Below, piece by piece: positions 1 through 64,000 of a stretch of 64,000 nt of DNA; position 1 is the stretch's first letter; the number at the start of each line of letters is the position of its first letter. The stretch is from an uncultured bacterium (lineage in GTDB: Bacteria; Fidelibacterota; Marinisomatia; Marinisomatales; Marinisomataceae), in NCBI GenBank assembly GCA_943841495.1, contig CALSYL010000003.1, positions 144,915-208,914 on the forward strand, written 5' to 3'. The notes under the pieces are model-generated. The model worked only from the letters and a program-made list of their open reading frames with translations, had not been told where the DNA came from and ran no database searches. A program made the translations under genes and the position numbers.

Positions 1-2
1 CA

Positions 3-656
3 GATTGGGACAAGTTTGACGTTTGGCAGTACACGGCCGAAAATAATGAACCTGTTTTTAGAGCCTATTCAATGGCTAATCACCCAGCTGAAGGAAATAT
101 TATCATGCTAAATATTAGAATTGCAAGTCCACCACCTGATAATCCATCAGTTCCTCCTGGGATTGCTTCATCGTATGTTTTTAATCTTAAAGAGGGAGAT
201 AAAGTAACTGTTTCTGGGCCTTATGGTGAGTTTTACATAAAAGATACTGATCGTGAAATGGTTTACATTGGTGGAGGAGCGGGTATGGCTCCATTAAGAT
301 CGCACATTTTTCATTTACTAAAGACAGAAAAATCAAAAAGAAAAATATCATTCTGGTACGGTGCACGTTCAGAAAAAGAAATGTTTTACGATGAAGAATT
401 TAGGGCTTTAGCTGAAGAATTTGATAACTTTACATATCATGTTGCTCTTTCAGACCCACTTCCAGAAGATAATTGGGAAGGTCCAACTGGATTTATTCAT
501 CAAGTAGCGCACGATATGCACTTAGAAAATCATGAAGATCCAACTGAATGTGAATATTATTTATGTGGCCCTCCAATGATGATTAGTGCGGTTCAAAAAA
601 TGCTATGGGACCTAGGCGTAGAAGAAGATATGATCGCTTATGATGATTTTGGCTAG
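3..656 (+). CDS. nqrF: Na+-translocating NADH:quinone reductase subunit F, C-terminal part (5' truncated by window)
   Basis: Frame open from base 3 ([44 protein letters not shown]); FAD/NADH-binding motifs [13 protein letters not shown] and YLCGPPMM; followed by apbE. Confidence 0.95.
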
Positions 657-1656
657 AATATTAGTCTTTTTATCTCTCTTTCTAATAGTTAGTTGTGATT
701 CATCCTCAAAAAATAATATAGATGATATTGTATCTATTTCAGGAAGAACCATGGGAACAACTTACAATATAAAATTCCTTCCTATGAGCAATAGCTCAAA
801 AGAAATTGAAGACATTCATTTGAAAGTTGAAGAAATTCTAAAAGATATTAATCTTCAAATGTCTACTTATATAGTTGAAAGTGAAATTTCAACTTTTAAT
901 AGCTTAGAAAAAACCGAATGGTTTACAATTTCTAAAGATTTTGAAACAGTGCTTAGAAAGTCTTTTAAATACTATGAGCTATCGGATGGATTATACGATA
1001 TTACTGTAATGCCACTTGTTAATTTATGGGGATTTGGTCCAGCCATTTTTGATTCTAAACCATCAAAAACAGAAATTGATAGTGTTATGACATTTATTGG
1101 ACAAGATTTAATAGAAATCGATGACTTAAAAATAAGAAAAAAAGACTCAAGAGTTCAGATAGACTTGAGTTCAATTGCAAAAGGGTTTGCAGTTGATAAG
1201 TTGTTTAATTCTCTTAAAAATTATGATGAGTTATTTATTGAAATTGGAGGAGAAATTAGAACTAGATCAAAAAATAAAGATTGGAAAATTGGGATTAATA
1301 CCCCTACTATTAATAATATTGATAATAATATTGAGTTAATTATTTCTCTTAATAACTTATCAATTGCCACTTCTGGTAATTATAGAAACTATTATTTTGA
1401 TAACGATAGTTTTTTTCATCACGAATTAAATCCAAATACTGGATACCCTGTATTGTCGAATATCGGTTCAGTTTCAGTGATTTCAAGCGAGTCTTGTATG
1501 GATGCTGATGCTTTGTCAACTATGTTATATATAATGGACCCAAATTTAGGGAATGATATTGTTAAAGATATAGATCAAGCAGAGTCATTAATTATTAAAG
1601 TAGATAGTGACGGAAGTTTTACAAAAGAATTTTCTAAAAACTTTCCTAAAAATTAG
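640..1656 (+). CDS. apbE: FAD:protein FMN transferase (ApbE), lipoprotein
   Basis: Lipobox-like [45 protein letters not shown]; start overlaps nqrF end. Confidence 0.93.
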
Positions 1657-1817
1657 ATATTACTTTCACATTTTTCTGGCTCACCGCCACATATTTCACA
1701 GCCGTCAGGTGAATCTCCACAAGCTTTTTTTAAAGGTTTATTTTTTAAAATTAATCCTACATTCATCGCTATCATTGATAAAGCTATAATAATCAAAACT
1801 AGTAGTAAGGTGTCCAT
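1653..1817 (-). CDS. nqrM: NqrM-like Na+-NQR maturation protein (DUF539), 54 aa
   Basis: Minus-strand translation [54 protein letters not shown]: one N-terminal TM followed by four Cys; adjacent to nqrF/apbE; below the ORF-track size cutoff. Confidence 0.8.
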   Translation of the reverse strand: MDTLLLVLIIIALSMIAMNVGLILKNKPLKKACGDSPDGCEICGGEPEKCESNI

Positions 1818-1885
1818 TCACAAATATAAAGGAAACTATACGATTTTAATAATTATTTCAGTGGTTTGTATTTAAATTATCGCCT

Positions 1886-3199
1886 ATGGAATTATTAAAT
1901 CATCCTGTCGGAATTATTTCAATAATATTATTTATTATAGCATACGCTTTTGTAATGACAGAAGAAGTAACTCATTTGAGAAAATCTAAACCTGTTCTTT
2001 TTGTCGCAGGACTAATTTGGGCAATGATAGCGTGGGTTGGTGTTCAAACCGGGGATTCATATGCAGTCAAAAAAGAAATTATGCATGCGTTTGATGAGTT
2101 TAATCAACTGATGTTGTTTCTGCTAGTTGCAATGACTTATATCAATTCCATGTCTGAAAGAAATGTATTTGAAAAATTACGTTCAATTTTACTCAATCAA
2201 GATTTCTCATATAAAAAATTATTTTGGATTACAGGATTTATATCTTTCTTTTTATCTCCAATTGCTGACAATCTTACAACAGCGCTTACTATGTGTGCTG
2301 TAGTCCTAGCTGTTGGTAAAGGTAATAAAAATTTTACAAGTATTAGCTGTGTTAACATCGTGGTTGCTGCTAATGCAGGAGGTGCATTTAGTCCATTTGG
2401 TGATATAACTACACTAATGGTATGGCAAGCTGGGTATGTTGAATTCACTCAATTTTTTCAACTGTTTTTACCTTCTTTGGTGAATTTTATTATACCTTCT
2501 TTTATAATGAGTTTTTTTATTACAGGTTCTGCAGATGACGTTGAAAATCCTCCAGTAATCTTAAAACGTGGAGCTATTACTATTAGTATTTTATTTTTAG
2601 TTACTATCATGATGGCGATTTCTTTCAAGAATTTTTTAAATCTTCCACCTGTCTTTGGAATGATGTTTGGTTTAAGTTTCTTACAGCTTTTCGGATATTA
2701 TCTGAAAAGATCATATTCTTCTGGAAATAGAGTTAACAGAGATGGATCAGATCAGCCTTTTGGAGTTTTTAAGCAGATTGCGCAGGCTGAATGGGACACA
2801 CTTTTGTTCTTTTATGGAGTAATAATGTGCGTAGCAGGACTTTCAAAAATTGGTTATCTAGCTTTATTAAATACTACATTATATGATGGTCTTGGTTTTA
2901 CTGTAGCTAATTCTTTGATGGGAATTATATCTGCATTAATTGATAATATTCCTGTTATGTTTTCAGTAATTCAGATGCATGATACAACAACAATGGATCT
3001 AAACCAATGGCTTTTAATTACGTTGACAGCTGGTGTTGGCGGTAGCCTTCTTTCTATTGGTTCTGCTCCAGGTGTTGCTTTAATGGGTCAGGCCAAAGGC
3101 ATTTATACATTTTCAAGCCATCTCAAGTGGACAGGTGTTATTTTTATTGGCTATGTCATGAGTATTCTTACTCATTTATGGCTTTCAGGAATTTTATAA
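1886..3199 (+). CDS. nhaD: Na+/H+ antiporter NhaD family
   Basis: Multi-TM; SPIADNLTTALTMCAVV, NAGGAFSPFGDITTLMVWQAG, SALIDNIPVMFSVIQM, GGSLLSIGSAPGVALMG. Confidence 0.93.
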   Translation: MELLNHPVGIISIILFIIAYAFVMTEEVTHLRKSKPVLFVAGLIWAMIAWVGVQTGDSYAVKKEIMHAFDEFNQLMLFLLVAMTYINSMSERNVFEKLRSILLNQDFSYKKLFWITGFISFFLSPIADNLTTALTMCAVVLAVGKGNKNFTSISCVNIVVAANAGGAFSPFGDITTLMVWQAGYVEFTQFFQLFLPSLVNFIIPSFIMSFFITGSADDVENPPVILKRGAITISILFLVTIMMAISFKNFLNLPPVFGMMFGLSFLQLFGYYLKRSYSSGNRVNRDGSDQPFGVFKQIAQAEWDTLLFFYGVIMCVAGLSKIGYLALLNTTLYDGLGFTVANSLMGIISALIDNIPVMFSVIQMHDTTTMDLNQWLLITLTAGVGGSLLSIGSAPGVALMGQAKGIYTFSSHLKWTGVIFIGYVMSILTHLWLSGIL

Positions 3200-3738
3200 T
3201 GAGAATTACAAAGGTTACTACCAGAAATGGAGATAGTGGAAAAACTAACTTAGCTAAAGGCGAAAAAGTTCTCAAATCAGATGATATAATTCATGCACTA
3301 GGTGAGATTGATGAACTCAGTAGTGTTATTGGTGTTTGTTTAGCAGTTTCAGATGATTCAAGCATTTCAAGCTATTTAATGAAAATTCAAAACAATCTTT
3401 TTGATATTGGTGGACATATTTCGATGAATCTTAATGACAATTCTATTGTAAATAGTGAAATGATTAGCGAATTAGAAAATCAAATTAATTTTTTAAATGA
3501 AGATTTAGATCCTTTAAAAGAATTCATTCTTCCAAGCGGCAATCAATTTTCAGCAAATTTACATGTTGCAAGAGCTGTAGCAAGAAGAGCAGAAAGATCA
3601 ACTGTTCAACTGTATATTGATTCTCTTGTAAATAATCCGGTAATAATGTATTTAAATAGATTGTCTGATTATTTTTTTGTGCTTTCAAGATATTATAATA
3701 AACAAAATAATATTCCTGAAACTACATGGAAGAGGTAG
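3199..3738 (+). CDS. Cob(I)yrinic acid a,c-diamide/cobalamin adenosyltransferase, PduO type
   Basis: MRITKVTTRNGDSGKTNLAKGEKVLKSD...ALGEIDELSSVIG...LPSGNQFSANLHVARAVARRAER; start taken at internal ATG 3199 (TAATG overlap with nhaD), not 3127. Confidence 0.9.
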   Translation: MRITKVTTRNGDSGKTNLAKGEKVLKSDDIIHALGEIDELSSVIGVCLAVSDDSSISSYLMKIQNNLFDIGGHISMNLNDNSIVNSEMISELENQINFLNEDLDPLKEFILPSGNQFSANLHVARAVARRAERSTVQLYIDSLVNNPVIMYLNRLSDYFFVLSRYYNKQNNIPETTWKR

Positions 3739-4742
3739 TTATGAATTTTGCTGAAATCCAATCCATAATTGATAAACATGATAAAATTTTTATATCATCA
3801 CATATAAACCCTGATGGAGACAGTTTGGGATCAGCGTATGCTATGTATGAATATTTATGTGGTCTTGGAAAAGACTGTATGATTGTTAATCATTCTCCAT
3901 TTCCTGAAGTATATAATTTTTTGAATAAGAAAAATATTTTTAAAGAACTTGATGGAGATGCTGTTGCATTTATTAAGAGTGCCGATTTAGGTTTAATTTT
4001 GGATATAGGAGATTTTTATAGGCTTGGAGATATAGCATATTTGATTGAAGAAAATGATATTGAAACTTTAAGTATCGACCATCATATTAAGTCAGATAAT
4101 GATTTATTTACGTATGATTATATCGATACAGATGCATGCTCTGTTGGCGAAATTCTTTATTCATTTCTATTTGAAGTAGACAAGTCAAAAATTTCTGAAA
4201 AGATTATGTTAGGAATTTATGTTGCAGTGTTGACTGATACTGGATCTTTCAGGCACAGTAATACAACAGATATTAGCCATGAAATAGCAGTTCACGCAAT
4301 TAAGCAAGGATTAGATATTTCCAAAATATATCAAAATATATACGAAAACTCGTCTAAAAGTAGAATGAAGCTTCTTGGTAATGTTATTCAAAAATTAAAT
4401 TATGATTGTGGTGGAGATTTGGTTTGGTTTGCTCTCAATCATGATATGATTAAGGAAGTAAATGGAAGTAATCAAGATTTTGATGGATTTACTGATTTTT
4501 TTCGAGGAATAAAAGGAGTAGAAGTATCTTTAATGCTTTATGATTTACAAGGAAAAGTAAGGCTTAGCTTTAGATCAAAAGGTAAATACAGAGTTAATGA
4601 AATCGCCAAAAAAATGGGCGGAGGTGGTCATCCCTTTGCAGCAGCAGCATTAGTTGAAGGAGAATTTTCAGAAGTAAAATCAACTGTTTTAAATTTAATG
4701 TCAACATACATAAATAAGTTTAATGAAGATAATAATAGCTAA
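3726..4742 (+). CDS. DHH/DHHA1 phosphoesterase (NrnA-like oligoribonuclease/pAp phosphatase)
   Basis: SSHINPDGDSLGSAYA, SIDHHIKSD, C-terminal GGGGHPFAAAA. Confidence 0.9.
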   Translation: MEEVVMNFAEIQSIIDKHDKIFISSHINPDGDSLGSAYAMYEYLCGLGKDCMIVNHSPFPEVYNFLNKKNIFKELDGDAVAFIKSADLGLILDIGDFYRLGDIAYLIEENDIETLSIDHHIKSDNDLFTYDYIDTDACSVGEILYSFLFEVDKSKISEKIMLGIYVAVLTDTGSFRHSNTTDISHEIAVHAIKQGLDISKIYQNIYENSSKSRMKLLGNVIQKLNYDCGGDLVWFALNHDMIKEVNGSNQDFDGFTDFFRGIKGVEVSLMLYDLQGKVRLSFRSKGKYRVNEIAKKMGGGGHPFAAAALVEGEFSEVKSTVLNLMSTYINKFNEDNNS

Positions 4743-5589
4743 AGACGCAGGATATTGTTTTGGAGTAAGAGATGCTGTTAACAGCGCTTATGAAATGAGT
4801 AAAAAGTATGGTGAAGTCTACATGCTTGGTGATATCGTTCATAATGAAAGCGTTGTAGACGATTTGGCTAAAGAGGGAGTTAAAGTAGTTGAAAAGCTTG
4901 ATCAGATTCCGAGCGATAAACCTGTACTTTTTAGAGCTCACGGAACTGCAAAAAATGTTTGGCAGAAAGCAGAAAAACAAAAAATGAATATTATTGATGC
5001 TACATGCCCACTTGTTCATGAAATTCATCATGAAGTAAAAGCGCTCCACAATGAGGGTAGAAAAATAATAATTATTGGCGATCATGGACACGATGAAGTA
5101 GTAGGTATTGCTAGTCAAATTCCTGATCCAATAGTTATAGCTTCTGTCGAAGAAGCAAAAGCTTTAAGGAAAACAAAAAAAGCCGGCATAGTTAGTCAGT
5201 CAACTCAAACCATAGAAAATGTCCAAGATATTATAAATATTCTAATGACAAAAGTATTTGATTTAAGATTTGTTAATACAATTTGTTTCCCAACAAAAAG
5301 AAATCAAGAGCAAATCAAAGAGCTGTCTGAAGTTACAGACTTGATGATTATTATTGGTTCATTTACAAGTGCAAACTCAAAAAGATTAACGGAACTAAGC
5401 AAAGAAAGAAATAAAAATACATATCAAGTTACTTGTGCAGCAGAAATTGATTCCACCTGGCTATCAAGTGATGTAAATTCTGTTGGAATATCTGCAGGAG
5501 CTTCAACTCCAGATTGGATAATCGAATCAGTAATTAAAAAAGTCAAAGAAATAACTAATACAGAAGAAAAGGAAATTATTCATGAGTAA
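4723..5589 (+). CDS. ispH: 4-hydroxy-3-methylbut-2-enyl diphosphate reductase
   Basis: [52 protein letters not shown]. Confidence 0.96.
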
Positions 5590-6454
5590 AGTATCATTTA
5601 AAGTAAAAGTTGGTTTAGCAGAAATGTTAAAAGGTGGAGTTATTATGGACGTAACAAATGTTGAGCAAGCCAAAATAGCTGAAGATGCTGGAGCAGTGTC
5701 AGTTATGGCCCTTGAGAGAATACCTTCTGACATTAGAAAAGATGGTGGTGTTGCAAGAATGAGCAACCCTCACATGATTAAAGAAATACAAGAAAATGTA
5801 TCGATACCTGTTATGGCTAAATGTAGAATAGGGCATTTTGCAGAGGCACAAATCTTGGAAGCGTTGGAAGTAGATTTTATTGATGAAAGTGAAGTATTGA
5901 CGATGGCTGATGAATATGCGCATGTAGATAAGCATCCTTTTAAGGCACCATTTGTTTGTGGTGCAAGAAATTTAGGAGAAGCATTAAGAAGAATTCATGA
6001 AGGCGCAGCATTAATTAGAACTAAAGGTGAAGCAGGAAGTGGAAATATTGTAGAAGCTGTTAGACACATGAAAATGATAACTTCTCAAATTGCTGAACTT
6101 CAAAATGCAGATTTATTATTGAAAGCAGAAGAGTATAGAGTCCCTCTTGATTTAGTTGAAGAAGTTGCAAAAAATCAAAAATTAACTGTACCTAATTTTG
6201 CTGCTGGAGGAATTGCTACTCCAGCCGATGCATCATTGATGATGCAGCTAGGAGCTGAAACAGTTTTTGTAGGCTCTGGAATATTTAAGAGCGAAGATCC
6301 ATCTGAAAGAGCACATGCAATTGTAAAATCAGTAACACATTATAAAAATGCAAAAGATGTTTTAAGCGCTTCTTATAATTTGAAGGACGCTATGAAAGGT
6401 ATTCTAATGTCTGATATCCCAGAAGATGAAAAATTTTCAAATAGAGGAGACTAA
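5582..6454 (+). CDS. pdxS: Pyridoxal 5'-phosphate synthase lyase subunit
   Basis: [53 protein letters not shown]; highly conserved; next to pdxT. Confidence 0.98.
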
Positions 6455-6456
6455 TT

Positions 6457-7023
6457 GTGATTGGTGTCCTTGCACTTCAAGGAAACTTTGATGCTCACTT
6501 AAGAGTCATCAAAAAACTTAATCTAGACTACAGACTGGTTAAGAAATCTAATGATATTGATTGCTTAGATGGTTTGATTTTTCCTGGGGGAGAATCAACT
6601 ACAATTACAAAATTATTTAAAAAAGATAAAAGTTTGATTGAAGGAATTAAAGATTTTTCTAATCATAAGCCTATACTTGGTACTTGTGCTGGTATTATTT
6701 TAATGTCTAAAAAAGCTAACGATAAAAGAGTTTATAATTTTGGTTTTTTGGATATTTCTATGGAAAGAAATGCTTATGGTAGACAAATACACTCTTTTGA
6801 GGGAAAAATATCAGTTAATTATTTAAAATCTACAAAAGATGCTAAAGCGCTTTTTATAAGAGCGCCCAAAATAAAAGAAGTTGGAAAAGATGTTGAAATT
6901 TTTGCAACTTATAAAAATGAAATAGTTGGTGTAAAGCAAGGAATGCATGTAGGGATAACATGCCACCCAGAATTATTAAATGAAACTTTAATACATGATA
7001 TTTGTTTTAGAGAGCATAAATGA
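6457..7023 (+). CDS. pdxT: Pyridoxal 5'-phosphate synthase glutaminase subunit (GTG start)
   Basis: IGVLALQGNFDAH, FPGGESTT, GTCAG, TCHPEL. Confidence 0.96.
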   Translation: MIGVLALQGNFDAHLRVIKKLNLDYRLVKKSNDIDCLDGLIFPGGESTTITKLFKKDKSLIEGIKDFSNHKPILGTCAGIILMSKKANDKRVYNFGFLDISMERNAYGRQIHSFEGKISVNYLKSTKDAKALFIRAPKIKEVGKDVEIFATYKNEIVGVKQGMHVGITCHPELLNETLIHDICFREHK

Positions 7024-8882
7024 ATTATATAAACAAAATAAAAAAGCCTAATGACCTTAAAGATATCCCTAGAGAAAATCTAGTTGACGTTTGTGATGAA
7101 CTTAGGATTCATATAACAAAAACAATCAATGAAATAGGTGGACATTTGGCACCAACTTTAGGAGCAATTGAAGTTACAACAGCTGTTCATTATGTTTTTG
7201 ATGCACCAAGGGATAAAATTGTTTGGGATACAGGACATCAAGCATATGCCCACAAGATTCTTACAGGAAGATATGATAATTTCCCAACTATACGAAAATA
7301 TCAAGGTTTAAGTGGTTTTTTAAAAAGATCGGAAAGTGAATATGATGTTTTTGGAGCTGGCCATGCTTCAACCTCAATTTCAGCTGCGCTAGGAATAGCA
7401 GCAAGTAGAAATTTAGAAAATGATGATTTTAAAGTTGTTAGTATCATTGGAGATGGTGCTCTTTCTGGTGGATTGGCATTTGAAGCTATGAATAATGCTG
7501 GAAATATAAAAAAACAACTGCTTGTAATTGTCAATGATAATGATATGTCTATAAGTCCTAATGTAGGTGCGTTTAGAAATTATTTAGTAAAAATTGCTAC
7601 CAATAAACATTATAATAGATTTAGAAAATGGATTTATAATACAATTAAAAAACTACCTAAAAGTTTAAATATAGTTGAATCTTTTTTAAGAAAAGCAGAG
7701 TCTAGCGCAAAAAATTTTTTTCTTCCAACAACAGTTTTTGAGGATTTAGGTTTTAGATATTTTGGTCCAGTTGATGGACACAATATTATTGAACTCGTAG
7801 ACATACTAGAAAAAATTAAAGAATTAGATGCTCCAGTGGTTTTGCATACAATTACTAAAAAGGGTAAAGGTTTAGATTACGCTGAAAATGATCCTATAAA
7901 ATATCATGGCGTAAAAGAAAGAAAAACAGATTCAAATGTTAAATCTGAAAAAGCACCTATTTATCAGAATGTTTTTGGTGAAGTTATGTGCAACCTTGCA
8001 AAAGAAAATAAAAATATTGTAGCCATTACTGCTGCAATGCGAGAAGGAACTGGTTTGGTTAATTTTTCTTCAAAGTTTTCTGATAGATTTTATGATGTAG
8101 GAATTGCAGAAGGACATGCAGTGACCTTTAGTGGTGGATTAGCAACAGAAAATAAAATTCCAGTTGTAGCCATATATTCAACTTTTTTACAAAGAGCTTT
8201 TGATCATATTATCCATGATATATCCTTGCAAAATCTTCCGGTTATTTTTTGTTTGGACAGATCTGGATTAGTTGGCGAGGATGGTGCTACTCATCATGGT
8301 GTTTTAGATATTGCATATTTAAGATGTATCCAAAATATTATTATTTCTGCTCCAAAAGATGGAAATGAATTAAATAATTTACTTTATACAGCTTCATTAA
8401 ATAAAAAAACACCTTTTACTATAAGATATCCAAAAGAGTCATCAGTAGTATTTGAGAATTCAACACCTCAAAAATTATCCATAGGATCTTGGGAAGTCTT
8501 AAAATCTGGCGAGGATGTTCTCATTCTTGCTGTTGGTTCAATGGTTCATAAAAGTTTAGAGGTTTCTAAAAAATTAGCTGAAAACAATTTTTCTGCTGAA
8601 GTCGTGAATTGCAGATTCATTAAACCAATGGATATTGACTATCTAAGTTCTGCATTTAAGAAATTTACAAAAATTATCACCATAGAAGAGGGTGTAATTG
8701 ATGGCGGTTTTGGTGAAGGCGTGCTTAATTGGTCTGCTAAGAATAATTTTTCTACAAACATCTTAACACTAGGTGTTCCTAATAGATTTGTAGATCATGG
8801 ACCTAGAGATGTTTTATTAAAAGAAATTGGATTAGATTCAGTAACTTTATATGAAAATATTTTTAATTTTATAAGAGACTAA
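7020..8882 (+). CDS. dxs: 1-deoxy-D-xylulose-5-phosphate synthase
   Basis: GGHLAPTLGAIEVTTAVHYVFD, GDGALSGGLAFEAMNNAG, TKKGKGLDYAE, GEDGATHHGVLD. Confidence 0.97.
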   Translation: MNYINKIKKPNDLKDIPRENLVDVCDELRIHITKTINEIGGHLAPTLGAIEVTTAVHYVFDAPRDKIVWDTGHQAYAHKILTGRYDNFPTIRKYQGLSGFLKRSESEYDVFGAGHASTSISAALGIAASRNLENDDFKVVSIIGDGALSGGLAFEAMNNAGNIKKQLLVIVNDNDMSISPNVGAFRNYLVKIATNKHYNRFRKWIYNTIKKLPKSLNIVESFLRKAESSAKNFFLPTTVFEDLGFRYFGPVDGHNIIELVDILEKIKELDAPVVLHTITKKGKGLDYAENDPIKYHGVKERKTDSNVKSEKAPIYQNVFGEVMCNLAKENKNIVAITAAMREGTGLVNFSSKFSDRFYDVGIAEGHAVTFSGGLATENKIPVVAIYSTFLQRAFDHIIHDISLQNLPVIFCLDRSGLVGEDGATHHGVLDIAYLRCIQNIIISAPKDGNELNNLLYTASLNKKTPFTIRYPKESSVVFENSTPQKLSIGSWEVLKSGEDVLILAVGSMVHKSLEVSKKLAENNFSAEVVNCRFIKPMDIDYLSSAFKKFTKIITIEEGVIDGGFGEGVLNWSAKNNFSTNILTLGVPNRFVDHGPRDVLLKEIGLDSVTLYENIFNFIRD

Positions 8883-10478
8883 ATGACTAAAAAGCCAAAA
8901 AGAAATCAAAGTTTTAAAAGCATAAGCGGTGAAGAGCTTAAAGAGTCTTATTCTGCAAACAATAATATAGATAAGTATAATATTGACCCAGGACACTTTC
9001 CTTATACTAGAGGAATTCATAAAAATATGTATAGAGGGAAACTATGGACAATGAGACAATTTTCTGGTTTCAGTACTCCAGAAAAAACAAACGAAAGGTA
9101 TAAATATCTTTTAAAGAATGGACAAACAGGATTATCAGTAGCATATGATATGCCGACACTTATGGGTTATGACCCTGATCATGAATTATCCGTTGGTGAG
9201 GTTGGTGTTTGTGGAGTAAATGTATCTTCATTAGAGGATATGGAAACTTTATTTGACGGTATAAATTTAGAAGAAATTTCAGTTTCACAAACAATTAATG
9301 GTCCCGCAATTATTCTTTTTGCTTTTTATATAGCATTAGCCAAAAAGAAAAATATTGATATCAGCAAATTAAGAGGTACTTTACAAAATGATGCTTTAAA
9401 AGAATATATGGCCCAAAAAGAGTGGATTTTTCCACCTGAACCGTCAGTTAAGTTAGTAGTTGATATAATTGAATTCTGTTCAAAAGAAATGCCATTATAC
9501 AATCCTGTATCAGTAAGCGGTTATCATATAAGGGAGGCGGGTTCTACTGCTGCTCAAGAACTAGCTTTTACACTGAATAATGGTTTTGCTTACATAGAAG
9601 AGTCTCTTGAAAGAGGATTAAAAATTGATGATTTTGCACATAGGTTATCATTTTTCTTTAATGCTCACATGGATTTTTTTGAAGAGATTGCTAAATATAG
9701 AGCCGCAAGAAGAATTTGGGCTAATAGATTAAAAAATAAATATAATGCAAAAAATGAAAGTTCGTTAAAATTAAAATTTCATACTCAAACGGCTGGTTGT
9801 TCATTGACTGCTCAACAACCTGAGAATAATATAGTAAGAACAGCTTTTGAAGCTATGTCTGCTGTTTTAGGTGGCACTAATTCTTTGCATACAAATTCAT
9901 TAGATGAGACATTGGCTCTTCCATCAGAAAAAGCAGCAAAAATTGCATTAAGAACTCAACAAATTTTGGCATATGAAACAGGAGTTCCTAATGTTGCTGA
10001 TCCATTAGGAGGTTCATGGTATATTGAAGAGTTAACCGATAAGATAGAAATGCAAGCAAATAAATACTTTGAAGAAATTAAAGAAATGGGTGGCACTGTA
10101 CAGGCTATTGAAGAAGGATATTTTCAAAAGAAAATTGCTGAATCAGCATCTATATATCAAGAGTCTATCGATTCCAAAGAAAGAATTATTGTTGGGGTAA
10201 ATGATTTCGTTGAAGAAGATGAAAAATTAGATATTGAAATTCTAAAAATTTCTAAAGACGCTCAAGAAACACAGGAAAAAAAGATTCAAGAGCTCAGAAA
10301 AAGAAGAGATAATAAACTTCTCGAAGAAAAAATGAAAAAACTAAGCGATGCCTGTAAAAAAGATTTAAATTTAGTACCCTATTTAGTAGATGTTGCTGAA
10401 ACTGGTGGCACAGTAGGTGAGATTGTTGAAATAATGAAAAAAGTTTATGGAGAGTGGGAAGAGTCTTTTGGAATTTAA
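8883..10478 (+). CDS. Methylmalonyl-CoA mutase, catalytic (TIM barrel) subunit without B12-binding domain
   Basis: FPYTRGIHKNMYRGKLWTMRQFSGF, GQTGLSVAYDMPTLMGYD, HTQTAGCSLTAQQPENNIVRT, GGTNSLHTNSLDE; ends at 531 aa with no DxHxxG B12-binding domain. Confidence 0.95.
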   Translation: MTKKPKRNQSFKSISGEELKESYSANNNIDKYNIDPGHFPYTRGIHKNMYRGKLWTMRQFSGFSTPEKTNERYKYLLKNGQTGLSVAYDMPTLMGYDPDHELSVGEVGVCGVNVSSLEDMETLFDGINLEEISVSQTINGPAIILFAFYIALAKKKNIDISKLRGTLQNDALKEYMAQKEWIFPPEPSVKLVVDIIEFCSKEMPLYNPVSVSGYHIREAGSTAAQELAFTLNNGFAYIEESLERGLKIDDFAHRLSFFFNAHMDFFEEIAKYRAARRIWANRLKNKYNAKNESSLKLKFHTQTAGCSLTAQQPENNIVRTAFEAMSAVLGGTNSLHTNSLDETLALPSEKAAKIALRTQQILAYETGVPNVADPLGGSWYIEELTDKIEMQANKYFEEIKEMGGTVQAIEEGYFQKKIAESASIYQESIDSKERIIVGVNDFVEEDEKLDIEILKISKDAQETQEKKIQELRKRRDNKLLEEKMKKLSDACKKDLNLVPYLVDVAETGGTVGEIVEIMKKVYGEWEESFGI

Positions 10479-10481
10479 GCT

Positions 10482-10889
10482 ATGAATAAAGTTACTATAT
10501 CTATATCAATTGTTTTTGTAATTGTTGTTAGCTGGATTTTTTACTTAACAAATTTTAAGCAAGATAGTTCATTAACTGTTCGTTATTATTCAGTAGGTGA
10601 GCTATCTGACATCTCTAGTCAGATTGATAAAGTAAAAGTAGGAGGATATATCAAACCTAATTCTATTATTATATCTGAAGATGATCAATTAGATGCATCT
10701 TTTTTTGTATATCAAAATAATGATAGTGTTAAAGTATCCTATTACGGTATTCGTCCTGATTTGTTTAAAGATGATGCCGAGGTTGTAGTTTCTGGTTCAT
10801 ATAACAATAGTCAAATATCTGCTACAGAATTGCAAACAAAGTGCGCTTCTAGGTATGAGGGCGATTTAAAAAATATTGAAAAAATATAA
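10482..10889 (+). CDS. ccmE: Cytochrome c maturation heme chaperone CcmE-like
   Basis: N-terminal TM, VKVGGYIKPNSI, YYGIRPDLFKDDAEVVVSG, CASRYEGD; directly upstream of ccmF. Confidence 0.85.
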   Translation: MNKVTISISIVFVIVVSWIFYLTNFKQDSSLTVRYYSVGELSDISSQIDKVKVGGYIKPNSIIISEDDQLDASFFVYQNNDSVKVSYYGIRPDLFKDDAEVVVSGSYNNSQISATELQTKCASRYEGDLKNIEKI

Positions 10890-12856
10890 TGATCTCCCAA
10901 ATTGGTAGCATAGCAATTAGTTTGGCAGGAGGTTTGATTTTTTCTTCCTTTTTATTTCTTGGTTTATTTAAGATTCTAGATAACAAAAAATATTTATTTG
11001 TAGCTGAGAGAGCAATTTTAGCGACATGTTATAGTATTTTTTTAGCATTTTTTTGTTTATTGAATGAGTTATTGGTTAGCAATTTCAATCTTCAGTATGT
11101 TGCTCAATATACTAGCTATGAAACACCGATGTTTTTTAAAGTTACTGCTTTATGGGCAGGGCAAGCTGGATCATTGTTATTCTGGTCATTTATAACTTCG
11201 CTTTTTACTGTCGTTTATATTTTTACAACATTAAAACGAATGGAGTCACTCAAGTTTCATTCATATCTAATACTTGCATTTATTTTTTCGTTTTTTATAC
11301 TTTTGTCAAATTTTATTGCAAATCCATTTGATCCTGTTTCTTCAGATATTATTGTACAAAATGGAAATGGATTGAATCCATTGTTACAGAATTTTTTTAT
11401 GGCTATACATCCTCCTATTCTTTACATAGGATTTACTGGCTCAGCTATTATATTTGTTATGGCTTTAGCTGCATCAATTTCAAAAGATATTACCTTTGAT
11501 TGGGTACAATCTATAAGGAGATGGTCGCTATTTGTGTGGACATTTCTTTCTGCTGGTATTATTCTTGGAGGATACTGGGCTTATAATGAATTAGGTTGGG
11601 GCGGTTATTGGGCTTGGGATCCAGTAGAGAATTCTTCATTGATGCCTTGGCTTACATTAACAGCTTTTATTCACTCATCAATGATTCAGGAAAAAAGAGG
11701 AATGCTTAAAAAATGGAATTTTTTATTAGCTACTTCAACTTATTTATTGGTAATTCTAGGAACTTTTATTACAAGAAGTGGTGTTATTTCATCTGTACAT
11801 TCTTTCACTGCTGAAAACCTTGGACCTATGTTTTTTAGCTTTCTTTCGTTATTAATTTTTTATACGATATTTTGGTTTTTCAAAAGAAAGTCTTACTTAG
11901 ATACTGATGATAGAATTGATTCTTTCACATCCAGAGAAGGAGGATTTCTTTATAATAATTTAATCCTTATTTTAATGTGCTTTACTATAATGTGGGGTAC
12001 ACTATTTCCCATCTTATCTGAAGCTTGGGACGGTAATAAAATATACGTTGGTGCATCATATTTTAATCAGCTCAATATACCTATTGGTTTGGTTTTATTG
12101 TTTTTAATGGGTATCGGTCCATTGCTTTCATGGAACTATACATCTAATGATATATTACTGCGTAGATTTAAATTGCCTTCAGTTCTAAGTTTTACTTCAG
12201 GTTTTTTCTATTGTTTATTTACAGCATCATTTCAGCTTTATGTTTTTGTAGCTATTATGGGTATAGTATTTACCTTAACTTCTATTCTAGGAGAATTTTT
12301 TAAATCATATAAAAAACAAAAAAATTCTTCTAATATTATTATATCTGTTGCCAAAATGCTGCTTAGTAATAGACATAAAAATGGGGGATATATTGTTCAT
12401 ATAGGTATTGTACTAATATTTATTGGATTTATTGGAAGAGCATTTGAAGTTGAAAAAGAATTTAGTTTATCTCCTGGTGAACAGATCTATTTTGCTAATT
12501 ATACCTTTAAGCTTAATAGTATAAAAAGTGAGGCTAGGGACAATCATTATGCATTTTTAAGCGATATAGATGTTATAGATAAACAGAATCAATTTTTAAC
12601 TAATCTTAAGCCTGAAAAAAGAATTTATTTTTACTGGAATTCTGATCCTGAAAAAAGACAGCCTCATAGTGAACTAGATATTCATAGTACTATTCAAAAA
12701 GATATATATTCAATTTTTTCAGCTTATGATGCTCAGAAAAATCTTGGTTATTTTAAAATAATGATTAATCCATTAGTCAATTGGGTTTGGATTGGTGGTG
12801 TTATGATGGTAATTGGTTCATTATTTGCATTTTGGCCTTCTAGGAGAAAAGTATAA
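10889..12856 (+). CDS. ccmF: Heme lyase CcmF/NrfE family
   Basis: Multi-TM; WAGQAGSLLFW, HPPILYIGF, GGYWAWDPVENSSLMPWL, GTFITRSGVISSVHSF. Confidence 0.95.
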   Translation: MISQIGSIAISLAGGLIFSSFLFLGLFKILDNKKYLFVAERAILATCYSIFLAFFCLLNELLVSNFNLQYVAQYTSYETPMFFKVTALWAGQAGSLLFWSFITSLFTVVYIFTTLKRMESLKFHSYLILAFIFSFFILLSNFIANPFDPVSSDIIVQNGNGLNPLLQNFFMAIHPPILYIGFTGSAIIFVMALAASISKDITFDWVQSIRRWSLFVWTFLSAGIILGGYWAYNELGWGGYWAWDPVENSSLMPWLTLTAFIHSSMIQEKRGMLKKWNFLLATSTYLLVILGTFITRSGVISSVHSFTAENLGPMFFSFLSLLIFYTIFWFFKRKSYLDTDDRIDSFTSREGGFLYNNLILILMCFTIMWGTLFPILSEAWDGNKIYVGASYFNQLNIPIGLVLLFLMGIGPLLSWNYTSNDILLRRFKLPSVLSFTSGFFYCLFTASFQLYVFVAIMGIVFTLTSILGEFFKSYKKQKNSSNIIISVAKMLLSNRHKNGGYIVHIGIVLIFIGFIGRAFEVEKEFSLSPGEQIYFANYTFKLNSIKSEARDNHYAFLSDIDVIDKQNQFLTNLKPEKRIYFYWNSDPEKRQPHSELDIHSTIQKDIYSIFSAYDAQKNLGYFKIMINPLVNWVWIGGVMMVIGSLFAFWPSRRKV

Positions 12857-12857
12857 A

Positions 12858-12947
12858 ATGGAATTATTCAATCAAGTATTTATCTTTTCATTTTTATTTA
12901 TTTTAATCGTTTATGTATTTTGGCCGCTAATAAAAAACATTAAATAA
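12858..12947 (+). CDS. Small single-TM protein (29 aa) between ccmF and ccmA
   Basis: MELFNQVFIFSFLFILIVYVFWPLIKNIK*; starts 1 nt after the ccmF stop and its TAA overlaps the ccmA ATG (TAATG); unannotated in ORF track. Confidence 0.6.
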   Translation: MELFNQVFIFSFLFILIVYVFWPLIKNIK

Positions 12948-13558
12948 TGTTAACAGTTAAGAATCTTAGAAAATCATTTTCAAGCACATGTGTATTAAAT
13001 GATGTTTGTTTTTCTATGGATGTGGGAAAAATTTGTGCAATATCAGGTTCAAATGGTTGCGGTAAAACAACATTTTTAAAATGTATTTCAGGCTTAGTTA
13101 GCTATGACTCAGGATCTGTAGAGTTTAAATCCAATACTAATTTTTTGTTTTTAAGTGACAAGGCTAATATTTTTGGCGATTTAACTATGGAAGAAAATTT
13201 GATTGTTCTTGCTAGGTACCATAATCAAAATATAAATATGAATCAATTTTACGATTCATTAGATAAACTAAATATCAAGGAGCTTAAAAATTTACCACTA
13301 AAATTTTTTTCTCAAGGAAATTTGCAACGCAATAAACTATTAGTTGCTATGAATTTGAATTGGGATTATTTATTTATTGATGAACCGTTTAGTAATTTAG
13401 ATCGCTATGGTATTAAAATATTTAAAGAAATTTTTACCAGTTTAAAATCTAATGGTAAATCAATTATTTTTTCCACCCATCATATTGATGAAAGTAAGTC
13501 TATATGTGATAGTATGATTAGTATTAAAAATGCAACCTTTAAAAGTAATGTTGTCTAA
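12947..13558 (+). CDS. ccmA: Heme exporter ABC ATPase CcmA
   Basis: Walker A SGSNGCGKTTFLKCI; FSQGNLQRNKLLVAMNL signature-like; Walker B YLFIDEPFSNLD. Confidence 0.88.
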   Translation: MLTVKNLRKSFSSTCVLNDVCFSMDVGKICAISGSNGCGKTTFLKCISGLVSYDSGSVEFKSNTNFLFLSDKANIFGDLTMEENLIVLARYHNQNINMNQFYDSLDKLNIKELKNLPLKFFSQGNLQRNKLLVAMNLNWDYLFIDEPFSNLDRYGIKIFKEIFTSLKSNGKSIIFSTHHIDESKSICDSMISIKNATFKSNVV

Positions 13559-14207
13559 GCTGATATATAACGAATTTTATCTCGAAAGAAAATCCTCTTA
13601 CAATGTATTTTATATGTCTTTTTTTGCTATTTCATGTTTAATGTTTTTACTTTTTTCTTTTCCATTATCAAAAATTACCGATATATCAATTTTTAATGGC
13701 TTTCTTTGGATAATTGTTGCTTTATCATCAATAAAGCTTATTGAGAATTCATTTGCTCGAGAACGTGACTTTAGTATACATGACCTCATATATTCATCAT
13801 CTATAGATTCATCATTAATTTTTCTTTCAAAATTAATTTCTTTGAACTTGATACTGACAGTTGTTCAATTGATTATCCTTTTAGTATATATTTTATTTAC
13901 TGGATTAAATATTGATATTGCTTTCAGTTTAATTCCACTGTTTTTACTTACTAATTTTGGTTTAGTTGGATTTGGTATACTGATTTTTTTAATTACAAAT
14001 ACAACAACTTCAAAAAGTTTTTTATTTCCAGTTATTTTTTTTCCAATAATTATTCCGATTCTTATTAATTCTTCAAATATATCTTTAGGTTTAATTGTTC
14101 AAAATAATACATCTTTATATATTGATTCATGGTTGATATTATTAACTTTTGCATTGCTTGGTATTCTTTTAGGAATAAATCTATTTGGGAGACTGATTAA
14201 ACAATAA
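13530..14207 (+). CDS. ccmB: Heme exporter permease CcmB
   Basis: ~220-aa multi-TM protein between ccmA and ccmC; ENSFARERDFSIHDLIYSSSI. Confidence 0.85.
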   Translation: MQPLKVMLSKLIYNEFYLERKSSYNVFYMSFFAISCLMFLLFSFPLSKITDISIFNGFLWIIVALSSIKLIENSFARERDFSIHDLIYSSSIDSSLIFLSKLISLNLILTVVQLIILLVYILFTGLNIDIAFSLIPLFLLTNFGLVGFGILIFLITNTTTSKSFLFPVIFFPIIIPILINSSNISLGLIVQNNTSLYIDSWLILLTFALLGILLGINLFGRLIKQ

Positions 14208-14854
14208 TGAGCTTAACTTTCTTTATAGTAACAATATTTTTGATGTTAATTAACTTGTGTTGGATTGTATTTTTTACACCAATGGTTCCTGATCAAGAGT
14301 GGGCGCAAAAAATATTCTACTTACATGTTCCAATAGCCTGGTCAGGTTTTTTAGCCTATTTCATTGTTATGATAAATGGTTTTTTATATTTATATAGTAA
14401 AAATCTTAAATATGATAGAATTGGTCATGCTTCAGCTGAAATTGGTACTATTTTTACTTCATTAGTATTAATCACTGGCCCTATTTGGGCAACTCCTATA
14501 TGGGGAAAACCATGGGTATGGGAGCCTAGACTTATTACAACCCTCGTATTATTTTTAATATATATAGGATATTTTATTTTAAGAAATATTGGTCTGTATA
14601 GACAGAGAGTTGCTTTAGTATCAGCTATTATTGGTATTATTGCATTTTTAGATATACCTATAATTTTTATGTCTGTGAATTTTTGGGCAGCAGAAATTCA
14701 GTCTCATCCGCAATTGGGAATGAATAAGCAACCAACTGGTATCTTAAATCCATTTTTATTTTCATTGTTTTCGTTTACCTCATTGATGATTTTGATGTTA
14801 CTTCTTAAAATTCAGGTTTTAAAAAAGAAAGATATTGAGGATAGATATGTATAG
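14207..14854 (+). CDS. ccmC: Heme exporter CcmC (WWD family)
   Basis: QKIFYLHVPIAWSGFLAYF, GPIWATPIWGKPWVWEPRLITTLVLFLIYIGYF, WWD-like tryptophan-rich segment. Confidence 0.93.
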   Translation: MSLTFFIVTIFLMLINLCWIVFFTPMVPDQEWAQKIFYLHVPIAWSGFLAYFIVMINGFLYLYSKNLKYDRIGHASAEIGTIFTSLVLITGPIWATPIWGKPWVWEPRLITTLVLFLIYIGYFILRNIGLYRQRVALVSAIIGIIAFLDIPIIFMSVNFWAAEIQSHPQLGMNKQPTGILNPFLFSLFSFTSLMILMLLLKIQVLKKKDIEDRYV

Positions 14855-14945
14855 CTATTTATCTTATTTTTTGTCAGCACTTTTTGTTGTATTTATTGCT
14901 ATTTTTACTTGGTTTGTTATTAATGTTAAAAAGTATAGAAATTAA
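14847..14945 (+). CDS. ccmD: CcmD-like small heme exporter protein (32 aa)
   Basis: MYSYLSYFLSALFVVFIAIFTWFVINVKKYRN*, overlaps ccmC end; size, topology and position fit CcmD. Confidence 0.65.
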   Translation: MYSYLSYFLSALFVVFIAIFTWFVINVKKYRN

Positions 14946-14963
14946 TTTGGGGAAATTATAGTC

Positions 14964-16028
14964 ATGGAAAGAAAAATTGTACATATTGTTGGAACAGGAA
15001 CTATTGGTGAACCTTTAATCGGAATATTGTGCGACCAAAAAAGCAATTTAGGTATCGATGAAGTTACTTTTCACAAACAATCTCCATTAACCAAAGATGC
15101 TCCAAAAATTAAAAATTTAATAGCTAAAGGTGCTAGATTAGCTGTTCATGAAGACAGAATCGATAGCTTTAAAGAAATAGGGCTCGAGCCTGAATTTACA
15201 ATGGATGAAGCTGTAGCTAGAAGTTCTGTAGTTATTGATTGTACACCTAGCGGATTTGGCCATAAAAACAAAGCTGAATTTTATAGTAAATATGCTGATA
15301 AAGTTAAAGGCTTTCTTGCGCAAGGAAGTGAAAATGGGTTTGGAAAAAAATATGCAAGAGGAATTAATGACCACGTTATTAATTCAGAGGATCAATTCTT
15401 ACAAGTAGTGTCTTGCAATACACATAATATTGCTTGTTTAGTAAATACCATAGCTTTAAGCATATCGCCGGATAATCTTGTTAGTGGAAAGTTTGTATGT
15501 ATAAGAAGAAGTAACGATATTAGCCAAACTGGAAGCTTTGTTCCTGCGCCTACAGTTAATGATCACGGGCATCCTGTTTATGGAACTCATCATGCTGAAG
15601 ATGCTGCTGATTTATTTAAGACCATGAATCTCGATTTAGATTTATTTTCTTCTGCTATGAAAGTTAATTCTCAGTATATGCATACAGTTTGGTTTAACTT
15701 GACAGTGAAAGAGCCAACTTCTAAAAGTAAAGTTATTGAAATGTTGACAGCAAATGATAGAATTTCATTAACTGAGCATCATTCAACTAACGAAGTATTT
15801 TCTTTTGGAAGAGACCAAGGTCTATATGGAAGAATTTTAAACCAAAGTGTAATCGTCGAGGATTCTATTAATGTAAAAAATGACCATGAAATATCAGGTT
15901 TTTGTTTTACGCCTCAAGATGGTAATTCAATTTTATCAAGTATTGCAGCCACAGTACGATTCTTAAATCCTCATTCATATCAAGATAAAATTAATTCTCT
16001 AAGTAGATATTTCTTCAACAGAGTTTAA
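14964..16028 (+). CDS. Type II (archaeal-type) glyceraldehyde-3-phosphate dehydrogenase-like protein
   Basis: GTGTIGEPL nucleotide-binding start; SSVVIDCTPSGFGHKN; QVVSCNTHNIACLVNTI (matches archaeal VVSCNTTGLCR); FGRDQGLYGRILNQSVIVEDSINV. Confidence 0.8.
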   Translation: MERKIVHIVGTGTIGEPLIGILCDQKSNLGIDEVTFHKQSPLTKDAPKIKNLIAKGARLAVHEDRIDSFKEIGLEPEFTMDEAVARSSVVIDCTPSGFGHKNKAEFYSKYADKVKGFLAQGSENGFGKKYARGINDHVINSEDQFLQVVSCNTHNIACLVNTIALSISPDNLVSGKFVCIRRSNDISQTGSFVPAPTVNDHGHPVYGTHHAEDAADLFKTMNLDLDLFSSAMKVNSQYMHTVWFNLTVKEPTSKSKVIEMLTANDRISLTEHHSTNEVFSFGRDQGLYGRILNQSVIVEDSINVKNDHEISGFCFTPQDGNSILSSIAATVRFLNPHSYQDKINSLSRYFFNRV

Positions 16029-16660
16029 TGATTCACTACAAAAGAATAGTATCCAGACTTCTTGATCAGAATATTTATGTTCTTTATAATGATTTAAATG
16101 AAGCAATCATTGTTGATCCGGGTCTGGGGTTTGACTTGATAGATAATTTCTTAAAAAATAAAAATTTAACTCCCATTGCTATTATTGGAACTCACGCTCA
16201 CATCGATCATATTGCTTCTGCAAGCGATTGCATAAAGCATTATAATATCCCGTTTTATATTTGTAGAGGAAATAGTATTATGCTTGAACATTATGATATT
16301 ATGAAGGGATACATGAACGTTGATTCAGAAAGACCAGAAGTAAGTCATTGGATCGAAGAGTCGGAAAGAAAGTTAACTATTGGTTCATTTGAATTTAATG
16401 TTAATTATAATCCTGGACATTCTCCGGGGTGTATGAGTTTTGAAATAGACTCACTTATCTTTTGTGGAGATTTAATATTTAAGGGTTCAATTGGCAGAAC
16501 TGATCTTCAAACATCAAATCCAGCTGATATGGAAAAATCATTAGAAATGTTTGTAAATTCATTTGATGTAAATTCTACCTTGCTCCCTGGGCATCGTGAA
16601 ATAACAACATTAGATTATGAATTAAAAACAAATCCATTTTTAGTGAAATATGCAAAATAA
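16028..16660 (+). CDS. Metallo-beta-lactamase fold hydrolase (glyoxalase II-like)
   Basis: GTHAHIDHIASA, NPGHSPGCMSFE, FCGDLIFKGSIGRTDL, LLPGHREITT. Confidence 0.93.
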   Translation: MIHYKRIVSRLLDQNIYVLYNDLNEAIIVDPGLGFDLIDNFLKNKNLTPIAIIGTHAHIDHIASASDCIKHYNIPFYICRGNSIMLEHYDIMKGYMNVDSERPEVSHWIEESERKLTIGSFEFNVNYNPGHSPGCMSFEIDSLIFCGDLIFKGSIGRTDLQTSNPADMEKSLEMFVNSFDVNSTLLPGHREITTLDYELKTNPFLVKYAK

Positions 16661-17975
16661 AATTTTATCAAATATTGAATCACAAATTGGAAATGAGAAA
16701 CCTCATTTTCTTTTGGCGATATCAGGCGGCGTAGATTCAATGGTAATGTTAGATTGTTTTATAAATATGTCTAATCAGTACCAGTTTTCTGTTTGCCATG
16801 TAAATCATAATTATCAAGAAAATGCATTGCTTATGGAAAAATTAGTTTCAGATTCTTGTGGCTCTAATATAAAATGTATTATTAAGCAAATTTTATCAAG
16901 CAATATAACATCAAATATTGAATCACAGTTTAGAGATTTAAGGTATGAAGCACTTGAAGAAGCTAGAATAGAAATTAATGCAGATTATGTTATTACAGCT
17001 CATCACGCTGATGATCAAGCTGAAACAATTCTTATGAAAATCTTAAATTCATCAGGATTTGATGGATTACAAGGAATTAGAGCAAAAAATAATAATGTCT
17101 TAAGGCCAATGCTTAATATTTCAAAGGAAGAAATTATAGAATATGCAAATATGCAAAATATAGACTATTTAGATGATTCTTCGAATGACGATATTGCATT
17201 TACTAGAAATTATCTAAGGAGTGAAGTTTTCCCGAATTTAAAAAAAATAAAAAGTAGCATTCATTTACCATTTCTTAATTTTCAAAAAAGAGTAGATGAT
17301 GTAAACGAACTTATTAATTATGTTGAAAATACACTTTACAATTCTGATTCTTTTAATCAGTCAGAAAAGTTTGTTAGAATTGATAGAGATATTTTTTTGA
17401 ATCTACCTGTTCTAGTTCAATTAAGAGTTATAAATAAGCTTTGTTACAAAGAGTACAATAATTCATTTTCAAAAACAATGATTAGAGAAATGAATGATTT
17501 TTTTAGAAAAAATGAAACTGGTTCAGAGCGAAAAATTAATGAATTAACAATCTCTATTGATAGAAATGATGTCATCATTTTTAAATCTTTAGAGAATGAA
17601 ATTTATAAAGAGGTTTCCGCTGGTGAAAATGTTAAAGATAAAGATTTCATTTTTTCTTGGAATTTTGAAAAAAAACCCCAGCATTTTAACAATGATTGTA
17701 ATATAGAATTTATTGATGCCTCAAATTTAAATAATGAATTAATTATTAGATCTGTAAAAGAGGACGATCAATTTCCTCCTCTTGGAATGAAAGGTTCAAA
17801 AAAGGTTAATAAATTTCTAAAAGACAAAAAAGTATCTTCTTTAAATATAAGTCAATCTTTGGTTGTATGTAATAACAGTGAGATTATTTGGGTTGCTGGA
17901 TATCAATTAAGTGATAAATATAAGATTGGACAAAATTCAACAAAGTTTGCAAAATTAAATTTCTTGAGGAATTAG
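16650..17975 (+). CDS. tilS: tRNA(Ile)-lysidine synthase
   Basis: LAISGGVDSMVMLDCF PP-loop; AHHADDQAETILMKI; RNYLRSEVFPNL. Confidence 0.94.
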   Translation: MQNKILSNIESQIGNEKPHFLLAISGGVDSMVMLDCFINMSNQYQFSVCHVNHNYQENALLMEKLVSDSCGSNIKCIIKQILSSNITSNIESQFRDLRYEALEEARIEINADYVITAHHADDQAETILMKILNSSGFDGLQGIRAKNNNVLRPMLNISKEEIIEYANMQNIDYLDDSSNDDIAFTRNYLRSEVFPNLKKIKSSIHLPFLNFQKRVDDVNELINYVENTLYNSDSFNQSEKFVRIDRDIFLNLPVLVQLRVINKLCYKEYNNSFSKTMIREMNDFFRKNETGSERKINELTISIDRNDVIIFKSLENEIYKEVSAGENVKDKDFIFSWNFEKKPQHFNNDCNIEFIDASNLNNELIIRSVKEDDQFPPLGMKGSKKVNKFLKDKKVSSLNISQSLVVCNNSEIIWVAGYQLSDKYKIGQNSTKFAKLNFLRN

Positions 17976-18011
17976 TTTTTTTATTATTCATTTTTCTTAA
18001 ATTCGTCTCCA

Positions 18012-19913
18012 ATGAAAAATCAAAAAAATAAAAAACCAAGTCCAAAAAAAGCTCCTTCAGGGCCTAGCTCAGTATTAATTTGGGCTTCAATAATAATGTT
18101 TATAATAGCATCCTTTGCATTTCTTCCAGATGAGTCTACAAACGAAGTCGAAATATCTTATAATACCTATAAAGAGCTGCTAGCAGACAATAAGATAAAA
18201 GAGGCATCAATAGAAAATGATAATTCATTTCATGGAGAATTATTTGAAGCATCTACTCTTGTTAATAAAAATGGAGCTGAATTTGAAGAAAGAATTTTAT
18301 TTGTGGTATATCTTCCAGCAGACTACTCTGATCAAATAGCTGTATGGGATGAAAAAAATATAGAATATAATTTTGAAGGAGAAAAGATTGATTGGACAGC
18401 ATGGATGCTTGGTTTTGCGCCATGGCTATTGCTAATTGCATTTTGGTTATTTTTGCTAAGAAGAATGCAAGGTTCTGGCAACGGAATGAATAATGTTTTT
18501 AGCTTTGGAAAAAGTAAAGCAAAAATATTTTCAGCTAATCAAAAGAAAGTAAAATTCAAAGATGTAGCTGGTTGTGTTGAAGCAAAAGAGGAGCTTGAAG
18601 AGGTGATTGCATATCTAAAAAGCCCTAAAAAATTTGAAAAATTGGGAGGTAGAATTCCTAGAGGGGTTTTGCTAGTTGGTCCTCCTGGAACTGGAAAAAC
18701 TCTAATGGCAAGAGCCGTTGCAGGTGAATCAAATGTACCCTTTTTTAGTATAAGTGGAGCAGACTTTGTTGAAATGTTTGTCGGAGTTGGAGCATCTAGA
18801 GTAAGAGATTTATTTGAACAAGCCAATAAAAATTCACCAGCCATAATTTTTATCGATGAATTGGATGCTGTTGGAAGGCAACGAGGTGCTGGTTTGGGTG
18901 GAGGACATGATGAAAGAGAACAAACTTTAAATCAATTACTTGTCGAATTGGATGGATTTGATAATTCAAGCAATATCATCGTAATGGGAGCAACAAATAG
19001 ACCTGATGTTTTAGATTCTGCTTTATTAAGACCTGGAAGATTTGATAGACAAGTAGTTGTTGATGTTCCAGATCTAAAAGGAAGACATGATATTTTAAAA
19101 ATTCATACAAAGAAAATTAAAATGAAACCAAAAGATATTAATTTGCTAGATATTGCAAAAGGAACTCCAGGTATGGTTGGTGCAGACTTAGCAAATTTAG
19201 TAAATGAAGCAGCCTTATTAGCCTCTAGAAAAAGAAAGAAGTTTGTCGATAATTCTGATTTTCAGGAAGCCCAAGATAAAGTTTTAATGGGAGTGCAACG
19301 AAAAAGCATGATTTTATCTGACCATGAAAAGAAAGTAACTGCGTACCATGAAGCTGGACATGCAGTTGTTGCAATTTTCTCTCCTGAGGCGGATCCAGTT
19401 CATAAGGTAACTATTATACCTCGCGGAAGAGCATTGGGTGTAACAATGCAATTGCCAATTGATGAGAAGCATGGATATTCCAAGACATATATATTAAGTA
19501 GGCTTGCAGTGATGATGGGTGGAAGAGCTGCAGAGGATTTAATTTTAAATGAAATTACTACTGGTGCTTCAAATGATATAGAAAGAGCAACAAGCATTGC
19601 AAGAAGAATGGTTTGCGAGTGGGGAATGAGCGATGAGATGGGACCTATGGCTTTTGGAAAAAAGAATGAAGAAATTTTTCTAGGAAGAGAAATTCAATCT
19701 CATAGAGATTATAGTGAAGAGACAGCACAAAAAATTGATCACGAAGTAGTGTCGATTATTAAAAATGCTCAAGAAGTTGCACATAAAATATTAGAAGATA
19801 ATATTGATTTATTACATTTAATGGCAGAAGAATTGTTAGAGCATGAAACAATTGATGCAAGTGACATTAAAATGATGATGAATAGTAAAAAACTTTCCAA
19901 AAAAAATAACTGA
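18012..19913 (+). CDS. ftsH: ATP-dependent zinc metalloprotease FtsH
   Basis: [46 protein letters not shown]. Confidence 0.98.
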
Positions 19914-20000
19914 ACACATAAGGTGCAATGAATAGAAAAACACTTTTTCTTATTGCCTCTCATTTTTTTGTTTAGTTTCATGTTTTTAATAAGGTAAACA

Positions 20001-20852
20001 ATGAATATTTCGGAATTAAATAATTGGTTACTATCTGAAGATAAACAATCACTCATTATGGGAATATTAAATGTCACCCCAGATTCTTTTTCGGATGGGG
20101 GTCAATTTCTAAACAAAAATTCTGCAATTGGGCATGCTTTAAAAATGATTGAAGAAGGAGCAGATATTATTGATATTGGCGGAGAATCCACCAAACCATT
20201 TTCAAGCCCTGTGAGTTTAGATGAAGAATTGTCAAGAGTTTTACCTGTAATTGAAGACCTTAGAAAAGAAACAGATGTATGTATTTCTATAGATACAACA
20301 AAATCGGAAGTTGCTAACCAAGCACTTGAAATGGGGGCTTCGATAATAAACGATGTTAGCGCTATGGAGTTTGATGAAAAGATGATAGGTATAGCTTTAA
20401 AATTTGATTGCCCTATTGTGCTCATGCACATGAAAGGTATTCCTAAAAATATGCAAGAGAATCCACATTATTCTTCATTAATAAGTGAAATTATTACATA
20501 CCTAAATGCTCGAATAGATTTTGTTTTATCGAAAGGAATTGATAGAAAAAAAATTATTATTGATCCAGGTATTGGTTTTGGAAAGTCAGTTGAAAATAAT
20601 TTTGAAATTATTAATAACTTAAATCAATTTGTAGATTTAGGTTATCCTGTTATGCTTGGTGCTTCAAGAAAATCTTTTATTGGTATTACCCTTGATGTTC
20701 CTGAAGATAAAAGAGTAGAAGGCTCTTTAGCAGCAAATATTATTGGTTTTCAAAAGGGTGTTTCTGTTTTTAGAGTTCACGATGTTGATCAAACCAGAAA
20801 AGCGTTAACGATTACAAAGAAAATTTTTAATTCAGACCATTTAATTAACTAA
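20001..20852 (+). CDS. folP: Dihydropteroate synthase
   Basis: IMGILNVTPDSFSDGG, EEGADIIDIGGESTKPF, DPGIGFGKSVENN, GASRKSFIG. Confidence 0.96.
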   Translation: MNISELNNWLLSEDKQSLIMGILNVTPDSFSDGGQFLNKNSAIGHALKMIEEGADIIDIGGESTKPFSSPVSLDEELSRVLPVIEDLRKETDVCISIDTTKSEVANQALEMGASIINDVSAMEFDEKMIGIALKFDCPIVLMHMKGIPKNMQENPHYSSLISEIITYLNARIDFVLSKGIDRKKIIIDPGIGFGKSVENNFEIINNLNQFVDLGYPVMLGASRKSFIGITLDVPEDKRVEGSLAANIIGFQKGVSVFRVHDVDQTRKALTITKKIFNSDHLIN

Positions 20853-20860
20853 ATTATAAT

Positions 20861-21640
20861 ATGAATTTATTTGAAATCAGTTTTTTGAAATTTACCCTTA
20901 CGGATTTATTCGATTTAATATTAGTTACAGCTATTTTTTCATATGCATACTCCTACTTTAGAGGAACTCGAGGTGGACAAATGCTTATCGGTCTTCTAAT
21001 TATATTCTTTGCTGGTTTTATAATTAATATTCTTGGTTTTAAAGCTACTTCATGGCTTTTGAATTTATTTCAAACTGTTTGGGTTGTAGTTTTTGTTATT
21101 TTATTCCAACCTGAAATCAGAAGACTACTAACTTCTGTTGGTCAAAACAGAATGCTTAGAAAACTATTTCAAATTGAAAAAACAGCTATTCAAGAAGATA
21201 TTTTATCTAGCATTGAAGAAATTAAAAAAAATAACTGGGGAGCATTATTAGTCTTTGAAAGAGAGAATTCTCTTAAAAATGTTGTTTCTGATGCAGTACC
21301 AATGAATGCTTCATTTAGTCCTGAGCTATTAGTTTCTATTTTTAATCCGACATCTCCATTGCATGATGGTGCAGTTGTTATTCATAATAATTTAATTGAA
21401 GCTGCTGCATGTATTTTACCTCTTACTGAAAGTAAGACGTTAAATCCTGAAATGGGTACTAGACACAGAGCAGCATTAGGTATTTCAGAAGAAAGTGATG
21501 CCTTAGCTGTAGTTATTTCTGAAGAAAGTGGAAAAATCTCTGTTGCTGAGAATGGTTTTTTTATAAGTTCAAGCCTTTCACTCGAAGAGCTTGGAAAGAT
21601 ATTAAATGATAAAATGAATGAATTTATTGAGGAAAACTAA
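20861..21640 (+). CDS. cdaA: Diadenylate cyclase CdaA/DisA_N family membrane enzyme
   Basis: N-terminal TMs; SPLHDGAVVI (DGA) and GTRHRAALGISEESDALAVVISEE (RHR) catalytic motifs. Confidence 0.94.
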   Translation: MNLFEISFLKFTLTDLFDLILVTAIFSYAYSYFRGTRGGQMLIGLLIIFFAGFIINILGFKATSWLLNLFQTVWVVVFVILFQPEIRRLLTSVGQNRMLRKLFQIEKTAIQEDILSSIEEIKKNNWGALLVFERENSLKNVVSDAVPMNASFSPELLVSIFNPTSPLHDGAVVIHNNLIEAAACILPLTESKTLNPEMGTRHRAALGISEESDALAVVISEESGKISVAENGFFISSSLSLEELGKILNDKMNEFIEEN

Positions 21641-21642
21641 TT

Positions 21643-23118
21643 ATGTTAAAAGATAAAATTTTAGATTTATTAAATAGATCAGAGTTTATGACTTTGTCTA
21701 CCAGCGTTGCTGGAAATGCATCAGCTGCAAATGTTTATTTTGCCAATGATGGACTTGATATATACTTCTTTACTTTTAATCCATCAAGAAAGGCTGTTCA
21801 AATTTCTATGAATCCTAAAGTTCAATGTGTTATTCGACCTGATGGAGAAGATGGGATAAAAGAGTTGCAAATCGATGCATATGCATCAAAAGTTGTAGAT
21901 AAAAATGAAGTTGAAAAAGCTAGAAAAGCTATTTTAAAAGTTACCGAAGCATTTTCAGAATATATGCACGATGAATTCTTAATTACTAATGATGTTATTG
22001 GATATTATAAAATCCAACCTACAACTATTAAATATGTAGACTTCTTTGCTGAAAAACAATTCGAGTGGATAGAAGTGCCAGAAAATAGAATGGGATTTTT
22101 TAAAGAGATAAAAACCAATATTATCAATAGAATTAAGTATTGGGTAACTGTTGTTAGAGCTCCATTTTTAACAGCTACCATCGCTCCTATAATGTTAGGT
22201 TCTGCTATTGCATACAAACAATTTGGGGTTTTTGACTGGTCAACTTTTTGGATAGTCATGTTTGGCGCAGTATGTGCTCAAATTGGTACAAATAATATTA
22301 ATGATTACTTTGATCACAAGTCTAGAAATGATGAGATGAATAAACTAGCTAGTCCTTTTAATGGAGGATCAAGAGCAATCCAGTCTGGCTTAATAACTCC
22401 AACAAACATGCTTCTTTCGTCCATATTTTATTTTACAGCTACCATTCTTACTGGCTTATATCTAAATAATCAATTTTTTAATGGTCAAATTGATTCAACA
22501 CTAATGTATTTAGGTTACATAGGTGTTTTTCTAGGAATAATGTATACTGGTTTTTTAAGGTTAGCATACAATGGATTAGGTGATTTAGCTGTTTTTATTG
22601 GATTTGGTCCATTAATGGTTTATGGGGCAGCCTTAATGCAAAATTTATCCATTGCACCAACGCAGACAATTGACCCTGTTATTACTTTACTATATTCTGT
22701 TCCAGTTGGAATATTCATTGCTTTAGTATTATTTATTAATTGCTTTCAGGATTATAATGCTGATAAAGCTGCGAATAAAAATAGTTGGGTTGTAAAGCTA
22801 GCAGGTCCTTCAGATAAAGCGAACTACAGAAAACCTTTTTCAGTATGGAAAAATCTAATGTTTCTATCATTCTTGCTTATTATAGGTGCTTCAGTATATG
22901 CTGGTAATTATTTTACACTTATTGCATTAATTCCAATGTTAATATTTAATTTTGCTAATAAAAAAGGAACTGAATGGTTAACACAATGGGAAAAAGAAGA
23001 TGCAAATCTTCAACAGTTACCTTATGAGCTTTTAATTGTAAATGTTTCTACTATTGGAATACACTTTTTAACGGGAGTTCTACTAACCATAGGAGTATTG
23101 TTGAGTGTATGGATTTAA
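21643..23118 (+). CDS. Fusion: N-terminal FMN-binding split-barrel (PPOX) domain plus C-terminal UbiA/MenA prenyltransferase
   Basis: N-terminal ~150 aa pyridoxamine-oxidase-like (FMTLSTSVAGNASAANVYFAND...FTFNPSRKAVQI); C-terminal multi-TM with NNINDYFDHKSRNDE and CFQDYNADKAANK Asp-rich motifs. Confidence 0.82.
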   Translation: MLKDKILDLLNRSEFMTLSTSVAGNASAANVYFANDGLDIYFFTFNPSRKAVQISMNPKVQCVIRPDGEDGIKELQIDAYASKVVDKNEVEKARKAILKVTEAFSEYMHDEFLITNDVIGYYKIQPTTIKYVDFFAEKQFEWIEVPENRMGFFKEIKTNIINRIKYWVTVVRAPFLTATIAPIMLGSAIAYKQFGVFDWSTFWIVMFGAVCAQIGTNNINDYFDHKSRNDEMNKLASPFNGGSRAIQSGLITPTNMLLSSIFYFTATILTGLYLNNQFFNGQIDSTLMYLGYIGVFLGIMYTGFLRLAYNGLGDLAVFIGFGPLMVYGAALMQNLSIAPTQTIDPVITLLYSVPVGIFIALVLFINCFQDYNADKAANKNSWVVKLAGPSDKANYRKPFSVWKNLMFLSFLLIIGASVYAGNYFTLIALIPMLIFNFANKKGTEWLTQWEKEDANLQQLPYELLIVNVSTIGIHFLTGVLLTIGVLLSVWI

Positions 23119-24204
23119 ACGAAAAATATTCAATATCGTTAGATAAATATAATCAAATTAGGAGGCATCTTTGACTTGGAGTCAAAGTCCTCTAATCTTC
23201 AGGATTTAAAAAACCAGATTTCAGATCCCGCAATGTGGGATAATAATACCGAGTCTACATCAATAATGAAAAAAATATCTCTCCTTGAGAAAGATATAAG
23301 TCTTAGAAAAAGATTAGTAGAAAAAGCTGAGGATCTAGAAGTTCTCTATGAATTTTTTAATGAAAAGCAAGTCAAGGAAGAAGAAGTAGTAAAAGAGCTT
23401 GATATTTTTTCTAAATTATTAAAAGAGTTTGAATTAAAGTTAATTCTGAATGGAAAAAATGATAGCAATGATGCTATAGTGACCATTCATCCAGGAGCTG
23501 GAGGTACAGAAAGTCAAGATTGGGCTGAAATGCTATATAGAATGTATTCAATGTGGACTGAATCAAAAGGGTTTCAGTTTAATGTAATTGATTTTCAAAA
23601 TGGAGATGAAGCTGGTTTAAAGGATTGTACTATCGAAATTGTTGGTGACTATGCTTATGGCTTAATGCAGTCAGAGATAGGTGTTCATAGACTAGTGAGA
23701 ATTTCACCGTTTGATTCAAATAGTAGAAGACACACCTCTTTTGCGTCTGTTTCAGTTTCACCTTCTATTGATAATGAAATTGATATAGAAATTAATCAAA
23801 AAGATTTAAGAATAGATACTTTTCGATCGAGCGGAGCTGGTGGGCAACATGTAAATAAAACTGATTCTGCAATAAGAATTACACACATTCCTTCAGGAGT
23901 GGTCACTCAATGTCAAACTCAAAGATCTCAACACAAGAATAAAGATCAAGCATTAAAAGTTTTAAAATCAAAACTTTATCAACTTGAAATGGAAAAACAG
24001 CTGGAAAATAAAAAAGAGCTTGAGGGTGAAAAGAAGGAAATTGGATGGGGAAGTCAAATTAGATCTTACGTATTTCATCCTTATAATATGATTAAAGATC
24101 ATCGTACTAAATTTGAAGTTGGTAACATAAAGTCAGTAATGGATGGTAATATTGATGATTTTATATATAGTTATTTGTTAGATAAAATGGAAAAAAATAA
24201 ATAA
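23109..24204 (+). CDS. prfB: Peptide chain release factor 2, +1 programmed frameshift: join(23109..23171,23173..24204)
   Basis: Leader ATG GAT TTA AAC ... ATT AGG AGG CAT CTT TGA C with SD-like AGGAGG before CUU UGA C; resumes DLESKSSNLQDL; GGQ motif SSGAGGQHVNKTDSA. Confidence 0.95.
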
Positions 24205-24213
24205 GTTTTCGCA

Positions 24214-25689
24214 ATGGAAAATAAAAGTTTAAAACAAATCATTGATAATAGGCTTGAAAAGTTAAAAAAAATTCGTGAATTAGGAGTTGAACCTTATGCT
24301 TACGACTACAATCAAACTCATCATTCTTCTCAAATAACTGAAGAATTAATTGATAGCAATGTTCATTTGGCTGGGAGAATAATGTCATTAAGAAGAATGG
24401 GTAAAGCATCTTTTGCGAATATTCAAGATCAAGAGGGTAGAATACAATTTTACATTGCTAGAGATGATGTTGGCGAAGATAACTATAATTTATTTAAGTT
24501 AACTGATATAGGTGATTATGTAGGCATTGAAGGTACAGTTTTTAAGACTAAAACTGACGCATTAACAATAAAAGTATCTTCTTTAACAGTGTTATCAAAA
24601 AATATTAAACCTATTCCCGACGTAAAAGAAAAAGACGGTGAAAAATATAATCTTGTATCAGACAAAGAGTTTAGATATCGCAAAAGATATCTTGATTTGA
24701 TTATTAATCCTGAAACAAAAGATAATTATATAAAGAGATTTAAAATAATTAATTCAATCAGATCTTTTTTAAATAATAATGGATATCTGGAGGTAGAAAC
24801 TCCTGTTTTACAGCCAATTTATGGAGGAGCAAATGCAAAGCCATTTACTACTCACCATAATGCATTAGATCAAGATTTTTATTTAAGAATTGCTACTGAG
24901 TTGTATTTAAAGCAGTTAATCGTTGGAGGATTTGAGAAAGTTTATGAATTATCTAAAGATTTTAGAAATGAAGGAATTGATAGAAGTCATAATCCTGAAT
25001 TTACTATGCTTGAATTTTACCAAGCTTACTCAGATTATAATTTTATGATGGATTTTGTAGAAGAAATGTTTAAGAAAGTTGTTAAAGACCTTGGCTTAAA
25101 AGAAATTTCCTGGGATGGTAACGCGATTAATTTTGAAAAAAAGTTTTCTAGAAAAACAATGGATGAATTAATCGAAGAACATACTGGTCACAAGATTGAT
25201 ATATCTGATCATTCAGCAGTTTTGAAAATTTGTAATGAACTTAAGCTTGCAGTTTCAAAAAAAGACAGTCTTGCTACTCTTATTGATGAGATAATGAGAA
25301 GAAAAGTTGAACCTAATCTTGTTCAACCAACTTATGTAATTAATCATCCAGTAGAAATTTCACCTTTAGCTAAAGTCAATAGAGATGGAGATAAAAATTT
25401 TACAGAAAGATTTGAATTATTTATAGCAGGAATGGAATTTGCGAATGGTTTTTCTGAATTAAATGATCCAATCGATCAAAGAAAAAGGTTTGAAGATCAG
25501 TCAAGCAAAAAAGATGATGGCGATGAAGAAGCATTTCCAATTGATGAAAATTTCTTAGAAGCAATTGAAACAGGAATGCCTCCAACAGCTGGTGTGGGGA
25601 TTGGAATTGATAGATTGGTGATGTTATTAATTGATACTCGTTGGATAAGAGATGCAATTATATTCCCAACCTTAAAATCCCTTAAATGA
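24214..25689 (+). CDS. lysS: Lysyl-tRNA synthetase, class II
   Basis: LAGRIMSLRRMGKASFANIQD, RYLDLIINPETKD, FRNEGIDRSHNPEFTMLEFYQAY, GVGIGIDRLVMLL. Confidence 0.97.
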   Translation: MENKSLKQIIDNRLEKLKKIRELGVEPYAYDYNQTHHSSQITEELIDSNVHLAGRIMSLRRMGKASFANIQDQEGRIQFYIARDDVGEDNYNLFKLTDIGDYVGIEGTVFKTKTDALTIKVSSLTVLSKNIKPIPDVKEKDGEKYNLVSDKEFRYRKRYLDLIINPETKDNYIKRFKIINSIRSFLNNNGYLEVETPVLQPIYGGANAKPFTTHHNALDQDFYLRIATELYLKQLIVGGFEKVYELSKDFRNEGIDRSHNPEFTMLEFYQAYSDYNFMMDFVEEMFKKVVKDLGLKEISWDGNAINFEKKFSRKTMDELIEEHTGHKIDISDHSAVLKICNELKLAVSKKDSLATLIDEIMRRKVEPNLVQPTYVINHPVEISPLAKVNRDGDKNFTERFELFIAGMEFANGFSELNDPIDQRKRFEDQSSKKDDGDEEAFPIDENFLEAIETGMPPTAGVGIGIDRLVMLLIDTRWIRDAIIFPTLKSLK

Positions 25690-26837
25690 AGTTTCTATTA
25701 TTTTTAATCAAAAGATTATTTTTTTCGAGAAAAAGCAGTATAGTTTTTAGAATTACAAATTTAATTACAATTCTGAGTCTTTCACTAGGTATAGCTTCTC
25801 TAAATATTGTATTGAGCTCAATTGCTGGATTTGAATCAGCGGTTACCCAAAAATTATCAGATCTTAATGGATATAGTACCATAAATCATTTATTTGAAGA
25901 TGAGTTTACTATTAATGAATATGAAAACTCAATTCCCAATGAAGGTATAAAATACTTAGAAAAGTTTGCTCTTTTAAAATCAAAAAAAAACACTCAAAAT
26001 GTTGTATTAAATGGGTATGATGCAATTGATCTTGGTAAAATTTATTTATTTAAAAATGATGATTTTGAATTAAAAAATACTGATTATCTAATCATCAGCA
26101 AAATCTTAGCAAGTAAATTATCCGTAAAATTAGGAGATAAAGTAGCTATTTTTAATCCTGCTAATCTCGATAAACTTTCAAATAATAATAGATATACATT
26201 CCTTGAAATAAAACATTTGTATGATTCAGGAATTAAAGAATACGATTTAAGACACGTTTTTGTAAACCTGGGAGAACTTCAAGATTTCTATAATGTTGAA
26301 AATAAAATCTCAGGATGGTTGTCTTTAGATTCAAATAATAAGCAAGTTATAAATTATCCATTTTATGAAATAAATGTTTTTGAGAGATATGCTAATCTAT
26401 TTGATTGGATAAATACTCAAAAATGGCCAATATTTTTTATTTTTAGTATGATTACTATTGTTTCTTTCTTTGGATTATTGAGTTCGCTAAATATCTTATT
26501 TGATGAAAAAAAATTCAATTTTTCAATTTTAAATATTTATGGTTTATCTAATTCATCTATATCTAAAATTTTTATTTTTCAATCAATATTCCTTACTTTT
26601 TTAGGTTCATGCATAGGCATAATTATTTCTTATTTTTTCATTCTATTTCAGAATCATTTTAAATTTATATCTATAGCTCAAAATATTTACTTTGTTAACT
26701 ATCTTCCAATGGAATTCAATTATTTAAATTCATTGTATTTGATTTCAGTAAGTATGCTTTTTAGCTTTATATTTTCACTTATATCAGCATCAAATTTTGT
26801 AAAAATAGTTCCCATTGATATTTTGAGGAATAAATGA
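25686..26837 (+). CDS. ABC transporter permease, LolC/LolE (FtsX-like) family
   Basis: N-terminal TM with long periplasmic loop then three TMs; paired with a second permease and a LolD-like ATPase. Confidence 0.8.
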   Translation: MKFLLFLIKRLFFSRKSSIVFRITNLITILSLSLGIASLNIVLSSIAGFESAVTQKLSDLNGYSTINHLFEDEFTINEYENSIPNEGIKYLEKFALLKSKKNTQNVVLNGYDAIDLGKIYLFKNDDFELKNTDYLIISKILASKLSVKLGDKVAIFNPANLDKLSNNNRYTFLEIKHLYDSGIKEYDLRHVFVNLGELQDFYNVENKISGWLSLDSNNKQVINYPFYEINVFERYANLFDWINTQKWPIFFIFSMITIVSFFGLLSSLNILFDEKKFNFSILNIYGLSNSSISKIFIFQSIFLTFLGSCIGIIISYFFILFQNHFKFISIAQNIYFVNYLPMEFNYLNSLYLISVSMLFSFIFSLISASNFVKIVPIDILRNK

Positions 26838-27970
26838 AACTATATTTTTTAATTGCAAAAAGATTTTTATTTCCTAATAAGAGATTTTCTTCGAGTATCG
26901 TAAATTTTATTTCATTTATAGGTTTATTTATTGGTGCAGCTGCAATTGTACTTTCGGTATCAGTTTTAAATGGTTTTCAAGATATTCTCAAGTCAGAATA
27001 TATTAAGTTGAATGGTCAATTTTTAATTGAAGATTATGATAAACAATTATATGAATCTACTAAAAGATACTTAGATTTTAATGATAGTACCTACTCGATT
27101 CATAACTTAGATGAATTATTAGTTATTGCTCAAAATAAACAAAGTCTTATTCAGCTTAAGTCAGTTACAAATCAATCTTTATTCAATTTTTATGATTTAA
27201 ATTTAAAAGAAAATCAAGAATATCTATCTGATAATGAAATTATAATAGGCAGTTCGCTTGCTTCACGACTTAATTTGGCGATAGGAGATAATGTTCGAGT
27301 CGTATCCAAGGATTTTAAATTCAATTATTTTGGTATTCCTGAAATAAGAGAGGTTGTTGTAGCAAATATATTTACTAATAGAATTTTAAGAGCAGATGAT
27401 TCTCTAGTCTTTGGATTGCTTAATGAGCCTTCAATAGAAAATTTATACTTTGAATTTAATAATTCTGAAGCAATAATATCAAATACATCATCAGAAATAT
27501 TATCTTGGAAAGATCGAAATCTCCAACTTTTTGAAGCAACTGAAATTGAAAAGAAAATAACATTTTTTACTCTATCATTGATAATATTAGTGGCATCATT
27601 CAATTTATGCTCATCTATAATGCAAATTACCTCAAAGAAGCTAAAAGATTTAGCCGTTTTAATGTCGCTTGGAGTGAATAAATCTGGAATTAAAATAATC
27701 TTTATTATTTATAGTTATTTAATAGGAGCCGGTGCTATTTTGAGCGGAATATTTTTTGCAGTTTTAATTATTTATCTTCAAAATTCTTTTTCATTAATTA
27801 AGCTAAACCCTGAATTTTATCTAGTTGATACACTACCAATGAATATATTTATAGGTGACATCTTTTTGCTTATAGTAGGTTCTTTAGTATTAGTTGGTAT
27901 TTTTTCATTAATACCATTAAGATTTGTTAAAGATATGAGTCCAAATCAAATCATCAATAGACAAATATGA
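26834..27970 (+). CDS. ABC transporter permease, LolC/LolE family
   Basis: IAKRFLFPNKRFSSSIVNFISFIGLFIGAAAIVLSVSVLNGFQ; LKDLAVLMSLGVNKSGIKIIFI typical FtsX domain. Confidence 0.85.
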   Translation: MKLYFLIAKRFLFPNKRFSSSIVNFISFIGLFIGAAAIVLSVSVLNGFQDILKSEYIKLNGQFLIEDYDKQLYESTKRYLDFNDSTYSIHNLDELLVIAQNKQSLIQLKSVTNQSLFNFYDLNLKENQEYLSDNEIIIGSSLASRLNLAIGDNVRVVSKDFKFNYFGIPEIREVVVANIFTNRILRADDSLVFGLLNEPSIENLYFEFNNSEAIISNTSSEILSWKDRNLQLFEATEIEKKITFFTLSLIILVASFNLCSSIMQITSKKLKDLAVLMSLGVNKSGIKIIFIIYSYLIGAGAILSGIFFAVLIIYLQNSFSLIKLNPEFYLVDTLPMNIFIGDIFLLIVGSLVLVGIFSLIPLRFVKDMSPNQIINRQI

Positions 27971-28626
27971 TTTTAAGTGTTAAAAATTTAAGTAAGAATT
28001 TTCGCGACGGTAAAAAAAACCTGAATGTCTTGCAAGATGTTAGCTTTGATGTAAAAAAAGGAGAAATTGTAACTATAAAGGGTCCTTCAGGTTCAGGAAA
28101 ATCTACATTATTAAGTATTTTAGGTACCTTAGATGATGCTGATAGCGGTAAAATAGTTATTAATTCTACATTAATAAACGAAGTTAAAGACTTAAATAAG
28201 TTGCGCAATTTAAATATAGGATTTGTTTTTCAATTTCATAATCTTATTTCAGAATTAACTCTTGAAGAGAATGTATTAATACCTAAAATGATTAATAAAG
28301 AAGAAATTGATAACCAAAAAATTGAAGAACTTTTTACATTTTTTGACCTACAAGATAGGATGAAATCATTTCCAAATGATTTATCTGGTGGCGAAAAACA
28401 ACGAGTAGCTGTGATGAGAGCTATAATAAATAATCCTTCTATTGTCATTGCTGATGAGCCAACAGGAAATTTAGATAAGGAGAATGTTCTTAAAATTATA
28501 GCACTTTTTAAGAAGTTGAATATTAACAATAAATTAACCTTTATCATTGCTACGCATGATGATCAAATATTTGAAATTGGCCACAGTAAGTATAATCTTG
28601 AAAGTGGAAAGTTAATAAAAATTTGA
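27967..28626 (+). CDS. lolD: ABC transporter ATPase, LolD-like
   Basis: IKGPSGSGKSTLLSILGTLDDADSG, DLSGGEKQRVAVMRAIINNPSIVIADEPTGNLD. Confidence 0.9.
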   Translation: MILSVKNLSKNFRDGKKNLNVLQDVSFDVKKGEIVTIKGPSGSGKSTLLSILGTLDDADSGKIVINSTLINEVKDLNKLRNLNIGFVFQFHNLISELTLEENVLIPKMINKEEIDNQKIEELFTFFDLQDRMKSFPNDLSGGEKQRVAVMRAIINNPSIVIADEPTGNLDKENVLKIIALFKKLNINNKLTFIIATHDDQIFEIGHSKYNLESGKLIKI

Positions 28627-28630
28627 AAAC

Positions 28631-28668
28631 ATGACTTTATGTCATACATAATGACAATAATGTCATTA
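28631..28668. promoter_or_regulatory. Two tandem inverted repeats upstream of dnaK
   Basis: ATGAC-TTTAT-GTCAT (28631-28645) and TAATGACA-ATAA-TGTCATTA (28649-28668); centres about 20 bp apart; in the lolD-dnaK intergenic region. Confidence 0.55.
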
Positions 28669-28730
28669 AAAATCTATTGGTATCATCTTTGCAACTATAA
28701 AATTGAAATAAAAATTTAAAGGAGTTTATA

Positions 28731-30641
28731 ATGGGAAAAATTATTGGAATTGATTTAGGAACAACAAATTCATGCGTTGCTGTAATGGAAGGTGGAGAAC
28801 CAACTGTAATTACTAGTCCCGAAGGCGGTAGAACAACCCCTTCAGTAATTGGATTTACTAAGGACGGAGAAAGATTAGTTGGAGATCCAGCAAAAAGACA
28901 GGCAGTTACGAATCCTAACAATACAATTTATTCTATAAAAAGATTTATGGGCAGAACACCTGCAGAGATAAAAAAAGATATTGATGAGGTGCCTTATAAT
29001 GTTGTTATTGATGGAAAAAAAGTAAACGTTGAAGCGAACGGTAAACAATATCAACCGCAAGAAATTAGTGCTATGGTTCTTCAGAAAATGAAGCAAATGG
29101 CTGAACAATATTTAGGTTCTACTGTTACAGATGCTGTTATAACTGTTCCAGCATATTTTAATGACTCACAAAGAAAAGCGACTAAAGATGCTGGAAAAAT
29201 TGCTGGTTTAAATGTGAAAAGAATTATCAATGAACCTACAGCTGCATCGTTAGCCTATGGATTTGACAAAAAGAAAGATGAAAAGGTTGCTGTTTTTGAT
29301 CTAGGCGGAGGAACTTTTGACATTTCTATATTAGATATTTTAAATGATGAAGGTCAAAGTATTGAAGTAAATGCTAGTAATGGCGATGGAAGACTTGGAG
29401 GAGATGACTTTGATCAAAAGATAGTTGATTGGTTAGCAGATGAATTCAAAAAAAATGAAGGAATAGATCTTCGCAAAGATCCAATGGCTTTACAAAGATT
29501 GAAAGAGTCTGCAGAAAATGCTAAGAAAGAACTTTCTTCTTCAAAGCAAACTGAAATAAATCTCCCTTTTATTACAGCAGATTCATCAGGTCCAAAGCAT
29601 TTAAATATGACTTTAACTAGAGCAGTTTTTGAACAGCTAGTTGCTGACTTAATTGAAAGAGTTGTAGCTCCATGTAAACAAGCATTAAAAGATTCAAAAT
29701 TGAGCTCATCTGACATTAATGAAGTTATTCTTGTTGGTGGTTCAACTAGAATACCTGCAATTCAAGCAAAAGTAAAAGAGATTTTTGGAAAAAATCCAAA
29801 CCAAAGTGTAAATCCAGATGAGGTAGTTGCATTAGGTGCAGCAATTCAAGGCGGTGTTTTATCAGGTGATGTAGATGACGTATTACTGCTTGATGTAACC
29901 CCACTTACCTTAGGAATAGAAACAATGGGTGGAGTTGCTACACCGTTAATTGAAAAAAATACAACGATTCCAACACAAAAGTCTCAAGTATTTTCCACAG
30001 CAGCAGACAATCAACCGATGGTTGAGATACATGTTGTGCAAGGAGAAAGGTCTTTGGCTAAAGATAACAAAAGTCTAGGAAGGTTTCACTTAGATGGAAT
30101 TCCTCCTGCGCCAAGAGGAACTCCTCAAATTGAAGTTTCTTTTGATATGGATGCGGATGGAATTTTGAATGTTAAAGCAGTAGATAAAGCTACATCTAAA
30201 GAACAAAGCATTAGAATTGAAGCACAAAGTGGCTTATCAGATCAAGAAATTGAAAAAATGGTTAATGACGCTAAGAAGCATGAGGCGGAAGATAAAGCTA
30301 AAAAAGAAGAAATTGATACCAAAAATCAAGCTGAACAACTGGTATTTCAAACAGAGAAGCAGATGAAAGATTTGGATGAAAAATTATCTGAAGATGATAA
30401 AAAAGATCTCACTGAAGCATTAGATAAACTTAAAAAAGCTAATGAATCATCTGTGATTGAAGATATTAAAACTGAAATGGAAAATTTAAATTCAGTATGG
30501 AGTTCAAAAGCTTCTTCTATGTATGATGCTTCAAGCGGTCAAGAACAAGCTAATCCAGCTCAAGAACCAAGTTCATCTACTGATGCAAAAGATGATAAAA
30601 AAATTAAAGATGCTGATTTTGAAGTAGTTGATGAAGACTAG
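28731..30641 (+). CDS. dnaK: Chaperone DnaK (Hsp70)
   Basis: [47 protein letters not shown], acidic C-terminus. Confidence 0.99.
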
Positions 30642-30684
30642 TTTTAGATTTTTTATTTAGCTATTAATAGTTAGTTTTTCAACT

Positions 30685-31884
30685 ATGAAAAGAATAGTTC
30701 CAAAGCTAATAAAAACTCTACTAAACCTAATATCTACTTTAGTATTTTTTTTAATTATTGTTGTTATAGCATTCTATTTCTATCTATCTGACGGTGTTGA
30801 ATTTAATCTTGATCAGTCAAATAAAACATTAAGTAGTCTTACTCAAAGATTCGAAATTGATTTCGATGAATCTTCCTCTGTTTTTTTTAAATCAAGAGAC
30901 AATGATATAGATACTTATATTACACTAGCAAATCCTGTTATTAAAAAATCTGGAAAAATTTTACTTGAAGCAGAAAATATTACATTAAATACATCTTTGG
31001 ATTTCAGAAAGTCTTTACAGCTTGCAACTCAAATTATATTAAATAATAATACAGATCTTGATTTAATTAACCCTGTTATTATCAAATTAAAAAGTCCACT
31101 ACTCGACATATCTAATGTTCAAGGTCAGGATGCATTTGATAGTAGTGGTGAAAAATTTTTCAACGTATCTATTAAAGCTGAGAATGGAAAAATGATTGAC
31201 GGAGAAATAGATTTAGGTGAATTTGATTTTTTATTAAATATTAAACAATTTTCACAAAAGTCAATCTTGGACAGTTTTAAATTTAGATTAAAATCATCAG
31301 AAAAATTTCCTGCAAGTTATATTGCACAATTTTTCCCAGATGTTGAAAAAATAGGAGATTCGAAAGAAACAGTATCATTCGATATCACTTTGGAGGACGA
31401 ATCTGTCAATAATTCTGAGATAAGTCAAAAGTTGAATGGTGTCATTCAAATTAGAAATACAACAATGAGACTTAAAACATTTCCAGTACAATTAAAACCT
31501 GAAGCAATAAGAAGACTCAATTTAGATTTGAGTATTGTTGACAATATTGGACAAGCCAATTTGATTGGAACAGTTTATAATCCTAAAAAAAGTTTAGGAT
31601 TGCAAACTAAGCCTAATCTGCAAATTGGTGGTACAATAGATTTTGCAGAAATTACGAAACCTGATTTAAATTTAATCGTTAATGGTTATGATATATATTT
31701 TGCAAAGCTAGAAAATACAAATTTAAATGGGGTGACTGACTTAACAGTCTCTATCATTGGTAAAAATGTATTAGATTTGAAAGGTTCTTTAAAAATTAAA
31801 AAAAGCAGCGGATTCTTGGTTCCATTAACCGATACTGAATTTGAAGCAAAGCACGTAATAAGAAGTTTAGATGAAAAAAAATGA
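30685..31884 (+). CDS. Hypothetical membrane-anchored periplasmic protein (AsmA-like architecture, tentative)
   Basis: Single N-terminal TM then ~370 aa beta-rich extracytoplasmic sequence; no confident family motif. Confidence 0.5.
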   Translation: MKRIVPKLIKTLLNLISTLVFFLIIVVIAFYFYLSDGVEFNLDQSNKTLSSLTQRFEIDFDESSSVFFKSRDNDIDTYITLANPVIKKSGKILLEAENITLNTSLDFRKSLQLATQIILNNNTDLDLINPVIIKLKSPLLDISNVQGQDAFDSSGEKFFNVSIKAENGKMIDGEIDLGEFDFLLNIKQFSQKSILDSFKFRLKSSEKFPASYIAQFFPDVEKIGDSKETVSFDITLEDESVNNSEISQKLNGVIQIRNTTMRLKTFPVQLKPEAIRRLNLDLSIVDNIGQANLIGTVYNPKKSLGLQTKPNLQIGGTIDFAEITKPDLNLIVNGYDIYFAKLENTNLNGVTDLTVSIIGKNVLDLKGSLKIKKSSGFLVPLTDTEFEAKHVIRSLDEKK

Positions 31885-32863
31885 ACTAGATAGATTGAAT
31901 GTCAAGATTCAACAAAAATCATCATTTATTGATGAACTTAGAAATGAGATTTCTAAAGTTATAGTCGGTCAAAATGATTTAATTGATAAGATTTTAATTT
32001 CAGTTATTTCTAATGGTCATATACTTTTAGAGGGTGTACCTGGTTTGGCAAAAACTTTAACAATTAATACAGTAGCAAGCTTAATTAATGCTGAATTTAA
32101 AAGAATACAATTTACCCCAGATATGCTTCCTGCAGATCTTTTAGGAACATTAATATATAATCAAAAAACTGGCGAATTCAACACAAAAAAAGGTCCTATA
32201 TTTTCTAATATAATTTTAGCTGATGAAATAAATAGAGCTCCATCAAAAGTTCAAAGTGCATTGCTTGAATCAATGCAAGAGAGACAGGTTACGATAGGAG
32301 ATGAAACTTTTAAACTTTCAACTCCCTTCTTGGTGTTAGCTACTCAAAATCCAATTGAGCAAGAAGGTACATATCCACTTCCTGAGGCGCAGGTTGATAG
32401 ATTTATGATGAAAGTATTAGTCAGTTACCCATCAATTACGGAAGAAAAAGAAATTTTAGAACGAGCAAGTACAATTTCAAAAAATAAAATGAAATCTGTA
32501 ATCAAATCTAAAACAATTCTTGATGCACAAGAATTAGTAAACGAAATATATATTGATTCAAAAATTGCTGATTATATTTTAAATATAGTCTTTGCAACAC
32601 GAGAACCAGAAAAGTTTAATTTATCTAAGTTAAGTGACCTAATTACTTTTGGTGCATCGCCTAGAGCGTCTATTAATTTAGTTCTCGCTTCGAAGGCTAA
32701 AGCATTTATTAATGGAAGAGGTTATGTTATTCCAGAGGATGTGAAATATGTAGCAAAAGATATACTAAGGCATAGAATTTTACTATCTTATGAAGCAGAA
32801 GCTGAAGAAATATCGTCTGAAGATATTATTGATCAACTTCTTCAAGAAATTCCAGTTCCTTAA
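31871..32863 (+). CDS. MoxR-family AAA+ ATPase
   Basis: ILLEGVPGLAKTLTINTVA, ADEINRAPSKVQSALLESMQERQVTIG, ATQNPIEQEGTYPLPEAQVDRFMM. Confidence 0.95.
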   Translation: MKKNELDRLNVKIQQKSSFIDELRNEISKVIVGQNDLIDKILISVISNGHILLEGVPGLAKTLTINTVASLINAEFKRIQFTPDMLPADLLGTLIYNQKTGEFNTKKGPIFSNIILADEINRAPSKVQSALLESMQERQVTIGDETFKLSTPFLVLATQNPIEQEGTYPLPEAQVDRFMMKVLVSYPSITEEKEILERASTISKNKMKSVIKSKTILDAQELVNEIYIDSKIADYILNIVFATREPEKFNLSKLSDLITFGASPRASINLVLASKAKAFINGRGYVIPEDVKYVAKDILRHRILLSYEAEAEEISSEDIIDQLLQEIPVP

Positions 32864-32870
32864 GGTGTAA

Positions 32871-33749
32871 ATGTCCAAAGAAATTCTAAAAAAAGTTCGT
32901 CAAATCGAAATCAGAACTAAAAATATTGTAAACGATTTTTTTGGAGGAGATTATCACTCAAATTTCAAAGGAAGAGGAATGACATTTTCAGAAGTTAGAG
33001 AATACATTCCTGGAGATGATGTAAGGTCAATTGACTGGAATGTCACTGCAAAAACCGGTAAACCCCATATAAAAGTATTTGAAGAGGAAAGAGAGCTATC
33101 TGTGCTCTTGCTTATCGATGTAAGTAGTTCAGGGGTATTTGGATCAAAGAACGAGCTCAAAATTGATGTTGCTGTAGAAATTGCAGCAATGCTAAGTTTT
33201 TCAGCAATTAAAAATAATGATAAAGTTGGATTAGCATTATTTAGCGATAAAATTGAGAAATATATTCCTCCTAAAAAAGGAAAGAAACATGTTTTAAGAT
33301 TGATTACAGATATAGTTAATCATGATTTTGGGTCAAATCAAAAAAGAACCTCAATAAAAAACGCAATAGATTTTGCAAATAAAATTTCGAAGAGAAAGAG
33401 TGTGATATTTCTTATCTCTGATTTTATTGATGATAATTTTTGGAATGAGTTAAAATTTCTGAATTTTAAACATGATTTAGTTGGTTTGCAGATATACGAT
33501 TCTTATGAAAAAGATTTTCCAAATATAGGATTAATAAATATATATGACTCAGAAACAGGTAAAAAAACTTGGATAGATACTTCAAGCAGAAAAAATCGTA
33601 AAAAATTTTCAGAAAATTCTAATAAAAAACTTAATTCATTTTCAAAAAAATGCAAAAAAATAGGATTTGATTTATTGCAAATAAGCACGGATGATGATTA
33701 TGTAAAATTCCTAATGCAATTTTTTAGAAAAAGAGCTAAAAGAAATTAA
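32871..33749 (+). CDS. DUF58 domain protein
   Basis: GRGMTFSEVREYIPGDDVRSIDWNVTAKTGKPHIKVFEEERELSVLLLIDVSSSG. Confidence 0.93.
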   Translation: MSKEILKKVRQIEIRTKNIVNDFFGGDYHSNFKGRGMTFSEVREYIPGDDVRSIDWNVTAKTGKPHIKVFEEERELSVLLLIDVSSSGVFGSKNELKIDVAVEIAAMLSFSAIKNNDKVGLALFSDKIEKYIPPKKGKKHVLRLITDIVNHDFGSNQKRTSIKNAIDFANKISKRKSVIFLISDFIDDNFWNELKFLNFKHDLVGLQIYDSYEKDFPNIGLINIYDSETGKKTWIDTSSRKNRKKFSENSNKKLNSFSKKCKKIGFDLLQISTDDDYVKFLMQFFRKRAKRN

Positions 33750-34612
33750 TGAAAAAATATTTCATCATTTTATCAATTCTAATTATGTCATGCCAAGATG
33801 ATATTCAGTCCCCGGAAATGGTTTTTGAAACAAATCCTAAAGTTTCTCAAATTGGTCTACCAGTAAATCATAGTATAAAAGTTGATAATATAGGTGAATT
33901 GTTTACGCTTAATAGTGTAGCATGGGAAGATTCTTCATATTGGCTTAAGGATTCTAGTAATGTAATAATTACAAATTCAAATATTGATACATTTAAAAAT
34001 TCAATTTTATTTAATTATGAAATTACATTTTGGGATACTGGCAGAGTAGTTATTCCACCTCATTATATAAATATAAGTTTTCCTGATTCTCTAGTTCCTT
34101 CAATTTTTAAAACTGACTCAAGCGAGGTTCTTATTACATCTGTTTTTGACAGTACAATGACTACAGTTATCAACGATAAACCGCTAAAAGAAATAAAGTT
34201 TCCAATAGAACGTTTAAAATTGTTTGCATTTTTTCTTCTAATTACATCAATTTTATATTTTATATATCTTTTAAGTACAAGAAATAGTCAAAAATTAAAG
34301 ATAAGAAAATTTTTCAATTTGAACCCGAAATTAAAAGCGTTAAAAGATGTAGAAAAAATTAGTTTAGACTTGTCATCAATGGAGTTTTATAGTCAAGTGG
34401 CAGAAATATTAAAAAAATATTTCCACAATAATTTTTATATCATTTCATTTGAAATGACTTCATCAGAGTTAAAGGAATATTTTCAAGATAATGAATTAAA
34501 TATTCTATTAGACGAAATTGATCAAGCTAAGTTTGCAAAAAAAGAATCTTCAAAATCTGAAAAAAAGGGTATTTTAGAATTATTAAAAAAAGTTATAAGA
34601 AGACTATTATAA
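33749..34612 (+). CDS. Lipoprotein with one TM helix, BatD/DUF4381-like position
   Basis: LSILIMSCQDD lipobox; internal TM FFLLITSILYFIYLL; follows MoxR-DUF58. Confidence 0.5.
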   Translation: MKKYFIILSILIMSCQDDIQSPEMVFETNPKVSQIGLPVNHSIKVDNIGELFTLNSVAWEDSSYWLKDSSNVIITNSNIDTFKNSILFNYEITFWDTGRVVIPPHYINISFPDSLVPSIFKTDSSEVLITSVFDSTMTTVINDKPLKEIKFPIERLKLFAFFLLITSILYFIYLLSTRNSQKLKIRKFFNLNPKLKALKDVEKISLDLSSMEFYSQVAEILKKYFHNNFYIISFEMTSSELKEYFQDNELNILLDEIDQAKFAKKESSKSEKKGILELLKKVIRRLL

Positions 34613-34639
34613 AGCAATTAATTAAATTAATTTACAATC

Positions 34640-35203
34640 ATGAGTACAACAGCAGATATTAGAAATGGCGCCGTAATTCTTTTTAAAAATTCAAGAATGA
34701 AGATTGTTGAATTTCAACATGTGAAACCTGGTAAAGGTCCTGCATTTGTAAGAACCAAATTAAAAGACATTAAATCTGGAAAAATTATTGATCATACATA
34801 TAATTCTGGAGCAAAAATTGAATTTATTAGGGTTACTTCAAGCAAGTTTCAATATTTATATAGAGATGGTGATAGTTTTGTTTTTATGGATAACAATACC
34901 TTTAATCAAGTAAATGTTTCTAAAGAAATGATGGATGATGGATATTTCTATATTAAAGAAGGTGATACCATTGAGATATCGTTCGATGGAGATGAAATAA
35001 TAAGCTTAATACTACCTTCAAAAACTGTTTTAAAGGTTGTTCAGACAGACCCTGGTCACAAAGGAAATACTGCAACAAATGCATTAAAGCCTGCCAAATT
35101 AGAAACTGGTTTAGAAGTTCAGGTGCCATTGTTTATTAATGAGGGAGATTTAGTTAAAATTGATACTGGAGATGGTAGTTATTCAGAAAGAGTGAAGCAA
35201 TAA
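34640..35203 (+). CDS. efp: Elongation factor P
   Basis: HVKPGKGPAFVRTKLKDIKSGKIIDHTYNSGAKIE; TDPGHKGNTATNALKPAKLETGLEVQVPLFINEGD. Confidence 0.97.
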   Translation: MSTTADIRNGAVILFKNSRMKIVEFQHVKPGKGPAFVRTKLKDIKSGKIIDHTYNSGAKIEFIRVTSSKFQYLYRDGDSFVFMDNNTFNQVNVSKEMMDDGYFYIKEGDTIEISFDGDEIISLILPSKTVLKVVQTDPGHKGNTATNALKPAKLETGLEVQVPLFINEGDLVKIDTGDGSYSERVKQ

Positions 35204-35206
35204 TTT

Positions 35207-35686
35207 ATGTGGAAAGATAAAATAAAAGAAATTATATATATGCTTGAAAATAGCGATGTCAATGAAATCGAAGTTAGATTTTGGTTCAATAAGATTAAGG
35301 TAACAAAAAAACCATCCATCCTTAATTTGGATTCTTCTAAAGTTGCTTCACAAGATATTTCTACTAGTTCCCAAAATTTAATTTCAACTGATAACAATGT
35401 AGCTAAAGATGAACAAAAAATTGCAACTTCATCAGTTTCAAGCTTGGTTGAAGTTAAATCGCCAATGCCTGGAACTTTTTATTCTTCTCCAGATCCTGAT
35501 TCATCGCCATTTGTATCAGTGGGAGATACAGTAAAACCTGGTGATACAATATGCATTGTAGAGGCAATGAAAATTATGAATGAGATTCAGGCTGAAGATG
35601 CTGGAGTAGTTGAAGAAATTTTAATTCAAAATGCTAGTCCAGTTGAATTCGATCAAGTGCTTTTCAAATTAAAACCTTCCAATTAA
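35207..35686 (+). CDS. accB: Biotin carboxyl carrier protein of acetyl-CoA carboxylase
   Basis: [48 protein letters not shown]. Confidence 0.96.
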
Positions 35687-35687
35687 A

Positions 35688-37076
35688 ATGTTTAAGAAAA
35701 TTCTTATTGCCAATAGAGGTGAAATAGCTATAAGAATAATTAGAGCATGCAACGAGATGGGAATTAAAACCGTAGCTGTTTACTCAAAAGCAGATGAACA
35801 TTCTTTGCACATAAAATTTGCTGATGAGGCTATTTGTATTGGAAATGGTCCTGCAGTTGAAAGTTATTTAAATATTCCTAGAATCATCGCTGCAGGCGAA
35901 ATCACAAATGCTGATGCAATTCATCCTGGTTATGGATTTCTAGCTGAGAATGCAAAATTTAGTCAAATTTGCAAAGATAATGGATTTACATTTATTGGTC
36001 CAGATGCAGAAATTATTGATTTAATGGGAGATAAAGTGAATGCAAGAAAAGCAGCTAATAAAGCAGGAGTTCCTATTATTCCTGGAAGTAATACCCTTTC
36101 TTCAGTTCAAGAATTCCTCGAAATAGCAGAAAATATTGGATATCCAGTTATGCTTAAGGCTGTAGCTGGTGGCGGTGGAAAAGGAATGCGAGTTATTAGA
36201 AATGCATCAGAAGCCGAAAAAGGATTTGCTATTATTCAAAATGAAGCAGGAATGGCTTTTAATAATTCAGAAATTTATGTTGAAAAATTTGTTGAAAATG
36301 GTAGACATATAGAAGTTCAAATTTTGTCTGACAAATTTGGAAATCATTTACATTTAGGTGAAAGAGAGTGCTCAATTCAAAGAAGCAATCAAAAGCTAAT
36401 TGAAGAATGTCCATCAATTTTTGTTGATAAAGATTTAAGAGAGAAACTTACTTCAAAATCAATTGAGTTAGCGAAAAATGTTAATTATGTGGGAGCTGGC
36501 ACAATCGAATTTTTAGTAGACAAAGATAAAAACTTCTTTTTTATTGAAATGAATACAAGAATTCAAGTAGAACATACAGTCACGGAAATGGTATGTATGA
36601 TTGATTTGGTTAAAGAGCAAATTAGAACTTATGCTGGAGAAAAGCTTTCAATGGACCAAAAAGATATATCAATGAACGGACATGCAATTGAATGTAGAAT
36701 CAACGCTGAAGATCCATATAATAATTTTATACCATCCCCAAAAAAGATAGAATCACTTAATTTTGCTGGAGGTATTGGAGTAAGAATTGATTCATTCATA
36801 TATGCTGGATATCAAATACCAACATTTTATGATTCAATGTTAGGAAAGTTAATAGTTCACTCTTCGTCCAGAGAAAAAGCAATTATTAGAATGAGAAGAT
36901 CATTGCAAGAAACTTTTATTGAAGGGCCTCAAACAACGCTACCATTACTAGAAAAAATTTTTGAAAATAAAGACTTTAAAAATGGAAATTTTGATATAAA
37001 TTTTTTAGGAAAATTTTTAAAAAAAACCGAAAGGGAGAAGGATGAATCATCCAAAGAATTTGAAGTATACATCTGA
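35688..37076 (+). CDS. accC: Biotin carboxylase of acetyl-CoA carboxylase
   Basis: FKKILIANRGEIAIRIIRACNEMGI, HPGYGFLAENAKFS, AVAGGGGKGMRVI, FIEMNTRIQVEHTVTE. Confidence 0.98.
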   Translation: MFKKILIANRGEIAIRIIRACNEMGIKTVAVYSKADEHSLHIKFADEAICIGNGPAVESYLNIPRIIAAGEITNADAIHPGYGFLAENAKFSQICKDNGFTFIGPDAEIIDLMGDKVNARKAANKAGVPIIPGSNTLSSVQEFLEIAENIGYPVMLKAVAGGGGKGMRVIRNASEAEKGFAIIQNEAGMAFNNSEIYVEKFVENGRHIEVQILSDKFGNHLHLGERECSIQRSNQKLIEECPSIFVDKDLREKLTSKSIELAKNVNYVGAGTIEFLVDKDKNFFFIEMNTRIQVEHTVTEMVCMIDLVKEQIRTYAGEKLSMDQKDISMNGHAIECRINAEDPYNNFIPSPKKIESLNFAGGIGVRIDSFIYAGYQIPTFYDSMLGKLIVHSSSREKAIIRMRRSLQETFIEGPQTTLPLLEKIFENKDFKNGNFDINFLGKFLKKTEREKDESSKEFEVYI

Positions 37077-37419
37077 GCATGAATGGGTAAAAATTGATGG
37101 TAATATAGCAACTATTGGCATAACTGATTTTGCGCAAGGAGAGCTGGGAGATATCATATTTCTAGAATTTCCTGAACTAAATGAATCTTTTAGTGAAGGG
37201 GATGTGTTTGGTACTATTGAAGCTGTAAAAACAGTTTCAGATTTATTTATGCCTATTGATGGAAAAATTATTGAAGTAAACGAAAACCTAAATGATGATC
37301 CTGAAAGTGTAAACAAAGATCCATATGAGGAAGGATGGATGGTAAAAATCGAATTGTCTGACGAATATTCAACAGATACATTATTGGATGCAAAAACCTA
37401 TATTGATTTAATTGGTTAA
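37042..37419 (+). CDS. gcvH: Glycine cleavage system H protein
   Basis: LKYTSEHEWVKIDGNIATIGITDFAQGELGDIIFLEFPE; GTIEAVKTVSDLFMPIDG. Confidence 0.96.
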   Translation: MNHPKNLKYTSEHEWVKIDGNIATIGITDFAQGELGDIIFLEFPELNESFSEGDVFGTIEAVKTVSDLFMPIDGKIIEVNENLNDDPESVNKDPYEEGWMVKIELSDEYSTDTLLDAKTYIDLIG

Positions 37420-37421
37420 AT

Positions 37422-38330
37422 ATGCTTAAAAACTTAGAGCACTTCGTTCAAGTTTTAAAAATTGAAAAAAATCATTCAAAAAATACAGTAAATTCGTATT
37501 TATCTGATATTAAATCTTTTGAAAAATTCTTAAAAAAAAGAAAGATTCCTTTCAAAAAAGTCATTGATAATTCTGAGGTAATTAAAAATTACTTTAGATA
37601 CTTAACCAGAAGTAAAATTTCCCCAAGATCTATTAAAAGAAAATACTCATCATTATCTTCATACTTCACTTACTTAATAGATAGAAAAGAAATTAAAAAA
37701 AATCCCTTAAATAGTATTTTTACACCAAAATTATCAAAAAAACTTCCCGTAGTTCTGTCTTTGGATGAAATTCAACGAATTTTTAAAGAATCTGAAAATA
37801 CTGATAATGAATTATTAGGATTAAGAGATAGATGTATTATTGAATTGTTGTATTCGTGTGGTTTGCGTGTTAGCGAATTATGTGAATTAAGATTAAGTAA
37901 TATTCAATTTGATGCAAATATTATCAGGTTCTTTGGGAAGGGTAATAAGGAAAGAATTATCCCACTTACTTTTTACGCCAAAGAATGGTTGGAAAAATAT
38001 CTTTATCAGTCTCGTCATATTCTTTTATCAAGAAAATCTTCTGAAAGCAAGTTTGTTTTTTTAAGTAATAATGGGAAAAAATTAACCCGTGCTGCAATTT
38101 GGCAATCCATTAAAAAATATGTTAATGCAGCTGGAGTAACAAAGTCTGTTTCTCCTCATACTTTTAGACATTCATTTGCAACCCATTTAGTTGATGGAGG
38201 AGCAAATTTAATTGAAATACAGAAATTGCTTGGTCATGCAGATATTTCAACAACTGAAATATATATTCATCTATCAAAAGAATTTATAGATACTGAATAC
38301 ATGAAAGCTTTTGATAAAAAAAAGAATTAA
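37422..38330 (+). CDS. Tyrosine recombinase XerC/XerD family
   Basis: SCGLRVSELCELR, SPHTFRHSFATHLVDGGANLIEIQKLLGHADISTTEIYIHLS. Confidence 0.94.
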   Translation: MLKNLEHFVQVLKIEKNHSKNTVNSYLSDIKSFEKFLKKRKIPFKKVIDNSEVIKNYFRYLTRSKISPRSIKRKYSSLSSYFTYLIDRKEIKKNPLNSIFTPKLSKKLPVVLSLDEIQRIFKESENTDNELLGLRDRCIIELLYSCGLRVSELCELRLSNIQFDANIIRFFGKGNKERIIPLTFYAKEWLEKYLYQSRHILLSRKSSESKFVFLSNNGKKLTRAAIWQSIKKYVNAAGVTKSVSPHTFRHSFATHLVDGGANLIEIQKLLGHADISTTEIYIHLSKEFIDTEYMKAFDKKKN

Positions 38331-38342
38331 CTATCTTTTAAT

Positions 38343-38963
38343 ATGGGAATTGCCAGCTTATCATTAGAACTTCAATTAATTTTAGTTCCAACTATTCTTT
38401 TTGCTTTAACCTTTCATGAGTATGCACATGCAAGAGTTGCCTATCTTTTAGGAGATTATACCTCTTATTATCAGAACAGAATGAATCTTAATCCGTTTAA
38501 TCATCTAGACCCTTTTGGTACTTTTGCGTTATATTTTTTGGGATTTGGTTGGGCAAAACCTGTTCCGGTAAACATTCAAAATCTTCAAAATCCAAAAAAA
38601 GATATGATGATGATAGCTATGGCAGGTCCAGCATCAAATATGTTCTTAGCAATTCTAGCATCTATATTTTATAGATTAAATTTTTATTTTCAATTCAGTG
38701 AAGAAGTAATATTTCCTTTAGAAATATTTATCCAAATTAATATTGTTTTAGCAATCTTTAATTTACTGCCTTTAAATCCTTTGGATGGATCAAGAATTCT
38801 TCCACTGATTGTAAAAAATCCTCAAACCTTGTATAATATTGAAGTATACGGACCAAGAGTTTTGATTGGACTTATTATCTTAAACTTAATTGGAATTCCA
38901 ATCCTATCAACAATTATCTTAACCCCAGTTTCAATTATTTTCTATTTACTTACTGGTGCCTAA
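38343..38963 (+). CDS. Site-2 protease family (M50) membrane metalloprotease
   Basis: FALTFHEYAHARVAYLLGD; FNLLPLNPLDGSRIL. Confidence 0.93.
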   Translation: MGIASLSLELQLILVPTILFALTFHEYAHARVAYLLGDYTSYYQNRMNLNPFNHLDPFGTFALYFLGFGWAKPVPVNIQNLQNPKKDMMMIAMAGPASNMFLAILASIFYRLNFYFQFSEEVIFPLEIFIQINIVLAIFNLLPLNPLDGSRILPLIVKNPQTLYNIEVYGPRVLIGLIILNLIGIPILSTIILTPVSIIFYLLTGA

Positions 38964-39872
38964 TTGAATAAAATATTTTCAATTTTTGGTCCTACTGGAA
39001 TTGGAAAGTCAAGCTTATCAATTAAATTAGCCAAAAAAATTAACGGAGAAATAATTGGAGTTGACTCGAGACAAATTTATAATGGAATATCAATTGGTAC
39101 TGCTCAACCATCTCAAAAACAATTAGATGAAATTCCTCACCATTTAATAGGATTTAAATCTTTAAGTGAAACAGTATCATCAGGTGAATATTTACAATTA
39201 ATAGACTCTAAAATTGAAGATATTCTTTCAAGAGGAAAGTCTCCTATTCTTTGCGGCGGTACTGGACTATATTTTAAATCTCTTATAGAAGGTATTTTTG
39301 AGGGAAGCCACACTAATATTCAAATAAGAAAAAAGCTTGAATCAGATTATGAAAACGATAAGCTAAAGCTTTACCAAAAATTAAAAAAGATAGATCCAAA
39401 ATATATTGATAAAGTTCACATAAATAATAAAAAAAGATTGGTTAGAGCATTAGAAGTGTTTGAAACAACCGGTATTCCAATTTCTAAAAATTTTAGTTTA
39501 TCATCAAAAAAAAGTAAGTACGTAGATGAATATTTTTTCATTTATTTAAAAGCAGATAATAGCTTTTTACATCAAAGAATTGAACAAAGATTAACTGAAA
39601 TGATAGACCTAGGAATGATTAAAGAGGTTGAGAATATAATAAGCAAAGGAATCAGTATTAGTCATATTGACTATATTGGATTTAGAGAAGTAAAAGAATT
39701 CTTAGAAAATAAAATTTCTATTGAAGAAGCTGTTGAAAAAATATTTATTAGGACTCGTCAGTATGCAAAAAGACAAAACAAATGGTTTAATTCTAATAAA
39801 TACGATATGTCGTTTAATATTGAAAAGATTTCATCAAATGATATTGTTGATAAATTGATTCAAATAAACTAA
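38964..39872 (+). CDS. miaA: tRNA dimethylallyltransferase (TTG start)
   Basis: IFGPTGIGKSSLSIKLAKKINGEIIGVDSRQIYNGISIGTAQPS; GGTGLYFKSLIEG. Confidence 0.96.
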   Translation: MNKIFSIFGPTGIGKSSLSIKLAKKINGEIIGVDSRQIYNGISIGTAQPSQKQLDEIPHHLIGFKSLSETVSSGEYLQLIDSKIEDILSRGKSPILCGGTGLYFKSLIEGIFEGSHTNIQIRKKLESDYENDKLKLYQKLKKIDPKYIDKVHINNKKRLVRALEVFETTGIPISKNFSLSSKKSKYVDEYFFIYLKADNSFLHQRIEQRLTEMIDLGMIKEVENIISKGISISHIDYIGFREVKEFLENKISIEEAVEKIFIRTRQYAKRQNKWFNSNKYDMSFNIEKISSNDIVDKLIQIN

Positions 39873-39896
39873 TTTTCGCAAACAATTGGAGAAATA

Positions 39897-40826
39897 ATGT
39901 TAAAAAGCAAACATCTTATCGGTTTAGAACATTTTCCAATTTCTGATTTAAACAAGATAATTGATACTTCTTTCAAGTTTAAAGAAATCCTTAATACAGA
40001 ATCTAGAAAATCTATTCTTCTTAAAGGAAAGACAATTGTTAATATGTTTTTTGAAAATTCTACAAGAACAAAAATTAGTTTTTCTTTAGCTGAAAAAAGA
40101 TTAGGCGCTGACAGCATTAATTTTTCTGCATCTACAAGCAGTGTTAAAAAAGGTGAGACTTTAAAAGACACAGTTCAAAATATTGAATCAATGAAAATAG
40201 ATGGCGCTGTTATTCGTCATGGCCATCCTGGTTCAGCTCTAAAGCTAACTGAATATATTGATGGGGCAGTTATTAATGCGGGAGATGGATCTCACGAGCA
40301 TCCAACACAAGCAATTTTAGATATGGTTACGTTAAAAGAGAAATTTGGGAAAATTAAGGGTTTAAAAGTTGGTATTGTAGGAGATATTCTTAATAGTAGA
40401 GTAGCTAGAAGCGATATCTTTGCTTTAAAAAAACTCGGAGCAGAAATAGTTGTGTGTGGACCAAGCACTCTTTTGCCTAGTGATGCAAAAAAATTAGGAA
40501 TAAACATTACATACAACTTAAATGAAGTCCTTAACTGGTGCGATGCAGTGATTGCTCTTAGAATTCAATTAGAGAGAATGCATTTAGGAAGAATTCCTTC
40601 TAAAAGGGAATATCATAGTGAATTTGGTTTAACCTATGAAAAAATAAGTAAATTAAAAAAAGACATTGTTATTATGCATCCTGGCCCAATGAATAGGGGA
40701 GTAGAAATAGATAGTAAAGTTGCAGATTCAGATAATGCTGTTATTTTAGACCAAGTTCTAAACGGTGTTGCTTCAAGAATGTCAATTTTATATTTATTAC
40801 TTGGAGATGGAGATTATAAATTATGA
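39897..40826 (+). CDS. pyrB: Aspartate carbamoyltransferase catalytic subunit
   Basis: FFENSTRTKISFSLAEKRLGAD, GDGSHEHPTQAILDMVTL, HPGPMNRGVEID. Confidence 0.97.
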   Translation: MLKSKHLIGLEHFPISDLNKIIDTSFKFKEILNTESRKSILLKGKTIVNMFFENSTRTKISFSLAEKRLGADSINFSASTSSVKKGETLKDTVQNIESMKIDGAVIRHGHPGSALKLTEYIDGAVINAGDGSHEHPTQAILDMVTLKEKFGKIKGLKVGIVGDILNSRVARSDIFALKKLGAEIVVCGPSTLLPSDAKKLGINITYNLNEVLNWCDAVIALRIQLERMHLGRIPSKREYHSEFGLTYEKISKLKKDIVIMHPGPMNRGVEIDSKVADSDNAVILDQVLNGVASRMSILYLLLGDGDYKL

Positions 40827-42118
40827 TTAAGGGAATTAACGCAAAAAAATTTTTACTTAAATCTGGTAGAATTATTGATCCATTTTCTAAAAAAACTTTT
40901 AATGGTGATATTTTAATTGAGGGTGGAAAAATTTCAAAAATTTCAGATTCAATATCTTCAAAAGGGAAAGATTATAAAATTATAGATTGTAGTGGATTGG
41001 TAGTGACACATGGTTTTTGTGATATGCATGTCCATTTTAGAGAACCTGGAAGAGAAGACAAAGAAACTCTTGAGTCCGGTTCTTATGCTGCGTTAGCAGG
41101 AGGGTTTACCCAAGTTTGCACCATGGCAAATACAAACCCTGTCATAGACTCTCCAGAACATATTCACTATGTAGTTAGTAAAAGTCAAAAACTGCCTATT
41201 GATATTTTTCCAATTGGAGCTGTTTCAAAAGAAATGAAAGGTGAAGAATTAACAGAGATGATGTTGATGCAAAAGAATGGAGCGATAGCTTTTAGCGACG
41301 ATGGTATTCCAATCCAAAATGCTCAATTTATGAAATTGGCTTTGACATACTCTAGAATGCTGAATGTTCCTATTATGAATCATGCAGAGGATATTTTTTT
41401 AAGAAATGACGGAGTGATGAATGCTTCTTCAACTTCTAATAATTTGGGATTAAAAGGAAATACTAGTCTTGGAGAAGCTGTGATGGTTTATCGAGATTTA
41501 CTATTAGCAGAATCATTAAACAGTAAATTGCATTTACTTCATTTATCAACAAAAGAAGCTGTAGACTTATTAAAGCAATTTAAAAGCAATAAGCAGTTAA
41601 TTTCTGCTGAAGTTTCTCCCCATCACCTATATTTCATTGATGAAGATATCGATTCATTTGATACAAACTTAAAAGTAGCTCCACCTATTAGAAGTAAAAA
41701 AGACAGAAAAGCCTTAATTGAAGGAGTTAAGTCAGGAGTAATTGACTGTATTGCAACTGATCATGCTCCTCATACCTTAGAAGAAAAAGAGACAACTTTT
41801 AACGAAGCGGCATTTGGCATGATTGGCCTAGAGTCATGTTTTGGAGTTATTAATAAAGTCCTAGTAAAAGAAAATGGAATGAGTCTTAAATCATTAATTG
41901 AAAAAATCACAGTAAACCCTAGAAAAGTTATGAATTTAGAAACTAATTTATTTGCTCTAGGTACAAAAGCTCAAGTAGCAATTTTTGATCCAAATGAAAA
42001 ATGGAAATTTGAAAATAGTCATATTTTATCTAAATCTTCGAACTCCCCATTTGTTGGAAAAGATTTAGTTGGAAAAGTAAAATATGTAATTTCTAAAAAT
42101 CAATTTTTTACATTATAA
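40823..42118 (+). CDS. pyrC: Dihydroorotase, type I
   Basis: CDMHVHFREPGREDKETLESGSYAALAGGFT, MANTNPVID, ATDHAPH. Confidence 0.96.
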   Translation: MIKGINAKKFLLKSGRIIDPFSKKTFNGDILIEGGKISKISDSISSKGKDYKIIDCSGLVVTHGFCDMHVHFREPGREDKETLESGSYAALAGGFTQVCTMANTNPVIDSPEHIHYVVSKSQKLPIDIFPIGAVSKEMKGEELTEMMLMQKNGAIAFSDDGIPIQNAQFMKLALTYSRMLNVPIMNHAEDIFLRNDGVMNASSTSNNLGLKGNTSLGEAVMVYRDLLLAESLNSKLHLLHLSTKEAVDLLKQFKSNKQLISAEVSPHHLYFIDEDIDSFDTNLKVAPPIRSKKDRKALIEGVKSGVIDCIATDHAPHTLEEKETTFNEAAFGMIGLESCFGVINKVLVKENGMSLKSLIEKITVNPRKVMNLETNLFALGTKAQVAIFDPNEKWKFENSHILSKSSNSPFVGKDLVGKVKYVISKNQFFTL

Positions 42119-42186
42119 ATTCTCTATCATTAATCATTGACTAATGCTAACACATCAATTAAGTTCCAGAGCATTTTTATAGAATT

Positions 42187-42624
42187 ATGAAAAAGATAAC
42201 AAAAACTATATCAGCAAAAGATGTTAGTCAGCAGTGGTGGCTCTTCGATGCAACAGACCAGGTGTTAGGTAGATTTTCATCTGAAGTTGCACAGGTCCTT
42301 CGTGGTAAACATCGTCCTAATTATTCTCCTAATATTTATATGGGAGATGCTGTTATTATTATAAATGCAGAAAAAATAAGAGTTACTGGAAACAAATCTG
42401 AAACCAAGAAATATTTTAGACATTCAGGTTATCCGGGCGGGGTAAAGTATTCTTCTTTTAGCGAACTCATGAAAAATGATTCCGAGAAAGTTTTGCTTAG
42501 TGCTGTTAAAGGGATGTTACCAAAAAATAAACTCGGAAGAGAAATATCTAAGCATATTAGAATTTATAAAGATAATAATCATGGTCATGATGCACAGCAA
42601 CCAAAAGAATGGAGTTCTAGGTAA
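42187..42624 (+). CDS. rplM: 50S ribosomal protein L13
   Basis: WWLFDATDQVLGRFSSEVAQVLRGKHRPNYSP; GMLPKNKLGREI. Confidence 0.98.
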   Translation: MKKITKTISAKDVSQQWWLFDATDQVLGRFSSEVAQVLRGKHRPNYSPNIYMGDAVIIINAEKIRVTGNKSETKKYFRHSGYPGGVKYSSFSELMKNDSEKVLLSAVKGMLPKNKLGREISKHIRIYKDNNHGHDAQQPKEWSSR

Positions 42625-43022
42625 TGAAGAAAGAATTTTATAATGGCGTTGGAAGAAGAAAGAATTCAACTGCCAGAGTTTATCTTTCAGATGGAAAAGG
42701 AAACTTTTCGATTAATAATGTTTCAGATGATATCAACAATTATTTAAAAAGAGAGTCTTTAGTTATTCACGCTGTAAAACCTTTAGAAGTTCTTAATCTC
42801 AAAGGCAAATATGACATTAAAATTAATGTTAAGGGTGGAGGATTAACTGGTCAAGCAGGGGCAATTCAATTAGGTATTGCTAGAGCTTTATTAAAAATTG
42901 ATGATGAATTTAGATCTCAGCTTAAATCACATGGCCTTTTAACAAGGGACGCTAGAGAAGTTGAAAGAAAAAAATATGGACAACCTGGAGCAAGAAAGAA
43001 GTTCCAATTCTCAAAAAGATAA
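42624..43022 (+). CDS. rpsI: 30S ribosomal protein S9
   Basis: GVGRRKNSTARVYL; GGGLTGQAGAIQLGIARALL; C-terminal RKKFQFSKR. Confidence 0.98.
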   Translation: MKKEFYNGVGRRKNSTARVYLSDGKGNFSINNVSDDINNYLKRESLVIHAVKPLEVLNLKGKYDIKINVKGGGLTGQAGAIQLGIARALLKIDDEFRSQLKSHGLLTRDAREVERKKYGQPGARKKFQFSKR

Positions 43023-43026
43023 TATT

Positions 43027-43767
43027 ATGCAAAAAATTACTAAAGAAGACTTACTTAATTCAGGTGCACATTTCGGCCATGTAAGCAGTAAAACTGATCC
43101 AAATTTTAAAGATTTTGTAGTTTCATCAAAAAATGGTATAGACATTATTAATTTGGATGATACACTAAATAGTTTAGATAAGGCTTTAAATTTTGTTGCA
43201 CATACAGTTCAAAGAAATGGTGAAATTTTATTTGTTGGGACAAAAAAACATGCTAAAGATGTTATTCAGCAAGAAGCTGATAGATGTGGTATGTTTTATA
43301 TTGTTGAAAGATGGCTTGGTGGAACATTAACTAATTTTTCAACAATTAAGAAAAGTATTAAAAGATTACATTCTCTTGAAAAAGAAGGCTCCCCTATTTT
43401 TGAGGATTTGACCAAAAAAGAGCTTTTACAGTTAAATAGAGAAAAAATTAAACTTTCCGATCAGCATAGAGGTATCAAAGATATGAAAAGACTTCCTAAT
43501 GCTATTGTTGTAGTTGATGGTAAAACTGAGTCAATTGCAATTCAGGAAGCTAAAAAACTTGAAATTCCAATCATTTGTATTGTTGATTCAAATACTGATC
43601 CAACTCTTTGTGAGTACCCAATTCCTGCAAATGATGATTCAATTAGAACTATTCAGCTTTTAATTAATGAGATAGTTAATACAATTATTTCAGCTAGTAA
43701 GAAAGATGAAGACAAGACAGAAGAAACTGTTAATAAAGATTCAAACAAAGAAAATAGCAAAGGGTAA
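43027..43767 (+). CDS. rpsB: 30S ribosomal protein S2
   Basis: ITKEDLLNSGAHFGHVSSKTDPNF, ERWLGGTLTNFSTIKKSI, IPIICIVDSNTDP; start set at ATG 43027, since the 42961 start is an overlap artefact. Confidence 0.97.
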   Translation: MQKITKEDLLNSGAHFGHVSSKTDPNFKDFVVSSKNGIDIINLDDTLNSLDKALNFVAHTVQRNGEILFVGTKKHAKDVIQQEADRCGMFYIVERWLGGTLTNFSTIKKSIKRLHSLEKEGSPIFEDLTKKELLQLNREKIKLSDQHRGIKDMKRLPNAIVVVDGKTESIAIQEAKKLEIPIICIVDSNTDPTLCEYPIPANDDSIRTIQLLINEIVNTIISASKKDEDKTEETVNKDSNKENSKG

Positions 43768-43771
43768 ACAG

Positions 43772-44374
43772 ATGAGCATTGATGCTAAACTAGTTAAAAC
43801 TTTAAGAGAAAGAACTGGAGCAGGAATGATGGACTGCAAAAAAGCATTAATGGAGGTAGATGGAGACCTTGATTTAGCTGTAGACCAACTAAGAAAGGCT
43901 GGTATAGCCAAAGCTGAAAAGAAGTCTTCAAGAGCTGCCAATGAAGGAGTTGTTTTTTCATATATCCACCATGGAAATAAGTTGGGTGTATTGGTTGAAG
44001 TAGGCTGCGAGACAGATTTTGTAGCAAAAACTGAAGGCTTTAATGAATTGGCAAGTAGTATTGCAATGCAAGTAGCCGCATCTAATCCACTAGCAGTAGA
44101 CGAATCTGGAATTTCAAAAGAAATTTTAGATAGAGAAAAAGAAATCTTTGTAGATCAGGCCAAATCTTCTGGAAAGCCTGATAATGTTGTTGAAAAAATT
44201 GTTGAAGGAAAATTAAATAAATTTGTACAAGATAATTGCTTAATGCATCAATCATTTGTTAAAAATCCTGATGTAACTATTTCTCAGCTAGTTCAAGAGG
44301 CAGTAGCTAAATTAGGTGAAAATATTACAATCAATAGATTTGTAAGATTTGCTCTTGGTGAACAATTAAATTAA
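43772..44374 (+). CDS. tsf: Elongation factor Ts
   Basis: AKLVKTLRERTGAGMMDCKKALMEVDGDLDLAVDQLRKAG; VGCETDFVAKT; start set at ATG 43772. Confidence 0.97.
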   Translation: MSIDAKLVKTLRERTGAGMMDCKKALMEVDGDLDLAVDQLRKAGIAKAEKKSSRAANEGVVFSYIHHGNKLGVLVEVGCETDFVAKTEGFNELASSIAMQVAASNPLAVDESGISKEILDREKEIFVDQAKSSGKPDNVVEKIVEGKLNKFVQDNCLMHQSFVKNPDVTISQLVQEAVAKLGENITINRFVRFALGEQLN

Positions 44375-45090
44375 TGTCTCAAAATCAAAGAAGAAGAGTA
44401 TTACTTAAATTAAGTGGTGAAATTCTTTCTGGAAATCAACCTCAAGGCGTAGACCCAAAAATCGCACAACAGCTTGCTAGAGAAGTTGCTGCATTAAAAG
44501 CTCTTAATATAGATATTGGTATTGTTTTAGGAGCAGGTAATATTTTTAGAGGTAGAGATGCTTCTGAAAAAGGTATGGACAGAGTTACTGCAGATTACAT
44601 AGGAATGGTCGGAACAATAATCAATTCAGTGACACTTCAAGATTCTTTAGAGCACGTAGGTTGCGAAACTCGTACATTATCTGGCATAGATATCCCAAAA
44701 ATTGCTGAGCCTTATATCAGAAGAAGGGCAATTAGACATTTAGATAAAGGACGAATCGTTATAATAGCTGGTGGAACAGGTAATCCTTTTTTTAGTACTG
44801 ATAGTGCAGCAGCTTTAAGAGCAGCTGAATTAAATTGTGATTTGTTAATTAAAGGTACTAAAGTTGATGGAGTATTCGACTCAGATCCTAACACTAATCC
44901 TGATGCTAAAAAATTTAAATCAATAAGTTTTTCTGAAGTTCTTGAAAAAGAATTAGCAATAATGGACCTAACAGCAATAACTTTATGCAAAGAGAACAAG
45001 ATGCCTATAAGAGTTTTAGATATTACTAAAGAAAACAATCTCTTTAATTTCTTAAATGGAAATTTAGATATAGGTACAAACGTAGAATAA
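44374..45090 (+). CDS. pyrH: UMP kinase
   Basis: RVLLKLSGEILSG, GAGNIFRG, GGTGNPFFSTDSAAALRAAE. Confidence 0.97.
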   Translation: MSQNQRRRVLLKLSGEILSGNQPQGVDPKIAQQLAREVAALKALNIDIGIVLGAGNIFRGRDASEKGMDRVTADYIGMVGTIINSVTLQDSLEHVGCETRTLSGIDIPKIAEPYIRRRAIRHLDKGRIVIIAGGTGNPFFSTDSAAALRAAELNCDLLIKGTKVDGVFDSDPNTNPDAKKFKSISFSEVLEKELAIMDLTAITLCKENKMPIRVLDITKENNLFNFLNGNLDIGTNVE

Positions 45091-45091
45091 A

Positions 45092-45649
45092 ATGTTAAGC
45101 CAAAGTTTAGATTCAGCAAAATCAAAAATGGAACAAACCATAACCTTTGTTTCAAGTGAATTGACTAAGATTAGAACTGGAAGAGCAAATCCTGAAATGT
45201 TCAATAAAATTCTAGTAAAATACTACGACAATGATACTCCTTTAAATCAAATTGCCAATATCTCTGCAATGGATGCTATAACCATAAGTATTCAACCTTT
45301 TGATAAAACGTCTATTGATGATATAGAAAAAGCAATTCTTGAATCTGATTTAGGTTTTAATCCATCTAATAATGGAAACAGTATAGTTATTGCTTTTCCT
45401 CCTTTATCAGTTGAAAGAAGACAGGAATTAGTTAAGGTTGCATCTAAGATTATTGAAGATGGTAGAATTTCTGTCAGAAATATTCGAAGAGAAATGATTC
45501 AATCTGCCAAAAGAGTAGAAGAAGAGCAAAAAATTCCTGAAGATGACATGAAAAAATTTATGGATGATATTCAAGAAGTAACGGACTCTTTTGTGAAGAG
45601 ATTAAATTCAATTCAGCAAGATAAAGAAGTTGAAATCTTAGATAAGTAA
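45092..45649 (+). CDS. frr: Ribosome recycling factor
   Basis: SELTKIRTGRANPEMFNKILVKYY, IQPFDKTSIDDIEKAI, RRQELVKVASKIIEDGRISVRNIRRE. Confidence 0.97.
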   Translation: MLSQSLDSAKSKMEQTITFVSSELTKIRTGRANPEMFNKILVKYYDNDTPLNQIANISAMDAITISIQPFDKTSIDDIEKAILESDLGFNPSNNGNSIVIAFPPLSVERRQELVKVASKIIEDGRISVRNIRREMIQSAKRVEEEQKIPEDDMKKFMDDIQEVTDSFVKRLNSIQQDKEVEILDK

Positions 45650-45666
45650 ATTATTTTCTAAGATTT
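45633..45666. terminator. Candidate hairpin at the convergent frr/nrdJ junction
   Basis: Perfect 10-bp inverted repeat AAATCTTAGA (45633-45642) / TCTAAGATTT (45657-45666), 14-nt loop, spanning both stop codons; lacks a strong U-tract. Confidence 0.4.
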
Positions 45667-48037
45667 ATTCGCATTTAGACCAACCGCAATCTTTACAAAC
45701 CAAACATCCACCTTCATCGACAATACCATTGCTATCACATTCTTTGCAGTACATGCCTTGAGGTTTAGTTGTACTTACAACTTCTTCTGCTAATTCAAAT
45801 TGACCTTTACTGTCCTGTTGAGGTGAATCACCATTAACGAACGATTCTAAAGCTCTACCAATAGCATCAGGTGTTGATAGAATCAACTGACCATCTTCCC
45901 ATGTTGGGTTGGGTCCGCTAATACCTTTTAATTGATTAATAATACTGTTTGGATCTACTCCAGATCGAAGAGATAAAGAAATTAATCTGCTAATTGCTTC
46001 AGTTTGTGCAGCAACAGTTCCGCCAGCTTTGCCGATGGCTGTAAATACCTCACATAGTCCATTTTCATCTTCATTAACGGTAACATACAATGTCCCATCT
46101 CCAGTTCTCATGCGTCTTGTCCTTCCTTCTGTAATAGGGGGACGATTACGCGCTGTTTTCTTTTCAGATGTATTGATATCAGTTGATTTATTTTCTGAAG
46201 ATTTTTCATCAGTGATAAGAATTCCTTCTCGAGAACCTTCTCTGTAAACAGTAATTCCTTTTAAGTTAGCTTTGTAGGCCGTCATATAAATATCAGCAAC
46301 TGTATCAACTGTGGTTTCTTCAGCTAAATTAACTGTTGAAGAAATTGAGCTATCAATATATTTTTGAACAACTCCTTGCATTTTTACTCTGAAAAAAGGA
46401 TCTACGTTATGTGCTGTAACTACATAATCTGGTAAGCTTTCATCAGTACCGAACATTTCCTTGACAACTGGATGATAAACTGTAAAAGTATCAAATTCCT
46501 TACCTAAGCTATCATTCTTTTTAACCTTACGTTTGTAGGAAGTTGCAAAGATTGGTTCAACTCCTGAAGTTACTCTTGCAACAATAGCTCCACTTCCAGT
46601 GGGCGCAACTGTTGTAAGTGTGCAATTTCTTACACCATGATTTTTAATTTTTTCCTGAAGTTCTTTTGGAAGATCTTGAACAAAAAGACTTTCAGAATAA
46701 CCATCCCAATCGAAATTTGGAAACTGCCCTTTCTCTTGTGCTAAATCAGCACTTGTTTCATAGGCAGTGTTTCTGTGAATTTCCATTACTTTAGCTATGG
46801 TATCAAGAGCTTCATCTGAATCATATTTGATGCCCATCTTAACAAGCATATCACCTAGCCCAAGAATTCCCAGGCCTACACGACGATCATTCATAGCATT
46901 TTGTTTTTGTTCTTCAAGAGCGTGACGATCAAGATTATAATCTATAACATTGTCTAAGAATCTTGCGCCAACAGCTGTTGTTTCTTTAAATCCATCAAAG
47001 TCAAAATTACCATTTCCATCTACAAATCTTTCTAAGTTTAAGGCTCCAAGATTACAACATCCACCATCCGGCAACGGCTGTTCCGCACAAGGGTTAGTTG
47101 ATACCAATGGGCTACAATATTCAGCATTATGGTATTTGGTCATCGTGTCCCAGAAAAGTAATCCTGGCTCTGCACTTGCGTGAGCGTGTTTAATAATTTT
47201 CATCCAAAGATCTTTTGCTTTTATGGTAGTATAGACTTTGCCACCCCATTGTAGGTCAAAATCAGACTCGTTTTGAACTGCATCCATAAATTCATCTGTT
47301 AACAGTACTGAAATATTTGAATACTTAACCATGTCTACATCACCAGTTTTGATTTCAATAAATTTTTCAATATCTGGATGATCAACTCTTAAAGTTTGCA
47401 TGTTAGCACCTCGTCTGCCATGCTGAGCAATTGTGTTAGTATTTTCACTAAATAAATTCATAAAACCAACAGGTCCACAAGAATTGCCTCCTGTGCCTAG
47501 GATTTCGTCACCACCTGGTCTTAAGACGGATAAGTCATGACCGCAACCACCACCGTATTTATAGGTCATTGCTTCTTGAATAACACAATCATAAATGGAT
47601 TTGATTGAATCATCTTTAATGCCTACTACGTAGCAGTTATTTAATGTTGTTGTGATATCTTCTCTACCTGCTCCATGCATAATTCTTCCACCTGGAACAA
47701 ATTTAAAATTTTTGAGGGCTTGAAAAAAAGCTGCTTCCCATTTTTCTTGCAATTCGGGAGTTTTTTCAACGCTTGCTAGCGCTTTTGCTTGTCGTTTCCA
47801 TAAGTTCCATGGATGCTTTTCTCCTGGAGCAAGATATTTCATCTCAAGAACGCTACGACCTAATTCGTCTTCTTTATAATAATTTTCTACTTTGTATTCT
47901 TCTGGACAACTTTCAACATCATTTCCATCCATATCTTCTTTGACATTAAAGCCTAAGATCTGATTCTTTAATTCAGAATCGATTTTTGGATTTTTCTCAT
48001 TATCTGTTGGAAAGTTTATTTCTATTGCTTCCGCCAT
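45665..48037 (-). CDS. nrdJ: Vitamin B12-dependent (class II) ribonucleotide reductase
   Basis: PGGRIMHGAGRE, NNCYVVGIKDDSIKSIYDCV, NPCAEQPLPDGGCCNLGALNLERFV, C-terminal Cys-rich CKECDSNGIVDEGGCLVCKDCGWSKCE. Confidence 0.95.
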   Translation of the reverse strand: MAEAIEINFPTDNEKNPKIDSELKNQILGFNVKEDMDGNDVESCPEEYKVENYYKEDELGRSVLEMKYLAPGEKHPWNLWKRQAKALASVEKTPELQEKWEAAFFQALKNFKFVPGGRIMHGAGREDITTTLNNCYVVGIKDDSIKSIYDCVIQEAMTYKYGGGCGHDLSVLRPGGDEILGTGGNSCGPVGFMNLFSENTNTIAQHGRRGANMQTLRVDHPDIEKFIEIKTGDVDMVKYSNISVLLTDEFMDAVQNESDFDLQWGGKVYTTIKAKDLWMKIIKHAHASAEPGLLFWDTMTKYHNAEYCSPLVSTNPCAEQPLPDGGCCNLGALNLERFVDGNGNFDFDGFKETTAVGARFLDNVIDYNLDRHALEEQKQNAMNDRRVGLGILGLGDMLVKMGIKYDSDEALDTIAKVMEIHRNTAYETSADLAQEKGQFPNFDWDGYSESLFVQDLPKELQEKIKNHGVRNCTLTTVAPTGSGAIVARVTSGVEPIFATSYKRKVKKNDSLGKEFDTFTVYHPVVKEMFGTDESLPDYVVTAHNVDPFFRVKMQGVVQKYIDSSISSTVNLAEETTVDTVADIYMTAYKANLKGITVYREGSREGILITDEKSSENKSTDINTSEKKTARNRPPITEGRTRRMRTGDGTLYVTVNEDENGLCEVFTAIGKAGGTVAAQTEAISRLISLSLRSGVDPNSIINQLKGISGPNPTWEDGQLILSTPDAIGRALESFVNGDSPQQDSKGQFELAEEVVSTTKPQGMYCKECDSNGIVDEGGCLVCKDCGWSKCE

Positions 48038-48127
48038 AATTCTCTAATTCTTACCCTCGATTAACGTTTATATTTATTTCGTCCGCAGACAAATCTCTCA
48101 ATGAGATTATTAGTTTTTTGCAAATAC

Positions 48128-48146
48128 TAAGCTTTCGAAAAGCTTA
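48128..48146. promoter_or_regulatory. Palindrome in the nrdJ/IOR divergent intergenic region
   Basis: TAAGCTTT-CGA-AAAGCTTA, perfect 8-bp inverted repeat with 3-nt spacer, 91 bp upstream of nrdJ start. Confidence 0.4.
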
Positions 48147-48331
48147 TTGGCTGGCATTTCAACTTATCTATTTTTTTTTAATTTAGTCAAGATTAAAAAT
48201 GCAAATACTCTATTTTTTTTTAAAAAAAAAGCAAAAGTAATAAATAGCACTTCAATTGATAAATAGTCACATTATTTTGCCTACTTGTTTTGCATTGATT
48301 TCTGTGTTAATATTTGAAGCAATTAACGCAT

Positions 48332-51300
48332 ATGACAGATTTAAATTTGAACAATAAATTTTCACTCGAAGACAAATATACTCTCTTGGAAGGTAGGATA
48401 GTATTATCCGGCATTCAAGCACTTGTACGTCTTCTTCTAGATCAAAATAGGGCTGATTTAATTAGAGGTATAAACACCGGAACTCTTGTTTCAGGTTATA
48501 GAGGTTCCCCTGTAGGAATGTTAGATATCAATCTTGTCAAAAACAAAAAATTATTAGATCAACATAATATCAATTTTATTCCTGGCGTAAATGAAGATCT
48601 TGGAGCAACACTTATTTACGGAAGTCAAATGGCAGGAATGGTTTCAAATGTTAAGTATGATGGCGTACTTGGTATGTGGTATGGGAAAGCCCCTGGTGTA
48701 GACCGTTCTGGAGATATTTTTAGACATGCAAATTTCCTAGGTGTTGGTAAAAATGGAGGAGTGCTTGCAGTAGCTGGAGACGATCCATCGTGTAAATCTT
48801 CGACATTGCCATCTCAATCTGAACCAGCATTATTTGATGCAATGATGCCAATTTTTTATCCTGGAAATGTCCAGGAAATACTAGATTTAGGAAGATTCGC
48901 CTATGAAATGTCAAGATATTCTGGACTATGGTCTGGTTTTAAAATTGTTACTGATATTGCAGATGGATTTAGTAGTGCTATTGTTCATCCCGAGAGGATA
49001 AATATCAACATTCCAGATTTTCAATACAATGGACAACCATGGAAACATACGCAAAATGCTAAGCTTGTAGGTCATCATAGTCTACCTACTGAAAAAGAAA
49101 TTCATTTAGGAAGAATTGAAGCAGCAAAACATTTCCTAGCATCCAATAAAATCAATAAAATTACAGTACACTCAGAAAATGATTCTGTTGGAATCATTAC
49201 TGCTGGTAAAACTTATTACGATGTATTAGAAGCTTTTGACTCACTAGGTTGGGATGAAAAATTCCTTAATGAAAAAGGCATCAGAATATTAAAGCTTGGT
49301 GCAACTTTTCCAGTAGACAGCAAAATTATTAAAAGTTTTTCTGAAAATCTTGATGAAATTTTTATTGTAGAAGAAAAAAGATCATTTATTGAAATGCTTA
49401 TCAAGGAAGAGATTTATAACTATAGTAATAAGCCTGTTATTATTGGTAAAAATGATGAAAATAATAAACCTCTAATCCCTGGATATGGAGAATTAACTGC
49501 TGATGAATTATCAAAAATTTTCTTCAATAGATATGCTCCAAGGTTCGGAGTTGAATCAGATAACAACAAAATCAATATAATTACAGAAGTCGATAAAAGA
49601 ATTTACGGTCAGTCTTTAAAATCCAGATCTATGTATTTTTGCTCTGGCTGTCCCCACAATACTTCGACAGTAAAATTGCCAGAGGGCGATACTGCTTTTG
49701 GTGGTATTGGTTGTCATTTAATGGCAATGTTTGTTGATGATGGTAAAGCTTTTGGTACCACTCAAATGGGAGGTGAAGGTGCGCAATGGGCAGGTATGGA
49801 ACCATTTATCGAAAAAGAGCACATGTTTCAAAATATTGGAGATGGAACTTTTTTCCATTCAGGATCTTTAGCTTTAAGGCAAGCTATTGCAGCTAAATCG
49901 CACATCACATACAAAATTTTATACAACAGAGCAGTAGCCATGACTGGAGCACAAGATCCAGATGGAGGATTAGATTTACCTGAACTCACAAAATATTTAA
50001 AGTCGCAAGGAGTTGAAAAAGTTATTGTGACCACAGATGATACATCTGCATATAATTCCATCGCAAAATCTCGATGGGACAAAGATATTGAAATCATGCA
50101 TAGAGACCATATTGTAGATGCTCAAAAGAAATTAAAGGCTATAAAGGGTGTTACCGTGCTAGTTCATGATCAGTCCTGTGCAGCAAATCTTAGAAGATTG
50201 AGAAAGCGTGGTTTAGTTCATGAGCCAAAGAAAAGAATTTTTATAAATGAAGCAGTGTGCGAAGGATGCGGGGATTGTGGAGTTAAATCCAATTGTTTAA
50301 GTGTTCAGCCTATAAAAACAGAGTATGGACGAAAAACCCAAATAGATCAACCTTCCTGTAACAAAGATTATTCATGCGTTGAAGGTAATTGTCCTTCATT
50401 TATACAAGTCATACCATCTGATAAAAATGATAAAAGATTACTGCCTGAAATAAATTTTGACCCATCTATAATTCCAAATCCTAAAAAAATTCAAAAGGAT
50501 GTAGCTAATATTTTTATGCTTGGAATTGGAGGAACTGGCGTAGTTACTGTTAATCAAATTATTTCTACAGCCGCTTTTATTGAAAATAAGAAAGTGATTG
50601 CGTTAGATCAAACAGGTTTAAGTCAAAAAGGCGGATCCGTTGTTTCTCATTTGAAAATTGTAAATGATAATAAAGAGTATTCAAGTAGGGTAGCTAATGG
50701 AGAATCAGATGCTTACCTGGTATTTGATTTATTAACTGGGGTAAATCCTAAAAATATGGCAAAACTAAGTACACAAAATTCAACTTCTATTATTTCTACA
50801 TCAGAAATACCTACAGGAGATATGGTTAGGTCTACTGCTGAAGAGTATCCTGAAGCATCCTTCATGATTGATCTTATTAAAGAATATTCTAAAGATAGTG
50901 CATTGTTAAATGCAACAGAACTATCAGAACATTTCTTTGGTAGCAATATGCAAGCTAATTTCATTGTTATTGGGGCTGCTTATCAATCAGGAAGTATTCC
51001 TTTATCCAATGAATCAATTGAAAAAGCTATTAAAATCAATGGAGTTGCTGTAAAGCAGAATACGGAAGCATTTAATATTGGTAGAAAAGTAGTATCTGAT
51101 CCACACTGGATTGATACTATTGATTTATATCGTTCTGGAAGTTTAGCGACAGAACCAAAGTTATCTTCCGATGCTATCAACTTGATTGATTCAATATCAC
51201 CTGATGAAGAATTAAAACATATTTTAGAATTTAGAGTTCAAGAACTTATTGATTATCAAAATCTCGCTTATGCAAAAGAATATATTAATTTTGTTAATAC

Positions 51301-51853
51301 AATTTATGGTAAAGAAAAAGAGTTAAGATCAAGCTCTGATTTAACTCAAAATGTTGCTAAATATTTATTTAAATTAATGGCAATAAAAGATGAGTATGAA
51401 GTAGCTAGATTATCTCTAAAAGCAGAACTTGATTCAGCAATTAGTAAAGAGTTTGGTAAATCTGCAAAAATCAGCTATATGTTGCATCCGCCATTTTTAA
51501 AAGCAATGCAAAATATTCCAATTTTAAATCTTTTACCAGGAGTAAAGTCCAAACTTGCACTAGGTTCTTGGTTTAAGATTTTCTATGTAATGTTGAAAAA
51601 TATGAAGTTCATAAGAGGAACAGCTTTTGATTTTATGGCTTGGTTTACTCCCGATGTTAGAAAAGCAGACAAAAAAGCTTTGAATCATTATAAAACTACC
51701 ATTATAGAAAACATCGATAAAATTGGGAACGGTGAATACCAATCGTTAAAAGATTTTTCAGTATTACCTGATATTATAAGAGGGTATGAAGAAGTAAGGC
51801 TTGAAACAATGAAAGAGTATTATCAAAAATCTGATAATATTTTTAAGTCATAG
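48332..51853 (+). CDS. Indolepyruvate ferredoxin oxidoreductase, fused alpha and beta (IorAB-like)
   Basis: [47 protein letters not shown], TPP region [12 protein letters not shown], 4Fe-4S-like [36 protein letters not shown]; ATG 48332 preferred over TTG 48314. Confidence 0.92.
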   Translation: [1173 protein letters not shown]

Positions 51854-51921
51854 AAATCTATTTTTATTTGTCTTAATACCAATTATATTTATTAAATCAA
51901 AATTTTGAAATAAGGATATTT

Positions 51922-54456
51922 ATGTATAAAAAATTATTAGTATTGATAGCACTTTTTAGTTTTTCATTTTCACAGCATGTTCATGACGACCACAGAGATT
52001 GGATAAGATGTGCTGCGGACGAGCTGGAACAAGAATTACAGCTTTTACATCCCGAATTTATTGCCGAAAGAGATGCTGAAATTCTTAAAGGAAAAAGATT
52101 GCTCCAACAAAATCCTCAATGGAGAACAGATTTAAGTTCTCAAAATACCATTTATATTCCTGTTATTTTTCACGTCTTGTATGCGAATGCTGGAGATAAT
52201 GTTTCTGCTGCACAAATTGGTGCAAATTTTGATCAAATAAATTTAGATTTTCAAAACTTAAATCCTGATGGCGATGAAATCCCATCAGCTCCAAATCCTA
52301 GCGATGCTCCTTATGATCCAGGTGTTGATTATAGTCATCAAGCTGTTAGAGGAACTCATAATGTAGTTTTTGTTGGTGCGCAAGGGGAAACTTCTGGGGA
52401 TCAATTAATTGAAGGCGTTACAATTAGAAGATACAGCATTAGTCAAAGTTCTGTTAGTGGCGTGAGTGAAGCAAGTAGTTTGGCAAGCAATACATCAACA
52501 GATAGTGGAGCTGCTGGCGGATATCAAAATGGTTTTTTAAACATTTATATTGCTCCATTAACTGGAGGATTATTGGGACAAGCATATTTAGGATTTCCTG
52601 AATCAGTTGTACTTGATGAATCTGTAGGTTCTGTTGAAAGTCCAGGAACAGCAGGCGGATATAATAGAGGAAGAACTCTTACACATGAGCTTGGACATAA
52701 TTTTACGTTCAATCACACTTTTAACTCAAGCAACTGTGGAGATTATCTTTGGAATGATGTCCCTGCTCAATATGTAAATAATCGCGGAGCAAATATTTAT
52801 GAATGGCCTGCAGGTAGTGGAAATTTTTGGGGAAGAGATGGAGAAAATAGTTGTATTTCTTCCACTGGAAAAGGCGATCAATTTATGAATTATATGGATT
52901 ATGTCTACGATGATCAAATGAGAATGTTTTCTGAAGAACAATCCTTAGAAGGATATGCATGGGCGGCAAGTAGAACATGGGCTGAAGTAGTAAGCGGAGT
53001 TAACACTCAAGTAACTTCAAGTGTGTCATATGCCACCTCAAATGATGGGTTCAGAGTTGATGTAAGTTTTGGAGAGCAAGTGACAGGGTTTACCCAAGAT
53101 GATCTTGTGATTACAAATGGAACTGTTACTAATTTTAATGGTGCTGATGGCACAAATTTTAGCTTTGATGTTGAAGCGATAGTTGATGGTGAAGTTAAAG
53201 TATCTATTGCTGAAAACAGTTGTACTGGAGTTGTTTCTGGAGATTATAATTTTGGATCAAACGAAGTAGTTGTAATTGTTGATAGAGCTGTTCCAATCGC
53301 TGGTACATTGACAATCGATAATATTCAAGACTCACAATATATTACACAAGCTCCTAGTTTAAATCTTTCATTGAATGATTTTACGGATGCAACAAGTGGA
53401 TTAGGACTATACTATGTTTCTGTAGGTCTTTCTCCTCAAGGACAAGAGGTTTTACCATTTACAGCATTCTCTGATCCAGATATTAATTTGAATAATCTTG
53501 GACTTAATGACTACCAACAATATTATGTAAATGTTTACGGCCAAGACTTAGTAGGATTAAATTCTGCTACGATAAGTTCAAGTTTCTATTATTTTGGAAG
53601 TCTGCTTGGAGATTCAAACAATGATTGGGTAATTGATTTTGAAGATTATGCATATTTCATCTCAAATTATCCTGGAATTGATATTGCTCCAGTTACAGGA
53701 AGTGCACCATATTTTTTCCCAAATTTTGATGGAGTTTCAGATGCCAATGACTTGGCCATGTTTGAGTCTATGTGGAATTGGTCTATTGCTGAAAATGGAA
53801 GAACTGTTCCAAATTATACCTTACAAGGAACCCCTCCATATTTAAGAATTTTAAACGGACAATTAATTGTTCGATTCCCAATTGAAGCATCTACTTCTCA
53901 ATTTTATTTTGAATACGATACGGAGAAATATGCTATTGATTATTTATCAAGCAATCTTAATAATAATATTATTCTGAGCGCTAACGATCAAGAGGATGGT
54001 ATCATTCAAGTGGAAGCTGCCGATTACACCTCTGACAGATCTACTCCAATTGAGTTGGCGTTTAGCTTCGAAAATTTAACCGATACCTATGAGTTTATGA
54101 GAGTTAGTTATTCATCATACGATAAATCAAATCAAGTTATTTCTGAAGGGTATAATTTGATTCAAACAGCTCCATCAACCTATAGATTATCTCAAAGTTA
54201 TCCTAACCCCTTTACATCTGGAGGAACTACTATTGAATTTGATATGCCTGTAACCGAACGTATTTCCATGATTATTATGGATATAAGAGGAAGGGTAGTG
54301 AGAACATTAATAAACAAAGAGGAACGCTTTGGATACCAATCTATTGCATGGGATGCTAAAAACGATGATGGTGATAAGGTAAGTAGCGGTGTATATTTCT
54401 ATCAGATAAGGTCTGATAACTTTAATGCAGTTGGTAAGTTAGTTTTTGTAAAGTAA
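51922..54456 (+). CDS. Secreted M43 pappalysin-like zinc metalloprotease with dockerin-like segment and T9SS-type C-terminal domain
   Basis: Signal peptide; HELGHNFTFNHTF (HExxHxxxxxH); dockerin-like GDSNNDWVIDFEDYAYF...PNFDGVSDANDLAMF; C-terminus LSQSYPNPFTSGGTTIEFDMPVTERISMIIMDIRGRVVRTL...GVYFYQIRSDNFNAVGKLVFVK. Confidence 0.88.
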   Translation: MYKKLLVLIALFSFSFSQHVHDDHRDWIRCAADELEQELQLLHPEFIAERDAEILKGKRLLQQNPQWRTDLSSQNTIYIPVIFHVLYANAGDNVSAAQIGANFDQINLDFQNLNPDGDEIPSAPNPSDAPYDPGVDYSHQAVRGTHNVVFVGAQGETSGDQLIEGVTIRRYSISQSSVSGVSEASSLASNTSTDSGAAGGYQNGFLNIYIAPLTGGLLGQAYLGFPESVVLDESVGSVESPGTAGGYNRGRTLTHELGHNFTFNHTFNSSNCGDYLWNDVPAQYVNNRGANIYEWPAGSGNFWGRDGENSCISSTGKGDQFMNYMDYVYDDQMRMFSEEQSLEGYAWAASRTWAEVVSGVNTQVTSSVSYATSNDGFRVDVSFGEQVTGFTQDDLVITNGTVTNFNGADGTNFSFDVEAIVDGEVKVSIAENSCTGVVSGDYNFGSNEVVVIVDRAVPIAGTLTIDNIQDSQYITQAPSLNLSLNDFTDATSGLGLYYVSVGLSPQGQEVLPFTAFSDPDINLNNLGLNDYQQYYVNVYGQDLVGLNSATISSSFYYFGSLLGDSNNDWVIDFEDYAYFISNYPGIDIAPVTGSAPYFFPNFDGVSDANDLAMFESMWNWSIAENGRTVPNYTLQGTPPYLRILNGQLIVRFPIEASTSQFYFEYDTEKYAIDYLSSNLNNNIILSANDQEDGIIQVEAADYTSDRSTPIELAFSFENLTDTYEFMRVSYSSYDKSNQVISEGYNLIQTAPSTYRLSQSYPNPFTSGGTTIEFDMPVTERISMIIMDIRGRVVRTLINKEERFGYQSIAWDAKNDDGDKVSSGVYFYQIRSDNFNAVGKLVFVK

Positions 54457-54462
54457 TTAGAT

Positions 54463-55429
54463 ATGCTAACTCAACGACCAACCTTTGAAGATATTAAAAC
54501 TGCGCGCAAGCGTACGGAATCTATTGTTCGCAAGACCCCAATTTTAACATCAGAGTACTTTAATGATCTTTTGGGGATGGAGTTATTTTTTAAATGTGAA
54601 AATTTTCAAAAAACAGGTTCTTTCAAAATTAGAGGAGCAACAAACGCAGTTTTTTCTTTAACAGAATCAGAAAAAGCCCAAGGGGTTGCATGTCAATCAT
54701 CCGGTAACCATGGTGGTGCAATTGCATGCGCAGCACATTTAAAAGGCATACACGCTGATATTGTAATGGCCAAGAGCGTTTCTAAAGCCAAGATTCACAA
54801 TGTAAAAACTTATAATGGGAATATGATATTTTGCGATACAATGGCAGAAAGAGATGAACTTTTTGCTAAGACAGTTGAAGAAGAAAATAGAATATCTATT
54901 CATCCATATGATAATTTTGATGTTATGGCCGGGCAGGGTACTATTGCTTTAGAAATAGTAGAGCAAGTACCTGAGTTTGATTCAGTTGTTGTTCCAATTG
55001 GAGGAGGAGGTCTTATTAGTGGTATTTCAATTGCTTTAAAAGGGCTGAATTCTTCCGCTAAAATTATTGGGTGTGAACCAGAAAGTGTGGATGACACCTA
55101 TCAAATGTATAAAGCCAATGAACGCATTGAAATGAAGCACAGAGAATCAATCGCAGACGGGTTAATGGCTATTGTAGGTCAACTAACCTTGCCAATCATT
55201 CAAGAGAACGTAGATGATATTAGTTTTAGCTACAGAGCAAGAAATTATTGATACTACACGCTTGATTTGGGAAAGAATGAAAATTGTTATTGAGCCATCT
55301 TGCGCCTTAGCGCTTGCGGCAGTTATAAAAAACAAAGAAAAATTTGTAGGCCAAAAAATCGTACTGGTTATTACTGGTGGTAATGTTGATCTAGTGTCTT
55401 TACCATGGCTTAAAGTTAGAAAAGACTAA
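54463..55429 (+). pseudogene. PLP-dependent threonine/serine dehydratase (or serine racemase-like) split by a frameshift near 55213-55222
   Basis: Frame 1 (54463-55251) has TGSFKIRGATNAVF, SSGNHGGA, PIGGGGLISG; the C-terminus continues in the next frame from ~55214 (ILVLATEQEIIDTTRLIWERMKIVIEPSCALALAAVIKNK...LVITGGNVDL). Confidence 0.85.
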
Positions 55430-55452
55430 GAAGCTAAAAAAAATTATGTAAT

Positions 55453-55482
55453 AAAAAAGCCCTCAAAAATGAGGGCTTTTTT
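55453..55482. terminator. Bidirectional Rho-independent terminator
   Basis: AAAAAAGCCCTCA-AAAA-TGAGGGCTTTTTT between convergent dehydratase and TonB receptor genes. Confidence 0.93.
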
Positions 55483-55504
55483 ATTTATTAAGAAACTCTA
55501 TTTC

Positions 55505-58500
55505 TTACAGATCGTAACCTAAACTAATAGATGTGAATCTACCCATTTCTGGACCTAAGAAAGTTTCTCTATGAACAACATCTGTGATGTTGTCAATTGA
55601 TAAACCAACTGACATTCCGTCAACTGCTTCTAAATTCCATTTGGCATTAAAGCCTAATGTATAGAATGAATCAACTTCTCCTGAGGTTCCTGAGAAACCG
55701 TCAGCAAAATATGAATCTTGGTATCTTAAAGACATACCGTATGATGTTCCATCGTTAGCATATTGCATTGAACCACCCATTTTAAACTTAGGCGTATTCA
55801 TGTTAACAACCTGCTCAACACCTTCGAAGTCTACTGAAAGTGAGCTATCACTTAACAATGACATATTCATTCCGAAAGTCCATTCAGCTGATGGAAAGTA
55901 ATTCATAGCTACTTCCAACCCTTGAAGATTTAAGTCATCTGAAAGTTGTTTGTAACCATAAATTAAATTACCACCGTATGGTGATTGTTCAGGAGCAACG
56001 ATACCCATAGGAACTTGAGCAACTTGACCTAATAAAAGACCAGCAAACTCATCCGCACCAGTACCATTTCCATTACCACCAGCAGCAGCAGCGTCCCAAC
56101 CATTAATCCAGTTAACAAGGTTAGCATCGCCCTCTGTAGCTAAGTAAGTAAGAACATTACCTACATAACTTTGACCATCACCTAAAACAGTAACTAAACC
56201 TGAAACATTTTGAAGCGAAGTAATATAGTCTGAAATTACAAGATCATATACATCAACAGACAATGTCATGTTATCAGAAATTTGACCTTTGTAACCAAAC
56301 TCAGTTTGCGCCCAAGTTGTTTCTTTGTTAGCAGGAAAGTCTGGGTATTGTACAGTCGGATCAACTACAGAAAATGTTTCGTCAACCACAACGTTTCCAT
56401 AAGCACTAGGTGAAACTGAACCAGCTAAACGCATTACAGCTCCAGCAGCAGCTTGTGCTTGTCCAGCACCATATGCAGCAGCACCAGCAGTGTCGCCAGT
56501 AGCAGCAGCATATGCAGCAGCAACGCCAGCAGCATATGCAGCGTTATAGCCTTGACCACCAGCTGATTGAAGTATAGAACCCATTATAATTGGTGACCAT
56601 ACGCCAAATGCAGCAGCATTCATTGTGCTATTACCCATTGCATAATTCGTATTAACATCCGCTCCTACAGCTGGAGACCAGTTTGAACGATATGTAGGTA
56701 TGCCATTAGCATCTCTATTATATGTCCATCCTGTTGATGTTGAACCCATTGCTTTAACCTGGATATCAGGATTAAATGGTAAACTTCCAAAAGCAGCGCT
56801 TTGGAAATCAATTCCTAGTGAATTTTTGTATACAAAATCTCTGTATACAGCAATATCTAGATTTTGAGGGAAGTTACCTGGTAAGTCAATATTTTCACCA
56901 TATGTTAAACGGAAACTTCCTCTAACATCTTCTGGTGACCATACAAAGGCAAGTTTTGGAGCAAATACGCTACTTGTACCAATACTGTCTAAGTAGTTAT
57001 TTGAGTCAACTCTACCTGTACCCACAAATTTAAATTGATCACTAAACTTCTTTTCATAAGAATAGTATGCACCAACATTTGTGAAATCATCATCATCTTC
57101 GTTTTTACCATTAATAGTACCCTTTGTTTCAGGAGTTCTATCTAAGAAATCAAGTCCCCAAACTACAGTTTGACCGTTCTTCATTGGAACAGTGTGCTGT
57201 AATTGGAAAGCGCGATTAGATGATTCATCATATACTACGTTACCATTTACTAGACTGTAAGTAGTTTTTTGATTATTAATATTTGTAAAGAAATTTAAAA
57301 ATAGATCTCCACCTAAGAAACCTTGTCTGAAGTATGCCATTTGAAATTGATATAAATCAACATCATCAGCAAATTGTCTTCCAACACCAGTCATTTCAAT
57401 AGCAGATAAATTTGCATATCTAGTATTGATTGTTAGGTTAGATCTAAGGTCAGGACGAAACTCTGTTTTTGTTTCAAATACAGTTGCTTCTGGCGAAAAT
57501 GGCTCAGCAGATGAAGCTGAATTTGCAACACCACCTTCAGGGTCATTGTATCCACTTGTGGAGTAGTCAATGAATGGGTAAGCAGTAGTTTGTAGACCTC
57601 TTCTAATCATTTCTGGTTCAAAGTAGTCATGACCCTCAGCATTAGCTTCAGCTAAAGTTCTAGGCATGTTTGAGTTCCAGTCGTCAAAAGATCTATGGCT
57701 AAATGATAATCTAGTAGCAGCTCTAGCGCCCCACTGATGAGCAACACGACCATAAATTTTCATGAAATTTCTATCACCAACAGTTAGTGCAATTCTATTG
57801 CCTTGGTTGAATGGTGATTTTGTAAATAGGGAAATTACCCCTTGTTGTGTGTCAGGACCGTACATTGGAGATGCAGGACCACGCACTAGCTCAACTCTTT
57901 CAACATCAGAATCATCTGGAGCGAAGAATTGAAGTAATTGTGCATTAACAACAGGAGCTCTTGTCCATCTATTGTCAACTACAGCATGTATAGAACCTGA
58001 AAAAACGCCATTAAATCCTCTAAGAGAAACATTAGAAGATTCAAGACCAGTTTTCATGTACTCAACACCTGCTTGGTTTCCGATAACATCTGCAATTGTT
58101 GTTGCGCCTCTAGCTTCGAGTTCATCTCCGCCAAAAACTGTAACACTTGCAGGTGCTTCAGTAACTAATTCTTTTTTCAAAGATGCAGAAACTACAACTT
58201 GATTCAGTCTAATATCACCTTTATCAAGTGTAAGATTTACACTGCTAGCCTTGCCACCACTAATAGTAACAACAGCGCTTGCATCATCATATCCTATATA
58301 AGATGCAGTAACTGTGTACGTACCATCGTTTAGGCCTGAAATACTAAATGATCCATCTTGATTAGATGAAGCACCAGCATCAGTACCTTCAACTGCTACA
58401 TTAGCTCCAGCAAGAGCATTACCTTCGTCACCATTTACGGTACCAGTAATGTTCTGTGCAGAAAGCGTTGCAACAGAAAAAAGTAAGGCAAACATATATT

Positions 58501-58525
58501 GAAAACTTGCTTTATTAAGTTTCAT
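55505..58525 (-). CDS. TonB-dependent outer-membrane receptor with N-terminal CarboxypepD-reg-like domain
   Basis: ITGTVNGDEGNALAGANVAVEGTDAGASSNQDGSFSISGL; plug VTEAPASVTVFGGDELEARGATTIADVIGNQAGVEYM; VERVELVRGPASPMYGPDTQQGVISLFTK; C-terminal beta-strand SISLGYDL. Confidence 0.94.
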   Translation of the reverse strand: MKLNKASFQYMFALLFSVATLSAQNITGTVNGDEGNALAGANVAVEGTDAGASSNQDGSFSISGLNDGTYTVTASYIGYDDASAVVTISGGKASSVNLTLDKGDIRLNQVVVSASLKKELVTEAPASVTVFGGDELEARGATTIADVIGNQAGVEYMKTGLESSNVSLRGFNGVFSGSIHAVVDNRWTRAPVVNAQLLQFFAPDDSDVERVELVRGPASPMYGPDTQQGVISLFTKSPFNQGNRIALTVGDRNFMKIYGRVAHQWGARAATRLSFSHRSFDDWNSNMPRTLAEANAEGHDYFEPEMIRRGLQTTAYPFIDYSTSGYNDPEGGVANSASSAEPFSPEATVFETKTEFRPDLRSNLTINTRYANLSAIEMTGVGRQFADDVDLYQFQMAYFRQGFLGGDLFLNFFTNINNQKTTYSLVNGNVVYDESSNRAFQLQHTVPMKNGQTVVWGLDFLDRTPETKGTINGKNEDDDDFTNVGAYYSYEKKFSDQFKFVGTGRVDSNNYLDSIGTSSVFAPKLAFVWSPEDVRGSFRLTYGENIDLPGNFPQNLDIAVYRDFVYKNSLGIDFQSAAFGSLPFNPDIQVKAMGSTSTGWTYNRDANGIPTYRSNWSPAVGADVNTNYAMGNSTMNAAAFGVWSPIIMGSILQSAGGQGYNAAYAAGVAAAYAAATGDTAGAAAYGAGQAQAAAGAVMRLAGSVSPSAYGNVVVDETFSVVDPTVQYPDFPANKETTWAQTEFGYKGQISDNMTLSVDVYDLVISDYITSLQNVSGLVTVLGDGQSYVGNVLTYLATEGDANLVNWINGWDAAAAGGNGNGTGADEFAGLLLGQVAQVPMGIVAPEQSPYGGNLIYGYKQLSDDLNLQGLEVAMNYFPSAEWTFGMNMSLLSDSSLSVDFEGVEQVVNMNTPKFKMGGSMQYANDGTSYGMSLRYQDSYFADGFSGTSGEVDSFYTLGFNAKWNLEAVDGMSVGLSIDNITDVVHRETFLGPEMGRFTSISLGYDL

Positions 58526-58545
58526 TATTTATACCTCTTTTTTAT

Positions 58546-58574
58546 TTATTATCAGTTAGTTCTCTTCGTGTCAA
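58546..58574 (-). promoter_or_regulatory. Sigma70-like promoter of the TonB-dependent receptor, with palindrome overlapping the -35
   Basis: Minus strand TTGACA-N17-TAATAA upstream of AAAAAAGAGGTATAAATAATG; palindrome CGTGTCA-AA-TGACACG at 58567-58582. Confidence 0.75.
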
Positions 58575-58664
58575 ATGACACGGAGTTATCAATTAATTTC
58601 AAGGTATAACTATAAATGAAAAAAACCAAACAAAAAATCTAGACTAGTATTAACTTAGATTTCT

Positions 58665-59162
58665 ATGAAAATCTTAAAAAAATATGTAATAATCGCATTA
58701 ATGTGTTTTAGTATTAATGCTCAGACTACGGATAAAGCTATGGAAGAAAAGAAATCGAATTTAACAGACATGCAATATTATGTCACTCAATCCTGTGGAA
58801 CAGAGCCAGCATTTGATAATGAGTATTGGGATCATAAAGAACCAGGTATTTATGTAGATATTGTATCTGGAGAGGCTCTTTTTGCCTCAATACACAAATA
58901 TGACTCTAACTCTGGATGGCCTTCTTTTTATCAGCCAATTGAGAAAAAAAATATCACTTTTGAACAAGATTATGAATTAATTATGCCAAGAACCGAAGTA
59001 AAAAGCAAGGAAGCTGATTCTCATCTTGGACATGTGTTTAACGACGGACCAAATCCAACTGGTCTTAGGTACTGTATCAATTCTGCTGCTCTAAAATTTG
59101 TTCCAGTTAAAGAAATGGAAGAAAAAGGATATAAAGAGTATTTGTATCTTTTTGAAACATAG
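58665..59162 (+). CDS. msrB: Peptide-methionine (R)-S-oxide reductase MsrB, signal-peptide bearing
   Basis: [71 protein letters not shown]-terminal hydrophobic signal. Confidence 0.95.
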
Positions 59163-60506
59163 ATGCAAAAAGAATCTCGTTTAAATGCTTTTATAGAAAA
59201 TCCTTATAAATCTATGTGGACAATGGCTATGCCTATAATTGCAGGAATGATGGTCCAAACCCTATTTAATGTTGTTGATATTATGTTTATTGGATGGTTG
59301 GGAGCAGATGAGGTTACTGCTGTTGCTTTTGTAAGCCCACTGTTCTTTATTATCATAGGTCTTGGAGTGGGAATAGGAACTGGCGCAACAGCTACTATTG
59401 CTCAATATATTGGTCAAAAAGATAAATTAAATGCTGAAAGAACAGCTTCTCAAACTATTTTAATTGGCTTTTTAAGTACTATTGTTTTGACGGTTCTTGG
59501 GGTTATTTATGGAAAAGGTTTATTGTCTATTCTTGGTGCAGAAGGCGAAATTTTATCAATTGCGTATTCTTATTTGCGTATTCTAACATTTGGTCTTGGA
59601 TTAGTTATTTTTTCTATGTTTTTTAGAGCTATTTTGGCTGGGGAGGGTGAAACCAAAATTCCCATGATCATAGGATTAATTGGAACTGTTTTAAATCTTA
59701 TTCTTGATCCCATTCTAATTTTTACTTTTGAATATGGAGTTAGAGGAGCAGCGTATGCTACTGTAATAAGTCAAATAGCAATGGTGGCATCATATTTATT
59801 TATCATTTTTGTAAAAAAATCGACTTTTATATCATTTAACATTAGAAAATTTGCTTTTAATAATCATATTGTTGCAAAAATCTTTCAAATTGGAATTCCT
59901 TCTTCATTGTCAATGTTGATCATTTCATTTGGCCAAGTAGTGATGAATAAAATTCTAATTAATTATTCCACAGAAGCAGTTGCTGCATATCAAATAGTTT
60001 CTCGACTAGATATGCTATTATTCATGCCTATTTTAGGAATAGCAATAAGTTTAACTACGATTGTTGGAATGTTTTATGGAGCCAAAGAATTTGACAAGCT
60101 CTTGTCAGTGGTTTATTATGGAATTAATAGAGCAGTCATCATTACCACAGTAAGTGTCATAATCTTTTTTTTATTAGCAAAAAATATTTTACCTATTTTT
60201 AGTTCAAACTCTCTAGTAATTGACATCGGAGTGACATATTTAAAAATCATTATTTTAGCATATCCAGCAGTAGGAATAAGTGTTATATGTTCGAGAGTAT
60301 GTCAAGCGCTTGGTGAAGGCGTTCCTTTGTTAGTAACAACAGTTACTCGTGTTATTATTTTGACGGCTCCTCTGTCATATTATTTTTATTATATCGGAAA
60401 GCCTTTAGAGTGGGTTTGGTATTCACAAGTATTTGCAATACTAGTTGCTGCAATAATTTCTTTTTGTTGGATGAGATTTTATTTTAAAAAGTTTAATATT
60501 GTATGA
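59163..60506 (+). CDS. MATE family efflux transporter
   Basis: 12-TM topology; NPYKSMWTMAMPIIAGMMVQTLFNVVDIMFIGWLGADEVTAVAF; GIGTGATATIAQYIGQ. Confidence 0.95.
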   Translation: MQKESRLNAFIENPYKSMWTMAMPIIAGMMVQTLFNVVDIMFIGWLGADEVTAVAFVSPLFFIIIGLGVGIGTGATATIAQYIGQKDKLNAERTASQTILIGFLSTIVLTVLGVIYGKGLLSILGAEGEILSIAYSYLRILTFGLGLVIFSMFFRAILAGEGETKIPMIIGLIGTVLNLILDPILIFTFEYGVRGAAYATVISQIAMVASYLFIIFVKKSTFISFNIRKFAFNNHIVAKIFQIGIPSSLSMLIISFGQVVMNKILINYSTEAVAAYQIVSRLDMLLFMPILGIAISLTTIVGMFYGAKEFDKLLSVVYYGINRAVIITTVSVIIFFLLAKNILPIFSSNSLVIDIGVTYLKIIILAYPAVGISVICSRVCQALGEGVPLLVTTVTRVIILTAPLSYYFYYIGKPLEWVWYSQVFAILVAAIISFCWMRFYFKKFNIV

Positions 60507-60533
60507 TAAAGCGCAAAAAGTTAATTTTTTAAA

Positions 60534-60989
60534 GTGAAAGTTTTAAATAATCTCGATGAAGCAAAAGCGTTAATTGGCGAAGAGCTTGGATTAAGTAGTT
60601 GGCAAAGAATTTCACAAAGACAAATTTCAAGGTTTGGTAAAGTCACAGGCGATCAACAGTGGATCCATATGGCTCCAATTAAAGCAAAACTTTATTCACC
60701 GTTTAAAACAACAATTGCACATGGTTTTCTTGTACTGTCATTGCTTCCAAAATTTTTAGAAGAAACCTATTCCATTAAATCTGCAAAAATGGGAGTAAAT
60801 TATGGTTTAAATCGTGTAAGATTTACTGCTCCTGTTCCTGTAAACAGTATGGTGCGAGGTAGAGTGACATTGAAAGACTTTAAAGAAATTAAAAATGGAG
60901 CCAAATTAACAGTGGAAGTTACTGTTGAATTGAAAGATAGTAGTAAACCTGCTTGCATAGCAGAACAGGTTTTTTTGATTTACGAATAA
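60534..60989 (+). CDS. MaoC-like hot-dog dehydratase (GTG start)
   Basis: GKVTGDQQWIHMAPIKAKLYSPFKTTIAHGFLVLSLLP; NYGLNRVRFTAPVPVNS. Confidence 0.92.
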   Translation: MKVLNNLDEAKALIGEELGLSSWQRISQRQISRFGKVTGDQQWIHMAPIKAKLYSPFKTTIAHGFLVLSLLPKFLEETYSIKSAKMGVNYGLNRVRFTAPVPVNSMVRGRVTLKDFKEIKNGAKLTVEVTVELKDSSKPACIAEQVFLIYE

Positions 60990-61004
60990 GTTTAGGAGGG
61001 GAGT

Positions 61005-61703
61005 ATTTCACATTTATATTTAGTCCGTCACGGACAAGCATCTTTTGGTGAAAAAAATTACGACAATTTGAGCGAAAAAGGCGTTAAGCAGTCTATCTCG
61101 CTAGGAAAAAAACTCAAAAAAAGAAATTTAATTTTTGACAATGTTGTTGTAGGTCCTCTAAAAAGACATATTCAGACTTTTAATGGTATTAATGAAGGAT
61201 ATGGTCAAGATTTAGGAAATCCATTAGTTATTGATGAGTTTTCAGAAAATCAATTGATGGAAATTGCTCAATATTTTATTCCAAAAATGCTAAATACAAA
61301 AAAGAATATTAAGGAGCTAATGAGCGAAATTCCTTTTTGGAAAAGAAAAAAAACATTTTTGAAGTATTTCAACATTATTGCACAACAATGGATTAATGAT
61401 GAACTTAATCTTTCTGATAAAAATTTTGAAAGCTACAAAAGCTTTAAAAATCGTGTAAAAATTGCCAAAGATAAAGTTGCTGAAATAATGAAAGAAGATT
61501 CTAAGACCATGGTTGTGTCTTCAGGAGGAACAATAACAGGAATATATGCTGAATGTCATCCACTTTCAGCAGAAGAAATTATGCAGTTAAATTTTAAAAT
61601 CAAGAATGCTTCTATTTCATTATTTACTAAACAAAATGATACTTTTACATTAAAAACATTTAATCGTAGTTTTATACCTAGATATTTAGAAACATACATT
61701 TAA
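61005..61703 (+). CDS. Histidine phosphatase (phosphoglycerate mutase-like) family protein, probable ATT start
   Basis: Frame reads I/M-SHLYLVRHGQASFGEKNYDNLSEKGVKQ; the catalytic RHG lies upstream of the ORF-track TTG start (61068); AGGAGG at 60994-60999. Confidence 0.85.
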   Translation: MSHLYLVRHGQASFGEKNYDNLSEKGVKQSISLGKKLKKRNLIFDNVVVGPLKRHIQTFNGINEGYGQDLGNPLVIDEFSENQLMEIAQYFIPKMLNTKKNIKELMSEIPFWKRKKTFLKYFNIIAQQWINDELNLSDKNFESYKSFKNRVKIAKDKVAEIMKEDSKTMVVSSGGTITGIYAECHPLSAEEIMQLNFKIKNASISLFTKQNDTFTLKTFNRSFIPRYLETYI

Positions 61704-61712
61704 AGGGGAATC

Positions 61713-62909
61713 ATGGCAATTTCAACAGAAAAATTTGAAGATATTAAATCTAAAATTCAACAATTTATACAGGAAGAAATGATTTCAGATGAAGGTGCTT
61801 TTGATATAAATCATAAGTTTGCTGATCATTTACCTTTCTTAGAAGAAAAAAGAAATAAAGTAAGAAAGATGGGCTTATTTACACCGCAAATACCTAAAAA
61901 TCATGGTGGATTAGGATTAAGCCTTCATCAGCTTGGTCAAATCTATGAAATTTTAGGTCAAACCTTTTATGGGTTATATGTATTTAATTGTCAAGCACCC
62001 GATGCTGGAAACATGGAAATATTGATGGAGCATGGAACTGATTATCAAAAAGAAACATTTTTAAATCCATTAGTTGCTGGAAAAATTAGAAGCTGTTTCT
62101 CAATGACTGAGCCAGATTACGCTGGATCTAACCCTATTATGATGGGTACAACAGCCGTAAAAGATGGATCAAATTATATAATTAATGGTCATAAATGGTT
62201 TACTTCATCAGCTGATGGAGCAGATTTTGCAATTGCAATGGTAATAACCGATCCTGACAACCCAAATCCATATATGAGAGCTTCTCAAATTATTGTTCCA
62301 ACTGATACTAAAGGTTTTAACTTTATAAGAAATATTTCAGTGATGGGCGATGAGGGAGATGGGTGGAACGCTCATGCAGAAATAAAATACGAAAATTGCA
62401 TTGTTCCAGAAAAAAATATTTTAGGTCCCGTGGGGGCAGGTTTTAAAATTGCTCAAGATAGGCTTGGGCCAGGAAGAATTCATCATTGTATGAGATGGAT
62501 TGGTGAATGTGAAAAAGCATTTGAAATGATGTGTGAAAGAGCGGCCTCTAGAGAGTTGTCACCTGGAAAACCTTTAGCTTTAAAGCAAACTGTCCAAAAT
62601 TGGATTGCTGAATCAAGAGCTGAAATCAATGCATCTAGACTGATGGTACTAGATGCAGCAAAGAAGATTGATAATGAAGGCGCTTATGCTGCAAAGGTAG
62701 AAATATCTACAATTAAATTTTATGTAGCCCAAGTGCTTCAAAATGTTCTTGATAGAGCTATCCAGGTACATGGAGCATTAGGCATGACAGACGATACTCC
62801 ATTAGCATCATTATACAGACATGAACGATCTGCTAGAATATATGACGGTGCAGATGAAGTCCATAAAACTAGAGTTGCTAAAGAAATAATGAAAAAGTAC
62901 TTAAAATAA
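61713..62909 (+). CDS. Acyl-CoA dehydrogenase family protein (ACAD10/11-like subgroup)
   Basis: CFSMTEPDYAGSNP, YIINGHKWFTSSADGADFAIAMV, RLGPGRIHHCMRWIGECEKAFEMM, ARIYDGADEVHKTRVAKEIMKKYL. Confidence 0.93.
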   Translation: MAISTEKFEDIKSKIQQFIQEEMISDEGAFDINHKFADHLPFLEEKRNKVRKMGLFTPQIPKNHGGLGLSLHQLGQIYEILGQTFYGLYVFNCQAPDAGNMEILMEHGTDYQKETFLNPLVAGKIRSCFSMTEPDYAGSNPIMMGTTAVKDGSNYIINGHKWFTSSADGADFAIAMVITDPDNPNPYMRASQIIVPTDTKGFNFIRNISVMGDEGDGWNAHAEIKYENCIVPEKNILGPVGAGFKIAQDRLGPGRIHHCMRWIGECEKAFEMMCERAASRELSPGKPLALKQTVQNWIAESRAEINASRLMVLDAAKKIDNEGAYAAKVEISTIKFYVAQVLQNVLDRAIQVHGALGMTDDTPLASLYRHERSARIYDGADEVHKTRVAKEIMKKYLK

Positions 62910-62913
62910 GTCT

Positions 62914-64000
62914 GTGAAAGTTTTGAGAGTCCCTCTAAAGCTAAAATTTTACTACTTATTATCGCTTTTTGTTCAAAATAAGAAAACGCCTGGATTCAAT
63001 GAAGACTTTCCTAAAGACATTCGTAAAGGGGAAGAATTTTCGCTAGATAAGCTAAAAGCGTATTTGAAAATAAATAATATTAATACAAATAATTTTGAAG
63101 TAAAGCAATTTCCGAGCGGATATTCTAATCTGACATATTTCTTAAAAAATTCTTCACAAGAAATGGTTTTAAGAAGACCGCCTTTTGGAGCTAAGAGTTT
63201 AAAAGGTGGGCATGATATGTTAAGAGAATTTACCGTTTTAAAAAACTTGAAATCTCAATTTAATAAGGTTCCGAATGTCCATCTTTATTCTGATGATGAA
63301 AGCATTTTAGGTGCACCATTTTATATTATGGACCGCGTTCAGGGATATATTATAAGACCTAATCTCCAACAACAAAATGCTCCAAGCAAAGAAGTGATTA
63401 AAAAAATATCTAATTCGCTTGTAGAAACATTAGTAGAATTGCATTCTGTTGACATAAAGCAAGCACACTTACAAGATTTAGGACAAATTGATGGGTATGT
63501 TAAAAGACAAGTTGAGGGATGGACAAAAAGATATTTTCATTCCAAAACGGACTCTATTCGCGACATGGAATTTGTTGCAACTTGGTTGAATGAAAATCAA
63601 CCTAAAGAATCTACAGCAGCAATTATTCACAATGATTTCAAATATGATAATCTTGTGCTAGATAAGAATAATTTTTCTAATATTGTTTCAGTATTAGATT
63701 GGGAAATGGCTACTATTGGTGATCCCTTTATGGACCTAGGAACTACTCTTGGATATTGGATTGATAGAAACGACTTACCCGAGTTAAAATTATTCCAATT
63801 AAGTGCCACTACTTTAGAAGGGAATCCATCAAGAGAAGGCATTCTTGAGCTGTATGAAAAAAAATCTGGTAGTTCAGTGAACAATCCTGTGTTTTATTAT
63901 GTATTTGGTTTATTTAAGATTGCCGTAATAGCTCAACAAATTTATTTCAGATATAAAAAAGGATTTACTAAGGATAAAAGATTTGGATTGTTAAATCTTG
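62914..64000 (+). CDS. Aminoglycoside-phosphotransferase-fold kinase (ACAD10/LvaA-like), truncated at window end; GTG start
   Basis: Open frame to window end, absent from ORF track: FEVKQFPSGYSNLTYFL, MVLRRPPFGAKSLKGGHDMLREFTVLKNL, AAIIHNDFKYDNLVLD, VLDWEMATIGDPFMDLGTTLGYW. Confidence 0.92.
   Translation, partial: MKVLRVPLKLKFYYLLSLFVQNKKTPGFNEDFPKDIRKGEEFSLDKLKAYLKINNINTNNFEVKQFPSGYSNLTYFLKNSSQEMVLRRPPFGAKSLKGGHDMLREFTVLKNLKSQFNKVPNVHLYSDDESILGAPFYIMDRVQGYIIRPNLQQQNAPSKEVIKKISNSLVETLVELHSVDIKQAHLQDLGQIDGYVKRQVEGWTKRYFHSKTDSIRDMEFVATWLNENQPKESTAAIIHNDFKYDNLVLDKNNFSNIVSVLDWEMATIGDPFMDLGTTLGYWIDRNDLPELKLFQLSATTLEGNPSREGILELYEKKSGSSVNNPVFYYVFGLFKIAVIAQQIYFRYKKGFTKDKRFGLLNL

Follow-up and report, generated by a model that had tools for sequence, protein, structure and literature searches.

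The stretch of DNA analysed here (the window; 64,000 nucleotides) contains a gene for a histidine phosphatase-like protein whose reading frame offers no canonical start codon ahead of the catalytic motif, which raises the question of where its translation begins and why such a start would be kept. All features of the window named below lie on the forward strand.

The start site and its surroundings

The frame is closed upstream by an in-frame TAG (60993-60995, read from the sequence), after which the codons run GAG GGG AGT ATT TCA CAT TTA TAT TTA GTC CGT CAC GGA and reach the catalytic RHG motif at 61026-61034, as located by sequence and alignment. The first-pass annotation had held that no ATG, GTG or TTG lies between this TAG and RHG, and codon-by-codon reading bears this out; the sole codon before RHG that is one base off ATG is the ATT at 61005-61007, identified as an AUU start codon by comparison of orthologues, and it sits 5 nt past a perfect AGGAGG (60994-60999), exactly as had been described. 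The hexamer extends to the Shine-Dalgarno (SD) sequence AGGAGGGG (60994-61001), recognized from its sequence and from the energy with which it pairs with the 16S tail. The first canonical codon in the frame is the TTG at 61068-61070, the start called mechanically in the list of open reading frames, which is internal to the conserved domain, 3' of RHG, in a conserved NYDNLSEKG stretch; the earlier claim that the conserved N-terminus lies in frame upstream of this codon holds, and a start there would drop RHG.

SDs are otherwise weak in the genus, with AGGAG ahead of 3.7% and GGAGG ahead of 1.4% of 295 ATG genes. The 16S tail of the genus is canonical, ending GGATCACCTCCTTTC, with the anti-SD seen in the genus itself. 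Pairing of the window SD with this tail was calculated at -10.7 kcal/mol, whereas 766 ATG genes of the relative G018 have a median of -1.7; the window site thus ranks in the top 1%, and the range for the remaining AUU sites examined is the top 0.1-9%. As these sites rank among the strongest SD duplexes, a weak codon is accompanied by a strong SD, as it is in Staphylococcus aureus (PMC13009471). AGGAGGGG itself occurs a single time in 349 kb searched on both strands. Folding of the site left the SD and AUU largely unpaired and gave nothing unusual (z -0.44), and a search of the start site against Rfam found no element.

From the AUU, the gene (61005-61703) encodes 232 amino acids, assigned by profile match to the histidine phosphatase superfamily, branch 1 (PF00300; 65.1 bits, cut-off 21.7); among the NCBIfam models, no equivalog was matched at its cut-off. 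Families of the PF00300 type carry a second catalytic histidine in an SHGG-type motif. RHG is present in all 21 orthologues described below, and the position of the SHGG-type motif reads SSGG or TSGG in every one of them (SSGG at the C-terminus in the window). Because the second catalytic histidine is thus replaced by serine throughout, phosphatase activity is uncertain, and this member of the family may have an activity that is altered or of another kind.

The upstream gene, placed by its profile among the MaoC-like dehydratases (PF01575; 60534-60989), ends with a TAA 15 nt before the AUU, and downstream follow an acyl-CoA dehydrogenase with an ATG start (61713-62909, profile match) and then an APH-family kinase. 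A kinase together with an acyl-CoA dehydrogenase is reminiscent of 4-hydroxy acid catabolism, where LvaA/LvaC and the fused ACAD10/11 act (PMC12440821), a likeness from which any functional reading would be inferred. A rhodopsin-like membrane protein adjoins the operon just past the end of the window, on the minus strand (L054:9031-9729, identified by eye).

Three start states among the orthologues

Orthologues were collected from one genus of Ca. Neomarinimicrobiota/Marinimicrobia (SAR406, as judged from named relatives), giving a set of 21 that comprises the window and 20 other genomes at 46-90% identity; in the other 221 of the 245 genomes of the phylum that were searched, no homologue was found at E 1e-15. 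When aligned on RHG, the set divides into three states. ATT with an SD is found in 13 members, the window included, in line with the proposal that the codon is a start: in the window and nine close relatives the ATT lies seven codons ahead of RHG, behind an SD of GAGG/AAGGAG type, and the distant species L021, L024 and L025 have it too, with purine-rich SDs. Where the ATT is displaced by one codon, in L025, its SD is displaced along with it. Three orthologues (L018-L020) combine an SD with ATG at that very codon. In the remaining five (L015, L016/L017, L022/L023) the SD is lost and an ATG overlaps the MaoC stop; in L015 (from G012), which is sister to L011, this ATG is in frame, the SD has decayed and a fossil ATT is still readable, and in the other two pairs SD and ATT have likewise been swapped for an overlapping ATG.

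A gene tree computed without the start region, in which support within the large clade is weak, places ATT in both main clades and calls for four changes between ATT and ATG; the 13 ATT species are not phylogenetically independent. In the window and the nine ATT homologues nearest to it, the flanking codons vary on both sides while ATT stays. Among such close relatives, what an ATT does as a codon and what it does as a start are not fully separable; in a control using columns that are isoleucine throughout, the start column was all-ATT in both AUU genes examined (this gene and the malate synthase described below) against 3 of 33 other columns. The association of ATT with an SD, together with the alternative ATG wherever the SD is lost, is the strongest evidence that translation begins at the ATT.

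With these three states, the ATT can be neither a base-calling error nor the trace of a frameshift missed upstream, and readthrough out of the neighbouring gene is excluded as well. An assembly or sequencing error, by which the true codon would be ATG or a lost base would hide an upstream start, was what the first-pass annotation had named as fatal to its proposal, and indel-broken genes do occur in genome G000 and in G019, the genome most closely related to it; however, ATT stands at the homologous place in thirteen separately assembled genomes, and the gaps from MaoC stop to ATT in the ATT species (11, 12, 14, 15 and 16 nt) are such that a shared upstream start could not be recovered by any one indel, which leaves error with hardly any credence. 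The same gaps mean that the frame relation of the two genes varies by species, which speaks against a MaoC-phosphatase fusion produced by stop readthrough or frameshifting, with the ATT as an internal isoleucine codon. The genes are close enough together (15 nt in the window) to suggest such a product, but in the window a second in-frame stop comes next, the TAG at 60993, and an SD ahead of an internal codon would serve no purpose, so that a fusion seems extremely improbable. Translation from the TTG at 61068, which would leave the preceding region with HLYLVRHGQASFGEK untranslated, could appeal to the absence of any earlier canonical start in the frame; against it, the product would be deprived of its catalytic RHG, the 20 codons ahead of the TTG change between species in a mostly synonymous manner, and the TTG itself is replaced by TTA in one of ten close relatives, and we accord it next to no weight.

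On this comparative footing, the AUU can be taken as shown to be the start, kept in the genus and paired with a strong SD directly after the MaoC stop, and we put the probability that it is real at about 0.9.

Further rare starts in the genus

Screens for a conserved N-terminus that lacks a canonical start returned only a handful of genes. The near-complete genome G018 was compared with parts of three relatives, covering 818 open reading frames with a partner after removal of antisense shadow frames; the count is a lower bound, as a gene may escape the screen if a chance canonical codon lies upstream. The matches were infC, as expected, prfB, the phosphatase, malate synthase and lpxA. Of these, prfB (release factor 2) was rejected as a rare start, since it has an apparent standard programmed frameshift, CTTTGAC (G000:C3:168057-169115). 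Other matches were rejected as shadow frames, indel-broken genes of G000 or, in alaS-like and other genes, conserved sequence ahead of an ordinary ATG. Conserved genes broken by indels were also noted in their own right on G000:C3 (e.g., 12690-13794, 135206-135737 and 244195-244522), as in the infC copy of G019 (L042), which is riddled with indels; these are probably assembly errors.

Malate synthase (PF01274; L137-L148; in G018 at C2:180689-182308, minus strand) has an invariant ATT behind an SD, placed where the conserved N-terminus begins, in all 12 genus genomes that have the gene. Its SDs are G-rich, of AGGGG/AGGAG type in most, the codon preceding the ATT varies (ATC, AAC, GTT), and the first canonical codon comes 31-110 codons into the frame, with the exception of one stray upstream TTG in L148. 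The gene lpxA (G018:C2:432442-433224, minus strand), likewise without a canonical start ahead of its conserved N-terminus, was read in three of the 19 genomes that have it: G018 and G007 show GGAG-5nt-ATT, and G012 shows ATA; we regard it as a lead to a further candidate rare-start gene.

The gene for initiation factor 3 (IF3), infC, was found in 17 of 24 genus genomes and encodes a complete factor with both IF3 domains. In nearly all genomes read, its start is GGAGAG-TTTCGA-ATT or a near variant, with a 6-nt spacer (L026-L037, L040, L041); in G003 it is ATC. An in-frame TAG within infC was considered and rejected, being the gene's own terminal stop. The genome from which the window comes, as assembled, gave no match for infC, thrS or rplT, and an assembly gap is the explanation to which this points best. 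As for the initiator, the near-complete G018 showed no unusual tRNA and three CAU tRNAs, although an initiator variant among these would not be distinguished by ARAGORN.

Escherichia coli infC and pcnB, as cited in PMC9410913 and PMC5472188, have AUU starts, and infC of the genus likewise uses AUU; the product of E. coli infC regulates its own gene, and here the phosphatase differs in being no translation factor. As the malate synthase case suggests, conserved AUU starts may be commoner in SAR406 than in E. coli, for which these two are cited.

A possible brake on output

We suggest that the phosphatase is translated from the AUU at 61005 by initiator tRNA-Met, in frame with RHG, either by ribosomes that finish MaoC and re-initiate at AGGAGGGG or by fresh 30S subunits binding there. 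As the match of AUU to the anticodon is weak, only a fraction of ribosomes would start; IF3 would reject many of the AUU complexes, and the strong SD, probably with re-initiation after MaoC, would rescue a fraction, so that less of the protein would be made than of MaoC, acyl-CoA dehydrogenase and kinase, the other products of the operon. IF3 discriminates against non-canonical start codons, and output is therefore predicted to follow IF3 inversely, falling when the factor is in excess and rising when it is short. The expression level, the IF3 dependence and the translational coupling of the phosphatase are what we infer in this scheme from other bacteria. In S. aureus reporters, AUU and AUA starts with an extended SD gave about 10% of AUG output (PMC13009471), and over-produced IF3 lowers re-initiation where an SD is lacking (PMC2268962), which would fit the strong SD seen here. 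That the AUU acts as the start and does so with attenuation of expression is, as a joint claim, very probable; that the AUU start is sensitive to IF3 appears likely, and dedicated IF3 control of the phosphatase, the initiation-fidelity control that the first-pass annotation had raised, is plausible given that infC of the genus encodes a complete IF3 and itself has an AUU start.

In a reading that we find unlikely, the codon is a dedicated IF3-responsive switch: the level of IF3, set by the AUU of infC, would report the state of the translation machinery and co-adjust the phosphatase, malate synthase and perhaps lpxA. That AUU is common to infC, the phosphatase and malate synthase in the genus is what one would expect of such a switch, but eight species use AUG (three at the same codon, five as an overlapping ATG), for which reason the switch is not essential; moreover, the AUU genes are without an obvious common pathway, and the AUU start of cvfC1 in S. 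aureus showed no response to the medium (PMC13009471). Since several species use AUG, some of them through loss of the SD and overlap with the stop, the level of output would matter more than the IF3 signal, and we take the main function of the AUU to be a fixed attenuation of output, with a physiological IF3 signal secondary. The conserved AUU thus looks like a brake on protein output that has been kept, rather than a sequencing error.

Starts of this kind are already known from infC, pcnB, Borrelia pncA, S. aureus cvfC1/ccpN and Streptomyces sigR; what appears to be new is the phosphatase gene, with malate synthase as its companion, the depth to which the start is conserved across a genus, and the natural series that the start types form. 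Our literature search found no paper joining Marinimicrobia with translation initiation and start codons. In S. aureus, the starts of cvfC1 (AUU) and ccpN (AUA) are likewise non-canonical, conserved and preceded by an SD of unusual strength (PMC13009471), although these are a small protein and regulators of a Firmicute, proven by ribosome profiling, whereas the phosphatase is a relative of metabolic enzymes in SAR406, known by comparison, in a genus with weak SDs. A further case is pncA/BBE22 of Borrelia burgdorferi (AUU; PMC13398362), also a metabolic enzyme, for which annotation from a canonical start drops a catalytic residue; it is supported by genetics, biochemistry and a crystal structure, the phosphatase by comparison, yet across many species. 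The weak start of Streptomyces sigR keeps one operon product below its partner (sigR:rsrA), comparable to what we propose here, but the codon is GUC (GTC) rather than AUU and IF3 repression has been demonstrated experimentally (PMC5472188).

Only a handful of bacterial genes with an AUU start are known, and as gene finders that allow ATG, GTG and TTG alone cannot call them, their proteins are truncated in databases; for the phosphatase, truncation at the canonical start would delete the catalytic motif. The series found within this genus, from AUU with an SD through AUG with an SD to an AUG overlapping the upstream stop, makes the cost and the use of a weak start directly testable. A genus-wide set under common IF3-dependent control through AUU and a strong SD, comprising infC, malate synthase, the phosphatase and perhaps lpxA, is a doubtful proposition, but if it were true, the level of IF3 would regulate central metabolism in a streamlined ocean bacterium.
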